Shown here: positions 1-64,000 of the stretch, one piece after another | Numbering within the stretch: position 1 is the first letter of the stretch | Layout: every line of letters starts with the position of its first letter | Assembly (NCBI GenBank): GCA_009937445.1 | Contig: JAACFM010000006.1 | Coordinates: 1 to 64,000 of the forward strand | Length of the DNA: 64,000 nt | Direction of reading: 5' to 3' | Source: Gammaproteobacteria bacterium | GTDB lineage: Bacteria; Pseudomonadota; Gammaproteobacteria; Steroidobacterales; Woeseiaceae | The notes under the pieces: model-generated | What the model was told of the DNA's origin: nothing | Databases searched by the model: none | The model's input: the letters and a program-made list of their open reading frames with translations, nothing else | Made by a program: the position numbers and the translations under genes

Positions 1-28
1 TGCGTCTACCAATTCCGCCACCCGGGCA
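1..28 (-). tRNA. tRNA-Leu, 5' part only (truncated by window edge)
   Basis: Reverse complement reads TGCCCGGGTGGCGGAATTGGTAGACGCA, the typical class II tRNA-Leu 5' end. Confidence 0.8.
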
Positions 29-40
29 TGACAAGAAAAA

Positions 41-114
41 TGGAGGCTAGGGTCGGAATCGAACCGGCGTACACGGAGTTGCAGTCCGCTGCATAACCAC
101 TCTGCCACCTAGCC
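41..114 (-). tRNA. tRNA-Cys (GCA)
   Basis: Reverse complement GGCTAGGTGGCAGAGTGGTTATGCAGCGGACTGCAACTCC...GGTTCGATTCCGACCCTAGCCTCCA; paired acceptor GGCTAGG/CCTAGCC, anticodon GCA, U73, encoded CCA. Confidence 0.95.
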
Positions 115-166
115 TCTGGGATCAAACGAAACGGCGGCAGAAGCCACTCCGCTGAGCAGGCGTCGC

Positions 167-194
167 AGTATACAGCGACTTTTCCAGCAATCCA
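167..194 (-). promoter_or_regulatory. Candidate promoter for tRNA-Cys/tRNA-Leu
   Basis: On the minus strand, TATACT (167-172) is followed by GC-rich GCGACGCC, resembling stringently controlled tRNA promoters; the -35 (TGGATT, 16 bp upstream) is weak. Confidence 0.35.
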
Positions 195-204
195 CCTCAA
201 ATGT

Positions 205-1434
205 TTGCATAATAGAGAAATGCTATCAATACGTTGTTTAACACACTATTTTTTAGGGTTCGTTCTTGCCACGGGCCTCGTTGCCTGTACTGAACAATCG
301 CTCCCCGTTTTTCAGGATCCGCAGCCGATACCGGTCCCGAGTGGCAAACCGGCCTATGGGCCACGACTGGCCCAAGGCGATGGCGATGGCGCCGTCCTAA
401 GCTGGATGGAACGAAATGATGACGGCGCGTTCTTGCGATATTCAGTTTTGCAACAAGGGGCATGGGGACCTTCTGCAACCGTCATTCAGGACGAACACAT
501 GTTCGTCAACTGGGCGGATCTTCCCGCGGTAACTCCGATTGGGGATCAATCGCTACTGGCACACTGGATGAGTTACACAGCGGAGGCTCCATACGCCTAT
601 CAGGTCCTGACGGCCCTCTCGCATGACAACGGAATGACGTGGAGCGAGCCTGTAAGCCCGCATACCGACGGAACGCCGACCGAGCACGGATTTGTGGCGA
701 CCTACCCTGCAACGGACGGCCTTGGGCTGGTCTGGCTGGACGGTCGCAATACCCCGGACGCCGGAATGACATTGCGCGGTGCAACACTCAAGTCTGACGG
801 CAGCTTAAGCGACGAGACACAACTGGATGACATGGTGTGCGATTGCTGCCAAACAGACGTCGCCGTGGCGAAGACAGGTCCGGTCGCGGTTTATCGCAAC
901 CGGACTGACGATGAAGTACGTGACATATACCTTACTCGTTTCGTTGACGGCAGCTGGCAGCCAGGAACACCGATCTCAGACGATGGCTGGGTCATTGCGG
1001 GGTGCCCCGTCAATGGGCCAACAATCGCTGCCGTGGACGACCTGGTGGTTGTTACGTGGTTCACGGCCGCCAACAACGAACCCAAAGTTAAGACCGCTCT
1101 TTCAACAAACTCCGGCAAGTCTTTTTCCGAGCCCATTGAGATCGCATCCAACGGGGTAAGCGGACATGTCGGCATTGCACTGATCGACAAGAACACTTAC
1201 GTCATCAGTTGGATGGAATCGGGCAAGGATGGAAACTACGCAATCAATCTTCGCGCACGGACCGTTGACGGGCAATTGGGTCCGGTTCGAACCGTTGGAC
1301 GAACGTCAGTGGCGCGCAACGTTCCGCAGATGCTGCGTGTTGGCGACAAGCTCATGCTGGCCTGGACGGACGAGATAAACGACCTGAGTAAGGTCGTATC
1401 GGTGGAAGTACCCATCATCGGGTTTTACGACTGA
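205..1434 (+). CDS. Sialidase/BNR-like lipoprotein
   Basis: Signal peptide with lipobox (LATGLVAC), repeated Asp-box-like segments (SHDNGMTWSEP, STNSGKSFSEP), CDCCQT motif. Confidence 0.75.
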   Translation: MHNREMLSIRCLTHYFLGFVLATGLVACTEQSLPVFQDPQPIPVPSGKPAYGPRLAQGDGDGAVLSWMERNDDGAFLRYSVLQQGAWGPSATVIQDEHMFVNWADLPAVTPIGDQSLLAHWMSYTAEAPYAYQVLTALSHDNGMTWSEPVSPHTDGTPTEHGFVATYPATDGLGLVWLDGRNTPDAGMTLRGATLKSDGSLSDETQLDDMVCDCCQTDVAVAKTGPVAVYRNRTDDEVRDIYLTRFVDGSWQPGTPISDDGWVIAGCPVNGPTIAAVDDLVVVTWFTAANNEPKVKTALSTNSGKSFSEPIEIASNGVSGHVGIALIDKNTYVISWMESGKDGNYAINLRARTVDGQLGPVRTVGRTSVARNVPQMLRVGDKLMLAWTDEINDLSKVVSVEVPIIGFYD

Positions 1435-1440
1435 GTCGAG

Positions 1441-3639
1441 TTAAAGGCTCCAGGCGTAACCAATCTTCATGAACAGGCTGCGGTCAGAAGCCGTCAGACT
1501 GTCCAGACGATCTTCGTCGACGTATTGGTCGGCGTAGCCAAGAAAAAATACCGTCTGCGGATTGATCTTGTAGGAGTACAACAGCTGTCTGCCGATGTCT
1601 TTGGACAGGGCATCGACATCGTCAATGTACACGTCCTGATTTCTCGTTGTCTTGGATTGTTGCACCGTCATCCGCAGGAAAGACCGAACACTGAATTGCC
1701 ATGTCAGCCGTGCATCGATGACACTGGCATCAAAAATCTTTTCGCCTTCCTTGGTATCGAGACTCGCGAATATGCCGCGCACATCGACAAGAAAATTACG
1801 ATTGACGTTCCACTTTACGGAAGGCTGAATCATTATCTGATCGCCCAATCGGGTATTGTCATAGTCAATTTGGTCAGCTACTTGCCCCCAGAACTCAAGA
1901 CTTAGGCCGCTTCGAGGCGTCATATTCATGTAGAGACCAACTTTCTGCATGTTGAATATCACGCCTTCCTCAAGTTCCGAGACTGCTTCAAGCGAAATCT
2001 GCGTCCAGGACTGAAAAGGTCCGCCGACGCCAAGCCGCATTGACACCTCTTTATCGGTAAACGTGCCATCCTCCAGATGCCCAATACGATATCCAGTGTG
2101 CAGGCGTATGCGGTGCCACCAATCACCGTCTTCGCCATGCCATACCCGGCCGCCGCTAAATCTGATCTGGTCCCCACCCACCTTGGACTGAAAACCCGAA
2201 TCAGCCCGAAAGCCCTCAGACAAATCGGTGAACCACAGATTTCCGAACCAGTGACGGGAGTCGAATTCGTAGCGAAGCAGCGTGCCTTTGCCATCAAAGG
2301 ATTCGGTCTGGGTCTCCGACTCGAGGTATTGCGCGCTCAGCGTATGTCGATCGTCAACTTTCCAACGCGCGTCGAAACCGCCAACATAATTGTGATAGCC
2401 ATCGCCGTCGCGAACAGTCAGCACGCCGCCAACTGATGAGGTATCCCCGAATCCCCGACTGTAGCGCCCAATGAATGCTGTATTCGACTGCTCGATGGTT
2501 GTGGAATCGGAACTGAACGCTCCAGGAAAGAGAATATTGGTAATCGCATCCTCGGCCGCGATGACTCCAAAGGTGTTAGCACCGCGTTTCCCCGTCAACT
2601 TCGCGCCCACGTCCGGGCTCGATATCGTGCGCGTAAAAACCGCATTGATCGGCGTTGAGAAGTAATCGGCCCCTTCGAGAAAGAAAGGTCGCTTCTCGGG
2701 AAAGAACAACGCAAATCGATTGTTAACGGCAAGCTGTGCGACGTCCGCTTCGATCTGGGAAAAATCGGGATTGATCGCAAGATTAGCCGTGAGATCCGGG
2801 GTGATTCCCCAACGCACACTCAAACCCGCCTCTGAAGTCGTGTCACCAATCATTGGATCAAAGCCCGGGTCTTCGCTGGACTCCGATCGGGACGCGGTGA
2901 CCGTGGGTACAAGCTCGAGATCCCGGCCCGGCTCCGCATCCGCCAGCCCGGTGAGTTCTCCTATCTGGCACAAGTAACAATTCACTCCGCGCTCCAGAGG
3001 AACAGCGGAGAACTTGAATTGCTCCCGTCTGGGGTAAGTGCGTGTCAAATCGAAACCCCAGGTCTTGATGCCTTCGCTTGCCGGAAAACGCAACTGGGTT
3101 AGTGGAATCCTCATCTCAACGACATACCCGTCGTCGTTGATCTCGCCTGCCGAATCCCAGATAGCATCCCAGGAGTCGTCCTCTTTACCCCACTGACCGC
3201 CCTGCGCCGCCTCGTTATTCGTCAAATCCATTTGCACGCCGAGGGGATTCGAGAAAAACTCGAAAGCACGTCGATTGTCGTTGTAGGTGTCGATGACAAT
3301 CCCGACGAAATCGTCGTCATAGGCCTCGTCCCTGTCGCGCAAATAGGCGCGAATGGCCGATGGATCGGGATCGCTGGCAGCAAATCCGACGTATAAATTG
3401 GCACCATCCTCGATCAGGTAAGCGACCGTCTTGACGCGAGCCGGTAAATTGTCACCCGGCTCAATTTCGTAGAGCAGTTCAACCTGTGCCGCATCACGCC
3501 ACGCTTCCTCGTCCAATTGGCCGTCAACGACAATCTCACCCTCCGTGCGTGGGAGCTCGATATTTGTTGCGTGTAGGTTGAAACTGCAAAGGACAACGCC
3601 CAAGACAACAAAACGCATGCGATGTGGGTCAAACGCCAA
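1441..3639 (-). CDS. DUF5916-type protein with N-terminal CBM9-like domain and C-terminal outer-membrane barrel-like region
   Basis: Signal peptide, IELPRTEGEIVVDGQLDEEAWRDA, DDDFVGIVIDTYNDNRRAFEFFSNPLGVQMD, NPDFSQIEADVAQLAVNNRFALFFPEKRPFFLEG. Confidence 0.85.
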   Translation of the reverse strand: MAFDPHRMRFVVLGVVLCSFNLHATNIELPRTEGEIVVDGQLDEEAWRDAAQVELLYEIEPGDNLPARVKTVAYLIEDGANLYVGFAASDPDPSAIRAYLRDRDEAYDDDFVGIVIDTYNDNRRAFEFFSNPLGVQMDLTNNEAAQGGQWGKEDDSWDAIWDSAGEINDDGYVVEMRIPLTQLRFPASEGIKTWGFDLTRTYPRREQFKFSAVPLERGVNCYLCQIGELTGLADAEPGRDLELVPTVTASRSESSEDPGFDPMIGDTTSEAGLSVRWGITPDLTANLAINPDFSQIEADVAQLAVNNRFALFFPEKRPFFLEGADYFSTPINAVFTRTISSPDVGAKLTGKRGANTFGVIAAEDAITNILFPGAFSSDSTTIEQSNTAFIGRYSRGFGDTSSVGGVLTVRDGDGYHNYVGGFDARWKVDDRHTLSAQYLESETQTESFDGKGTLLRYEFDSRHWFGNLWFTDLSEGFRADSGFQSKVGGDQIRFSGGRVWHGEDGDWWHRIRLHTGYRIGHLEDGTFTDKEVSMRLGVGGPFQSWTQISLEAVSELEEGVIFNMQKVGLYMNMTPRSGLSLEFWGQVADQIDYDNTRLGDQIMIQPSVKWNVNRNFLVDVRGIFASLDTKEGEKIFDASVIDARLTWQFSVRSFLRMTVQQSKTTRNQDVYIDDVDALSKDIGRQLLYSYKINPQTVFFLGYADQYVDEDRLDSLTASDRSLFMKIGYAWSL

Positions 3640-3740
3640 CTACTACTCCGGACGAAAAAGTGAAAATATGTGATCGTGGACCACATAAAGCGAGGAAAAA
3701 CGCTTTATAACAGAATTCCTCCCTGGAGACGGTTGCGTAC

Positions 3741-4322
3741 GTGAAAAAGACATCGATCTTTCCATTGGCAAAGTTAGGCCCGTTGGGCATTCTGACCGCT
3801 ATCGCGCTGATTGGTGCGCTGTACATTCTAATTACAGGTCAGATCGCGAAGGCCTGGATCGCTGCGGGCTTCTTGCCGCTCGGCATCTACCTTGGGGTTT
3901 GCCACCAACGCGCTCGGAAAATAATCCTCGCCGAGGTTGGTCGGGAACGTGAAATTGTCGAGATGAGTTTTGTCTCCATGGCAGCTGACAGGGCCGCGCA
4001 GTTCTGGAATCTATTGTTCTCGTCGGTTGCGATCACCACCGGCGTCATCGTAACTGCGATATGGGGATACCAGGGCTTCCTGTCGTACGTTGAAGGTCGA
4101 TGGATTCCGTTGACCCTGTTCGCGGTACTACCCGACATTCAACCCACCGACTACGCGCTTCTTAATCGTCTGATCTACTTTTTTGGCGATACCAATCTTG
4201 GCGTCGGCGTGCTCATTGTCGGCTTAATACTGGCGGCACCGCTCGCTGCAATCCAGTGGCGGTCTAACAATAAAGCCAAGTTTCGTCGCAACGATCTGGG
4301 GAATCTGAAGAAGAGGTCGTAG
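3741..4322 (+). CDS. Hypothetical membrane protein
   Basis: 193-codon ORF with several hydrophobic segments; no family recognised. Confidence 0.6.
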   Translation: MKKTSIFPLAKLGPLGILTAIALIGALYILITGQIAKAWIAAGFLPLGIYLGVCHQRARKIILAEVGREREIVEMSFVSMAADRAAQFWNLLFSSVAITTGVIVTAIWGYQGFLSYVEGRWIPLTLFAVLPDIQPTDYALLNRLIYFFGDTNLGVGVLIVGLILAAPLAAIQWRSNNKAKFRRNDLGNLKKRS

Positions 4323-4361
4323 AATAGCCTGCACAAGCCCTATTCCGACCGGAGCACGAAA

Positions 4362-5060
4362 TTGACAACCGCACTATTTCGAGAAGATTCCTATTTGCAG
4401 TCCTGTACTGGTGTCGTTACATCGACCAGTGAACAGGGATTCTGCGTTGATCAGACTGTTTTTTATCCACTCGGTGGCGGCCAACCAGGCGATACCGGAA
4501 CCGCATCCTGGGACCAAAAGAAAATCGTTGTTGTCGGTACGCAGAATAGTGCGGACGGCATCGTCCATATCATTGAGCCCGGCGATGCAGTACCTCCCGT
4601 CGGCAGCACCGTCGAACTGACGCTGGACTGGGACCGTCGATTCGCGCACATGCGAATGCACACCGCATTGCATTTACTCGGCTCGATTCTCAAGTACGGC
4701 GTTACGGGCGGCAACATCTCAGCGATAAAAAGCCGCCTGGATTTTGATACTGAAGACTCCGTTGACAAGGAATCCGTCAGTGCAGCACTAAACGCGCTCG
4801 TGGCCGCCAATCATTCTGTTCAATGCCGGTGGATCAGCGAACAGGAACTGGATGAAAATCCGTCGCTGGTTCGCACGATGTCCGTGCAGCCACCTCGAGG
4901 AAAAGGCGACATTCGATTACTCGAAATTGAAAGCGTTGATCTACAGCCGTGCGGTGGTACCCATGTTCGATCCACAGGTGAAATTGGCGCAATTCGTATC
5001 GGCAAAGTTGAGAAGAAAGGCCGTCGGAACCGTCGCGTCAATATTCACTTTGCGGACTAG
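4362..5060 (+). CDS. AlaX-type alanyl-tRNA editing protein
   Basis: HMRMHTALHLL and CGGTHV metal-binding motifs of the AlaRS/ThrRS editing domain; TTG start. Confidence 0.85.
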   Translation: MTTALFREDSYLQSCTGVVTSTSEQGFCVDQTVFYPLGGGQPGDTGTASWDQKKIVVVGTQNSADGIVHIIEPGDAVPPVGSTVELTLDWDRRFAHMRMHTALHLLGSILKYGVTGGNISAIKSRLDFDTEDSVDKESVSAALNALVAANHSVQCRWISEQELDENPSLVRTMSVQPPRGKGDIRLLEIESVDLQPCGGTHVRSTGEIGAIRIGKVEKKGRRNRRVNIHFAD

Positions 5061-5079
5061 ACGCTCGTCCCAAAACGCA

Positions 5080-5108
5080 AAAAAGCCCCTCAAAGAGGGG
5101 CTTCTTTT
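5080..5108. terminator. Probable bidirectional intrinsic terminator
   Basis: aaaaaAGCCCCTCaaaGAGGGGCTtctttt: perfect stem flanked by A and T tracts, between alaX and tRNA-Gly. Confidence 0.85.
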
Positions 5109-5113
5109 GTATC

Positions 5114-5189
5114 TGGAGCGGGAAACCAGGTTCGAACTGGCGACCTCAACCTTGGCAAGGTTGCGCTCTACCAACTGAGCTATTCCCGC
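5114..5189 (-). tRNA. tRNA-Gly (GCC)
   Basis: Reverse complement GCGGGAATAGCTCAGTTGGTAGAGCGCAACCTTGCCAAGGTT...GTTCGAACCTGGTTTCCCGCTCCA; anticodon GCC, encoded CCA. Confidence 0.96.
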
Positions 5190-5248
5190 GAAGGGGCGAG
5201 ATTCTAGCCTGTGACAGGTTTAAGTCAAGCCGTAATTTCAAGTTTTCG

Positions 5249-5821
5249 CTATTCCGAGGGCTCCTGATCACTGACGATGAACGGCCAGGCCGCTTTAAGA
5301 TAAATGATCATGGACCATATCGTCATGATCGCTGCCAGAACCAGCAGGACAAAACCAACGGTATAGATGGGTATTCCGAACAGGTCGTTGTGGTAGACCA
5401 TGAAGGCAATACCGAACATCTGCAGCGTCGTCTTGATCTTTCCGGCCATCGAGACTTTGACGTTGGCTCGCTCCCCAATCGTCGCCATCCACTCTCGCAG
5501 CGCCGAAATTGTGATTTCCCGGCCGATAATGATCATCGCGATCACGTCCTCGAACCAGCTCGCCTCAGCCTGCACCAGCATGACCAGCACAATAGAGACC
5601 ATCAGCTTGTCGGCAACGGGGTCCAGAAACTCGCCGAAGCGCGACGTTTGCCCGTAGCGCCTCGCAACCCAGCCGTCGATGAGATCGGTAATCGCGGCAA
5701 TGCCGAACAATATGGCCGCAATCGGCCTGGCATTCGGCATTTGGGAATAGAAACACACCACCACGATCGGAATGGCCGCGATTCGAAACAGCGTCAATAT
5801 ATTTGCAAGATTAAGCTTCAA
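5249..5821 (-). CDS. pgsA: CDP-diacylglycerol--glycerol-3-phosphate 3-phosphatidyltransferase
   Basis: MKLNLANILTLFRI start, DLIDGWVARRYGQTSRFGEFLDPVADK (CDP-alcohol phosphotransferase motif); next to uvrC. Confidence 0.95.
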   Translation of the reverse strand: MKLNLANILTLFRIAAIPIVVVCFYSQMPNARPIAAILFGIAAITDLIDGWVARRYGQTSRFGEFLDPVADKLMVSIVLVMLVQAEASWFEDVIAMIIIGREITISALREWMATIGERANVKVSMAGKIKTTLQMFGIAFMVYHNDLFGIPIYTVGFVLLVLAAIMTIWSMIIYLKAAWPFIVSDQEPSE

Positions 5822-5840
5822 GATTCATCCTGGCCGCGGC

Positions 5841-7670
5841 TCAACTATCCGTATGCAGGGCATTGTATATGGTTTCGGCGAGTTTTCGACTAATACCATG
5901 CACTTGCACAAGGTCATCAATACCCGCGCCACTCACGCCCTGCAGACCACCAAACTGCCGCAACAGCTCTCTGCGCCGCTTCGGGCCCAGACCCGGTATC
6001 TCCTCAAGCTTCGATGTTCGACGTGCCTTCGCCCTCTGCTGGCGGTGACCCGTGATGGCAAAGCGATGCGCTTCATCCCGTATTTGCTGGATCAGGAGCA
6101 ACGCCGATGAGTCTGGCGGGAGTGTCATCGCCCTCGATTCGCCCGGCCTGAACAGCTGTTCCGCGCCCGGTCGTCTCGAACGTCCTTTGGCGACCCCGAC
6201 AACGGTAAGCCAATCGAGTCCCAGCTCTCCCAGGACCTTCATCGCCGCAGCCAACTGCCCTTTGCCGCCATCAACAAACAGAATGTCGGGCATGGGCACC
6301 TCACCCTTCTTGACCCGCGCATAGCGCCTTTTTAAAGCCTCAGACATCGCCCCGTAGTCATCGCCCGGTGCAGCGGGGCTGAGATTGAATCGCCGGTAAT
6401 CGCTCTTCAAAGCACCTGCCGTGTTGAATACAACGCAGGACGCGACGGTCGCCTCGCCGGATGTATGACTCACATCAAAGCACTCGAGTCGCTGTGGGGT
6501 CTCCTCAAGTTCCAGAGCCTCACCGAGCGCGGCAAACTGTCGTTTGATCGTCGCGTTACTCGCAACCTTGAGATTCAAGCCCTGCTCGGCGTTCGTCCGG
6601 GCCATCTGCAACCAGCGCAGTCGATCGCCCCGGACCCGCGAGCGGATTTGCACCTTGTGCCCGACGCGCTCGGTCAATTCACTTTGCAGCAAGTCACCGT
6701 CGTCGATAGCCGTCTCAATAATGATCTCGGTCGGCGCATCACGACCCAGGTAATACTGCGCAACAAAGGCATTCAGAATCTTTTGCTTGTCGGTCTCACC
6801 CTGCAAACGCGGGAAGTGATCCCGACTGCCGATCACGGAACCATTGCGGATGAACATGACCGTTACGCAGTGAATAGCGCTGTTGGACGCGAAGCCAAGA
6901 ATATCCAGATCCAGTTTGCCGCCGCGCTTCACCAACTGACGTGCTTCGATCTCCTTGAGCTTCGATATCTGATCGCGAAAGCGCGCCGCGTGTTCATAAT
7001 CCTGAACCGCAGCGGCCTTCTCCATACGCTCGACAAACGTGTTAACAACGCTTCTGTTCTTACCATCAAGAAACAGAATCGCAGCATCGATATCTTTTGC
7101 GTACTGCTCTTTGGAAATCAAATTGACACAAGGGGCCGTGCAGCGCTTGATCTGGTACTGCAGACACGGGCGCGTGCGATTGCGGAAAAAATTGTCCGCG
7201 CAGTTGCGGATCAGGAACAGCTTTTCGAGTTCGTTAAGCGTCTGCCGAACCGCGGACGTACTGGGGAATGGGCCGAAATAACGCCCCTTGCCACGACGCG
7301 GTCCGCGATGAAACCTCAAGCGCGGATAGTCGTGCTGCGTAGACGCGTAGATATAAGGGTAGCTCTTGTCATCGCGGAGCAGAATATTGAATCGCGGTTT
7401 GTGCTGTTTGATGAGGCTGTATTCAAGTATCAGCGCCTCCGCCTCGGTATTCGCAACGGTCACATCCACCCGCGCGACCTGCTCCATCATCACCGCTGTT
7501 TTTGGCGCGTCGTGCGTGCGGTTGAAGTAACTGGAAACGCGTTTCTTCAGATCCCGGGCTTTGCCGACATAGATGACCTTGTGCTTGGCGTCGAGCATGC
7601 GGTACACACCCGGCCGGTGTGTCAGGGTTCGCAGAAAAGGCTTTACTTCAAAGGGTGTGTCATCACTCAC
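5841..7670 (-). CDS. uvrC: Excinuclease ABC subunit C
   Basis: GIY-YIG region (PGVYRMLDAKHKVIYVGKARDLKKRVSSYF), UvrC homology region, C-terminal HhH; likely GTG start at 7670 (ORF extends to 7706). Confidence 0.95.
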   Translation of the reverse strand: MSDDTPFEVKPFLRTLTHRPGVYRMLDAKHKVIYVGKARDLKKRVSSYFNRTHDAPKTAVMMEQVARVDVTVANTEAEALILEYSLIKQHKPRFNILLRDDKSYPYIYASTQHDYPRLRFHRGPRRGKGRYFGPFPSTSAVRQTLNELEKLFLIRNCADNFFRNRTRPCLQYQIKRCTAPCVNLISKEQYAKDIDAAILFLDGKNRSVVNTFVERMEKAAAVQDYEHAARFRDQISKLKEIEARQLVKRGGKLDLDILGFASNSAIHCVTVMFIRNGSVIGSRDHFPRLQGETDKQKILNAFVAQYYLGRDAPTEIIIETAIDDGDLLQSELTERVGHKVQIRSRVRGDRLRWLQMARTNAEQGLNLKVASNATIKRQFAALGEALELEETPQRLECFDVSHTSGEATVASCVVFNTAGALKSDYRRFNLSPAAPGDDYGAMSEALKRRYARVKKGEVPMPDILFVDGGKGQLAAAMKVLGELGLDWLTVVGVAKGRSRRPGAEQLFRPGESRAMTLPPDSSALLLIQQIRDEAHRFAITGHRQQRAKARRTSKLEEIPGLGPKRRRELLRQFGGLQGVSGAGIDDLVQVHGISRKLAETIYNALHTDS

Positions 7671-7674
7671 GTTG

Positions 7675-8334
7675 TCACTTATCCAGCAACTCCCGAGTCT
7701 TCGCAAATATTGCGTCGAACATCTCTTCGGTCAGTCGCCGGGTGTTCGTGTTGTAGCGACTGCAATGGTACGAATCAATCAAACGGAAGAACTCCACATC
7801 GTGCACGGCTGCGTGCGCGAACTTGAAATCTGCCTGTCGCATTCCGAGCGCCTTGATGATCGCCCGGTGCGCTATCCCACCGAGCGCCATCACGACCGCA
7901 TCCTTCGGTAGCGTCTGCAACTCGTTCGCGAGATACGCATTGCAGGTATTGATCTCGGCACCCACCGGTTTGTTATCCGGTGGCAAGCATTTTACGGCGT
8001 TCGTTATACGGCAATCGATGAGTTCCAGACCATCGTCTGCTGCCGCGGAATGATCGCGGCTGGCGAAACCGTATTTGTGCAACATCTGATAGAGAAGAAT
8101 ACCCGCATGGTCACCCGTAAACGGGCGACCGGACCTGTTTGCTCCGTGCATGCCCGGGGCCAGACCAACGATCAGAAAGCGAGCATCGCTCGTACCAAAC
8201 GGTGGGACGGGCCGACAGTAATAGTCTGGATAACGATCCTTGACGTCGTCCAGGAACGTCGCAAGTCTTGGGCAGGCTCGGCAGTCTTTGTCGAATATGC
8301 TGGTCATCGGTGGTGTCGCGGCCTTGGCACCCAA
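7675..8334 (-). CDS. Uracil-DNA glycosylase superfamily protein (family 5-like)
   Basis: CRACPRL, FLIVGLAPGMHGANRSGRPFTGDHAG, DCRITNAVKCLPPDNKP, SYHCSRYNTNT. Confidence 0.85.
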   Translation of the reverse strand: MGAKAATPPMTSIFDKDCRACPRLATFLDDVKDRYPDYYCRPVPPFGTSDARFLIVGLAPGMHGANRSGRPFTGDHAGILLYQMLHKYGFASRDHSAAADDGLELIDCRITNAVKCLPPDNKPVGAEINTCNAYLANELQTLPKDAVVMALGGIAHRAIIKALGMRQADFKFAHAAVHDVEFFRLIDSYHCSRYNTNTRRLTEEMFDAIFAKTRELLDK

Positions 8335-8351
8335 AGGGCAAAAAGTCGCAC

Positions 8352-9695
8352 CTACTTTTCGCCCATGTGACGAATGATCGCCCGGCCGAAACCCCGTGTA
8401 CCAACCAGGCGGGCACCCGGGATAAGTTCTTCGAGCTGCGCTTGCACCTCCTCCTTACTGTGAGTCTTGGCCTTGCGCTTCGGTTTGCGAATTGCACTGC
8501 GCAACCGCGCCAGGTCGAACGTCAATTCACCGTTCTTGATCGTCGCTGCAACACCTTTGATGATCAGGTCTGCCGCCTCGGTCCAACCCAGATAACGCAG
8601 CATCATTTCCGCAGAAAGAATCAATGAGCCCGGGTTGACGCGATTCTTGCCAGCGAACCCTGGTGCTGTTCCATGTGTTGCCTCAAACACGGCCAGACCA
8701 TCACCAATATTGCCGCCCGGCGCAATGCCGATTCCGCCGACCTGTGCAGCCAACGCATCTGAAATGTAGTCACCATTAAGATTCAGGGTTGCGATAATGT
8801 CGTAGTCCTCTGGCTGCAACAAAATCTGTTGCAGGAAGTTATCGGCGATCACGTCTTTGATTGTGATCTCTCGACCGGTTACCGGGTTCTTGAACGACAG
8901 CCACGGTCCGCCGTCAATTTCGGTCGCGCCGAATTCGGCGCGTGCAACCTCGTATCCCCAGCGGCAGAAGGCACCCTCGGTGTACTTCATGATATTGCCT
9001 TTGTGCACGAGCGTCACCGAACGTTGGTCGCGTTCAATACAGTGCAGGATAGCTTTTCGCACCAAGCGCTCCGATCCTTCGCGTGACACCGGCTTGATGC
9101 CGATACCCGAACTGGCCGGGAATCGAATCTCGGTCACGCCAAGTTCGGTATGCAGAAAGTGAATCAGTTTCTGCACTTCCTGGGAACCTGTCGCGTACTC
9201 GATTCCGGCGTAGATATCCTCGGTGTTCTCGCGGTATATCGTCATGTCGACGAGGTCCGAGTCTTTCATCGGCGTCTCGACGCCCGGGAAATAGCGAATC
9301 GGGCGCACACAAGCGTACAGGTCCATCGTCTGTCGAATCGCAACATTCAATGAGCGAATTCCGCCGCCGGTTGGCGTGGTCAGCGGACCCTTGATGGAAA
9401 CGACGAAGCGCCGCAATGCATCGAGAGTCTCGTCAGGCATCCAGACATCGTCACCGTAGACTTCCGTCGCTCGTTGCCCTGCATAAACGGGCATCCACCG
9501 GATCTGGCGATCGTCCCCGTAGGCGATCTCGACAGCCGCTTCAACGACATTCAGCATGACCGGTGTGATGTCAGATCCAATCCCGTCGCCCTCGATATAC
9601 GGAATGATCGGAAAATCCGGGACGTTGATCGTGTGATCCGGATTGACCGTGATAGCCTCGCCGTCGGCGGGAACATTGATATGATCGTAATGCAT
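8352..9695 (-). CDS. icd: NADP-dependent isocitrate dehydrogenase
   Basis: [54 protein letters not shown] at 9695 (MHYDHINVP). Confidence 0.93.
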
Positions 9696-9697
9696 GG

Positions 9698-10318
9698 TTG
9701 ATCCAGAGGGTCGGGAAAGTCGTGCATTGTACAGTTCGTCGGGGATCACAAGAAGTGCTGATTGTTGTAAACAAGCCCTACCAGGTGCTGTGTCAGTTCA
9801 CAGATCCCGACGGGCGGGCCACTTTGGCGGACTACGTGGACACCCCTGGCGTGTATCCTGCCGGCCGGCTGGACTACGACAGTGAGGGCCTGCTGCTGCT
9901 TACTGATGATGGTCGATTGCAGGCCCGGATCAGTCAGCCGAGGTCCAAAATTCAAAAACGATACTGGGCACAAGTTGAGGGCACGGCCACTGATGAGCAG
10001 CTCGGTAACCTGCAAAAAGGCGTCAAACTGAAAGATGGGATGGCCAAAGCGGTCTCCGCGAGACGCATTGAGGAACCCGCAGGACTCTGGGACCGTGACC
10101 CGCCCATTCGTTATCGCAAGAATGTGCCCGATAGCTGGATCGAGATCACCTTGTCGGAAGGTCGCAATCGTCAGGTGCGTCGCATGACTGCGGCGGTTGG
10201 GTTGCCGACGCTGCGGTTGGTTCGTTGTTCGGTGGGGCCCTGGTCGGTTGAGGGACTGGGGGTTGGCGAGTCCGTCAAGATGTCGACTGATGAGGCTTGG
10301 GGTGCTTTGGGGGCTTAG
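9698..10318 (+). CDS. rluE: 23S rRNA pseudouridine synthase of the RluE type
   Basis: [51 protein letters not shown]; a GTG at 9755 is an alternative start. Confidence 0.88.
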
Positions 10319-10360
10319 ACGGCTTTGGGGGCTTAAGCGGCCTGGCGGCCGCCGCTTCGC

Positions 10361-10386
10361 TTCGCGGCCATGGGCCGCTCCTACGT
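10361..10386 (-). repeat. REP-like palindromic element, copy A
   Basis: Reverse complement CGTAGGAGCGGCCCATGGCCGCGAA; shared core GTAGGA..AGCGGCC..GGCCGCGA with copy B at 13518-13543. Confidence 0.6.
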
Positions 10387-11736
10387 CGGTTTGTCGAGAC
10401 CTGATATTCGCATCGCGACTTCCATCGCTTGCTCGTAGTTGAGTCTGGGGTCTACTGTCGATTTGTAGGATCGTGCAAGGTCGGTGTCCGTCAGGCCACG
10501 CGCGCCTCCGGTGCATTCGGTGACGTTTTCGCCGGTCAGCTCCAAATGCACGCCGCCAAGGTGACTCCCCATTGACTCGTGCACTTTGAATGATGCCTCG
10601 AGCTCTCCAATAACGTTGTCGAAACGACGTGTCTTCGTGCCGTCCGAGGTGCTTTCAGTGTTGCCGTGCATAGGGTCACAAACCCAGAGAACCTGTGCGC
10701 CCATCTCTTTCACGATGCGGATCATTTCCGGCAGATGTTCCTGAACGGATTTCGCGCCGAAGCGATGAATCAGCGTCAGCCGGCCCGGATCATTATTCGG
10801 GTTTAAGGTCTCGACGATGCCTTGCAGCCACTCCCGGGTCATTCCGGGGCCGATTTTGACGCCAACCGGATTGGATATGCCGCGGAAATACTCGATATGA
10901 GCACCGTCCAGCTGCGCCGTGCGCATGCCGATCCACGGAAAATGCGTCGTCAGGTTGTACCAGCGCTCGCGACGATCAAGATACCGTGTTTGGGCCTGCT
11001 CATAATGCAGATGCAAGCCCTCATGGGCAGCGTAGATATCCGCTCGTTGCGTTCTGTGAAACTGCCGCCCTGAAACGGTCTCAAGAAAATCCAGCGAGTC
11101 GGAAATCGATGCAACGATGGCGCGATATTCCGACGCCGCCGAGGAGTGCCCTACCCAATCCAGGTCCCAGTATTCCGGGTGATGCAAATCAGCAAAACCG
11201 CCGTCGATCAGTGAGCGGACGAAATTCAGCGTCAGCGACGCTCTTTCATAGCCACGCAGGATCATTTGCGGGTCCGGAATGCGTTCATCTGCTGTAAAAC
11301 CGCTGCGATTGACCAAGTCGCCACGGAAACTGGGCAGTGTCACACCGTCCCGCGTTTCCGTATCAGCCGAACGCGGTTTCGCGTATTGCCCGGCCATCCG
11401 TCCAACCCGTATTACCGGTTTTTTCATCCCGTAAATCATGACGAGACTCATCTGCAGCAGTATTTTGAGCTTCGCGACGATGTTCTCCGATGTGCACTCA
11501 TCGAACGTCTCCGCGCAATCACCGCCCTGCAACACAAAAGCCTCACCGCGTTGCGCTTTGGCAAAGTGCGCCTTGAGAGCGTCGACCTCCCAGGACGTCG
11601 TCAGCGGCGGCAGGCGGCTTAGATCGGCGATGGCTCTGTCGAGTGCGGCCTTATCCGGATAGGACGCCTGCTGCGACGCCTCTTTGCTCTGCCAGCTCGC
11701 GGGATGCCAATCGGTTTTCGGTACGGATCTGCTCAC
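10381..11736 (-). CDS. Class II 3-deoxy-7-phosphoheptulonate synthase
   Basis: [82 protein letters not shown]. Confidence 0.93.
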
Positions 11737-11997
11737 GTTTTTAGTTCTTCTCGGTTTGCGGTGACCGGCAACGTGCCGGTCTGGAAACGCGGACTATGCC
11801 ACGGGTCGATTTTGGGCTCAAAAGTTTCTTGTGCAATCAACGGTTTATACAGGCTTTTTCAGGAAGCTTCAGGCTCTCGCCACGATCTCTGTCAAAGCTG
11901 TTGTTTTCGCAACATATTTTGTGTTTCATCAATTGACACAAGTGTGGAAAGCTGGCCACGACATTGGCACAATGCGCGCCGACCTAGGAGCATAAAG

Positions 11998-13521
11998 ATG
12001 AATGAAATTCTTGAACGGCTGGGCCTTAGCTCAGTCAACGACGGTACCTGGTTTGGTGCCGAATCACGCAGCGACGAATCAGCACCTTTGATTTCATGCA
12101 CCAACCCGTCAACAGACGAGCTTATCGCGAGCGTTCGAGCTACGACCATGCAACAGTACGAGGAAGTCATTACGGCAGCGCAAGAGTCGTTCCTCATCTG
12201 GCGCAACGTGCCCGCCCCGGTTCGCGGCGACGCTGTGCGCAACATTGCTATTGCATTGCGTAAACACAAAGACGCACTTGGCAGCCTCGTGGCACTCGAG
12301 AATGGCAAAATCAAGGCCGAGGGTGGCGGCGAAGTTCAGGAGATGATTGATATCGCCGACTTTGCGGTTGGCCAGTCTCGCATGATGTACGGCCGCACGA
12401 TGCACTCGGAGCGTCCGCAGCACCGCATGTACGAACAATGGCATCCGCTGGGTCTTGTTGGCACGATATCGGCGTTTAACTTTCCAGTTGCGGTGTACGC
12501 CTGGAACGCCTGCATTGCTGCGGTCTGCGGCAACGTCAACATCTGGAAGCCGTCTCACAATACGGCACTGTGTGGCGTCGCCGTGCAGAAGATCATCAAC
12601 GAAGCACTCGAGGGGATGGATCTGCCGCCGGTGTTCTTCCTGGTCAACGGAGAGCCAGGCTCACATGACCTGGCCAACACCTTTGTCGAAGACAAACGCG
12701 TCAATCTGATTTCTTTCACCGGTTCAACCTGGGTTGGCCGCGGCGTTGGCGAACGGCTTGCGACTCGCATGGGCAAATGCGTGCTCGAACTCGGCGGCAA
12801 TAATGCAATCATCGTCGATGAGCATGCCAACCTCGACCTCGCCATTCCGTCGATCGTCTTCGGCGCCGTCGGGACAGCCGGGCAACGGTGCACGTCGACA
12901 CGACGCGTCATCGTGCATCGCTCGCGCTTCGAGGAAGTAAAAAATACGCTGGTCAAAGCCTATGGCCAGGTGCGTATCGGTGATCCACTCGATCCCGACA
13001 CTTTGATGGGCCCACTGATCAACGATGCGGCGGTAAGAACCGTTGAAGCGGCATGCGAATCAGTCCGCGAAGCCGGTGGCGAGATTCTGTGTGGCGGCGA
13101 GCGCATCGACGGACCTGGAAACTTCATCACACCTGCGATCGCGGTGGTGCAGAATGACTGGGAGATCGTGCAACACGAGACTTTCGGTCCGATCCTGTAC
13201 CTGATCCAGTTTGATACGCTCGACGAAGCTATCGCGCTGCAAAATGGCGTCGTACAGGGTCTATCGTCGTCGATCTTCACCGATAGTGTGCAGAATGCGG
13301 AGTACTTCCTTTCTGCAGGTGGTTCGGATTGCGGTATCGCCAATGTGAATATCGGTACCTCTGGCGCCGAGATCGGTGGTGCATTTGGCGGAGAGAAGGA
13401 AACAGGCGGCGGTCGCGAAGCCGGCAGTGACGCATGGAAGGCCTACATGCGCCGTCAAACCAATACGATTAACTGGGGCAAGGATTTGCCGCTTGCTCAG
13501 GGCATCAACTTCGATCTGTAG
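11998..13521 (+). CDS. Aldehyde dehydrogenase, family 7 (antiquitin-like; aminoadipate semialdehyde/piperideine-6-carboxylate dehydrogenase type)
   Basis: [10 protein letters not shown] start; ITAFNFPVA-like [44 protein letters not shown]. Confidence 0.88.
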
Positions 13522-13543
13522 GAGGAGCGGCCCCAGGCCGCGA
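13518..13543 (+). repeat. REP-like palindromic element, copy B
   Basis: GTAGGAGGAGCGGCCCCAGGCCGCGA; same core as the 10361-10386 element. Confidence 0.55.
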
Positions 13544-13554
13544 CAGAAAGTCGC

Positions 13555-14037
13555 TCAGGTACTCTCAAACCGATTTTCGGCGCGGTTCTTTCGGACTGCG
13601 CCGGCTTCGAACACTTGTCCGCTCATCGATATATAGACACCCGGCTTTGCGATCTGAACCGTTGCAACCGCCATTCCCACATTGAATACGGCATCGGTTG
13701 TCCTGAAGCGGCCCGGTGTTAGCGCGCCGGTCAATACAACCGTCTTTCCGTCCAAACCGCTGAGTGCGCTGGCGGTGTCGGACATAGTATCGGTGCCGTG
13801 CGTGATCACGTAGTGCGTCGCATCATCCGATTCAATGTACTCCCGCAAATGCTTTCGATCGGCATCATCAATCTCCAGGCTGTCTTTCTGGAACAGGGAA
13901 ACGACGTCGTATTCAAAATCAACGAGGCCCTCAGTCAGGATGTGTTCCACGACAGACTCCCCGACCTCGAATTGACTCAAAGCGTCGAAGTAAATTTTAT
14001 CGATGGTCCCACCGGTAGTGATAAATCGTATGTGCAC
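13555..14037 (-). CDS. Standalone asparaginase N-terminal-domain protein
   Basis: ITTGGTIDKIY and VITHGTDTMSDTAS motifs in a 160-codon ORF without the C-terminal asparaginase domain. Confidence 0.8.
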   Translation of the reverse strand: MHIRFITTGGTIDKIYFDALSQFEVGESVVEHILTEGLVDFEYDVVSLFQKDSLEIDDADRKHLREYIESDDATHYVITHGTDTMSDTASALSGLDGKTVVLTGALTPGRFRTTDAVFNVGMAVATVQIAKPGVYISMSGQVFEAGAVRKNRAENRFEST

Positions 14038-14040
14038 TAG

Positions 14041-15423
14041 TTAGGAATCCGACTTGGCCGATGAAATCGGCGGAATCGAGACTGTAATCTCCGCGCCGCC
14101 GCTTTTCGACTGTTTAATGGACAGTTGCCCACCATAAGAAGCGGCGATGTCTTTCACAACGGCCAACCCGATACCATGACCGGGCGTTGATTCGTCCAGA
14201 CGCATGCCCCTTTGCAGTAACGCATCTGCAGCGTCCTGAGGAATACCCGGACCGTCATCCGCAACGGTCAGCACCATCCCGCTCGCGATCGCTCGACCAC
14301 TCGCAGACGGCACAATACTGATCCGCACATTTTTATTGCACCACTTGCAGGCGTTGTCGAGCAGGTTCCCGGCCAATTCCAAAAAGTCACCCGTATCACC
14401 CCGGAACTGCATATCAGGCTGCACGTTTACCTCAAAAACCGGGCTCTTGTCGTGATACACCTTTTTCAGCCCATCGATCAGGCGTGTGACTTCCTTTTCA
14501 ACGTGAACGGTTTTAAGCACCAGCTTGTCGGCGACCGGCGATGCGGGTTTGCGCAACTGGTAACGAACGATCTCGTCCATGCGATCAATCTGTTCGTCAA
14601 ATCGAGCCCCAAACTCATCACGGTTATCGCTACTCAATAACGCACGCATTGCCGCGAGCGGCGTTTTCAGACTGTGTGCAAGATTATCGAGTGTGAACCG
14701 GTAGCGGTCTGAGCGGGCGCGTTCGCTGTCAATCAGAAGATTCAGGTTGCGTGCAACGCCGATCAGTTCAGTGGGAAACCGGTCCGAGAGTGACGTGCGA
14801 TCACCTCCTTCAATCTCGCCAATTTCAGTTTCGATTTTTCGCAGTGGCTTCATCAGTCCACGCAGCAAAAATGAAAACGCCAGTAACATCGTCGCTGCAA
14901 TAGCGGCAAACCAGCCAAACAACTGACCGCGGAAACCGGCAATTTGCGCATTAAATGAGTCCAGGCTCTCCGCAACCTTGAAGACATAGGACTTTGAATT
15001 GCCGTTTTCAAACTCCCATTCGACCGCAAGACTCAAGGTCAGGAGCGGCGTCCCGTCGAGCAAAGATTCTCTTGCGAACAGGTGATTGCCGAGCACCGGG
15101 ATGACGCCTTCTGGAATCTCAAGCCCCAACGCCGATTTGGATCGCCACAACACCTCTCCGTCGGCCTTTCTGAGCTCGCCGTACAAACCGGAGCCGATTT
15201 GGCCGAAGCGAGGTTCCCTGAGCCTGTCAGGTAACGCCAGTTCAGATGCGTCATTCGGTTCTGCCGCGCCCAGTAACGCAACGAGGTGACCGTCCAGAAT
15301 ATCGCGGCGCGCTTGTTCTCCAGCTTCTGTAAAGGCCGTATCAAGTACGGCAATGGTTACACCAAAGAAAAGCAGCAGCAGGACGCTGACGGAGATCAGT
15401 AGCCGACTGCTAAGCGAGTACAT
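14041..15423 (-). CDS. PhoQ-like sensor histidine kinase
   Basis: Two transmembrane segments, HAMP-like region, DNLAHSLKTPLAAMRALL H-box, LDNACKW N-box, DDGPGIP. Confidence 0.9.
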   Translation of the reverse strand: MYSLSSRLLISVSVLLLLFFGVTIAVLDTAFTEAGEQARRDILDGHLVALLGAAEPNDASELALPDRLREPRFGQIGSGLYGELRKADGEVLWRSKSALGLEIPEGVIPVLGNHLFARESLLDGTPLLTLSLAVEWEFENGNSKSYVFKVAESLDSFNAQIAGFRGQLFGWFAAIAATMLLAFSFLLRGLMKPLRKIETEIGEIEGGDRTSLSDRFPTELIGVARNLNLLIDSERARSDRYRFTLDNLAHSLKTPLAAMRALLSSDNRDEFGARFDEQIDRMDEIVRYQLRKPASPVADKLVLKTVHVEKEVTRLIDGLKKVYHDKSPVFEVNVQPDMQFRGDTGDFLELAGNLLDNACKWCNKNVRISIVPSASGRAIASGMVLTVADDGPGIPQDAADALLQRGMRLDESTPGHGIGLAVVKDIAASYGGQLSIKQSKSGGAEITVSIPPISSAKSDS

Positions 15424-15431
15424 GGATCAAC

Positions 15432-16118
15432 CTAGTCCGACTGATTACGCTCCAGCGCGAAGCGATAGCCGCGGCCGCGTAGCGTTTCGATAGGCTTAAT
15501 GGTGTTGTCCGGGTCCATCTTTTTACGCAAGCGGCCAATGAATACCTCGATGACGTTGCTGTCACGCTCGAAGTCCTGATCATATAGGCGATCGGTCAGC
15601 TCTGCTTTGGATATGACCTGCCCGGCACGAACCGTCAGGTACTCAATAATCTTGTACTCGAAACTCGTCAGCTCCAGCACTTCGCCGTTGACCTTGAGTT
15701 CCTGTCGCGACATGTCCAGCGAAACAGGGCCAGCATCAAGCTGCGAAGAAGCCCACCCGCCGCTGCGGCGCAACAACGCGTTCACTCTCGCGCTCACTTC
15801 TTCAAAATGAAACGGTTTTACAACGTAGTCATCGGCGCCCGCGCTGAGGCCATCGACCTTGTCTTCCCAGCGGTCGCGAGCGGTCAAAATCAGGATCGGG
15901 TAGGTCTTGCCCGCGGCCCGGACGCGACGAATAATCTCGAGCCCGGAGATCTCCGGCAAGCCCAGGTCGATGATCGCCAGGTCAATTGGATACTCCTCTG
16001 CGAAATACAGGCCTTCTTTACCGTCAGCGGCCTGTTCCACAGCGAAGCCGGCGTCACCAAGCTTCTGTGCCAGCGTCTCGCGCAGCGTGTCGTCGTCTTC
16101 TATTACCAGTAATCGCAT
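15432..16118 (-). CDS. PhoP-like OmpR-family response regulator
   Basis: MRLLVIEDDDTLRETLAQKL, DLAIIDLGLPEISG, winged-helix C-terminus ERDSNVIEVFIGRLRKKM. Confidence 0.93.
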   Translation of the reverse strand: MRLLVIEDDDTLRETLAQKLGDAGFAVEQAADGKEGLYFAEEYPIDLAIIDLGLPEISGLEIIRRVRAAGKTYPILILTARDRWEDKVDGLSAGADDYVVKPFHFEEVSARVNALLRRSGGWASSQLDAGPVSLDMSRQELKVNGEVLELTSFEYKIIEYLTVRAGQVISKAELTDRLYDQDFERDSNVIEVFIGRLRKKMDPDNTIKPIETLRGRGYRFALERNQSD

Positions 16119-16140
16119 GTTCCCGTCCCTCGTCTAAGGG

Positions 16141-16449
16141 TTAGCGCCGACGGCCATTGACCTTGTGAGTCTTGACCTTGCCATCCGTGGTGAGAACTTT
16201 GATGTGATGCACTTCGCGGCCACCCTGAACTCGTGTTTCCGCACTGACAACCTTGCCACCGGTCTTTCTGCGAACCGATTCGATAGCTTGGGACAGCGTC
16301 ATTCCATCGGACTGCACGACCCGGTATTCGGCGTCGGCCTGATACTGGACGTGCTGCTCTTTCAGAGCCTCCTCCAGTTCAAAAGCGGATGCCGGCCCCG
16401 GCAGGCAAGCCGCCGCAACGAGGATCAGCAATGTCAGTAGCATTCGCAT
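16141..16449 (-). CDS. Small exported PepSY-like protein
   Basis: Signal peptide MRMLLTLLILVAAACLPGPASA; TLSQAIESVRRKTGGKVVSAETRVQGGREVHHIKVLTTDGKV. The ORF extends to 16497. Confidence 0.7.
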   Translation of the reverse strand: MRMLLTLLILVAAACLPGPASAFELEEALKEQHVQYQADAEYRVVQSDGMTLSQAIESVRRKTGGKVVSAETRVQGGREVHHIKVLTTDGKVKTHKVNGRRR

Positions 16450-16512
16450 ATCCCAAGTGTGGTACGACGTGCGATCGATTGCAACGCAGGCTGTCACATC
16501 AAGTCTCCTGGC

Positions 16513-17085
16513 CTACCCGGCCGGCCGAACGTCAACCCGAACCCGAATCTTCCTACCCGGGTCATAAGGCATTTCGGTCTGGTATTTCTGGCCATGATAG
16601 CGGTAGGTAACCCGATAACCATCAATGCGTTCCTCACGGCGCTCCTGGTAGCTGGTCTTGCATCGTTCGACGGGCCGCCCGTGGCGCTCGACCCCATAGT
16701 CATCGCCGTTACGTCGGCGCGCTGAATCGCTACCAACGGCTGCCCCAATCAGGCTGCCCGCGACGGTGGCTGCATCATTTCCGCGCCCACTGCCAAACTG
16801 GTGCCCAATGACGCCGCCAATAACAGCACCCAGCAGCGTACCGCCGCTGGTTCCGCGTGCTCGCCGATCAACCGAGTAATAGTGCATCTCCTCCCAACAT
16901 TCACGCACAGGAGTCGATACGGTCACATAGTTAATGATCGGTTGGCTAGATATGACCGGAGCATAGTCGTACATGGCACGGTCATTGCGCGCGGTACGGT
17001 AGTCATGGTCAGCCAAAGCGCTTGCAGAGGTTCCGATAAGCATCGCTGCGGACGCCAGGGCTGCGAGTTTCGGTTTACTGTTCAT
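16513..17085 (-). CDS. Glycine-zipper 2TM-domain outer-membrane-type protein
   Basis: Signal peptide; GGTLLGAVIGGVIGHQFGSGRGNDAATVAGSLIGAAVGSD; probable ATG at 17085. Confidence 0.8.
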   Translation of the reverse strand: MNSKPKLAALASAAMLIGTSASALADHDYRTARNDRAMYDYAPVISSQPIINYVTVSTPVRECWEEMHYYSVDRRARGTSGGTLLGAVIGGVIGHQFGSGRGNDAATVAGSLIGAAVGSDSARRRNGDDYGVERHGRPVERCKTSYQERREERIDGYRVTYRYHGQKYQTEMPYDPGRKIRVRVDVRPAG

Positions 17086-17283
17086 TGTCTTGTCCTTTGT
17101 CTGTCTCATTTGACTGACCTTTTGCCAGCCTGGGGACAAGATTACGGAAGTGGCAATGAACCGTTGCTGAACGTGAGGAGGCGTTTGCTGGAGCGATTCA
17201 GGGGAATTTTCGATGTTCTGGATTGCCAGATGGATCGCTGTTAACTTTAACGTTCCTCTGGCGCTTCTTCGAGAGACGACTCT

Positions 17284-18816
17284 ATGAGAGCTTTTCTGGC
17301 CACAGCATTGGCATCCCTGTTGATAGTCAACCCCGCATGCGCTGACGAAACCGAGGCCGAAGCGGGGAAAAAGCCCGAGAATACTGGAGTTCCAGCCGCT
17401 ACGGCCTTTATCACAAGGCACTCGGGCCAGTTTAATGGCGAAAAAGTCGAGTATGTTGCAACCGCGGGCGAGACCTATCTAGAAGACAAGGACGGTAAGC
17501 CAAAGGCCGCCGTTTTTACGTTCGCGTATACCAAAACCAATCTGGACAAGGATGAAATACGGCCAGTTACGTTCGTCTGGAACGGCGGGCCCGGGTCCGC
17601 GTCGCTTTGGTTGCACATGGGAACTTTCGGTCCAAAACGCATCTCCGTACCGAGCGATGCCGGCCGCCCGGGCAACCCGCCCTATCCGATAATCAGTGCG
17701 CCAGAAACGATTCTCGACGTGACCGACCTTGTATTCGTTGACCCGGTTGGTACGGGCTTTTCCCGGGCATTGGGAGAACATGAAGGCATAGAGTTTTGGG
17801 GATTATACGAAGATGCCAACTCCATCTCCGAGTTCATCCGCGACTGGGTTACCGCCAACGGGCGATGGAATTCTCCGAAATTCCTGCTCGGCGAGAGTTT
17901 TGGAACGACGCGTGCCGCTGCCGTCGCCAATATTCTTGAAGTCGAAATGATGATGAGCCTGAACGGGATTATTTTCATATCTCAGGCTCTCGATTACGCC
18001 GGATCCTCGCCTTATGTTGCGGACAACCTGACCTCATTCGTTACCTATCTGCCCACCATGGCAGCGGCGGCTCACTATCATGGAAAAGTTCATCCCGCGC
18101 CTGACAATCTTGAGGAATTTGTACAGGAAGCACGTGATTTTGCGGTTGATGAGTTACTGCCCGCTCTGTTTAAAGGCAATACTCTTGATCCTCTGGCCCG
18201 AGCCGAGCTGCGCAACAGACTCGCCTATTTCACAGGACTGCAGCCCGACTACATCGAACGTGCGGATCTGCGCATAAACGGGTTTCGATTTGCGAAGGAA
18301 CTGCTGCGCGACCAGGGCCTCGCAATCGGATTATTGGACGCTCGTTATACACGCGATGACGTCGACGACTTGACCGCAAATGCCGAAAGCGACGCCGCGA
18401 GCGACGCCATATCACCTGCTTTCAAGGCGGCACTGATGGATCACATGCGAACGAATCTTGGGGTCGATTGGGACCGTGTCTACCTGGCGCCTGCGGATGA
18501 TGAACTCAGTCAAAACTGGCGCTGGAGAACGGTGCCGGATGGCGAGGCCTGGGAGCCAATGCCTGTCAATACCGCTCGGGACCTCTCCAAAGTCTTACGG
18601 CTGAATCCGAGTCTCAAAGTTCTGGTCGCGTCGGGCTACTATGACCTGGTTACGCCGTTCTTCGATGCCGAATACACCTTGAATCGCCACTCCATAACTG
18701 CCGATCGCATTGCATACCGATACTACGGCGGCGGCCACATGATGTACGTCAACGAGCCGTCAAGGACCGCGCTGCTGCAAGACGTTCGGGAATTCGTTAC
18801 TGCACAATCGAAGTAG
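17284..18816 (+). CDS. S10 family serine carboxypeptidase-like protein
   Basis: FVWNGGPGSASLWLHMGTFGP, FVDPVGTGFSRA, LLGESFGTTRAAAVANIL, GGGHMMYVNEPS. Confidence 0.85.
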   Translation: MRAFLATALASLLIVNPACADETEAEAGKKPENTGVPAATAFITRHSGQFNGEKVEYVATAGETYLEDKDGKPKAAVFTFAYTKTNLDKDEIRPVTFVWNGGPGSASLWLHMGTFGPKRISVPSDAGRPGNPPYPIISAPETILDVTDLVFVDPVGTGFSRALGEHEGIEFWGLYEDANSISEFIRDWVTANGRWNSPKFLLGESFGTTRAAAVANILEVEMMMSLNGIIFISQALDYAGSSPYVADNLTSFVTYLPTMAAAAHYHGKVHPAPDNLEEFVQEARDFAVDELLPALFKGNTLDPLARAELRNRLAYFTGLQPDYIERADLRINGFRFAKELLRDQGLAIGLLDARYTRDDVDDLTANAESDAASDAISPAFKAALMDHMRTNLGVDWDRVYLAPADDELSQNWRWRTVPDGEAWEPMPVNTARDLSKVLRLNPSLKVLVASGYYDLVTPFFDAEYTLNRHSITADRIAYRYYGGGHMMYVNEPSRTALLQDVREFVTAQSK

Positions 18817-18835
18817 GTGTGATCAGCGAAGCGCT

Positions 18836-19615
18836 TTAACCCACTCGATCTTTCGCTTTGCGCCAAAAGGTCTCGAGCGTCTCGAGATTGAAGTCTCGAA
18901 AGCGTTTGCCCGATGCAGCGATCGCGCCCTCCATCTCGCGGAAGCGCCGCTCAAACTTGTAATTGGCGCCGGTCAGCGCTTTTTCGGGGTCAATATCGAG
19001 GTGTCTCGCAAGGTTTACGACAGCGAATAGCAGGTCGCCACACTCCTCTTCTGCGTGGTCCTGATTTCGTGAGCCCACCGCTTCCGCCAGTTCATCGAGT
19101 TCCTCGTGGATTTTTTCACGAACGCCCCGTTGGTCGGGCCAGTCGAATCCAACGCGGCTCGCTCTTTTGCCAAGTTTTTCGGCCCGTTTTAGCGCCGGCA
19201 ATGCCTTGGTAACGCCGGCCAGAGCGCTTTCATCGCTCGATTCCGAGCGTTCGAGTTCCTTGATTTGTTCCCAGCTACCGTCCTGCTTGCCGTGTGCACG
19301 CTGTTCCTCACTGCCAAAGACATGCGGATGACGCCGCACCATCTTCTCTGCGATACCACCGGCAACGTCCTCAAAGTCGAATAGTCCGGCCTCTTCGGCC
19401 ATGCGCGCATGGAAAACGACCTGCAACAGCAAATCGCCCAGCTCATCGCGCAGGTCCTCCATATTCCCGCGTTCGATCGCATCGGACACCTCGTAGGCCT
19501 CCTCAATGGTGTAAGGAGCGATTGAAGCGAAATCCTGCTCAACGTCCCAGGGACACCCGTTTTCAGGGTCCCGGAGGTTACGCATAACTTCAAGTAATTT
19601 ATTGATACTATCCAT
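18836..19615 (-). CDS. mazG: Nucleoside triphosphate pyrophosphohydrolase
   Basis: LRDPENGCPWDVEQDFASIAPYTIEEAYEVSDAIE, ELGDLLLQVVFHARMAEE. Confidence 0.93.
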   Translation of the reverse strand: MDSINKLLEVMRNLRDPENGCPWDVEQDFASIAPYTIEEAYEVSDAIERGNMEDLRDELGDLLLQVVFHARMAEEAGLFDFEDVAGGIAEKMVRRHPHVFGSEEQRAHGKQDGSWEQIKELERSESSDESALAGVTKALPALKRAEKLGKRASRVGFDWPDQRGVREKIHEELDELAEAVGSRNQDHAEEECGDLLFAVVNLARHLDIDPEKALTGANYKFERRFREMEGAIAASGKRFRDFNLETLETFWRKAKDRVG

Positions 19616-19618
19616 AAC

Positions 19619-20269
19619 TTATTGTTTTAATATCATTTTCCTCAATGACAATATCATGAATGCCGTTGCGCCCCAGATGCGCTCACCTTCCCAGTGAAAT
19701 TCGATCATGGGGATCTTTCTGTCCTCAGCCGCCCACTGTGTACGTACGTCATTGCCAGAATCCATCAAGAACGACAGTGGCACTTCAAAGGCATATTCCA
19801 CCTCTGTTTTATCGATACTAAGTTCCGAGTCAGCCGACACCATCCCAACCACCGGCGTGACCGCATAGCCGGTGATCGTTGGCATCGTATGCAGGTAGCC
19901 CATAACGGACACCTGATGAGAAGGGATTCCGACCTCCTCAAGAGTCTCCCGTAAGGCGGTAGCCTCAACATCCGCGTCATGCTCTTCCATGCGCCCGCCA
20001 GGAAAACTCACCTGGCCGGCATGATGTTTGAGCTCGGCAGATCGTTGCGTCAGCAGTACCGTCAACTCAGACGCTCGATCGATAATCGGGACCAGCACGC
20101 CTGCAGGCTTTAAGGTTCCCGAGAGTTGCTCTCTCATCGGTTCGGGCCAACGGGAGCTGCCCGGCGGCATAATTATATCGGCAGGACTCGAGGGCAGCTC
20201 CGTGCCCGCCAGACATGCCCTGATATGGTCCGACGTAAAAATCACGTCACCGCTAATGTTTGATACCAC
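19619..20269 (-). CDS. CoA pyrophosphatase-like Nudix hydrolase
   Basis: Nudix box region GGRMEEHDADVEATALRETLEEVGI; LTQRSAELKHHAGQVSFPGG typical of NudL. Confidence 0.85.
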   Translation of the reverse strand: MVSNISGDVIFTSDHIRACLAGTELPSSPADIIMPPGSSRWPEPMREQLSGTLKPAGVLVPIIDRASELTVLLTQRSAELKHHAGQVSFPGGRMEEHDADVEATALRETLEEVGIPSHQVSVMGYLHTMPTITGYAVTPVVGMVSADSELSIDKTEVEYAFEVPLSFLMDSGNDVRTQWAAEDRKIPMIEFHWEGERIWGATAFMILSLRKMILKQ

Positions 20270-21641
20270 CCTCAGTCAGCTCCGCCGGGTCCAGCAGGCG
20301 GTCCAGTTCCTCATCCGTAAGATCCGTCATCTCTCGAGCCACATCTTTTACAGGCCGACCCTGCTTGTAAGCCGCTTTGGCGACTGCAGCGCCTTTTTCA
20401 TATCCAATAACCGGATTGAGGGCGGTGACAAGAATCGGATTGCGATACAGAGCGCGGTTGATGTTGTCGAGGTTCACCGTGAACCCGGCAATCGCCTTGT
20501 CCGCAAGGCAACGGCTGGCATTGGCCAGCAGCTCGATGCTCTGCAACAAGTTGTAGGCCACCACCGGCAGCATAACGTTCAACTGAAAGTTTCCGGACTG
20601 GCCGCCCATAGCGATGGTTGCATCGTTGCCGACCACCTGCGCGCAAACCATTGCGACGGCCTCCGGTATCACGGGGTTGACCTTGCCCGGCATGATGCTC
20701 GAGCCCGGTTGCAGCGCCGGCAGGGCAATTTCCCCTATGCCGGCCAACGGTCCTGAGTTCATCCAGCGCAGGTCATTTGCGATTTTGGTAAGGCTCACGG
20801 CCAGAACTCGCAGCTGACCGGACGTCTCAACGGCCGCATCCTGACTGCTCAAACCTTCGAACCTGGATTCAGCAGACGTAAATGGAACCCCGGCCTGTTC
20901 GCTCAATAGAGCAGCAACCTTTTCGCCAAACCGCGGATGTGCGTTGATCCCCGTGCCTACAGCCGTTCCGCCCTGTGCGAGCGCCACAAGACGCTTCATT
21001 GTGTCATTCAGCCGTTCTGTTGCATGGTCAATCTGTGCCCTCCAGCCGTCGAGCTCCTGCCCGAGCGTTACTGGCATGGCGTCCATCAGGTGCGTGCGGC
21101 CCGTCTTGACAACATCCCGGGTTTCATCCGCCTTGGCCTCCAGGACGCCTGCAAGATGTTGCAGGGCCGGTAGCAGCTTTTTCTGAATGGAGATCGCGGC
21201 ACTGACGTGAACACAGGTCGGGATGACGTCATTGCTACTTTGACTCATATTGACGTGGTCGTTCGGATGAACGTCCGCGCCCAGCTCAGCCGTCGCCAGA
21301 TGCGATATGACCTCGTTCGCATTCATGTTCGAGCTGGTGCCCGATCCGGTCTGGAATACATCGATCGGAAAGTGTTCATCGTACCCGCCTTCAGACACCA
21401 ACAGCGCAGTCTTCTGAATGGCTGCAGCGATTTCGCTTTTCAGCAAACCCAACTCGGAATTTGCCCCGGCCGCGGCCCATTTGACGAGCCCCAGAGCCTC
21501 GATGAACTGACGCGGCATTGGTAGCCCCGAAATCGGGAAGTTATCGACTGCGCGCTGCGTCTGTGCGCCCCACAGTGCATCTTCCGGAACCTCAAGTTCA
21601 CCCATGCTGTCCTTCTCGATGCGAAATGCTTTCTTACTCAT
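20253..21641 (-). CDS. fumC: Class II fumarate hydratase
   Basis: EKDSMGELEVPEDALWGAQTQRAVDNFPISG, GSSIMPGKVNPV signature. Confidence 0.94.
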   Translation of the reverse strand: MSKKAFRIEKDSMGELEVPEDALWGAQTQRAVDNFPISGLPMPRQFIEALGLVKWAAAGANSELGLLKSEIAAAIQKTALLVSEGGYDEHFPIDVFQTGSGTSSNMNANEVISHLATAELGADVHPNDHVNMSQSSNDVIPTCVHVSAAISIQKKLLPALQHLAGVLEAKADETRDVVKTGRTHLMDAMPVTLGQELDGWRAQIDHATERLNDTMKRLVALAQGGTAVGTGINAHPRFGEKVAALLSEQAGVPFTSAESRFEGLSSQDAAVETSGQLRVLAVSLTKIANDLRWMNSGPLAGIGEIALPALQPGSSIMPGKVNPVIPEAVAMVCAQVVGNDATIAMGGQSGNFQLNVMLPVVAYNLLQSIELLANASRCLADKAIAGFTVNLDNINRALYRNPILVTALNPVIGYEKGAAVAKAAYKQGRPVKDVAREMTDLTDEELDRLLDPAELTEGGIKH

Positions 21642-21746
21642 TGCCTGTCTTGCTCCGTACGGGAAATCCGCCGTCTGGTCGGTTTAGTTCGTGTATGATT
21701 CGCGCTTTGCGCGCCGAAGTCTACACTGGTTTTCCCCACATGTTAG

Positions 21747-23141
<1,395 letters not shown>

Positions 23142-23152
23142 GCGCAAACCGC

Positions 23153-24286
23153 ATGCTTAAAATGCCAGAACGACTAACGCCCGAGTCTTTTCTCGAACGA
23201 CACTGGCAGAAAAAGTCCTTGTTCATGCCGGCTGCGCTGGGTCGCGTTACACCGTCTATCTCCCGCAATGAGCTCGGCTGGTTGGCCACACTGGACGATG
23301 TCGAGTCCCGACTGGTCTTCGTCGATAGAAGCGGCGCGAAGACCCAATATCGAACAGAAACCGGACCCTTCGACGTCGAGTACTTGCAACAGCTGCCAAA
23401 ACGGGACTGGACGCTGCTGATCCACGATGTCGAGAAACACCTCCCCGCCATGCGAGCGTTGTTCCACCAGGTACCGTTCATTCCGGATTGGCGATTCGAT
23501 GATCTGATGGTCAGTTTCGCGGCACCCGGTGGCGGTGTCGGCCCTCACCAGGACAATTACGACGTCTTTCTCTGCCAGGGGACCGGCATCCGCAACTGGC
23601 GATTCACAACTGATGCAGTCGCAGACGATCCCGAGGCCAGCAGTGATCTTGCACTTCTATGTGAGTTTGCAAGTAAAGAAGATTACAACTGCGCCAATGG
23701 CGACGTCCTGTATCTGCCTCCGGACGTCGCACACTGGGGCACCGCCAAGCGCGCCTGCATCACTTATTCCATTGGAATGCGTGCACCGCAGGCAGCTGAT
23801 GTTGCCTATTCCCTGAACAGCACCGTCTCCGATGCGGAGGCGTTCTATCGCGATCCGGACTTGACAGCGGACGAGGCTCAGCCTGGCCGAATATCCCAGC
23901 GCTCAACTCAACGAGCGATCAATACACTAGCGCTACCGCGGGACAGGCAACATGACGTCGCCAGCGCCCTCGGTCGATTTGCAACCGAGCCCAAAGACTG
24001 GTTGCGACCGGATAGTCCTACGCCGGAGGAAACTGCGCTCCTGTTCGACCATGCGCAGAAAGGCGGGCAGCTCCATGTTCACGGCATGTCCCATATTGCC
24101 TTCGATGATCGCAATGCGTACGTCAACGGCAACAACACGCCATTGCCGTCGGGTGCTTCGTCTTTGCTTGCCCGGGTGTGTGCGCAACGAACATTATCCA
24201 AACCGGTTCTGGAGACGATCGAACTGGCTGAGATGCTTGTCTGGATGATCCAGCAGGGCCTTTTTGAGGTACCTGAGAATTTCTGA
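23153..24286 (+). CDS. roxA: Cupin-domain ribosomal protein L16 arginine hydroxylase (RoxA/YcfD-like)
   Basis: FLERHWQKKSLFMPAAL, GGGVGPHQDNYDVFLCQGTGIRNW, LYLPPDVAHWG. Confidence 0.87.
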   Translation: MLKMPERLTPESFLERHWQKKSLFMPAALGRVTPSISRNELGWLATLDDVESRLVFVDRSGAKTQYRTETGPFDVEYLQQLPKRDWTLLIHDVEKHLPAMRALFHQVPFIPDWRFDDLMVSFAAPGGGVGPHQDNYDVFLCQGTGIRNWRFTTDAVADDPEASSDLALLCEFASKEDYNCANGDVLYLPPDVAHWGTAKRACITYSIGMRAPQAADVAYSLNSTVSDAEAFYRDPDLTADEAQPGRISQRSTQRAINTLALPRDRQHDVASALGRFATEPKDWLRPDSPTPEETALLFDHAQKGGQLHVHGMSHIAFDDRNAYVNGNNTPLPSGASSLLARVCAQRTLSKPVLETIELAEMLVWMIQQGLFEVPENF

Positions 24287-24347
24287 CCATATGTGAGGTA
24301 AATATAGGCTGGGATTAATTTCGCAGCCTCTCCCAAACCCAATAATC

Positions 24348-24941
24348 ATGCGGCATGCGAATAATTTTCAACGGCAGGCTCTCGTCCAAAACGTGACGCA
24401 GTTAGCACTGGGGACGATCAACGCCCGGTACTATTATCAACCTATGGAACAAACACGCGAAAAAGGTAAACGCTGGGTCATCTCTACTCGGGAAGAAATG
24501 CAGCAAGCGGCGCTCGATGTCGTTAGCGAAGCATCCCGAAAGGTGTCCATCTTCACCCATGATCTCGAACCCGGCATTTACGACTCGCCCGAGTTCCTGG
24601 AGATCATCAAGCGAATGGTCTTGTCACAGACCTACGCACGCATTCGTGTATTGATCGCGAACCCAAATCGAGCGGTGAAAAACGGCAATAACTTTGTGCA
24701 CCTGGGTCGGCGCCTGAACACCTACATCGAGTTTCGTCATGTACGCGAAGACTTGCGAACGCATGCCGAGGCATTTTGTATCGCGGATGAAACCGCACTC
24801 GTCTATCGCTTGCAGGCGGACCGCTGGGAAGGAATCGTCGATACCTACGAGCCGGCAGTTGCCAAACTGTACGGTACGATGTTTGACGAAATCTGGTTAG
24901 CCAGTGAAGTCGAGATGGAATTTCGCCAACTCGGTATCTAG
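24348..24941 (+). CDS. Conserved protein, DUF7931/phospholipase-D-like fold suspected
   Basis: RKVSIFTHDLEPGIYDSPEFLEIIKRM, HAEAFCIADETALVYR; lies between roxA and a Nudix gene. Confidence 0.6.
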   Translation: MRHANNFQRQALVQNVTQLALGTINARYYYQPMEQTREKGKRWVISTREEMQQAALDVVSEASRKVSIFTHDLEPGIYDSPEFLEIIKRMVLSQTYARIRVLIANPNRAVKNGNNFVHLGRRLNTYIEFRHVREDLRTHAEAFCIADETALVYRLQADRWEGIVDTYEPAVAKLYGTMFDEIWLASEVEMEFRQLGI

Positions 24942-24947
24942 AATCTT

Positions 24948-25454
24948 TTGAAAGGCACACGGATGCATGCAACCGATCTGACAGTCGCTGCTGTCGTCGA
25001 CCTTGATGGCCGATTCCTGCTTGTCGAAGAACAGGCAATGAACCGAAAAGTCCTCGGCCAACCCGGTGGCCACATTGAAGCCGGCGAATCCCCTGAGCAG
25101 GCCGTCGTCCGCGAAACACTCGAAGAAACCGGATGCGTGGTTGAGTGCGGTGAACTCATTGGCGTCTATCTCTGGATTCAACCCCAGACTCGCCAGCAGT
25201 TCCTCAGAATTGCCTACGAAGCCAAATTCATCTCCTGTGACGAAGAACAGGAGCTGGATCAGGGAATAATCGCAAGGCGCTGGGCAACTCTCCCCGAACT
25301 CGAGTCGCGCCAATCGATGCTGCGCTCTCCAGCCGTACTCCGTTGCGTCCGGGACTACACCACTGGAAAACGACAGTCCGACGAATTATTGACCGGGATG
25401 TTACCGCTGCAACAAAACGTTCATCGAGTCCTGGCCACTGCCGATCTGGTCTGA
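24948..25454 (+). CDS. nudJ: NudJ-like Nudix hydrolase
   Basis: VAAVVDLDGRFLLVEEQ, GQPGGHIEAGESPEQAVVRETLEETG Nudix box. Confidence 0.82.
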   Translation: MKGTRMHATDLTVAAVVDLDGRFLLVEEQAMNRKVLGQPGGHIEAGESPEQAVVRETLEETGCVVECGELIGVYLWIQPQTRQQFLRIAYEAKFISCDEEQELDQGIIARRWATLPELESRQSMLRSPAVLRCVRDYTTGKRQSDELLTGMLPLQQNVHRVLATADLV

Positions 25455-25749
25455 CACCCGTCTTACTTTATTTAACATAAACTTCACATCAGCCAATTGG
25501 GCCTCCGACATTGTGCCCGCTGATGATTTCCTGCGTTACCGCCACCTTTAGGGAAATTGGATAAGTACTGCTTTCCGACAGGATCGAAATCCAATGGAGC
25601 ACGCCCTGTATCCGAATTACAACGGGTAAAAAGTCGAAATAATCGTTATACTGCCCTCCAGCCGGACAAAGAGTCGGAACATACGTTAGGCGCTGCGTGT
25701 CAAGCAATTTGGCAAGTTTACTTTCAGATAAGTCCTGACGTAACTAATA

Positions 25750-28700
25750 ATGATAAGGCGATTAAACGCCAGCAGTTGGGAAAGTGTATTGATGAGCGAG
25801 CACATTGTAAGACGTACATCTTATGTTCGATTGAATCGTTGGGTGCGTCAACCGAGTTTCAAGACGGGTCTAGCGTTCTTACTATTGTTACTGATCGGGG
25901 TATCCGTCAACGGACAGGACTTCGTCACTCCAGGCCCCAATGTCAACCTCATCGGCGCTACGCCAAATCCTGAAAACCCCCTTAATATCCCCGATTTCGG
26001 CCTCAAGCAGCAGCAGGAACCGTCCTGTGTTATCAGGCCGTCGAACAACGCCTACATCATGTGCGCATACAATGATCTACGTGCGTCCGACACTGAGGTC
26101 CAGGGTGATTCGTGGATTGGTTACTCGGAGTCCGGTGACAAAGGCCTGACGTGGCGGAGCTACCTCGCGCCGGGCTACAAATTGCACCCCACAAACTCTG
26201 TACAAGGTGTGGGCTTCGCGGCAGATCCCAGTCTTGTGGCGATCCCGGGGTCCTACGCATTACCAGACTCTGACTCGGTTGACTCGCCAGGGCTCACAAT
26301 CCTGAATTATATCGGCGCAAACCGGGACAGCAGCGTCGGCGTGCTTGTCGCCCAGCGCTTTGTCGATAACGAGCAGGAAGACCAACGGCACAATTTGCCT
26401 GAGAATCGACATTTCATCATTGCAGACGGTTCGTCCGGGCGGTTTATCGACAAGCCGGCATTTCTTTTTGTTCCAAGCGACTCTGGCTCCCAGAGCTATG
26501 TCCAAAAGACTATTAATATCGAAGGACCTGGGGATCCCATAGATGTCTCAGTTACGAGCGGGACCCTGGTGGTTGCCTACGCGGTATTCACCGGCAGCAG
26601 CAGCGTAAAGGTTTACATACAAACCTCTATCGATTTCGGCGAGAACTGGTCGAATCCGACGAAAGTTTCGGAAAGCTTGAACGAGGTTACCGGCGTTAGC
26701 CTGTCCGCAATTGGACAAAAGGTCGTCGCGACCTGGCGACAAAAAGCAGACACCAATAATCCCGATGCGGTTATTAGTGCCGTGAGCAAAAACAATAACC
26801 TGACAAGCTGGACGAAGCCCACAGAAGTATTCGCGTTTTGCCCATTTGATCAGCCGGCGACCGGCGTAAGTTTTCGTTCCTTCGCCTTTCCCTGGGTTGC
26901 CAACGACGGTAATCGATTCTGGACCTTTGTAGCGGATCGGCGCTTCGACGCGCCCGGTGGGGAGAGCACCAGCTGTGACCCCATACCGGAACTGCCGGGT
27001 ACCTATGACGGCATCCCACGGATCGTCGGCATGTCGTCTACGGATGGCATCAACTGGTTCGGCGGTGACTCTGCTAACCCAAACATTCCATTTATTGTAG
27101 ATGCGAACACGGACGACTCCAGCGGCAAACCGCTGGGCTTCCAGGTGATGCCCAGCGCTGTTGGTACCAAGGGTCGAATCGATCTTGCCTGGTACGACAC
27201 GCGCCGCGAAGCCTTGGGCTTGCCGCTTCAGGGGACGGGCTCGCCCGAAGAGCAAATTCCGTTGATTTACGACTACACCAGCACCGATGGACAAAGCAGC
27301 GCAAGAGTGTTGCGCAAAGCCGATGTCTGGATGACCCGCCTGACCGCCAGTGGCTGTGGCTCGAGCGGTGCCTGCGTCCCCGACATCCAATCACCGGTCC
27401 GTGTGTCGCAATACCCGGTGGCCTTCGCACCCAGCAAAGAGGCTGGTGTCCCCTACGCCACGCCCCTGGAGGTCGAGGCGCATCTACCAAATCACCGTCT
27501 CTATGCGAGCGGCACGCTCGCGTTTAAAGGTGACTACATTGCCATCGAAACGCCCCGGCTGCGGAAGACAGTGAGCGGCGCGTGGGTAAATAACAGCAAG
27601 CCGGTGGATTCCGGCTCGGACTTAGCCCCTTCCGCTTTCGAGGATGTCTTTGTCGCTTGGGGTGACAACCGCGACGTCCGGGTTGACTACGCATCGCCGT
27701 ACTTTCCGGCCGCAGACGACGACGACGGGCAAGTGCCCTATACGCCGCCGGGCGGCCCGGCCAAGACGACGTCCACTGGTTTTAAACTGGGCGAGATTCA
27801 GGAAGGTGCCAGCGAGCCGCTGGTGCAGGTTGATTCCGAGCTCAAAGCCGTTACAGAGTCCGACGACTCTGAGGACCCGACCACTCCAGCGGATAACACA
27901 CTTACCTGCAGCGTCGGACAAGATTTCAGCCGCAGTCGCGATTCAAACATTTATGGGTCGGTCGTTGCCGATGCGCCGAGTCTTAGAGCGCCGACAAACA
28001 ACAAGCCGCTCGGCACGATACAGCGCATGTTCCCGCTGGTGCTGAATAATCCCGACACGACCGGCCCGGAAGATTTTTGCCTGGTCATAAGTAATCAGCC
28101 GCAAGGTGCACCCGTAGTCGGACGCGCCTCGTTCTTCCAGCTGCCGGCCGTTCCTCCTTTTGATGTTCGCCCGGGCCAAGACCCACCGGCGCTGACGCGA
28201 CTTCCAGTGACCGTGGGGCCAGGATCGAGCGAATCCCGTGCAATATTTGTTTTTGCGAGCGCGGATGACGTCGTTCGCGTCGATGCGTACCTTGATGATG
28301 GCACTGAAGCTTGTGGTGCAAATCTCGCATCCAGCACTTTCGACGGCACGCTGCAAAACAGCATATTCATCAGCGATGGCAGTCTTCTTGAATCCGGTTA
28401 TTGCGCTACGACCCCGACGCCAGACGCATGTCTGCCGACGGCTATCGAAGAGACACACAATATTTCGCTGGCCAGCCTGAATCTGCAGGCGCCAGTCATC
28501 AAAGCGTCCGTATCGCTAAATCTGCAGGCGTTAAATCTGCAGGCACCGGCGCTGGGCGCGCTAAACCTGCAGGCGTTGAACCTGCAGGCGCCGACGATAG
28601 CTGCGCTGAACTTGCAGGCGCTCAACCTGCAGGCACTAAATCTGCAAGCGCTAAATCTCCAGGCACTGAACCTTCAGGCGCTGAATTTGCAAGCCTTGAA

Positions 28701-31590
28701 TCTGCAGGCCCTCAATTTGCAGGCCTTGAATCTGCAGGCCCTCAATTTGCAGGCCTTGAATCTGCAGGCCCTCAATTTGCAGGCACCGTCCCTCGGTGAC
28801 GGTAGTAATCCGAACAGTCCGACGATCCAGCTCGAACAGGCTGTTCTCAGTGACAATGTCTATTATCAAGACGTCACCTACATCGTAAATACGGATGCCA
28901 ACGTCACGACCACGTACTCAGCCGACATTAAACTGGATGTCAACAAGCTGAAGACGAATCCTCTGGTAGACGAGGACCCGGTCGTGCAGCTGATCGCGTG
29001 GACGCCAAACAGCGTTAACAGCGCGAGCGAGACAGGCTCAGCTGCGTGTGGCGGACCGGAGCCAGGCTTCCAGGCACAGGTGCTCGCCTTTACGACACTG
29101 GATGCGCTGAATCTGCAGGCGTTGGATCTGCCGGAAACCATTAATCCGGAAATACAGAACCCCTATAAAGGCACGATTTCATTTACCGGCATTCCGAATC
29201 AGAAAATCGCCCTTACCGTTCGAACCTGGGCGACGGGTGGCACCAAAGACAAAATGGTACTGGAGTTCAATAAGTGGGTCGCCTGCATGAATGAGGATCA
29301 GGCTGCAGAGGATCCGGAATATTGTTCGAATCAGGGTATTGGCAACGTGATCAAGTTCGGTGCGAGTGCGCAGGGTTGTGCAACGAGCGAGAAGGTCTTG
29401 ATTGATGAGGTTACCGGCGAACCCGTTATTGATCCGGCTACTGGTCTTCCAATTCCCGTTTATGACGATAGCGACTGTCTGAACGATGAAGACGAGAAGA
29501 TTCGCCCGGATATCGAGCCGCCGACTGTGTTTCCGATTGATCCGAGCCTCTTTTTACCCCCAGTGCCTTACACCACGACGAGTTCGGATCCGATAGAGAT
29601 CACCATTATTTGGCCGATTACGGCAATTGACGAGTTCGACAGCCTCGACTTCGCGTGTACCATCGGCGGTGAAATGGTTGACATAGTTGACGTATCGCTT
29701 GGTGGCGACAACAACGACGAGCTAACCGTCAGGTTTGCAGACAAGTTCCCAATCGGCACGACGCCGGTCAGTTGTTCCGTGACGGACTCATCCGGGAATG
29801 CGACGACGGCGGATTTCTCTGTTGAAGTGATTGACGGCGTGCCGCCGGTGTGGACAACGCCGGATGACATTGTTGAGGTTAATGCTGACCCGGACACGGG
29901 CACCGTGGACGCTAGCCTGCTTGATCTCGAATCCTACGTCGATGCAACCGACAACGTGGGCATCGTGGGTAGTGTCAGCTGCAGCGCGGACCCGAGTACG
30001 ATAACAACCCTTACCCCAAGCACCGTCACCTGCACGGCAAGCGACGGCGCAGGAAACGAATCGGAGGGGACGTATTCGATCATCGCGAAGGACATAACGG
30101 CGCCGATGTTGACGCCTCTGAGCAGCCTTGTTCAGGTTGATTTGGGCGAGAACATGGACAAGGTGGACGCCAGTACCCTTGATCTCGCATCCTACGTCGT
30201 TGCAACCGACAACGTGGACACCGTGGTTGGTGTCAGCTGCAGCGCAGTACCGAACCTGATAACGACCCTTAGCGAAAGCACGGTCACCTGTAAGGCAAGC
30301 GACCTAGCAGAAAACGAATCGACGGTGACATATCAGATCATCGCGAAGGACATAACGGCACCGGTGTTGATCCCGCCGAGCGACCTTGTTGAGGTTGATG
30401 CGGACCCGGACACGGGCACTGTGACCGCCAGCTCCGCTGTGCTCGCATCCTACGTCGTTGCAACCGACAACGTGGACACCGTGGTTGGTGTCAGCTGCAG
30501 CGCGGACCCGAACCTCATAACGACTCTTAGCGCAAGCACCGTCACCTGTACGGCGATCGACAGCGCAGGAAACGACTCGATGGCGATGTATTCGATCATT
30601 GCGAAGGACATAACGCCGCCGGTGTTGACGCCGCCGTTCGGCACTGTTGAGGTTGATGCGGACCCGGCCACGGGAACCGTGGACGCTAGCCTGCTTGATC
30701 TCGCATCCTACGTCATTGCAACCGACAACGTGGACACCGTGGTTGATGTCAGCTGCAGCGCGGACCCGAACCTCATAACGACTCTTAGCGAAAGCACCGT
30801 CACCTGTACGGCGATCGACAGCGCAGGAAACGACTCGATGGTGACATATCAGATCATTGCAAAGGACGAAATTGCACCAGCGATCAACGCGTCAAACCGT
30901 ACGGTATACCGTGACTATGCCAATATGATGTACCCATTTTGGGGAATCATAGATGCGGCTGAACTATCCTCCAGAGTGACTGTGACCGATGGTGGCGTTG
31001 ATATAACGAGCAGCGCTAACCTCAGCTGCAGCCGGGATGATCCGCCCGAACAAATCGAACCACCAGCCGATCCCGAGGCACCGTTACCTCCGCTTCTCAC
31101 CGACTCTGACTTCGTGTTCATTGACGGTGATGACATTCTCGATGAAGACGAGCCTTACAGCATCACCTGTACGGCATCAGACTTGTCAGGCAACCCGGGG
31201 ACTGCGTCCTTCTTACTCACGGTTAGCTATCTGTACGACATCAATCTCGAGCTGCCGAAAGGACTCGCGCACGCCGGCTCTACCATACCGATTGACTTTG
31301 ATTATCGTGAATGGGATGGCGGCGCGATTATTGACAGCTCCCTCATTCCAGTCCGCGTGTCGTGGGCGAAGATGACAGACAATAGCTGTGAAATTCAGGA
31401 CACAGACGTCCCCGAAGAGTCCACCGGGTTAGGTGAAGATTCCGGCAACAGCGACTTCCGCTATTCATTCAGTTCAGACCAGTGGCAGTTCAGCTGGCAG
31501 ACGCCCCCATTGATTGGCTACTACCGGCTGGCGATCTCGCCGCCGGGCAAGTTTGTGGACAATGCCACGGAGTGCGTCAACTTAAGGTAA
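25750..31590 (+). CDS. Giant secreted modular protein: sialidase/BNR-like region, LNLQ pentapeptide array, HYR-like repeats, PxKF-like C-terminus
   Basis: 1946-codon ORF; hydrophobic leader GLAFLLLLLIGVSVNGQ; DKGLTWRSYL; LNLQA repeats; four 86-residue repeats (ITAPVLxPPSxLVEVDADPDTGTV...TVTCTAxDSAGN); GLAHAGSTIPIDFDY near the end. A start at 25792 (MSEHIVRR) is equally plausible. Confidence 0.85.
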   Translation: MIRRLNASSWESVLMSEHIVRRTSYVRLNRWVRQPSFKTGLAFLLLLLIGVSVNGQDFVTPGPNVNLIGATPNPENPLNIPDFGLKQQQEPSCVIRPSNNAYIMCAYNDLRASDTEVQGDSWIGYSESGDKGLTWRSYLAPGYKLHPTNSVQGVGFAADPSLVAIPGSYALPDSDSVDSPGLTILNYIGANRDSSVGVLVAQRFVDNEQEDQRHNLPENRHFIIADGSSGRFIDKPAFLFVPSDSGSQSYVQKTINIEGPGDPIDVSVTSGTLVVAYAVFTGSSSVKVYIQTSIDFGENWSNPTKVSESLNEVTGVSLSAIGQKVVATWRQKADTNNPDAVISAVSKNNNLTSWTKPTEVFAFCPFDQPATGVSFRSFAFPWVANDGNRFWTFVADRRFDAPGGESTSCDPIPELPGTYDGIPRIVGMSSTDGINWFGGDSANPNIPFIVDANTDDSSGKPLGFQVMPSAVGTKGRIDLAWYDTRREALGLPLQGTGSPEEQIPLIYDYTSTDGQSSARVLRKADVWMTRLTASGCGSSGACVPDIQSPVRVSQYPVAFAPSKEAGVPYATPLEVEAHLPNHRLYASGTLAFKGDYIAIETPRLRKTVSGAWVNNSKPVDSGSDLAPSAFEDVFVAWGDNRDVRVDYASPYFPAADDDDGQVPYTPPGGPAKTTSTGFKLGEIQEGASEPLVQVDSELKAVTESDDSEDPTTPADNTLTCSVGQDFSRSRDSNIYGSVVADAPSLRAPTNNKPLGTIQRMFPLVLNNPDTTGPEDFCLVISNQPQGAPVVGRASFFQLPAVPPFDVRPGQDPPALTRLPVTVGPGSSESRAIFVFASADDVVRVDAYLDDGTEACGANLASSTFDGTLQNSIFISDGSLLESGYCATTPTPDACLPTAIEETHNISLASLNLQAPVIKASVSLNLQALNLQAPALGALNLQALNLQAPTIAALNLQALNLQALNLQALNLQALNLQALNLQALNLQALNLQALNLQALNLQALNLQALNLQAPSLGDGSNPNSPTIQLEQAVLSDNVYYQDVTYIVNTDANVTTTYSADIKLDVNKLKTNPLVDEDPVVQLIAWTPNSVNSASETGSAACGGPEPGFQAQVLAFTTLDALNLQALDLPETINPEIQNPYKGTISFTGIPNQKIALTVRTWATGGTKDKMVLEFNKWVACMNEDQAAEDPEYCSNQGIGNVIKFGASAQGCATSEKVLIDEVTGEPVIDPATGLPIPVYDDSDCLNDEDEKIRPDIEPPTVFPIDPSLFLPPVPYTTTSSDPIEITIIWPITAIDEFDSLDFACTIGGEMVDIVDVSLGGDNNDELTVRFADKFPIGTTPVSCSVTDSSGNATTADFSVEVIDGVPPVWTTPDDIVEVNADPDTGTVDASLLDLESYVDATDNVGIVGSVSCSADPSTITTLTPSTVTCTASDGAGNESEGTYSIIAKDITAPMLTPLSSLVQVDLGENMDKVDASTLDLASYVVATDNVDTVVGVSCSAVPNLITTLSESTVTCKASDLAENESTVTYQIIAKDITAPVLIPPSDLVEVDADPDTGTVTASSAVLASYVVATDNVDTVVGVSCSADPNLITTLSASTVTCTAIDSAGNDSMAMYSIIAKDITPPVLTPPFGTVEVDADPATGTVDASLLDLASYVIATDNVDTVVDVSCSADPNLITTLSESTVTCTAIDSAGNDSMVTYQIIAKDEIAPAINASNRTVYRDYANMMYPFWGIIDAAELSSRVTVTDGGVDITSSANLSCSRDDPPEQIEPPADPEAPLPPLLTDSDFVFIDGDDILDEDEPYSITCTASDLSGNPGTASFLLTVSYLYDINLELPKGLAHAGSTIPIDFDYREWDGGAIIDSSLIPVRVSWAKMTDNSCEIQDTDVPEESTGLGEDSGNSDFRYSFSSDQWQFSWQTPPLIGYYRLAISPPGKFVDNATECVNLR
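28474..28797 (+). repeat. LNLQ pentapeptide-coding array (15-bp units)
   Basis: Five interspersed [SA]LNLQ units, then 12 uninterrupted ALNLQ units at 28603-28782; 28693-28782 is three perfect 30-bp copies of gccttgaatctgcaggccctcaatttgcag. Confidence 0.97.
29842..30873 (+). repeat. Four tandem 258-bp (86-residue) HYR-like domain repeats
   Basis: Repeat starts at 29842, 30100, 30358 and 30616, next segment at 30874: exact 258-bp spacing; near-identical stretches between repeats 3 and 4. Confidence 0.93.
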
Positions 31591-31598
31591 TCGAATAT

Positions 31599-31622
31599 CC
31601 CGGGCCGCGGTCGCGGCCCGGG
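31599..31622. terminator. Perfect GC-rich inverted repeat between convergent genes (possible terminator)
   Basis: CCCGGGCCGCG-GT-CGCGGCCCGGG: 11-bp perfect arms, 2-nt spacer; no T tract. Confidence 0.45.
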
Positions 31623-31636
31623 TTCACGCTGATCAG

Positions 31637-33814
31637 TTATTGAGCAATCCGTTCGCTGGCGTCTTTTGCCAACGGCCCACCATTCAGTCTGAGCTGCAGA
31701 AATGCCTGATAGTAATCTGCGGCAGCCTCGGTCATACCGAAGCCTTCGGCAGCACGGCCTTGCCAGTAAGGCAGTTCCGCAAGATAACGATACGTAGGCG
31801 TATCGTCCAGAAAGACAAATGTGGCCTCGCCAATGCGCGTATCAGCGCAAGTACGTAATTCATCTGCGGCCTCCGCAAAATGCCCGCCATCAAGATAAGC
31901 ACGACCGAGTTGTAAACGAATCAACCAGAGGTCTGACATTTCAAGCGCCGACCTCAGCTTATCGATAGCCGCGATATAGTCTCCCTCCTCGCGCAGCAAG
32001 CTGGCACTGATCATCTCTGCGTAAGCGCGAGTTTGTATTTGCAGCTCTTTACCCAACCGCTCCGCAACGGTACGCGCCGTTTCCATATCACCAGCACCAA
32101 TCGCAACCAAAGCGGCTGCCACGCTATGCGATGTCTGCTGAGAATTTGCCAGGACGCTGCGTGCCGCTTCAGCCGCCCGCAATAAATCACCTTCGGCCAG
32201 ATAGGTCTCAGCGATAATCACCAGCTTGCTCGCCGCGCCCGCGGTGTTGCCATCGGCAATAGCGGACTCCACCTCCGCCTCAAGAAGTTGCCTTACCTCG
32301 GCATAATTGCCTAAGTAGGACTCTACATCCGCAAGGCCGATGATTCCGGCAGACTGCCCATACTCACTCTTGGTCGCTTCCCGCATCTGCTGATAGGCAC
32401 CGCGCGCCTCATCGTATTCTCCTCTGTACATCGCGGCGGCGGCCACCGCCAGATAGGAGACTGCATAATCGGGATCGTCTTCAATAAGGTCCCTAGCGAC
32501 TCGATCCGCTTCCTCAAAATCACCGGAATAAGTTGCTAAAAGCGCGAAGTTTGAGCGGTACAGAGCGCTATCAGGATACTGCTGCAAAAGAATAATGCCT
32601 TCATCAGACGCGCGCTGGAAATCCAATGTCAGGAAAGCAACTACCTGCAAATTATTGCGCCCCGCTGCGTCACTCGGAAACCTATCTACAAGCAAACCAA
32701 AGCTCTCTACAGCCTTCTCGTAATTGCCTGTGACGACCGTGTAATACAATCCCAGAGTCCTCAGGCGCTCCCTCTCAGTCATCGTACCCAACAGCGTCAA
32801 TGCCCGTTTCCACAGCTTGTCCGCTTCCTCCGTCTTCCCCAATTTCGTCGTACTTAAGGCCCAGCCGGAAAATGCGCGACCAAAACTCGGGTCTTTTTCT
32901 GTCGCACTTCGATACAACTCTATAGCTTCATCGTGCTTGCCGTCATAAGCGAGAGCCAGGGCACTGACGTAATCGCGAGCTGCCTCAATAGACGACGCTG
33001 TAAAAGTCTCAACTGTCGCAACATTTTTACCCTTTGCCGAATCGTCACCCAGTGCATCACGGACCTCTTCAGAAAGTTTACCGACAGCCGTCAACACGTC
33101 GTTGCGTGAACTTGCTTTAATGCTGACATCGAAAACCTGTTCATTACTGAATAAATCAAGCCCGGACATGGCAAGCTCATAGCCAGCACCGGCGGGTATG
33201 ATAGATCCCGCCAAAACCATCCGGACACCCTCCCTCGCAGCGACCAGTTGGGCCGTCGCTTCGTCCAGTTCATCACTGCCTTCTTTATTTAAGGTCTTCG
33301 AAATTTCTTTCGCACTGGTTCGAAGATACGCCGAAATATGAGGAGCTGACTCAACACCAATAGTCAATGCCTGCTCCAACAGTCCATCAAACATGGCATC
33401 GCCGGTCTGGTTATCAAAATCGGCAATAAGCACCGAGACCGGCTCAAGTTCAACCGCCACTACAGTGCGAGTACCCGTAACATTCATGTACACCGAGAAG
33501 ACGAGAGCAACTACCAACACCCCGATGACGGCGAAATCCGTCTTGCGCCCACCAAACGGCAGGATAAGCGTATCGGTTGGATCCGCCTGAACCTCGATAC
33601 CGGATTCAGTAACGTCGTAAACCCAGGCCAGCACTGCGGTGACGGGAAAACCGATTATCGCGACAATAATGACGGCGCGTAGGGCCCAATCTGGTGCGTC
33701 GAATGCCGGCAGCATAACGCTGGAAGCTTCGATCAGAATCCAGCTGATACCGACATACAGGCCGACGGTACGGAAAACCTCCCGACGTCGTAGCTCTTTG
33801 ATCAGACTATGCAT
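31637..33814 (-). CDS. Membrane-anchored TPR protein with TolB-N-like region
   Basis: N-terminal LIKELRRREVFRTVGLYVGISWILIEASSV, transmembrane segments, VSVLIADFDNQTGDAMFDGLLEQAL, then TPR-like helices. Confidence 0.8.
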   Translation of the reverse strand: MHSLIKELRRREVFRTVGLYVGISWILIEASSVMLPAFDAPDWALRAVIIVAIIGFPVTAVLAWVYDVTESGIEVQADPTDTLILPFGGRKTDFAVIGVLVVALVFSVYMNVTGTRTVVAVELEPVSVLIADFDNQTGDAMFDGLLEQALTIGVESAPHISAYLRTSAKEISKTLNKEGSDELDEATAQLVAAREGVRMVLAGSIIPAGAGYELAMSGLDLFSNEQVFDVSIKASSRNDVLTAVGKLSEEVRDALGDDSAKGKNVATVETFTASSIEAARDYVSALALAYDGKHDEAIELYRSATEKDPSFGRAFSGWALSTTKLGKTEEADKLWKRALTLLGTMTERERLRTLGLYYTVVTGNYEKAVESFGLLVDRFPSDAAGRNNLQVVAFLTLDFQRASDEGIILLQQYPDSALYRSNFALLATYSGDFEEADRVARDLIEDDPDYAVSYLAVAAAAMYRGEYDEARGAYQQMREATKSEYGQSAGIIGLADVESYLGNYAEVRQLLEAEVESAIADGNTAGAASKLVIIAETYLAEGDLLRAAEAARSVLANSQQTSHSVAAALVAIGAGDMETARTVAERLGKELQIQTRAYAEMISASLLREEGDYIAAIDKLRSALEMSDLWLIRLQLGRAYLDGGHFAEAADELRTCADTRIGEATFVFLDDTPTYRYLAELPYWQGRAAEGFGMTEAAADYYQAFLQLRLNGGPLAKDASERIAQ

Positions 33815-33973
33815 TAATGGATATTGACTGCCGTTATATTATTGTGCGCAGAGTCTATCACGACAAATCAGCCTTTAAAGTATGAAGATTCTTGTTATGC
33901 TTGACGGCAGAATTCAACGACTACAATTGCGGCCCGTTTTCTCGGGATTCGTGATCAACTCAGGATAGAAAAC

Positions 33974-35979
33974 TTGCGACAAATACTGCCGGTGTGCGCG
34001 CTCGGGCTAGCGCTTATCTCGCCGGTTTCAGCAAACACAGACGGCGTTGACCTCGACGAAGTGATCGTCACCGCGTCCCGACGGCCCGCCGGATCGGATG
34101 GGCTTTCAACAGCGTTAAGCCTTATCGACCAAGAGAGCGTCCTGCAGCAGAAGTTAACGACCGATGCCCTGATGTCGAATATCGGCGTGTACCTGCAGCA
34201 AACAACACCAGGCCAGGGAGCAGCAATCATTCGCGGCTTGAAAGGTTCAGCGATACTGCATCTGGTCGATGGTATGCCGCTGAGCAACGCTATGTTTCGC
34301 AGCGCTCCAACGCCTTATCTCGCTCTTGTTCCAACGACCGCGGTAGAGCGTGTCGAAGTGGTTCGAGGGACTCCTGCTTCGCTGTACGGAAGCCAGGCCG
34401 TTGGCGGAGTGATTCAGGTTGTCTCGCGAGTACCGAGGTTCGACTCCTCCGACCAGCAAATCCGACGTGACGTGATGGTCTCTTTCGATACCGCCGAGCA
34501 ACTAAGATCGGTCAAAGGTATCGTCGATTTCGGCAATCAGCGGCTGGCGGCTTCGTTGAGTGGCGAATATCTGGAGACAGGCGACCGACGGATCGGTGGC
34601 GGTAGTCGTGTATCCCCTTCTGGATACTCCTCAAAGGCAGCCAGATTCGCTGTTAGTGCAACACCAACGGAATACCAATCGTGGATGCTCGATCTTCATT
34701 TTGTCGAACAGCCGAAAACTCCAAGGATTGATGAGCTGGTACCCGGCTTCGGTCAGACTGAGCCCTCTTCTTCCGAGTTTTTCTTTTCACCCAGCCGACG
34801 GCTGTTCGCACATGCACAGCATATGAGTAACGATGCACTGTTTGAGCTTGACTGGCGCATCGACGCAGCCTGGCAACGTGTCGACGACGATCGAACGACG
34901 CGAAATTTTGAGGCCACGACACGACGCTACGAATCAAATAGCAGCGACTTGTTTGCATTGTCTGTTAGCGCCACCAGTGAAACGGAGCGCACGTCCTGGA
35001 TAATTGGCACCGACATCGAAACAGACGAAATCAGGAGCGCTCGCACGGAAGAAGACATTTTCACAATGCTATCTACAACGGTGCAATCACGCTTTCCAAA
35101 CAGCTCACGAATAGATCAAGCTGCAGTATTTGCAAACATCGACTGGCACGTGTCGGATCCTCACCAGGTAAGCGGTGGAATTCGATTCACCAACGTGAAC
35201 ATTGATATTCCAGACACGCCTGCAAATGATGCTGCAGCAATCAAAATACAGCGATTCAGTGGCGATCTGGGTTGGGTATTCTCATTTAGCGATACGTGGC
35301 AACTAGTCGCCAACGCCGGGCTCGGATTCCGGGCGCCGAATATCGCTGACCTCGGCACACTGGGTGATCGACCGGGGAATCGTTTCAACATACCCAATAC
35401 CAATCTGAAGGAAGAGAGTGTCCGGCAGTTGGACGTTGGTGTGCGGCATCACACTGAGGATCTTCGATTTGAACTCATGATCTACGCTCTGCGTTTTGAT
35501 GATCGAATCACATCGGTTCTCACCGGCGAGGTTACGGCTGACGGACGCGACGTCGTACAGAGCATCAACGCGACTGAGTCTTCCATACATGGCGCGGAAG
35601 CCGGATTGGACATCGATATCTCAGACAGCGCTAGCGTTCACGCCGTCCTGAATTACACCTGGGGCCGGGAGACGCAGGAAACCGGAACGACTCAACCGGC
35701 CGACAGAATTCCACCACTCAGCGGCGAACTGGGCCTGCTGGTCGATCTGAATGCGGAATGGACATTGGAAAGCTGGTTGAGAGTCTCGGCTGACCAGGAT
35801 CGACTCAGTGATCGCGATATTCGCGACGTTCGGATTAACCCGGAAGGCACCGCGGGATGGGCGATCCTGGGAACGAAGGCGAGCTGGAGGCCAAACGACG
35901 TTTGGCCTATCGTGTACACGGCTCCGGCATTGATTCGCCGGGGCGAAATTTCCTGCTTAGCGTCAGGGCGACGTGGTAG
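33974..35979 (+). pseudogene. TonB-dependent receptor with apparent frameshift near the 3' end (raw ORF runs 33974-36094)
   Basis: Signal peptide, DEVIVTASRR TonB-box region, plug (VDGMPLSNAMFR, VERVEVVRGTPASLYGSQAVGGVIQVVSR). The canonical C-terminus LAYRVHGSGIDSPGRNFLLSVRATW* is in the -1 frame, ending at 35979. Confidence 0.75.
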
Positions 35980-37780
35980 CCGGATGTTTGCAGGTGTACG
36001 GCGGGCCGTCGATGCTAATGGGAGAAATACCCTGTGGCTCAAGCACCGCGACCAACGCTGGGAATTTCGTATGATCGAAATACGGATAGCCTAAAAAACT
36101 GGAAAGTCCCTGGAGGTCCAGGTTGGCATCAATAACGAGTTGATGAGCCTTCTGCGGATTTCCATAAACGACATTCACGACAAAACGACTGCCGACATCA
36201 TCGGCGTCACTTTCGAGAAGCTGGAAGTATTTTTCTGCTGCAGCAAGGTCGCCCTCCGCGCAGGCCTGTCGCAGCAGCATCATATTGACATTCTGTTCTG
36301 GAAAATCGCTGCGCCGAACAGAGTCAATAAGTGCTCGCGCTTCATCGGTTGCGCCGCCCCAGAGCAATACGCGATGCCCTTGATAGCCTACAAAAGCATG
36401 ATTCGGGAAGCGTTTGACAGCATCACGTGTCATGGCGACCGCCTCCTCCGTCAAACCGGCAAACAGCATGTTATTCAATAGCTGATTTAAGGTCAGGGCG
36501 TCGTCGCTAACAATGCGCTGGATTTGCGGCAAATATTTTTCGGCAGTCGACCTGTCACGCAGAATCGCTGCGGAGCTAACAACCGCGTTCAGACCATCAA
36601 AATCGTAAGGGTGTTCGGCTAAAAGGCGCTCGGCAAAGTTCATGGCGTCGCGATAACGAAGTTCCGCAGAGGCTTTTAGGGCCTGAAACCTCAATTTCAT
36701 GGTTGGATCGCCAGCAAATCGAATTGCCGCGTCTATCGTACGCTCAAAATTTTCCATGACTTCATCGGCGGTGAATTCGCTTGCACCGTACCCAATGTTC
36801 GCAATCCCCAGCTCATCAACCCAATAGAGCGATTGCCGATAATAGGCCTGTGCAAAATTGGGGTCAGTCCTGGTGGCACGCTCATGGCGATCAAGGGCCG
36901 CACGCCAATCTTCGACACTGCCGTCTACACCAAATTTGCCTTCGAGTGCGAGCCCTTCGAGATAGGCCTCATAAGCTGCGACAGACGCGGTCCCTGCCGA
37001 AACCATTTTCTTCAGCGCCGCCGGATCCATAGCGGTCTTGAGTGCGTTCGCAATCTCAAACGCCACGTCTTCCTGAATGGCAATGACGTCTTTCGGCTTG
37101 CGATCGAAAGTTTCCGACCACAGATGGAAGCCGTCGTTCGCACGAATTAGTTGCGCCGTCACGCGCAAACGATCACCGCCGCGGCGAACAGAACCTTCGA
37201 GAATATGGGCGACGCCCAGCGCAGTCGCTATGGCCGAAATATCCTGATTCTGGCCTTTGTACTGAAAGGACGATGTTCGTGACGCGACCAGCAGATCCGG
37301 TGTTCGCGCCAGCGAGTTCAGAATCTCTTCGGTCAGACCATCGGCGAACCATTCCTGCTCCTTGTCTGATGACATGTTTACGAACGGCAAGACCGCGATG
37401 GAGCGATCAACTGCGACGTCGTCGACAGGGATGTCGGTTGCCTTGTTACTCCACATTGAGTAACCGAGAGCGACAACGAGAGCTGCGATGATGACGTAGT
37501 TGAGCGTACGGCCGGTGGAATGTGTAATCGAGTCAGATGCATCAACCTCAGCCGTCTTTTTCACGCCCTCCGGCGTCATTTCAAATGCCCAGGCAAACAG
37601 CAATGCAAAAGGGAGGCCCAAAAGCAGCAGACCAGCGAACGTTTTTCCGACCCAGACGGGCGCCTCGAACATATCAAAAAGAATATCGCCAACCTGCAAT
37701 GCGACCCAACCCAGCACCATGTAGGCAATCCCTACACGCACCACATTGCGGCGTTTCAATTCAGCGAAAAGTTTTCCCAT
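35963..37780 (-). CDS. Membrane-anchored TPR protein with TolB-N-like region (adenylate-cyclase-associated type)
   Basis: LFAELKRRNVVRVGIAYMVLGWVALQVGDI, RSIAVLPFVNMSSDKEQEWFADGLTEEILNSLA, VRRGGDRLRVTAQLIRANDGFHLWSETFDR. Confidence 0.85.
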   Translation of the reverse strand: MGKLFAELKRRNVVRVGIAYMVLGWVALQVGDILFDMFEAPVWVGKTFAGLLLLGLPFALLFAWAFEMTPEGVKKTAEVDASDSITHSTGRTLNYVIIAALVVALGYSMWSNKATDIPVDDVAVDRSIAVLPFVNMSSDKEQEWFADGLTEEILNSLARTPDLLVASRTSSFQYKGQNQDISAIATALGVAHILEGSVRRGGDRLRVTAQLIRANDGFHLWSETFDRKPKDVIAIQEDVAFEIANALKTAMDPAALKKMVSAGTASVAAYEAYLEGLALEGKFGVDGSVEDWRAALDRHERATRTDPNFAQAYYRQSLYWVDELGIANIGYGASEFTADEVMENFERTIDAAIRFAGDPTMKLRFQALKASAELRYRDAMNFAERLLAEHPYDFDGLNAVVSSAAILRDRSTAEKYLPQIQRIVSDDALTLNQLLNNMLFAGLTEEAVAMTRDAVKRFPNHAFVGYQGHRVLLWGGATDEARALIDSVRRSDFPEQNVNMMLLRQACAEGDLAAAEKYFQLLESDADDVGSRFVVNVVYGNPQKAHQLVIDANLDLQGLSSFLGYPYFDHTKFPALVAVLEPQGISPISIDGPPYTCKHPATTSP

Positions 37781-37812
37781 CGATCAGACTCCCTGTACCG
37801 CGTCAGACCATA

Positions 37813-38154
37813 TCATTCTTTGGTCTTTTTCTTCTTCTTTTTCCGTGGTTTGGGCTTTGGCAGAGCTTCCTCAGTCGCGCGCACAAGCTTGCTTAACCAT
37901 TCATTGTCGTCTATCTCGTCGCCGACTAGAAAAAAGTTCTTCGCACCTTCGTAGGGCGGCGCTTCGACAACATCACCGATATACAACCTCCCCGCTGCAG
38001 TCGGTTTGATAAACAACTGATTATCACAAATCAGTGCGACGACTTTGTCGTGCGAATACAAGGTGGTGCCGCCAAACATGTGCCGATACCGGACATCGCA
38101 AGCCGGATCGATTTGATCGACCACGTAGTCAATGAACTCAGAATCGTTAGCCAT
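37813..38154 (-). CDS. TfoX N-terminal-domain protein
   Basis: VRYRHMFGGTTLYSHDKVVALICDNQLFIKP; lysine-rich C-terminus PRKKKKKKTKE. Confidence 0.82.
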   Translation of the reverse strand: MANDSEFIDYVVDQIDPACDVRYRHMFGGTTLYSHDKVVALICDNQLFIKPTAAGRLYIGDVVEAPPYEGAKNFFLVGDEIDDNEWLSKLVRATEEALPKPKPRKKKKKKTKE

Positions 38155-38170
38155 CGAAAATCCCTGTCCG

Positions 38171-39919
38171 TCACTCGAACCAGTTGATCAAAGTTGCATT
38201 ATCAGGAGCCGTTTTCTTGAGTCGCTCCGTTATCTTCGGCAGGTACATGGTGTTGTAACGCAAACGCGAAATGTGATTGCCATTTTCCTGGTCACCGTTC
38301 CAGCAGTGCTCGGCGCGATCACCGTAATCAACTTCTCCACCGTAGTAAGGTTCGGTGGTGCTTTCCAGAAACTCCTCGGCGAGGTAAACCGCGTTATTCA
38401 AATAGTAGTTGTCCATGTCGCCGACATAGATATTGAGTTTGCCTTCCAGCTTCGGACCAAGCGTTTCCCAATCACGCTTTAGGATATGCGTCAGGTCAAA
38501 ATTCTCTTTCCAGTACTTTGCCACCTCGTGGTCAATTGCGCCTGTCTCCTTGTCCCAGAGGCGAACCGGATAACCGTCCTCACCCATCGGTGAATAGGTT
38601 GCTTCCCAAATATCGTATTGCTGACCGGAGCGAGATTTATCGCCCAACACCGCTTCGAGCCGGTTGTACTGGTACTGGCTGGAATGAACATTGCCAAAAG
38701 TGTCCCGATGGGCCGGGCGCGGCAGCTTCTGAAACTCGCTGTCGTACCAATAGGCATTCTGGTCTGCGTAGATGTCGATCGTCATGTAGGCACGGAAGTC
38801 GATCGGATCCGGACAGCCGATGAATGCACCGTTGTACTCATCCGGATAGAACACCTGCACCGCCATCGCTTCCCAGCCGCCGGTGGAACCACCGTAAGTA
38901 AATCTGGCCCAGCCCTCACCGATGCCGCGAAATTTTTCCTCGATGTAGGGAATCAACTCGTAGGTCAGCGCATCACCGTACGGTCCCTGGCTGGCGGAGT
39001 TCACGGCATAGGAGTCGTCGTAGTACGGCGTAGGATGCTGAATTTCGATCACGATGAAGCGAGGGAAGTCATCACTCGTCCATTGCTTGTAGAAGTCGTG
39101 AGCTTCCTGCTGCTGAATAATGTTATATCCCTCGACATCGAATCGAGCGCTGTATTCCGGTTCAAGATCCGGATCCGGCGGCGCGGGTCGGAAGTCGCCG
39201 AAATCGGCCGGAAAATGCCCATGGAAAATCATCAGCGGATAGCGTGCGTCGGGATTTTCATCAAAACCCTCAGGCAACAGGATATGTGCGCCCACGAACA
39301 TGTCCTCGCCCCAGAACTCCGACAACAGGTCGCTGCGCATGCGTATGTGCTTAATATATTGGGTATCGGCCGGCGGCTCGATGGGCGCGATCACCTGGTC
39401 GAGTACGACTTCTACAGGATCTGAATTCCCCGCGATAATGTCGATCTCCACCGGCGTGGAGTAGAAGTTGCCCGGCTTGGACTTCCATTGTTGCCCTTCA
39501 CCCTGATCGGGAGGCAAGCTCACTGTGACGCCGTTCGAAAGATTGAAATCCTTGTATCGATTCAGCAACGCCTGAACGTAATATTTGCCGGGTGGTACTG
39601 CAGACAAATCCGAGAGCGGAAAACCGATTGCGGTTTTGTCGACCAGCACTTCTCCACCCGCTTGCCAGTTTGAGACATTCATGCCAAAGATCAATTGAGT
39701 GTCGGCAGAATTAGCGATTCTGAAACGCGGCTCGGCGGAGTCCCCTTTCGCGAGCATTAACAGTAAACGACCATCCTGCTGCTCGTCCGTCAGCTGCTCA
39801 TCAAAACGAACACTGAAACGCGGGCCGTTATCGGCAACTGGCGCCTGCTCCGGAACGCAGGCAGAAAACGAAATTCCGATACAGGCAATGATGATTGGAA
39901 GAGGCCAGTGTCGGGACAT
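38171..39919 (-). CDS. Putative esterase lipoprotein (enterochelin esterase-like)
   Basis: MSRHWPLPIIIACIGISFSACVPEQ lipoprotein signal; YGGSTGGWEAMAVQVFYPDEYNGAFIGCPDP. Confidence 0.72.
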   Translation of the reverse strand: MSRHWPLPIIIACIGISFSACVPEQAPVADNGPRFSVRFDEQLTDEQQDGRLLLMLAKGDSAEPRFRIANSADTQLIFGMNVSNWQAGGEVLVDKTAIGFPLSDLSAVPPGKYYVQALLNRYKDFNLSNGVTVSLPPDQGEGQQWKSKPGNFYSTPVEIDIIAGNSDPVEVVLDQVIAPIEPPADTQYIKHIRMRSDLLSEFWGEDMFVGAHILLPEGFDENPDARYPLMIFHGHFPADFGDFRPAPPDPDLEPEYSARFDVEGYNIIQQQEAHDFYKQWTSDDFPRFIVIEIQHPTPYYDDSYAVNSASQGPYGDALTYELIPYIEEKFRGIGEGWARFTYGGSTGGWEAMAVQVFYPDEYNGAFIGCPDPIDFRAYMTIDIYADQNAYWYDSEFQKLPRPAHRDTFGNVHSSQYQYNRLEAVLGDKSRSGQQYDIWEATYSPMGEDGYPVRLWDKETGAIDHEVAKYWKENFDLTHILKRDWETLGPKLEGKLNIYVGDMDNYYLNNAVYLAEEFLESTTEPYYGGEVDYGDRAEHCWNGDQENGNHISRLRYNTMYLPKITERLKKTAPDNATLINWFE

Positions 39920-39991
39920 ATCGGTTCTCAGCTCAGACTTGTTGGACCGCAAGCATACCAGCTGGCAACACAGTGGTAATATGCGCCGCTT

Positions 39992-41098
39992 ATGGTGACG
40001 TCCTTTGAAAATCGGGTAGCAGGCAAACGAGTCATCCTGGGTCTGTCCGGGGGGGTCGACTCCGCTGTGGCCGCTGTACTCTTGCAGCAGGCTGGCGCTG
40101 AAGTCCATGCGTTGCACATGACCAACTGGGAGGATGACGACGGCTATTGTACGGCTGCCGATGATTTGCAGGATGCCCGCAATGTCTGTGAACAGCTCGG
40201 CATTCCCCTGCACCACGTGAACTTTTCGAGACAGTATCGCGATCAGGTTTTTGAGTATTTCCTGGACGAGTATCGAGCCGGACGCACACCGAATCCGGAC
40301 GTTCTTTGCAACCGGGAGATCAAGTTCGGTGTCTTTCGTGACTACGCCAGGCGACTCGGCGGCGATTTACTGGCGACCGGACACTACGCTCAGTCTGGCA
40401 GCGTCGCTGGGCACGGTGCTCTGTTCAAAGGAGCAGACCCCGGCAAGGACCAGAGTTACTTCCTGCACGCCGTCAGTGCCGAGGCCCTGGCAGAAACCGT
40501 GTTTCCACTGGGTAACCTGCAGAAAGGCGACGTCCGTGCGATCGCCCGGGACGCAGGCCTTTCGATTCATGACAAGAAAGACAGCACTGGGATTTGCTTC
40601 ATCGGTGAACGGCCGTTTCGCGAGTTCCTGGCCACCTACCTGCCAGCCAAACCCGGACCGATGCGGACGCCGGGCGGCGAGATCATGGGCACCCATCAGG
40701 GCCTCATGTATCACACACTTGGGCAACGAAAGGGCCTGCAGATCGGCGGCAGGAACGATCGCGGCGAGGAGCCCTGGTATGTCGTTGGCAAACATCTGGA
40801 AGACAATGCGCTGATCGTCGCACAAGGGGAACACGAGATGCTGTTCAGTGACTGGCTGATCGCAACGGACGCGAGCTGGATCGGTTCGGCGCCCGCAGGC
40901 CTCGACGACGGCCTGCGTTGCCGAGCCAAGGTTCGCTACCGCCAGGCCGATCAGGATTGCGTCGTGACGGCACTGGATGCTGGCAAAGTCGAGGTTCGCT
41001 TTGATGCGCGTCAAAAAGCGGTAGCACCCGGTCAATTTGTTGTTTTCTACAACGAAAATCGCTGCCTGGGTGGCGCTGTGATACATCAAATAGGGTAA
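39992..41098 (+). CDS. mnmA: tRNA-specific 2-thiouridylase
   Basis: ILGLSGGVDSAVAAVLLQQAG, TPNPDVLCNREIKFG, GKDQSYFLH, STGICFIGER. Confidence 0.96.
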   Translation: MVTSFENRVAGKRVILGLSGGVDSAVAAVLLQQAGAEVHALHMTNWEDDDGYCTAADDLQDARNVCEQLGIPLHHVNFSRQYRDQVFEYFLDEYRAGRTPNPDVLCNREIKFGVFRDYARRLGGDLLATGHYAQSGSVAGHGALFKGADPGKDQSYFLHAVSAEALAETVFPLGNLQKGDVRAIARDAGLSIHDKKDSTGICFIGERPFREFLATYLPAKPGPMRTPGGEIMGTHQGLMYHTLGQRKGLQIGGRNDRGEEPWYVVGKHLEDNALIVAQGEHEMLFSDWLIATDASWIGSAPAGLDDGLRCRAKVRYRQADQDCVVTALDAGKVEVRFDARQKAVAPGQFVVFYNENRCLGGAVIHQIG

Positions 41099-41181
41099 GC
41101 AGGCACTACGACCTTTCGCTATAATGCGACCCCCTGCGGCCGTCTGGCTGCTTTGTACAACCCGAATTCCGGAGAGACAAC

Positions 41182-43845
41182 ATGACGGACAGCTTTGGCG
41201 CACGCGGAGCGCTTCAAGTCGATGGCAATGAATTTGAGATTTATCGCCTTGACGCTGTAAAAGAAGGTCACGTAGACCGACTGCCTTATTCCCTCAAAGT
41301 CCTGCTTGAAAACCTGCTGCGCCACGAAGACGGACGTGATGTCACGCGTGCCGACATCCTCGCACTGGCAAACTGGGACCCAAAAGCGGCTCCGAGCACA
41401 GAAATTTCATTTACCCCGGCACGCGTCATATTGCAGGACTTCACCGGTGTACCCGCCGTGGTCGACCTCGCCGCTATGCGGGATGCCGTCGTTAAGCTCG
41501 GTGGCTCGGCAGCAGACATCAATCCTTTGTCGCCTGCCGAACTGGTCATCGATCACTCTGTCCAGGTTGACAACTACGGTGCAGCGAATGCACTGGATTT
41601 GAATAACAAGATCGAGTTTCAGCGCAACAAAGAACGTTACTCCTTCCTGCGCTGGGGCCAGTCCGCCTTTGAGAACTTCCGCGTAGTGCCACCCAACACC
41701 GGTATCGTCCATCAGGTGAACCTCGAATATCTCAGTCGCGTCGTTTTCGACGCTGACAAGAACGGTACACGCTCGGCCTACCCCGACACGGTTGTCGGTA
41801 CAGACTCGCACACGACCATGATTAACGGTCTGGGTATTCTCGGCTGGGGTGTTGGCGGCATCGAGGCGGAGGCCGCGATGCTCGGCCAGCCCATCACGAT
41901 GCTGATCCCGAATGTTATCGGCTTCAAACTGACCGGCAAACTCAGAGAAGGCACGACCGCAACCGATCTGGTCCTGACGGTTACAGAAATGCTTCGCAAC
42001 AAGGGTGTTGTAGGCAAGTTCGTCGAATTTTTCGGCGATGGCCTCGCTCATATGCCGCTGGCTGATCGTGCAACCCTTGGCAATATGTCACCGGAATTTG
42101 GCTCCACCTGCGGTATCTTCCCGATCGATGGCGAAACCATCCGTTATCTAGAGCTTTCCGGCCGCGATGCAGAGCAATGCGCCCTGATTGAAGCCTATGC
42201 CAAAGAACAAGGCATGTGGCGTCACGATGGCCAGCCAGACGCACTGTACAGCGACACGCTGGAACTCGACATGGGCGACGTCGTGCCAAGTATCGCCGGA
42301 CCCAAACGTCCGCAAGACCGCATCGCACTCACGGCTGCCGCTGAGTCCTACGCCCGCATTCTCGAATCGACCATTGCTGATCGGCCAAAAGGCGGCAGCG
42401 GTATTGCCAACATCAACGGCAACGACGCCGAGATACGTGACGGCGCTATCCTGATTGCGGCCATTACGAGCTGTACGAATACATCAAATCCGGCCGTCAT
42501 GCTGGCAGCCGGCCTGGTCGCAAAGAAAGCCGCCGCCAAAGGCCTCAAGGCGAAGCCCTGGGTCAAAACCAGCCTCGCGCCGGGTTCCAGAGTCGTAACA
42601 GATTATCTCAAGAAGTCGGGATTGCTTGACGATCTCGGTGCGGTTGGTTTCTACAACGTTGGTTACGGTTGTACGACCTGCATCGGTAACTCCGGTCCAC
42701 TGCTGCCTGAAATCGCCGCCGCTGTTCAGGACAACGATATCGTAGGCACCAGCGTGCTGTCCGGTAACAGAAACTTTGAAGGCCGCATCCACGCGCTGGT
42801 ACAGCACAACTTCCTCGCATCGCCACCGCTGGTTGTTGCCTACGCCCTCGCCGGCAATATGGACGTCGATCTATTCAACGACTCCCTCGGCGACGACCAG
42901 GATGGTAATCCTGTTTACATGAAGGACATTTGGCCAACGCAGGCCGAGGTTCAGGACGCTGTGGTCAACAACATCGACTCCGAGATGTTCAAGTCGAGCT
43001 ACAGCAGCGTATTTGAAGGTGATGCCAACTGGAAGGGAATCGACTCTCCGGAAGGCGAGATCTACACCTGGGACGCCGATTCAACGTACGTCAAGAATCC
43101 GCCGTACTTCGAGGGAATGTCCAAGGACACGACTGCAGTAAGCAACATCGAAGGCGCTCGTGCGCTGGCGTTGCTGGGTGATTCGGTAACCACCGACCAC
43201 ATCTCCCCTGCCGGCGGAATCGCCGCAGACAGCCCGGCTGCCGAGTACCTCAAGGCACAAGGCGTTAAGCCGTCTGACTTCAACTCCTACGGTTCACGCC
43301 GCGGCAACCACGAAGTCATGATGCGCGGCACGTTCGCGAATATTCGTCTGCGAAATCTGCTGGCTCCCGGCACCGAAGGTGGCTGGACCTGTCATCAGCC
43401 AAGTGGCGAACAGATGTCGATTTTTGATGCGTCCGTAAAGTACCGCGAAGAAGGCACACCGCTGGTCGTTATCGCGGGCAGTGAGTACGGTACCGGGTCA
43501 TCCCGTGACTGGGCCGCAAAAGGCACCGTTCTTCTCGGCGTTAAAGCCGTGATCGCCAAGAGTTTTGAACGCATCCACCGCTCGAACCTGATCGGCATGG
43601 GCGTTTTGCCTCTGCAGTTCCTGGATGGGCAAGATGCAACGTCGCTCGGCCTCACCGGCATGGAAACGTTCGGTATCAGCGGTCAAACCGATGCCAACGC
43701 CAAAACGGTAACGGTTACGGCAACACCTGAGAACGGTGTCACCGTCACGTTTGAGGCGCAGGTTCGCATCGACACGCCGAAAGAGCGTGACTACTACGAG
43801 AACGGCGGCATCCTGCACTACGTATTGCGTCAACTCGCCGCATAA
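41182..43845 (+). CDS. acnA: Aconitate hydratase
   Basis: [83 protein letters not shown]. Confidence 0.96.
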
Positions 43846-43846
43846 C

Positions 43847-44587
43847 ATGGCCAGAACACGTGACATCCCGGACGCGCTGATCACGGCGCTTCGGGATGCC
43901 CGTCACGTATGTATCCTGACTGGTGCCGGTGTGTCGGCCGAAAGCGGTGTTCCGACATTTCGGGACGCCCAGGAAGGTCTCTGGGCAAACTACGATGCTC
44001 AGGCGCTTGCAACCCCCGAAGCATTTCTGGCTGACCCGGCCCTGGTCTGGCGCTGGTATCGATGGCGTCGTGATCTGGTTTCCGAAGCCATGCCAAACCC
44101 CGGCCATTATTCGATCGCCAAACTGGCGGGGCTGCTACCACGCGTAACGCTAATCACGCAAAACGTCGACAGCCTGCATCAACGCGCCGGCAGTACCGGT
44201 GTTATTGAGTTTCACGGTAATCTTTTCGATGACCGCTGCGCCTCCTGCGACACACCCACCACCGCGGACGACACTGTTGATATCCCGGTTTGTCCTGACT
44301 GTGGCGGTAACCTTCGACCGGGCGTCGTCTGGTTCGGCGAGGGTATTCCGGAGGCCGCTCTGCGCAACTCCAGCGCGGCCGCCGTCAGCTGCGATGTCTT
44401 TCTTTCGGTTGGCACTTCGTCAACCGTATACCCCGCCGCTGGCCTTGCTGATCTCGCAAGAGACAATGCCGCAACGATAGTCGAAATAAACCCGAATCCG
44501 ACAATGCACGCTGGCAGTTTTGATTTCGTCATCGCTGGAAAATCCGGGGTCGTGTTTCCGGAACTGATAGAATTGCTGGACGTCTAA
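43847..44587 (+). CDS. cobB: Sir2-family NAD-dependent protein deacylase
   Basis: ILTGAGVSAESGVPTFRDAQEGLW, ITQNVDSLHQRAGS, CASC/CPDC zinc ligands, LRPGVVWFGE. Confidence 0.92.
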   Translation: MARTRDIPDALITALRDARHVCILTGAGVSAESGVPTFRDAQEGLWANYDAQALATPEAFLADPALVWRWYRWRRDLVSEAMPNPGHYSIAKLAGLLPRVTLITQNVDSLHQRAGSTGVIEFHGNLFDDRCASCDTPTTADDTVDIPVCPDCGGNLRPGVVWFGEGIPEAALRNSSAAAVSCDVFLSVGTSSTVYPAAGLADLARDNAATIVEINPNPTMHAGSFDFVIAGKSGVVFPELIELLDV

Positions 44588-44601
44588 CGGGAAGACACCA
44601 T

Positions 44602-45612
44602 TTGGAGCGAGCAGTGAAAGAGCGATCCGCGCAAAACATATTATCGACAAATCGCAGGGTCAAGGTTGCCCTGTGGTCTACGGGTGCGGTGTTGTTGGTT
44701 TTTATTGTTCTGGGCATCTATTTTTCTCGCGAGCCCGATATTTTCTGGATCAATCACTCCGCCGATCCCGAGTCCGCCGTTGTCGGAGTACCGACGACCG
44801 ACACGTTGATTCGCGTCGCGGAAACTCTTCTCGATAAACCGGGTGGATACCTGACCAACGACAAGATGCCGCCAAGCGTGTTTCTGGACAATATCCCGAG
44901 CTGGGAACTGGGCGTTCTAAATCAGGTACGTGATCTGGGCAGAGTCATGCGCGATGACTACACACGCAGTCAATCGCAATCCAAAGAGGATGCAGACGTT
45001 GCCAAAGGCGCGCCGCAGTTCTTTTTCAATAATGATTCCTGGATATTTCCGGCAACCGAGTCTGAATACCGGGATGGCATAGAGGCATTTATAGATTACC
45101 GTCAACGTCTTATAGACGGTGATCCGGATACACAGTTTTACGCGCGAGCCGATAATCTCCGGGAATGGTTGTCGCAGGTCGAAAAGCGTCTGGGCAGTCT
45201 GACCCGCAGACTTGGCAATAGTGTTGTCGAAAACAGAATTAATGATGATCTGGCTGGCGACGCAGCTGCTGAGGCGTCTGGCAGCCAGCCAGACACCTTC
45301 AACGTTCGAACCGGCTGGTTTAAGGTCGACAATATCTTCTTCGAAGCTCGGGGCACCGCCTGGGCCTTGGTACATTTTTTCCGCGCGGCCGAATTTGATT
45401 TTGCTCACGTACTGGCCGACAAGAACGCTGAGGCCAGCGTGCGTCAGATCATTCGCGAGCTTGAGGCAAGCCTCGAGGGCCTGTCGTCGCCCATGATCCT
45501 GAATGGCGGTGGCTATGGATTGTTTGCGAATCACTCACTGGTCATGGCGAATTACCTTGCCAGGGCCAACGCATCGGTGATCAATCTTCGCGAACTGCTC
45601 GATCAGGGCTAG
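44602..45612 (+). CDS. DUF2333-family protein
   Basis: Single transmembrane segment; FFFNNDSWIFPATESEYRDGIEAFIDYRQRL, RNGTAWA-like ARGTAWALVHFFRAAEFDFAHVLADKNA. Confidence 0.75.
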   Translation: MERAVKERSAQNILSTNRRVKVALWSTGAVLLVFIVLGIYFSREPDIFWINHSADPESAVVGVPTTDTLIRVAETLLDKPGGYLTNDKMPPSVFLDNIPSWELGVLNQVRDLGRVMRDDYTRSQSQSKEDADVAKGAPQFFFNNDSWIFPATESEYRDGIEAFIDYRQRLIDGDPDTQFYARADNLREWLSQVEKRLGSLTRRLGNSVVENRINDDLAGDAAAEASGSQPDTFNVRTGWFKVDNIFFEARGTAWALVHFFRAAEFDFAHVLADKNAEASVRQIIRELEASLEGLSSPMILNGGGYGLFANHSLVMANYLARANASVINLRELLDQG

Positions 45613-46373
45613 TTCGTCTGACGCTTGTCCGAAATGACCAGGCCCACCACGACCGCCACGGCAGCCATGCTCCAGACGATGACCGCGCCTGTCGGCAAGT
45701 CCAGTACAAAGGACAGCAGGATACCAATCAGATAAGACACAGCCCCAACTACGTAACCTGCAAGCAGGCGATTGCCGCGACGAATTCCAGTCGTCGCCAG
45801 CGCCGGGATGATGAGGCTGGCAAATACGAGATAAATACCAACGATTTGCACCGAGGCAGTTACAACGACAGCGAACGCGAGATAGAACGTCAGTGCACCG
45901 AAACGCGGACGCAGCAGAAACCATACCGCAAGAACAATGCCGTAAAGGACAGCAACCGGCCAGATGGTTGACCAGGTCGTCCAGAGAATTTGCCCGACCA
46001 GGAGTTCTTTGAGATGTTCACTGCCGTGCGGATTCCCAGCAAGCAACAAGATGCCTCCGGTCGCGGCAAGAATAAAGAGGATGCCGATCAGTGGCTCCTG
46101 AATCCTTGGCCAACGCTTTTCGGTCCAGTTGAGCCCGATTGCTGCCGCCAATGCCGCACTAACAGCCGCCACTTGCACCTCCAGACCGTTCGGATCCCAA
46201 TCCATCGCATGGGCGGCGATCACCCCTAGCCCCGCGACCTGGGCAATGGCCAGATCGATGAAAATGATGCCTCGCTTCAGAACTTCCTGGCCAAGCGGAA
46301 CATGCGTACTCAGTACAACCAGACCGGCGACGAATGCCGGCCCGATAATCGTCCAGTCGACCAGTTCAATCAC
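45609..46373 (-). CDS. znuB: Zinc/manganese-type ABC transporter permease
   Basis: Multi-pass membrane protein; HVPLGQEVLKRGIIFIDLAIAQVAGLGVIAAH; overlaps znuA stop. Confidence 0.88.
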   Translation of the reverse strand: MIELVDWTIIGPAFVAGLVVLSTHVPLGQEVLKRGIIFIDLAIAQVAGLGVIAAHAMDWDPNGLEVQVAAVSAALAAAIGLNWTEKRWPRIQEPLIGILFILAATGGILLLAGNPHGSEHLKELLVGQILWTTWSTIWPVAVLYGIVLAVWFLLRPRFGALTFYLAFAVVVTASVQIVGIYLVFASLIIPALATTGIRRGNRLLAGYVVGAVSYLIGILLSFVLDLPTGAVIVWSMAAVAVVVGLVISDKRQTN

Positions 46374-47263
46374 TGTGCTGCTCCCAGCAACCTGTTGATA
46401 ATGTCATCAAACAGGCCGAATAAATCCGTCGCGCCGTCGGTGCCGCCGACTGACAAAGGCAAGACGACCGCTGTGATACCAGTGCGTTCTTCCAGCCATT
46501 TCGAGGGTTTCTCATCCTGATAAGGAGAACGAATAATGACATCAGCGCCGCCGTCAGAAAACTCCCTGGTCAACTGACTAAGATGGGTCGCGGTTGGCGG
46601 TAGTCCGGGAATAGCCTCCAGGTTTCCGACCTCCACCAAACCCAGCCAGCGCTCGAGATAAACCCACGATTTGTGGTGCGTGATCGCACGCTTGCCACTA
46701 AGCGGCGCCGCCCGGGTCTCCCAATCCGCTATTGCCGCCTGCCATCGAGTCGCGAAGTCTGCGTATCTCGATTCATAGACTGACGCGTTTTCTGCATCGA
46801 GCTCGGCCATTCGTTCCGCCATCGCAGCAGCAATCACGGCAACATTGTGTGGATTCGTTTGCACGTGCGGATTACCCAATGGATGGATATCGCCTTCTGC
46901 GCGATCAACGTTTTGGGTTGCATCGAGCCGCAGCACAAAACTGCTGGCCTCCATAAAGCCGCGGCTTCCGGGGCGAACGTTGCGGTTGTTCGCTTTCTGC
47001 AGCAACGCCGGCAGCCAGCCGATTTCGAGTTGCGCTCCACTGCAGACAACGAGGTTCGCTCGCCGTACTTTAGCAATCAGGCTGGGACGCGCCTGAATGT
47101 AATGTGGATCCTGAAGTGCCGTTGTAGCGGAATGAGCAGCAACAAGCTCACCACCAATCTCCTCAGCCAGAGCAGCCCACTCAGGCTCACAGCTAAAAAC
47201 GCGCAGTTGGGCCTGAGCCGCAAGAGGAACCAGAAGCAGAAACATCGTGTAGAGGTATCTCAT
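46370..47263 (-). CDS. znuA: Zinc/manganese-type ABC transporter substrate-binding protein
   Basis: Signal peptide MRYLYTMFLLLVPLAAQA; CEPEWAALAEEIGGE, DPHYIQARPSLIAKVRRANLVVCSGAQLE, HPLGNPHVQTNPHNV. Confidence 0.87.
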   Translation of the reverse strand: MRYLYTMFLLLVPLAAQAQLRVFSCEPEWAALAEEIGGELVAAHSATTALQDPHYIQARPSLIAKVRRANLVVCSGAQLEIGWLPALLQKANNRNVRPGSRGFMEASSFVLRLDATQNVDRAEGDIHPLGNPHVQTNPHNVAVIAAAMAERMAELDAENASVYESRYADFATRWQAAIADWETRAAPLSGKRAITHHKSWVYLERWLGLVEVGNLEAIPGLPPTATHLSQLTREFSDGGADVIIRSPYQDEKPSKWLEERTGITAVVLPLSVGGTDGATDLFGLFDDIINRLLGAAQ

Positions 47264-47273
47264 ATCACACCGC

Positions 47274-48605
47274 CTAAAACGTGTGCGCGCCGTGCGCGCC
47301 AATGCTGTGGATGTATTGCAGTCCCCACTGATTGTCATCAATCAGCCCAGCCTCATCGCGGGTGAACTGCAGGCGCAAACGGCTAAATTCGCTGTTGGCC
47401 CAGTCCATCATGATGCTGTAACGACGCGGATCATTGAGCGGCGCAGCGAGCAAGGTTTCATCAAACGCGGGTCCCGGATTATCCGATGTTAACGAGTCAA
47501 TCCGGCCGCCGACCCGCCAACGCTGCACTGGCTGGTAAACCGCCTGTGCGTACCAACCCTGCTGATCAACCTTGTATTGTGTCGGCGATAGCCCGGCACC
47601 GGAATACTCGCCGTCCTCCCGCCGTTGCAAGTATTCCGCCTGGAGTATGAGATTTTTCTCTTTCCAGTTGCCGTTGGGTGCCCACTTCCAGATCGCCTGT
47701 GCAGTAACCAATCGAGAGTCACCGGTGAATAAAAACGGATCATCCTCATCACCGGAAGGACGCCCAATCGCCGTGGAATCGAGGTATGACATGCCGGCAA
47801 GCCAACTGCTGTTCGCTCCGGCATCACCGCCAATATTGGCGAACAGGCTGTAGCTGCCAAAGCCGCTGTGTGCTGCGCCCGAGGCCGGATACTGCCCGCC
47901 TCGCATCGCCTCACCACCAAGCTCGAGAAACAGATCGGTCGGCGCAAGCCAACGAACCTGAATACCGTCATCTATCAATTGACCGGCGAGGAATGCCTGA
48001 TACGGCAATGGTTGGTCGGCGAAATCCCAAGCGTGTGCGTGCCTGCTGTTCAGGTAGCCGATAGACGAAAAAAACCGACCAAATTTTGCACCGAAGCCAG
48101 CCGGCAGTGCCGTCGCTTCGACCCAGGCCTCCTCAATCTCAACCACCGCCTCACCATCTTCGACAGCCAGCGCCATTGTCAGCCAGGCGCTAAATTTGTC
48201 GTCGACGTTGGCATTCATGATGAGTTCGGTCTCACCCAGCGCCAATCCTTCGGTGATGGGACCGGCCTCTCCGCCATACGGAAAGCCCTGCACAACATAG
48301 CCATCCGGATTGGCAGAGTAATTCCACGCGCTGCCCGTGAAAATAACCCCTATGCCAGGATTAGAAGACGGACTCCCGATGTTCACTGCAGGCACCGAAG
48401 ATTGCGTAAGCAAAGAAGCCTGCTGCTGGTTCTGTTCTGCCAGCGCCAGGCGATGCTCAAGGTCTGCTATTCGAGCATCATAATCCGAACGAAGTTCGGC
48501 CAGTTCGGTACGCAGAAGGTCTAAATCCGAATCCTGAGCGAGCACGCCACTCGAGAACCCAATAACCAAGAAGAGAAAAACACCGTTTACAAAGTCGACA
48601 CGCAT
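47274..48605 (-). CDS. Outer-membrane porin-like protein of the zinc cluster
   Basis: Signal peptide, coiled-coil LRTELAELRSDYDARIADLEHRLALAEQ, beta-strand-rich body, terminal F; 10 nt upstream of znuA start. Confidence 0.75.
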   Translation of the reverse strand: MRVDFVNGVFLFLVIGFSSGVLAQDSDLDLLRTELAELRSDYDARIADLEHRLALAEQNQQQASLLTQSSVPAVNIGSPSSNPGIGVIFTGSAWNYSANPDGYVVQGFPYGGEAGPITEGLALGETELIMNANVDDKFSAWLTMALAVEDGEAVVEIEEAWVEATALPAGFGAKFGRFFSSIGYLNSRHAHAWDFADQPLPYQAFLAGQLIDDGIQVRWLAPTDLFLELGGEAMRGGQYPASGAAHSGFGSYSLFANIGGDAGANSSWLAGMSYLDSTAIGRPSGDEDDPFLFTGDSRLVTAQAIWKWAPNGNWKEKNLILQAEYLQRREDGEYSGAGLSPTQYKVDQQGWYAQAVYQPVQRWRVGGRIDSLTSDNPGPAFDETLLAAPLNDPRRYSIMMDWANSEFSRLRLQFTRDEAGLIDDNQWGLQYIHSIGAHGAHTF

Positions 48606-48670
48606 CGCATCGCCTCCATTTATTAACAAGAAATAACACGCCGGCAGATACCGGCGAACTGCGACATTGC

Positions 48671-48955
48671 TTAGTTAATTTGGGGCGGACCGCGAGCACA
48701 CAAGCACCGAACAGATCCGTTTTCGGTCAACGTTGGCGGATGTGCGCAATCGAAAGCTGTCTGACGGGTGACGTCAAGTTCAAAAACAGACCCATCAATA
48801 TTGTCGGGCGGCTCTGAATAAGTCGAACACAAATTGCAGTCGAACGCCTCACCCGAGGCATGCGTTACCGCGTGCGCATTAACAGTTGCAATGCCAAAGA
48901 TAAAGGCCAGCAAAACTGAAATCGCGATTTGTCTAAGTTTGGAGTTCATAAGCAT
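48671..48955 (-). CDS. Small exported Cys-rich protein (DUF2946-like)
   Basis: Signal peptide; CNLC and CLC motifs; upstream of the porin gene on the same strand. Confidence 0.5.
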   Translation of the reverse strand: MLMNSKLRQIAISVLLAFIFGIATVNAHAVTHASGEAFDCNLCSTYSEPPDNIDGSVFELDVTRQTAFDCAHPPTLTENGSVRCLCARGPPQIN

Positions 48956-48966
48956 GTGCAATATAA

Positions 48967-49722
48967 CTAATAAATACCCACCCACGTTGGAATTTTCTTC
49001 CAGCTGCTGTTCAAACCCTCATCAAGCTGTCGATAGTCCGGTTCAAACTGCCGGACCAGATGCCAAAAACGCTTTGAATGGTTCATATGCTTTGCGTGAC
49101 ACAGCTCGTGAATCATCACATATCGCAGGTGCGCTGGATCCAGAAACATCAGACAGTAGTTCAAACTGATCGTTCCGGAACTCGAATGGCTCCCCCAGCA
49201 CGTTCGTTGCCCACGTACATGCATCCTCAGGAATGAGTTGCCTGTCAGCGCCGACAACGCGCTGAGCCTGGGCATGAATTCGCTCTTGGCCAGACTGCAA
49301 AGCCAGCGTTTCAATGCCTCGACGCAAAGTTTCTCGTCGCTGGTGCGCCCGGAAAGAACCACCTTCTCAGCACTCGGCCGATACTTGACCGTTTTTGCGC
49401 TGGCATCGGGCTCGTATTGGACTTCAAAGCGCCGCTCAATGCCGTCGAGATGAATGGCCCTGGGCAAAGCGAATGGCTCTGGCGGGTGATCCGCAGCGAA
49501 CTGCTCTCTCGCCCTTGCTACCCAGTCCCTGTGTGCCTCAACAAACTCGCGGATGACTGCCGGTTTCGTTCGCTTGGGAACAACGACTTCGACTCGACCG
49601 CGTGGAAATACCTTGATCGACAAGCGCTTTGCTCTGCCGCTCTCGCGCACAGAAAAGCCCGACATGGCATCGGGCTCATCGTCATCTGAAAACAGGAGTA
49701 ATTGTTTCGCTGCGCTCTGCAC
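48967..49722 (-). CDS. YgjP/DUF45-like M48-type metallopeptidase
   Basis: YVMIHELCHAKHMNHSKRFWHLV (HExxH with downstream His); KRLSIKVFPRGRVEVVVPKR. Confidence 0.85.
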   Translation of the reverse strand: MQSAAKQLLLFSDDDEPDAMSGFSVRESGRAKRLSIKVFPRGRVEVVVPKRTKPAVIREFVEAHRDWVARAREQFAADHPPEPFALPRAIHLDGIERRFEVQYEPDASAKTVKYRPSAEKVVLSGRTSDEKLCVEALKRWLCSLAKSEFMPRLSALSALTGNSFLRMHVRGQRTCWGSHSSSGTISLNYCLMFLDPAHLRYVMIHELCHAKHMNHSKRFWHLVRQFEPDYRQLDEGLNSSWKKIPTWVGIY

Positions 49723-49749
49723 AGCGTCTATTCTACGTAATTCGACGCG

Positions 49750-50472
49750 TTAAGGCTTGTTGCCGTCAAAGCGGATCGCATCATCCATGGACATGACCCC
49801 CGAAACGCCGCCAACGTTGGCCGTGGTGCTGATATAGAGTTCAACTTCGCGTTCGAGATTGATGACGCCTTCAACCGTGGACCCGGGGCCAATAACGATT
49901 CGCGGCTTGCGATTGTTTTTATTTCCCCATCCCCAGTTACTGGGTTTCTCGACGATCAGATCACCTTTTACAACCGAGCCATCAACGACATTGACGTCTC
50001 CGGTGACCGTGGATACATCGCCACCGACCTCGGCGCCAGACAAATCGATCTGACCGTTCACATTACTGACGTCGCGAGCGATTTTGGCATCTTTTTTGAC
50101 CGAGATACCGCCATTAACAGCCTCAATTTCACCGTCAACGACCGCTGACTCGCCGACCTTCACGGCTCCATTCACGGTCGAAAGATTATCGGCCTGGACG
50201 TTTTCTGCAATCCGGACACCACCGTTGACGGTTGATGCGTTCTCGATGCGCGCGCCCGAATCCACGCGAATACTGCCGTTGACCGTTTTGACGCCTCCGG
50301 TCACAACGGCATCGGCACCGACGGTTATGCTGCCGTTGACTGATGTCGCGCCGCCGGACTCACTGCCGGCCTCAACCTTGATGCTTTTGTTGATGGACGC
50401 GCCAAACGCTGGCACAACCATTAGCAAAGCAAGTAAACCGACCGTAAATACCGTTTTCGTCATGGCTTTCAT
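49750..50472 (-). CDS. Exported VNG-repeat protein (bactofilin/polymer-forming-like solenoid)
   Basis: Signal peptide and seven 18-19-residue repeats of the type [ST]-x-V-N-G-x-[IV]-x-[VIL]. Confidence 0.7.
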   Translation of the reverse strand: MKAMTKTVFTVGLLALLMVVPAFGASINKSIKVEAGSESGGATSVNGSITVGADAVVTGGVKTVNGSIRVDSGARIENASTVNGGVRIAENVQADNLSTVNGAVKVGESAVVDGEIEAVNGGISVKKDAKIARDVSNVNGQIDLSGAEVGGDVSTVTGDVNVVDGSVVKGDLIVEKPSNWGWGNKNNRKPRIVIGPGSTVEGVINLEREVELYISTTANVGGVSGVMSMDDAIRFDGNKP

Positions 50473-50653
50473 CGTTTTCCAGTCCCTGTTATCCGTGTCA
50501 TATCTCTTAGATACCGCTCACGTGAGAATGGTTGCAACGATCCAGCAGTTAATCGTCCTGTGCGATTGTAGCCTGTGCCGGAATCAGGGCAATGACGGAC
50601 AATATTCGGATTATCTTCATCTTGATCTACATTTTCTGCCAAAATCACTCGGT

Positions 50654-51538
50654 ATGACAATCACACTCGAAGCTCGCGATATTAAAAAGAACTATGGCGA
50701 GGTGCTCGCTGTCGACGGCGTCAACTTCTCCGTGCGTGAAGGCATCTGTTTCGGTCTCCTCGGGCCCAACGGTGCGGGCAAAACGACCACAGTTGAAATC
50801 ATAGAGGGCGTGACTGCTGCGACGTCCGGCGAGGTCTTCTATTACGGCGAAGTGGCTGGGTCCAGGTTCCGCCAGGAAGCCGGTATTCAGTTCCAGAACA
50901 CTGCGCTTCAAGACAATATTACTGTGCGCGAGACCGTAGAAATGTTTCGTGCGCTCTACCAGCGGCAAGCCAACATCAATGACATCGTTGAACAATGCTC
51001 GCTCGGTGATCTCCTCGATCGAGACAATCGAAAATTGTCGGGCGGACAGCGGCAACGATTATTGCTCGCAGTGGCTCTTGTAAACCGCCCTCGAATTGTG
51101 TTTCTGGATGAACCAACGACCGGCCTCGATCCGCAGGCACGTCGAAACTTCTGGGACCTCGTAAAAAGCATCCGCACCGATGGCGCAACAATCCTGCTGA
51201 CGACACACTACATGGATGAAGCACAAGTTTTGTGTGACGAAATCGCAATCATGGATGCAGGAAAGATCATCGCTCAAGGGTCGCCTGACGCCCTCCTGCG
51301 AAAACAATACGACGGTCTGATCATCGAGTTGCCGATTTCCGATCTTACTGATGACCTCTCGGGAATAGAACACACCGTCCACGAAAACCTCGGCATCATC
51401 GAAGTCATAACAACGGATGTCAGCGACAGCCTGCAACGACTAACCCCGCACGTCAGCAATCTTAATCAGATCAAGATCCGGCAACCGAACCTCGAAGATC
51501 TCTTTCTCGATCTGACCGGCCATTCTCTGCGAGTGTAA
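50654..51538 (+). CDS. ABC transporter ATP-binding protein
   Basis: MTITLEARDIKKNYGE start; GPNGAGKTTTVEII Walker A, KLSGGQRQRLLLAVALVNRPRIVFLDEPTTGLDP. Confidence 0.93.
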   Translation: MTITLEARDIKKNYGEVLAVDGVNFSVREGICFGLLGPNGAGKTTTVEIIEGVTAATSGEVFYYGEVAGSRFRQEAGIQFQNTALQDNITVRETVEMFRALYQRQANINDIVEQCSLGDLLDRDNRKLSGGQRQRLLLAVALVNRPRIVFLDEPTTGLDPQARRNFWDLVKSIRTDGATILLTTHYMDEAQVLCDEIAIMDAGKIIAQGSPDALLRKQYDGLIIELPISDLTDDLSGIEHTVHENLGIIEVITTDVSDSLQRLTPHVSNLNQIKIRQPNLEDLFLDLTGHSLRV

Positions 51539-52566
51539 TGCCGATGTTGCAGCGAATTTACGCTATTTTTCAGGCACGTAATCGCGAATTTATACGCGAC
51601 AAGGGAACGCTCGCCTGGAACCTGATCTTGCCGGTCGCATTGATGTTTGGCCTCTCCTTCGCGTTTAGTAACGACCGCGACGCTTACACGGTCGGTGTGC
51701 TACAGGCAGCTACCGAGATCGAAACAGCTGCTCACCCGTTTCTACAAACCAGCTATATCAATTTTGTTGCATACGAGGACTTTGACCTCGCGATGCGAAA
51801 AGTCGCCAGACACCAACTCGACTTGCTCGTCGAGTTTGGCAGCGAACCGAAGTACTGGATTAACTCGGATTCACCCAAAGGCTATTTCGTCGAGATCGCA
51901 CTCTTACATGCCGGTTCTGATACCGAAGCGTCGATCGACAAACAGGAAATCACTGGCGACGCCGTTTCTTATGCCGATTGGCTGCTTCCCGGTATTCTCG
52001 GCATGAACATGATGTTCAGCTGCCTGTTTGGTGTTGGCTACGTTGTTGTGCGCTATCGAAAGAACGGCTTTTTAAAGCGACTGAGTGCAACGCCTCTAAC
52101 GTCATTGGAGTTTATTATCGCGCAGGTCGCATCGCGACTGGTTCTGACCCTGGTCATTACCTGCTTCATCTATATGGGCACGCACATTCTTCTCGGGACA
52201 CGCATGGACGGCAGCTACTTCACGCTGTTTTTGATCGCGGTGGTTGGCGCCATTTCTCTGGTTTCATTGGGTCTCGTTGTGTCGGCTCGAGTGACCAGTG
52301 AGGAACTGGCGGGGGGATTGTTGAACCTCATTAACTGGCCAATGATGATGCTGTCCGGAGTGTGGTTTTCACTGGAGGGCGCACCTGAAGCTGTCAGGAT
52401 GGCCGCCAATATATTTCCGCTCACGCATGTCCTCAACTCGGCACGCGCCGTTATGCTGGATGGTGCCTCCCTTGCGGATGTAACTCCCAGCCTCCTCGCC
52501 CTGACGGCGATAAGTATTGTTTTCTTCGCGATTGGCGCGAAGATTTTCCGCTGGAGCCAGGACTAG
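51538..52566 (+). CDS. ABC-2 type transporter permease
   Basis: ARNREFIRDKGTLAWNLILPVALM, six hydrophobic segments, WLLPGILGMNMMFS; overlaps ATPase stop. Confidence 0.88.
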   Translation: MPMLQRIYAIFQARNREFIRDKGTLAWNLILPVALMFGLSFAFSNDRDAYTVGVLQAATEIETAAHPFLQTSYINFVAYEDFDLAMRKVARHQLDLLVEFGSEPKYWINSDSPKGYFVEIALLHAGSDTEASIDKQEITGDAVSYADWLLPGILGMNMMFSCLFGVGYVVVRYRKNGFLKRLSATPLTSLEFIIAQVASRLVLTLVITCFIYMGTHILLGTRMDGSYFTLFLIAVVGAISLVSLGLVVSARVTSEELAGGLLNLINWPMMMLSGVWFSLEGAPEAVRMAANIFPLTHVLNSARAVMLDGASLADVTPSLLALTAISIVFFAIGAKIFRWSQD

Positions 52567-52569
52567 AAA

Positions 52570-53364
52570 ATGCCCCATATATTGATTGATATCGGTGCCA
52601 ACATTGCGCACGACAGTTTCGATGAAGACCGTACGGACATGATGCAACGCGCGTCGGACGCGGGTGTCGACAGGATTATAGTGACGGGCAGCAGCGATTC
52701 CAGCAATGTGCGGGCAGCTAAGCTGGCTGAACAATCGCCTGGCGTCCTCTATTCGACCGCCGGTGTCCATCCGCACCACGCATCCGATTACACGGACGAA
52801 AGCGATGCACTCATTCGCGCTTTGATACAAAAAGATCACGTTGTTGCTGTCGGCGAATGTGGCCTGGACTACTTTCGAAACTTCTCTCCTCGCGAAGCGC
52901 AGCTGAACGCCTTTCGGCGTCAGCTAGACATTGCAAAGGAGTCAGGTCTGCCGGTGTTTTTGCATCAGCGAGATGCTCATGACGATTTTGTCGAGTTACT
53001 CGAACCTGCTTTACCTGAGTTATCGCGTGCCGTAGCGCATTGTTTTACAGGCGAAGGTGAGTCGTTACGTGAGTACGTCGCAATGGGACTGTATATCGGT
53101 ATTACAGGCTGGATATGCGATGAGCGCAGAGGCAAGCACTTGCACGATATCGTCTCCATCATTCCGGACGACAGAATCATGATCGAGACAGACGCGCCGT
53201 ATCTGCTTCCGAGAACCATCCGGCCCAGACCCAAGAGCCGCCGGAACGAGCCGATGTACCTGCCTGAGGTGGTTCGAGTGCTCGCCGAAGCTCGCGCACA
53301 GACCGAAGAGCATATCGCAAGGATCACAACCGCGAATGCGGAACGGTTCTTCGGCCTGGACTAA
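52570..53364 (+). CDS. tatD: TatD-family hydrolase
   Basis: [54 protein letters not shown]. Confidence 0.92.
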
Positions 53365-53873
53365 CTGGGCTGCATCAGAACCGAGCGATATCGCTCCAGA
53401 TCGGCCGCCGAGACACAACAGAATACAACCTCTCCAATGATCGAGGTTCCTTCTACCGCCTCGGCAATCGTCGACACGGCTATCTGGGCTGCCTCTTGCA
53501 TCGGATAACCGCAAACGCCGGTACTGATGGCCGGAAATGCGATTGACGAAATATTATTCGCCTCAGCCACAGCAATGCACTCCCGGTAACACGAACGCAA
53601 TAATTCTGCCTCACCATTCTGGCCTCCGCGCCAGACCGGACCAACGGTATGAATGATGTAGAGTGCCGGAAGATCAAATGCAGACGTCAGTTTGGCCTGC
53701 CCGGTCTTGCAGCCGCCCAGCCGCCTGCACTCGTCGTGCAAAGCCGGTCCGGCAGCCCGGTGAATCGCTCCATCCACGCCGCCGCCGCCAAGTAAGGATT
53801 CGTTGGCAGCGTTGACGATGGCGTCAACGCGTAATGACGTGATGTCGGCCCGGATGGCTCGCGAGGTCGGCAT
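53361..53873 (-). CDS. Macro-domain protein (O-acetyl-ADP-ribose deacetylase-like)
   Basis: [41 protein letters not shown]. Confidence 0.92.
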
Positions 53874-53879
53874 GAGCGA

Positions 53880-54461
53880 CTACGGCGACTGCGTGCTCAG
53901 CGCTTCCTTGCGAATGAGCTCCCAGTGCGGCTTGAACGCCTCAATCTTGAACTTGGCTGCTTTCTTGTCGGGCTCTCCAAACTCGCTGACAAGTTGAGCG
54001 AGGGTGGAAACAAGCCCGGGTGTGCCTTTTGCAAACTCTGCACCGTCCAGGAAGAGAATACGTCCTGCGACCGGTACTTCCCGGACAATTTGCCGAACAG
54101 CAGCGATACGGTCGTACAACGCTGGCTGCGGATTGGAAAACGTATAACGACGCTGCTTGTTAATAACTGTCCAGTCCTGCAGTTTATCGCCGCCGAAAAC
54201 AGTACCTTGCACATCCTTGAGCTCGAGGATCAATAAGCCCTGGGATGTCAGAAGCAGGTAGTCGACAAGAATCTCACCCTCATCGGCCTTCGGAATGACG
54301 AGGCCATCGATGCGATCGAAACTGATATCCGCGACCGCGCGCTCGAAATCGCCGTCACGCCCGCGAACAAGACGAACCACTATCCAGACAATCGCCAGCA
54401 AGATGACTGCAGCTATCGACAGCAGCCACGGATTATTACTGATTTGGAGGATGTCGCCCAT
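53880..54461 (-). CDS. NERD (nuclease-related) domain protein
   Basis: N-terminal transmembrane segment; ILVDYLLLTSQGLLILELKDVQGTVFGGDKLQDW. Confidence 0.82.
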   Translation of the reverse strand: MGDILQISNNPWLLSIAAVILLAIVWIVVRLVRGRDGDFERAVADISFDRIDGLVIPKADEGEILVDYLLLTSQGLLILELKDVQGTVFGGDKLQDWTVINKQRRYTFSNPQPALYDRIAAVRQIVREVPVAGRILFLDGAEFAKGTPGLVSTLAQLVSEFGEPDKKAAKFKIEAFKPHWELIRKEALSTQSP

Positions 54462-54470
54462 ATGCGGCGA

Positions 54471-55775
54471 TTATCCTACGCGCTGCAGGGCGGCGGCAAG
54501 CGCTGGAAGGTCCGGATCGATGGATACGGCTTGCGCGGGCCGGGAAAGAATTTCTTCCAGTTCGGGTGGCAAAGGCACCGGCTGGCCTATCAGGGGCTCA
54601 ACAATCGTTTCAAACTTCGCCGGATGTGCTGTCGCGACGAGAATCCAGTCGTTTTGTGTCGCGAGACCCGGGTCCAGGTGACGCCACGCGTGAGTTGCTG
54701 TTGCGGTGTGAGGACAGGTCGCGAATCCGAACTCTTCGAAGTCCTGGCGGATCGCCACTTTGATCTCTTCGTCGCCTACAGACGTCACACCCAATTGATC
54801 TCTCAGAATGTCCGCCTCGCCAATAAGGCTGCGCAGACGCTCCATATTACTCGGGTCACCGACATCCATTGCCGATGCCAGCGTTTGCAGGCTGGCCCGC
54901 GGCAACCATTGCAGGGTTTCGAAATAGTCGGCAATAGTCTTGTTCGCATTCGTGACGAGAATAATGGGGCCGATGGGTAATCCCATCTCGCGCGCCATAA
55001 CACAAGCGAACGCATTGCCGAGGTTTCCGGTTGGAATGATAAAACCCGGCTTGTTGCCTGTGCGCCTGAAGTGGCGCAGGCTCGCGTCAGCGTAATACGT
55101 ACTTTGTGGTAGCAAACGGCCAATATTGATGCTGTTCGCAGAGCTGAATCGATGTGTGCTGGACAGCTGGGAATCTGCCATCGCGGATTTCACCAGTGCC
55201 TGACAGTCATCGAACGCGCCGTTCACTTTCAGTGAAATGACATTCTCGCTCCAGCAGCACAGCTGATGTTCCTGCCGGTCTGACACACGGCCATCCGGAA
55301 ACAAAACAGCAACCCGCATGCCGGGTCGTTGGTCGAACGCCGCGGCGACTGCGCCCCCGGTATCGCCGGACGTGGCGACCAGAATGGTTAACGGTGCATC
55401 AACATTACCTTCGAGACGCGATAAACACGCGGCCAGGAATCCGGCACCGACATCTTTGAACGCAGCGGTCGGACCGTGGTAGAGCTCGAGCAATGATGCG
55501 CTCTTGTCGCCGGTCGACAGTTCGGTCATGGGAATCGGGAAGCTAAACGTCTCGGCCAGTATGTCACCGACATCGCTCTCGAGTTCAGAGCCAACGAAAA
55601 ATGGCTGCAATAGAACGCGCGCGACTTGGGGAATGGATTCAGCGGAGTCGAAATCTGCGATCGAAAACTCTGGCAGTCGCTCCGGAAGAAACAGGCCACC
55701 GTCACTGGCAATACCGCGACGCAGTGCCTCGTCAAGACTGACAGGGCCGGCTCCACGCGTACTGAAATACTTCAT
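54471..55775 (-). CDS. thrC: Threonine synthase
   Basis: MKYFSTRGAGPVSLDEALRRGIASDGGLFLPE, LELYHGPTAAFKDVGA, TGNLGNAFAC. Confidence 0.95.
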   Translation of the reverse strand: MKYFSTRGAGPVSLDEALRRGIASDGGLFLPERLPEFSIADFDSAESIPQVARVLLQPFFVGSELESDVGDILAETFSFPIPMTELSTGDKSASLLELYHGPTAAFKDVGAGFLAACLSRLEGNVDAPLTILVATSGDTGGAVAAAFDQRPGMRVAVLFPDGRVSDRQEHQLCCWSENVISLKVNGAFDDCQALVKSAMADSQLSSTHRFSSANSINIGRLLPQSTYYADASLRHFRRTGNKPGFIIPTGNLGNAFACVMAREMGLPIGPIILVTNANKTIADYFETLQWLPRASLQTLASAMDVGDPSNMERLRSLIGEADILRDQLGVTSVGDEEIKVAIRQDFEEFGFATCPHTATATHAWRHLDPGLATQNDWILVATAHPAKFETIVEPLIGQPVPLPPELEEILSRPAQAVSIDPDLPALAAALQRVG

Positions 55776-56719
55776 GCCTCGCCCACGATATAGGCGCCGG
55801 GTGCTTGCATCGAACTCACCCAGGACTGACAACTGATGCCCTGTGCACGGCAGGCCTGTTCCATCGCACTCGCAGCGTTACGCGCATCGTTGTCTCTGCA
55901 CAATGCGAAAATGCTTGGACCGCTACCGGACAGTGTGCAACCGAGGGCACCCGCTTTATAAGCTGCGGCAACCACATCATCGAAGCAGGACACGTTTCCC
56001 TTTCGATGCGGCTCAATGACAACATCGCGCAGCGTCTTGCCGATTAGCTCTATGTCGCCCGACCCGCAAGCGTGAATAAAACCAGCCAACAGGCCTTGCT
56101 GATCCAACCAGAGTTTCATCGAAATCGACTTGGGCAGCACGCGCCGCGCCTGTGCCGTGTTGACCTGCAAATCCGGATGCAACAGGACAGCGCTAACGCC
56201 TTCTGGCGTGGGCAATCGAATGATCTTTGGCAGTAAAATTTCAGGACTCAGGATCAGCCCACCCAACAAGCTGGGTGCCACATTGTCAGTGTGCATGGCA
56301 CCGCTGGCGAACTTCTCACCTTCCAGTGCATACGGTAGAAGCGCTTCAACATCGAGTGGTGACTCGAGCAGCGCGTTCGCGGCAACGGCCGCCGCAACGG
56401 CGGACGCCGCGGAACTGCCCATACCGGATTGCAGGGGCACCCCTTTGTGCACCTTCAACTCGACGCTTCCAGCACCACCGTGCGCATCCCACAATGCCTG
56501 CGCTGCGATAGACGCTGTATTCTCTTCGGCATTGGTCGACAGGTAAGGATGACTTTCGCCATCCAGTCCCCGCACCTCAGCGACCGTTACGCGATCGTTG
56601 TCTGTTCTGCGAGCGATAACCCGATCACCAGCACCTGCAAGCGCCAGCCCCAACATGTCAAAACCAACACCCACATTACCTATGGATGCGGGTGCAAATG
56701 CGGTGACAAAATCAGACAT
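55772..56719 (-). CDS. thrB: Homoserine kinase
   Basis: FAPASIGNVGVGFDMLGLAL, GVPLQSGMGSSAASAVAAAVAAN; ATG likely 56719. Confidence 0.95.
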   Translation of the reverse strand: MSDFVTAFAPASIGNVGVGFDMLGLALAGAGDRVIARRTDNDRVTVAEVRGLDGESHPYLSTNAEENTASIAAQALWDAHGGAGSVELKVHKGVPLQSGMGSSAASAVAAAVAANALLESPLDVEALLPYALEGEKFASGAMHTDNVAPSLLGGLILSPEILLPKIIRLPTPEGVSAVLLHPDLQVNTAQARRVLPKSISMKLWLDQQGLLAGFIHACGSGDIELIGKTLRDVVIEPHRKGNVSCFDDVVAAAYKAGALGCTLSGSGPSIFALCRDNDARNAASAMEQACRAQGISCQSWVSSMQAPGAYIVGEA

Positions 56720-59198
56720 AACCTTCACCCGTATTCAAGAAATTGGCCAGCCGCAGAAGATCGGCAAACACACCGGCTGCAGTCACTTCCGGTCCTGCTC
56801 CCGGCCCCTGAATTACCAGCGGGTTGGCCGAGTATCTCTCCGTCTCAAACTGCACAATATTATCCGTCAAATTGATATTGCAAAATGGGTGCGACTTATC
56901 AACCCCTTCCAGTCCAACCGAGGCCGTGCCAGCAGCGTCGAGATTGGCAACATAACGGAGTTGCTTACCCTCGGCTGCGGCTTTTTGATACAGCGCTTCC
57001 ATATCATCGTCGTAATCCGGAAGCCTGGCGAGAAACTCCTCGACCGAACAATCACGCAGAGCCTCGGGCACGAGATTTCTGACCGGAAAATCACCAATTT
57101 CGATTTCCTGTCCCAACTCACGTGCCAGGATGGTCAGCTTGCGAGCCACATCCATTCCCGACAGGTCATCGCGTGGATCCGGTTCGGTGTAGCCGCTCTC
57201 TTTTGCGACGCGGACGATTTCCGAAAAGGGTGTCGATCCATCGTAAACATTAAACAGATAGGCGAGCGTGCCGGAGAATATTCCACTGATCGACCGGACC
57301 TCGTCGCCCGTGTGGATGAGATCGCACAGTGTCGTAATCACCGGTAAGGCTGCACCGACAGTCGTTTCATAGAAATAGTGGGAGCTGCCTTTGTCTGCCG
57401 CATCCTGCAACGCCCGATAGTCATCGTAGTCGCCACTGAACGCTTTCTTGTTCGGCGTGATGACGTGGATCCCGCGCGCCAGCCATGCGGCGTACTGCGA
57501 CGAAATCTCGGCGCTGGCCGTGCAATCAATAATGACGGCATGCGGCAAATGATCGGGGTTTAGATGCTGCTCGAATGCGTCAAGATTCGCGTCCACTGCT
57601 GCGGACTCGAAATCCTCTTCCCAGTTGGAAAGATCGATGCGCCGGTCGCCGAGCAGCATCTTGCGGGACCGGGATATTGCCCTGACACGCAGATCAATAT
57701 TGAAATTCTGTTTGAGTTTTTCGCTTTGCTTTTCGATTTGACGCAACAACGCCGCACCCACTGTCCCCGGTCCGATCAAGCCAATCGATAGCGTTTTAGC
57801 GGACAGATAAAAGCCGGAATGTGCCGCCCGGAGTGCTTTTACGGCTTCGTCTGAATCTACGACAACCGAAATATTTCGCTCAGACGAACCCTGCGCGATC
57901 GCACGAATATTGATACCTGCGCGGCCCAACGTACCGAAAAAACGCGCTGCGATTCCAGGCGTACCGGCCATGCCATCACCGACAACGGCGACGATGCTTT
58001 GCCCTGGCGTAAGATCGACGCTGTGAATTTGGCCACTCTCAAGTTCGTCTGCGAACGCTTCGGTAATGACCTTGCGCGCGCGTTCAGCGACGTCCTCTGG
58101 CACTGCAATACAAATTGAGTGCTCCGAACTGGCCTGCGAAATGAGCGTAACGGAAACACCGGCATCCTTCAGGGATGCAAACAGGCGATCGGCCGTACCC
58201 GGAACGCCGATCATGCCAGCACCCTCAAGGTTGACCAGTGCCATGCCGCCAATCGCTGTAATGCCCTTGATATTATTCGCCGGCGTCGACGAGGCCACGA
58301 TTCGACTACCGGGGTGGGCTGCATTGCGGCTGTTGCGGATGGTGACGGGAATGTCGTTGTCGACCGCCGGACCCAGGGTTTGCGGGTGAATGACCTTGGC
58401 GCCGAAATACGCCAGTTCCATGGCCTCGTTATAGGTCAGACGATCGATAACCTGGGCTTCAGGAACGCGATTCGGATCAGCGCTCATCACACCGTCCACG
58501 TCGGTCCAGATGCTGAGTTCGCTCGCTTTGGTCAGCGCCGCAAATATCGCCGCCGAATGGTCGCTGCCATTGCGACCAAGAGTGGTCTGCAGGCCGGCCT
58601 CATCCGCAGCGATAAACCCTGTGATCACCACGATGCCTTCAAAATCGTCAGGTAAGGTCTGGTCCATTTTCGCTTGCGACTCTTCCCACAATACGGTTGG
58701 ACCCAGCTCTGCTTCTCGAATCGTTACGACGTTTCGTGCATCTATCCATGTGCCAGCACGTCCGGGCGCTTCCTGGCCCAGGAACGCCGCAAGCAGCCTG
58801 GCCGACCACAGTTCACCGTAGCCAGCGACGATATCGCGACTGCGCTGGGGGGCGGATTTGACCAGCGCAATGGCCTTCAGAATATTGACAACATCATCGG
58901 CATCTTTGCTCCAGGCATCGAGCGTTTCGACTAGTGCCTGACCCTGCAACAGCGTGTTGGCGGCCCCGGAATAGCGCTCACCAATGGCGTGCAAATCTGC
59001 CTCAAAACGAGAGTCATTTCTTTCGGCCAGAATAGCGAGCTCTAACAGCGCGTCGGTCATGCCGCCCATAGCCGATACGACCACGCCCATCCGGACTTCG
59101 TCGGTCTGCAAAATGATGTCAGCTACTCGACGAAAACAGCCCGCATCGGCAAGACTGCTGCCGCCAAATTTATGGATATTCCAGCGTTTATCTACCAC
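56712..59198 (-). CDS. thrA: Bifunctional aspartokinase / homoserine dehydrogenase I
   Basis: IHKFGGSSLADAGCFRRVADII (aspartokinase), GLIGPGTVGAALLRQI and homoserine dehydrogenase region GIFSGTLAYLFNVYDG. Confidence 0.96.
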   Translation of the reverse strand: MVDKRWNIHKFGGSSLADAGCFRRVADIILQTDEVRMGVVVSAMGGMTDALLELAILAERNDSRFEADLHAIGERYSGAANTLLQGQALVETLDAWSKDADDVVNILKAIALVKSAPQRSRDIVAGYGELWSARLLAAFLGQEAPGRAGTWIDARNVVTIREAELGPTVLWEESQAKMDQTLPDDFEGIVVITGFIAADEAGLQTTLGRNGSDHSAAIFAALTKASELSIWTDVDGVMSADPNRVPEAQVIDRLTYNEAMELAYFGAKVIHPQTLGPAVDNDIPVTIRNSRNAAHPGSRIVASSTPANNIKGITAIGGMALVNLEGAGMIGVPGTADRLFASLKDAGVSVTLISQASSEHSICIAVPEDVAERARKVITEAFADELESGQIHSVDLTPGQSIVAVVGDGMAGTPGIAARFFGTLGRAGINIRAIAQGSSERNISVVVDSDEAVKALRAAHSGFYLSAKTLSIGLIGPGTVGAALLRQIEKQSEKLKQNFNIDLRVRAISRSRKMLLGDRRIDLSNWEEDFESAAVDANLDAFEQHLNPDHLPHAVIIDCTASAEISSQYAAWLARGIHVITPNKKAFSGDYDDYRALQDAADKGSSHYFYETTVGAALPVITTLCDLIHTGDEVRSISGIFSGTLAYLFNVYDGSTPFSEIVRVAKESGYTEPDPRDDLSGMDVARKLTILARELGQEIEIGDFPVRNLVPEALRDCSVEEFLARLPDYDDDMEALYQKAAAEGKQLRYVANLDAAGTASVGLEGVDKSHPFCNINLTDNIVQFETERYSANPLVIQGPGAGPEVTAAGVFADLLRLANFLNTGEGYV

Positions 59199-59294
59199 TT
59201 GTCGCTAAGCCCTGTGCGCAAAACGGTGAATGATAGCGGCACTTGCGGACGCCGTCGCCTGTTTTATGAGAAACCATATTCTGGAAAGGGAAAG

Positions 59295-59369
59295 TGGTGG
59301 GGCGTGTAGGGATCGAACCTACGACCGGTCGGTTAAAAGCCGAATGCTCTACCTCTGAGCTAACGCCCC
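59295..59369 (-). tRNA. tRNA-Lys (TTT)
   Basis: Reverse complement GGGGCGTTAGCTCAGAGGTAGAGCATTCGGCTTTTAACCGA...GGTTCGATCCCTACACGCCCCACCA. Confidence 0.95.
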
Positions 59370-59471
59370 ATCTGGGTGCCAGGTGGCTGGGATGCCACCA
59401 GAATGCCGGCGGCATGATACCCCAAAACAGCCAAATAACAAGCGCCTTTTGGCGCCTCGAAGAAATCGGAC

Positions 59472-60248
59472 CTAGACGCCCTCTTCCTCCATTCTCTGTA
59501 ATCGCTGCCCCGCCAGCCTGGCGGCCGTGGTTTCCGGATAATCTGTCTGCACGCGAGTGAGAGAACCACGAGCGTCATCCCAACGTTTCAACTCGTAATT
59601 GCAGTAGCCCACCTTCAAGAGCGCATCAGGTACTTTTCGCGAATCCGGAAAGGTCGCAATAACGACCTCGAACTCGCCGAGCGCCTGATCATACTGCTGC
59701 GTGACGTAATGCGACTCAGCGAGCCAGTATTGCGCGTTGTCAGCCAGCTCGCTGTCCGGGAAGGTGACCAGAAACTGTTGAAATGCCAACGCTGCTGGCT
59801 CGTAGCGTTGCTCTTTAAGCAGTTCGAAGGCGGCCTGATAATTGTCGCGGTCCGAGCCGCCAGGCATCGGCAACTGACCGGGGGTCAATGTGCCGCCATC
59901 CATGACGCTAACCGAGTTGCCGGCACGAACCGAGGCTTCCAGCTCCTGCATGCGTGTATCGAGGTCCACGTACAACTGTCGTTGCCGCTCCGCAGTGCTT
60001 TCCGAACTGTGCTCCAGTTCTTCGACCCTTCCTTGAATCTCATCGCCGCGTCGTTCCACGGAATTCACCTGCTGAGTCAGGTTAACGAGACTCTGGTTCT
60101 GCACCACGCGCTCGATATTCTGCAGCCGGCGTTCAAGCTCGGTCAGTTTGATCAGGACCGGATCTTCGGACGGCGGCGTCATCGCGCAGCCGCCGAAAAA
60201 CAGGGACGGTATCACCAGTAACAGTGGTTTCTTGGTCGTTAATTTCAT
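59472..60248 (-). CDS. cpoB: Tol-Pal system coordinator CpoB (YbgF)
   Basis: Coiled-coil N-terminus and TPR C-terminus (YQAAFELLKEQRYEPAALAFQQFLVTFPDSELADNAQYWLAESHY); follows pal. Confidence 0.93.
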   Translation of the reverse strand: MKLTTKKPLLLVIPSLFFGGCAMTPPSEDPVLIKLTELERRLQNIERVVQNQSLVNLTQQVNSVERRGDEIQGRVEELEHSSESTAERQRQLYVDLDTRMQELEASVRAGNSVSVMDGGTLTPGQLPMPGGSDRDNYQAAFELLKEQRYEPAALAFQQFLVTFPDSELADNAQYWLAESHYVTQQYDQALGEFEVVIATFPDSRKVPDALLKVGYCNYELKRWDDARGSLTRVQTDYPETTAARLAGQRLQRMEEEGV

Positions 60249-60255
60249 CAGTCAA

Positions 60256-60771
60256 TCAATTCGTGTACTTGATCTCAACGCGGCGGTTCTGAGCGTAATC
60301 GCTCTCTGAACTGCCCATTGATTCCGGACGTTCTTCACCGAAACTGACTGTTTGAATCTGCGAGGCGCTCACACCCTGAATCATCAGGATCTGACGTACC
60401 GCCTGTGCCCGGCGCTCGCCAAGACCGATATTGTACTCACGTGATCCACGCTCATCGGCGTGACCTTCAAGGCGCACTCTCGCGTAGGAGTTCTCATTCA
60501 GGGAGATGGCGTGAGCCGCAACCAGGTCCTGGTCCTGAGCACGAACTTCCGAAGAATCGAACTCGAAATAAATGACCGTTCCCAGCGTTTCCTCGACGTC
60601 GTCGAAGAACTCTCCTCCACCAAATTCCTCACCCGCCGCGCGGGACGTATTGGCACTGTCGTCGCCACCGTAAGTGGTATCAACCGGGTCAGGATCCGGT
60701 ACAGGAGTGGCCCCACAGCCGGCCAGTAAGGCGCCCAGAATAGCAACCGCGAAAAGTTTGTAGTAAGACAT
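60256..60771 (-). CDS. pal: Peptidoglycan-associated lipoprotein
   Basis: Lipobox LLAGCG; IYFEFDSSEVRAQD, LEGHADERGSREYNIGLGERRAQAVRQIL. Confidence 0.96.
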   Translation of the reverse strand: MSYYKLFAVAILGALLAGCGATPVPDPDPVDTTYGGDDSANTSRAAGEEFGGGEFFDDVEETLGTVIYFEFDSSEVRAQDQDLVAAHAISLNENSYARVRLEGHADERGSREYNIGLGERRAQAVRQILMIQGVSASQIQTVSFGEERPESMGSSESDYAQNRRVEIKYTN

Positions 60772-60841
60772 TAGTAAGCCCTTGCAAAGTCTAAAGTGTT
60801 AAAAATCAATAATTAACGATGATCAGTTAAAGTATAATATC

Positions 60842-62152
60842 TCATTGGAACCGCGGGAACGGTGACCAAACCGGCTCACGTACATCTCCCTGTCCCGATG
60901 CCATCTTCTGCCGTATCAGCCCATCAGCTGAGACCGTTTCCAGCACCCCGTCACCACCTTGTCGCGTCGCGTAAATCAGGCTATCGCTGTTTGGCGCGAA
61001 GCTTGGTGACTCATCTTGACGCCCCGTCGACAACACCAGCAAGTCTTTACGCTCCAAATTCATCACCGCGATGCGGTAATTGCCGCGATCGTTGTGCACC
61101 ATTGCCAGTCGAGTGCCGTCCGGAGACAAACGCGGTCGTGCATTATAACTCCCTTCAAAGGTAATGCGCTCGGGAGTTCCGCCATTTGCTGATATTCGAT
61201 ACACCTGCGGGCCACCGGCACGGTCCGATGTGAAATAGATATATCGGCCGTCTGGCGACCAGGTGCCTTCCGTATCAATCGCGCGATGCGTCGTCAGACG
61301 CTTGGTCTGGCGCGATGTAATGTCCAGGATATGGATATCCGGATTACCGTCTACGCCACCCAGTGTGATGACCAGCTTCCGCCCGTCTGGCGAAAATGAC
61401 GGTGCGCCGTTGATACCGGGCTTGTTGGAGACCTGGAATCGATTACCGGAGCGCAGCGTTTGTATGAAAATGGACGATTTCGAACCTTCAAAAGACACGT
61501 AAGCCAGTTGCCGACTATCAGGAGACCAGGCCGGTGACATGATCGGGTCCTTGCTCTCCATGATCTTGTGGTCGTTTTCGCCGTCCTGATCCGAGACGAT
61601 CAGTGAGTACAAGCGCCCATCACTTTGTTGCTCGGCCGTCACATAGGCGACCTTGGTGCCGAACACGCCTTTGATGCCGGTCAGTTTTTCGTAAATCATG
61701 TCGGCAGCACGATGAGCCGAGCTGCGCATCGTTCCTCGAGTGGCCGGCATGCGAAAGCCGATTAGCTGGCGGCGCCTGAAAGTATCAAAGAGCTGGAATT
61801 GCAGCGTATAGGCGTCGTCACCTGTTTGGATGATTTTGCCAACCACGACCGCCTCCACACCAAGAACAGTCCAGTCGTCAAAATCAACGTCCGCACCGTC
61901 TGTTGGTTTTTGCAGCATGTCATTTTCGTCAGTCGGCGCGAAACGGCCGCTGCGTCGAAGATCGGCTTTTATTACCGACGCTACATCGAGCTGCTTCGCC
62001 GGCGAACTGCCCTCCCAGCCGAATGGCACAATGGCCACTGGCGTGGGTTGTGCGATGCCCTGCACGTCGATATGCAGTTTCTGAGCCGCGGCATTACTGG
62101 CAGCGAATACAATTACAACGATCGCGAATGAAATTTTCTTAAACACGTTCAC
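60842..62152 (-). CDS. tolB: Tol-Pal system protein TolB
   Basis: Beta-propeller repeats SPAWSPDSRQLAYVSFEGSKSSIF, APSFSPDGRKLVITLGGVDGNPDIHILDI. Confidence 0.96.
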   Translation of the reverse strand: MNVFKKISFAIVVIVFAASNAAAQKLHIDVQGIAQPTPVAIVPFGWEGSSPAKQLDVASVIKADLRRSGRFAPTDENDMLQKPTDGADVDFDDWTVLGVEAVVVGKIIQTGDDAYTLQFQLFDTFRRRQLIGFRMPATRGTMRSSAHRAADMIYEKLTGIKGVFGTKVAYVTAEQQSDGRLYSLIVSDQDGENDHKIMESKDPIMSPAWSPDSRQLAYVSFEGSKSSIFIQTLRSGNRFQVSNKPGINGAPSFSPDGRKLVITLGGVDGNPDIHILDITSRQTKRLTTHRAIDTEGTWSPDGRYIYFTSDRAGGPQVYRISANGGTPERITFEGSYNARPRLSPDGTRLAMVHNDRGNYRIAVMNLERKDLLVLSTGRQDESPSFAPNSDSLIYATRQGGDGVLETVSADGLIRQKMASGQGDVREPVWSPFPRFQ

Positions 62153-62161
62153 CTCGGTAGG

Positions 62162-63007
62162 TTAGTTCTGCTGTTCCGGCCTCAAGCTTAGCTCTAAGAG
62201 AGGCCTGAACAAATCCGGATCTGATGGTTCTGGTAACGGCGACGAACGGTAGATCGCGGCTTCTATGGACCGCTTTACGGCATCGTCACCGTCACACCTA
62301 ATGATATTCACTCCGACAATCTCGCCGCCGACAAGTTGCCTTACATTGACAACACACACCGTATCGGGACTGGCACTGGCCGGTACTGACCAGTTTCTGC
62401 GGATTCTCTGAGCGATAGCGAACTGATAGGCGGCCATCGCCGGAGAGCTGTTGGCTGCCAGTCGCCGTTCTTCGTCCTCTATTTCCTGATTTCTTTGCTC
62501 CGTCTCCAATTCCCGTCGCAGACGTTCGTTCTCTTCACGCTGGCGCTGGGCATCTGCCTGTCGCTTCTGTTCTGCCTCTACGCGCTTGCGCTCTTTTTCC
62601 TCTTCCTCGCGTTTCTTGCGCTCTACTTCCTCGCGCTCTTTCTTGATGCGGTTCGCCTCTTCCTGCTTGCGAATCTTCTCGAGCCTTTCCTTTTCGATCA
62701 AAGCATCCTGGATGCGCTTCTCTTCTTCTGCCTGTTGGCGCAATTCTTCGCTGTTGTCAGGCTCCGGTTCCGGCTCTGGCTCAGGCTCAGGTTCAGGCGC
62801 CTCCACTACAGGTTCCGGCTCCGGTTCTTTCTTAACGACGGGTGGCGGCACTGCAGGGATTTCAGTTACCAACGTAGCCTGAATTACCATAGGCGTAATC
62901 GGTTGCGGCCGCGCCCAGTCGAAAGCAACCAGCATTGAGCCAAACAACAGCACATGCAGGATGACCGCCATACTGACTGGAATAATAGTATCGGAGCTTC
63001 GATCCAC
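62162..63007 (-). CDS. tolA: Cell envelope protein TolA
   Basis: N-terminal transmembrane segment, long E/K/R-rich helix with PE repeats, C-terminal IAQRIRRNWSVPASASPDTVCVVNVRQL. Confidence 0.92.
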   Translation of the reverse strand: MDRSSDTIIPVSMAVILHVLLFGSMLVAFDWARPQPITPMVIQATLVTEIPAVPPPVVKKEPEPEPVVEAPEPEPEPEPEPEPDNSEELRQQAEEEKRIQDALIEKERLEKIRKQEEANRIKKEREEVERKKREEEEKERKRVEAEQKRQADAQRQREENERLRRELETEQRNQEIEDEERRLAANSSPAMAAYQFAIAQRIRRNWSVPASASPDTVCVVNVRQLVGGEIVGVNIIRCDGDDAVKRSIEAAIYRSSPLPEPSDPDLFRPLLELSLRPEQQN

Positions 63008-63015
63008 GCCTGCAA

Positions 63016-63459
63016 TTACTCCGGTACCGGGTAGCTGTCCAAAGGATCTGTAACGAAACCGATATTCAATGCCCCGCCTTGCTGCAGCAGCACCATCGCT
63101 CCGACGACATTGCCATAAGGAACGGCTCGATCCGCTTTGACAAGGATCGGCGTATCCGGCTTGTTACGAAGAACGGCGCCGACTCTCGCGACGACCTCCT
63201 TGCCGCTGGTCGGCTGGTCCTCATCATCTCCAACATTGATATAGAGATTACCCTCAGCATCAACGCTCAGGACCAGCGGCTGATGATTGGGGACGCTTTC
63301 AATCGGCTCCGAACTCGCCTTGGGCAAACTCACCTCGATGCCCTGAGTGAGCAATGGCGCGGTCACCATAAAAATGACCAGCAACACCAGCATCACGTCG
63401 ATATAGGGGACGACATTAATCTCCCCCATCAACTTGCGCTTTTGCAGCGGGGTTGCCAT
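63016..63459 (-). CDS. tolR: Protein TolR
   Basis: MGEINVVPYIDVMLVLLVIFMVTAPLLTQGIEVSLPKA; ATG at 63459. Confidence 0.95.
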   Translation of the reverse strand: MATPLQKRKLMGEINVVPYIDVMLVLLVIFMVTAPLLTQGIEVSLPKASSEPIESVPNHQPLVLSVDAEGNLYINVGDDEDQPTSGKEVVARVGAVLRNKPDTPILVKADRAVPYGNVVGAMVLLQQGGALNIGFVTDPLDSYPVPE

Positions 63460-63460
63460 A

Positions 63461-64000
63461 TCACACCTCCTGTTTGGCGCGCGCGTGACGCTGCAGGATG
63501 CTCGAGAATTCCTCCGTGAATCCGTCGTAGCGATATTCGAGCCGCACCACCTTGTCGGCGTAGCGGTTGTAGGCAACGACAGCGGGTATCGCCGCAAACA
63601 GGCCCATGGCGGTAGCAATCAGGGCCTCCGCAATAGGAGGAGCAACAACAGCCAGCGTCGCCGACTGCACGTTTGCCAGGCCCATGAACGCGCCCATGAT
63701 GCCCCAGACGGTGCCAAACAGGCCGACATAGGGACTCGTTGATCCAATCGTGGCCAAGGTCGCCAGACCTTGTTCCAGACGGTCGACTTCACGCATTTGC
63801 GCGACCCGCATCGCACGACGGCATTCTTCTACAATCTTGTCGGCGCTATTGCCGCCAGCCTGAAGGGCACGATTGAACTCGCGAAAACCCGCCTCAAATA
63901 TGCCTGCCATACCGACGCTGCCGCCTTTGGCGCGAGTCGCACTGCGATACAGCGTATTCAGATCACCACCCGACCAGAATGCAGCCTCGAACTCATCAGA
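63461..64000 (-). CDS. tolQ: Protein TolQ, partial (5' end outside window)
   Basis: YVGLFGTVWGIMGAFMGLANVQSATLAVVAPPIAEALIATAMGLFAAIPAVVAYNRY; frame stays open to the window edge. Confidence 0.94.
   Translation of the reverse strand, partial: SDEFEAAFWSGGDLNTLYRSATRAKGGSVGMAGIFEAGFREFNRALQAGGNSADKIVEECRRAMRVAQMREVDRLEQGLATLATIGSTSPYVGLFGTVWGIMGAFMGLANVQSATLAVVAPPIAEALIATAMGLFAAIPAVVAYNRYADKVVRLEYRYDGFTEEFSSILQRHARAKQEV

Follow-up and report, generated by a model that had tools for sequence, protein, structure and literature searches.

Architecture of the host protein

The window, i.e. the whole 64,000-nucleotide stretch of a Woeseiaceae contig that was analysed, carries on its forward strand the gene of a large modular protein, probably secreted or displayed on the cell surface. 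The features of this gene and of its downstream neighbour are the following.

25750..31590, + strand: gene of the 1946-aa modular secreted protein (P0001), start codon uncertain (alternative Met15 at 25792)
25864..25914, + strand: probable Sec signal peptide core, TGLAFLLLLLIGVSVNG, from direct reading of the translation
25915..27820 (limits approximate), + strand: Asp-box/BNR-like region, probable beta-propeller according to a sub-threshold PF13088 match and Asp boxes
28000..28380 (limits approximate), + strand: all-beta domain (GTIQRMF...SRAIFVF), Ig-like in the structural model, directly 5' of the array
28474..28797, + strand: pentapeptide array, 17 [SA]LNLQ units with APVIK, APALG, APTIA and APSLG
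28693..28782, + strand: recent 30-bp duplication in three copies, within the array
28858..29238, + strand: C-flank domain (YQDVTYIVN...VTTTYSADI...LTVRTWA), 3' of the array, Woeseiaceae-specific marker (model A2)
29104..29133, + strand: echo copy ALNLQALDLP in the C-flank domain
29870..30867, + strand: HYR-type repeat of 258 bp (86 aa), present 3.9 times
31267..31524, + strand: C-terminal domain resembling PxKF ('rightmost'), sub-threshold (NF038114, 29.5 bits for a cut-off of 35)
31637..33814, - strand: downstream, convergent gene of a TPR protein that has a membrane segment at its N terminus

A sequence-only reading of this DNA had placed a sialidase-like region beside the array. This region has two Asp-box motifs (at aa 128 and 293), and in a profile search BNR_2 scored below its cut-off (20.1 against 31.4 bits). 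Sub-threshold PF13088 matches occurred in the window protein and four relatives, the open frames of the relatives (some of them incomplete) hold 0-3 Asp boxes each, and a PDB sequence search with the N-terminal region returned no match. In two relatives (L029 and L035), Asp runs such as DDDDDDCDDDDDDDD are inserted in the propeller-like region, adjoining arrays of different motifs.

Both domains flanking the array were modelled by AlphaFold2 as all-beta (pLDDT mostly 70-92, and mostly 73-92 for the one 5' of the array), with weak matches to Ig/MSP-type folds, none at E <= 0.001. The HYR-like domains announced by the earlier reading were borne out by PF02494, which reached 29.9 bits in the window protein for a cut-off of 21.7, and 191 bits in the relative L029. 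The HYR-type 258-bp repeats (29870-30867) are ~82% alike, pointing to a fairly recent duplication of whole HYR domains. The convergent TPR gene (31637-33814, - strand) also adjoins the relative genes in L043, L044 and L046, with 43-71% identity. Two TPR-type proteins are encoded near the gene (31637-33814 and 35963-37780, both - strand), and they have similar N-terminal membrane segments.

The ALNLQ array

Seventeen LNLQ units extend over aa 909-1011 of the window protein, preceded by S in the first two and by A in the others, and 12 of them form a contiguous run at 28603-28782. The translation thus confirmed the counts of the sequence-only reading, as well as the five-residue register kept through the interruptions APALG and APTIA and the additional ALNLQALDLP copy at 29104-29133 (aa 1120). 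The first LNLQ copy (aa 909) lies 13 residues ahead of the second, and is therefore three residues out of register with the rest. A degenerate two-unit pattern found 13 matches in the 3.29-Mb genome, every one within this array; reversed as a control, it found none, so the array is not a product of chance.

At the DNA level, GCCTTGAATCTGCAG followed by GCCCTCAATTTGCAG constitutes a 30-bp unit that occurs three times at 28693-28782, corresponding to the last six contiguous ALNLQ units. This recent duplication is the sole recently duplicated part of the array, the units outside it differing by synonymous codons. A second reading frame is open for 132 aa over the array (28401-28799, + strand, SAGAEFAGLES-type repeat); it is a by-product of the 15-bp period, with no evidence of a gene.

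Distribution and diversity of the arrays

Relatives were found with a model (A2) of the C-flank domain. This domain was detected in 25 of 107 Woeseiaceae genomes and in one of 399 genomes of the phylum, the window's own; as judged by this model, it is confined to Woeseiaceae among the genomes searched, and all the named relatives belong to this family. Out of 28 C-flank loci, one was cut by a contig end, leaving 27 with enough upstream DNA for array counts.

All 27 loci harbored a period-5 array 0-30 residues upstream of the C-flank domain, built on differing motifs (given here so that the N/A/T position leads): ALNLQ, APGIQ, TPTFQ, NPDVQ/NPDIQ, NPDEF/APDEF, NPDQF/NPDQY, NPLIE/NPLLE, NPELI, NPAVL/NPAIF, NPNLK, NLDLE, NANLL and NPAYR. 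Across these motifs, position 1 of the unit is N, A or T, position 2 is P, L or A, positions 3 and 5 are variable, and position 4 holds a hydrophobic residue in all but the NPD[EQ][FY] group. Proline is present in every unit for 21 of the 27 consensus motifs, with N ahead of it in most. The commonest array size is 16-18 units, within a range of 8-38 in relatives, the departures including about 10 units for NPNLK, 28 for NPAVL and several blocks for NANLL. At two loci of one assembly, breaks fall in or next to an array, one contig ending within it (L036, G025:C97 end) and another beginning just past one (L071, G025:C93 start), and array counts from draft genomes are thus probably too low.

Within Woeseiaceae, generic NPx-phi-x arrays were located only in these genes. 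Among 369 genomes of the class, such an array with diverged codons was present in one only, the Woeseiaceae one, and three other class genomes contained short, nearly identical DNA repeats matching the pattern. Short NPGMG and NPVVK arrays with near-identical DNA units were seen in two other gammaproteobacterial genomes (L105 in G710 and L106 in G586); by their codon pattern, they are unrelated to the Woeseiaceae arrays. A mobile or viral origin was also considered and set aside: the ALNLQ array was absent from viral contigs, and neither the plasmid search with the C-flank domain nor the phage search with the N-terminal region gave a match. The generic NPx-phi-x pattern matched 56 viral contigs.

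Selection on the pentamer

Comparing units within each of the 27 arrays gave pS values of 0.50-0.96 and pN values of 0.00-0.14, i.e. pN/pS ratios of 0.00-0.21, with pS 0.749 and pN 0.053 in the window array. Purifying selection on the pentamer is strong, and synonymous sites are near saturation within arrays. Two NPELI relatives (L067 and L072), whose C-flanks are 76% identical, encode the same residues in all of their 17 units, and their synonymous codons are only 47% identical in register, an agreement no better than out of register. In a closer pair (L061 and L062, C-flanks 95% identical), orthologous units correspond one to one in their codons (0.81 against 0.51, p=0.0002), indicating no unit turnover on the time scale that separates them. 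Both the near-saturated synonymous sites and this correspondence argue against present-day homogenisation as the cause of unit likeness. Ancient gene conversion, with synonymous sites diverging afterwards, may also have produced uniform arrays in the absence of any ladder constraint, given that comparisons between motif classes have reached synonymous saturation.

These codon data led us to reject an unconstrained slippage product, i.e. a purely mutational tandem repeat. The recently duplicated 30-bp unit of the window is what such a process would leave, but each of the 27 arrays combines a low pN/pS with synonymous differences close to saturation, and a single homologous place is occupied across the family, which makes this origin scarcely conceivable.

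Motif replacement with a conserved layout

Odd units hold their position across motif classes. N[YFL]GF[EA] is unit 10 of 17 in the NPLIE, NPLLE and NPELI arrays, and is also unit 10 in the 16-unit array of L069. In the six members of the NPD[EQ][FY] group (NPDEF, APDEF, NPDQF, NPDQY), once an 8-residue insertion is allowed for in the unit numbering of L054, unit 6 is always xPDL[YF], and Y is the last residue of unit 4. One NPDEF unit remains in the APDEF array. Such positional conservation argues that the motif was replaced in place, in most units, with the layout kept.

On a tree of the C-flank domain (132 columns, with several open forks), 12 changes, the minimum possible, account for the 13 motif classes, against a mean of 21.5 after shuffling. 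The window's C-flank falls in the grouping TPTFQ,(APGIQ,(ALNLQ,ALNLQ)), with supports of 100/99, 97/91 and 100/99, its successive sisters being L053 (ALNLQ), L050 (APGIQ) and L051 (TPTFQ). The odd A-P-x-phi-x units of the window array look like relics of the motif kept in the APGIQ and TPTFQ sisters. From the sequences compared, selection appears to keep the units alike rather than to keep any single motif.

Such selected uniformity with lineage-specific motifs would also be expected of a multivalent docking or homotypic assembly array, in which each unit is one binding site and motif switches track the partner. The array charge, which differs strongly by lineage (about -28 to +5), is consistent with this scheme, but no partner was found and the single conserved neighbour seen is the TPR gene, leaving it improbable. 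The place of the echo copy in the C-flank domain reads NPDL in many relatives and is an exact array motif in two lineages (ALNLQ in the window and NPNLK; loci noted: window, L063 and L066), for a permutation p=0.036 over 18 motifs with relatedness ignored. Exact echo copies could reflect docking of the array on the C-flank domain, conversion, or chance; as proof of docking they were rejected, the overall permutation test being weak.

Structural predictions and the pentapeptide-repeat question

By established stereochemistry, proline at the presumed i-2 position would remove a backbone NH used by a type II turn, which counts against the stacked-turn reading proposed below. The sequence-only reading had compared the five-residue period with that of pentapeptide repeats, and period and register do resemble theirs; it had also noted Leu at a position where a small residue is usual. 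The amended pentapeptide consensus, (A/C/S/V/T/L/I)(D/N/S/K/E/I/R)(L/F)(S/T/R/E/Q/K/V/D)(G/D/E/N/R/Q/K), allows Leu at i-2 (PMC7337050). ALNLQ fits this consensus at 4/5 positions, NLDLE at 5/5, NANLL and NPNLK at 4/5, and the other Pro motifs mostly at 1-3/5. Pentapeptide-repeat proteins are recognised from at least eight tandem units, and the window array has 17. As for membership of an already characterised repeat family, the array shares the step and register of pentapeptide repeats but misses the PF00805 and PF13599 cut-offs, which were reached by no array tested (window array, 16.0 for a cut-off of 38; best relative, 30.7 for 38 and 15.9 for 20.2).

Sequence searches of the PDB matched the window array to a designed protein (beta1, E=3e-8), to Alr5209 (2.8e-5) and to others up to 1e-4; for the NANLL array of L068, the best match among pentapeptide-repeat proteins of solved structure had E=4e-16. 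A scrambled control of the window array's composition (ALLNQ) reached E=3e-12 against pentapeptide-repeat proteins, and neither the permutation ANQLL nor the NPELI array had a PDB pentapeptide match. Because the scrambled sequence matches some solved proteins better than the real array, these matches carry little meaning, and specific homology drawn from them was not relied on.

It is conceivable that all the arrays, with those containing Pro as divergent versions, truly belong to the pentapeptide-repeat family (Rfr, right-handed quadrilateral beta-helix). The 4-5 of 5 fit of NANLL, NLDLE and ALNLQ, the L068 match and the 4 coils of Alr5209, equalling 16 units (PMC7337050), count in favour of this membership. 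The missed Pfam cut-offs, the score of the scrambled control, the unmatched NPELI array and the absence of P at i-2 in the consensus weigh against it, and we consider it unlikely.

Structure prediction gave no solenoid. With a 25-row alignment, AlphaFold2 returned an array pLDDT of 24-35 and no strands; from the single sequence, it returned a helix with scattered models and a mean pLDDT of 75 to 40. As AlphaFold2 over-predicts beta-solenoids on perfect repeats (PMC11795689, which reports a smaller bias for AlphaFold3 and RoseTTAFold-All-Atom), their lack here argues mildly against an ALNLQ solenoid, and the mixed alignment weakens this argument. The low pLDDT is itself uninformative since the alignment rows carry different motifs, and these values from mixed-motif rows do not amount to predicting a disordered linker with confidence. 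Considering the two AlphaFold2 runs, the missed Pfam cut-offs and the equally matching scrambled control, the beta-solenoid foreseen by the sequence-only reading is not established. We found no support for its amyloid-like stack, and Asn/Gln ladders are not a conserved feature, given that NPELI, NPLIE, NPAVL and others occupy the homologous place and that Pro is in every unit of 21 of the 27 motifs; amyloid or ladder formation as a family trait was accordingly rejected. The signal for a coil period of four units went in the expected direction, short of significance (lag 4, z=1.2; lag 8, z=1.6). A continuous alpha-helix is unlikely: proline in every unit excludes it in the 21 relatives concerned, and the window array has Pro in its four odd units.

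The same prolines underlie the main rival to a stacked spacer, namely a flexible or elastic turn-rich linker in which repeated Asx-Pro-type beta-turns, with no fixed stack, would space the propeller from the Ig/HYR domains in an elastin- or extensin-like manner. The mostly N-preceded Pro of 21 of the 27 consensus motifs and the low array pLDDT are compatible with such a linker, as is APGIQ, which resembles elastin-type pentapeptides. Extensin_1 (PF02095) matches were also obtained, but at <= 50 bits for a cut-off of 105, and they are compositional. A linker of this kind has no need of identical units, whereas purifying selection acts strongly on the pentamer, the size is often 16-18 units, and odd units are kept in position across motif changes. 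We regard it as rather unlikely.

Proposed explanation

Tentatively, and with slightly less than even confidence, we propose that the array is a homologous domain, a stacked beta-turn spacer whose unit uniformity is imposed by packing and whose motif has been replaced by lineage. In this secreted, cell-surface-type protein family of Woeseiaceae, it would join a probable Asp-box propeller and Ig-like domain to a second Ig-like domain, followed in most members by HYR domains. Each five-residue unit would probably make one beta-turn of a regular stacked spacer, following the logic of the pentapeptide-repeat (Rfr) helix; since each would pack on the next, all units would have to be alike. The motif would thus be strictly kept within a lineage and, on change, nearly all units would switch together. 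In the window's lineage the motif would have become ALNLQ, from an A-P-x-phi-x ancestor that APVIK, APALG, APTIA and APSLG may still reflect as relics. The homologous place, the step of five residues, the frequent size of 16-18 units, the fixed positions of odd units, the selection on the pentamer and the replacement of motifs along the tree come directly from the sequences compared; stacking, the function as a spacer and a ladder constraint behind the uniformity are our inferences. An extension of this proposal, which we hold to be distinctly unlikely, is that the selected property is unit likeness itself, a uniform ladder with in-place motif replacement in nearly all units within a lineage, the motif perhaps being a code, different in each lineage, by which these surface proteins stack or assemble with their own kind.

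With 13 or more natural motifs at a single place, the array offers a test bed for the folding needs of a stacked five-residue repeat, for how a repeat protein swaps its motif without loss of function, and for how structure predictors treat short repeats. Woeseiaceae are among the widespread marine-sediment bacteria (PMC7082342).

Comparison with known systems

Pentapeptide-repeat proteins (PF00805/PF13599; Rfr, e.g. HetL, Alr5209, Qnr) have in common with the Woeseiaceae arrays a five-residue step, one hydrophobic residue per unit and ~16 units, and the NANLL, NLDLE and ALNLQ arrays are close to their consensus. In contrast to these proteins, Woeseiaceae units are near-identical within an array, Pro is at i-2 in 21 of the 27 motifs, the family cut-offs are missed and the fold is a proposed one; furthermore, the array occupies one place in one protein family, with its motif replaced between lineages. 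Elastin-like and other Pro pentapeptide repeats (e.g. VPGVG) share X-P-X-hydrophobic-X units, each able to form a beta-turn, whereas the Woeseiaceae arrays are bacterial, of similar unit number across species, with positional odd units, strong codon-level purifying selection and usually Asn ahead of Pro. HYR secreted proteins with BNR/Asp-box propellers have the same modular architecture (PF02494 above cut-off), to which the array and the C-flank domain are additions.

In repetitive structural proteins such as those of spider silk genes, concerted evolution makes units alike within a protein and different between lineages (PMC9779670). By contrast, synonymous sites of the Woeseiaceae arrays are near saturation, so present-day homogenisation does not explain their likeness. 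Literature searches with six array pentamers returned no paper on such an array among the matches listed, and the literature searched, with subscription journals mostly outside its scope, gave no description of a one-place, one-family array with near-saturated synonymous sites in which the motif is replaced and the layout persists. Tandem pentapeptides are already known; the novelty lies in the kept layout, the replaced motif and the near-saturated synonymous sites of arrays that we do not class in the pentapeptide-repeat family. Usual repeat domains keep their motif while the units drift, or have units made alike by ongoing DNA homogenisation. The Woeseiaceae array has units that are alike despite near-saturated synonymous sites, a motif replaced between related species and odd units held in position.
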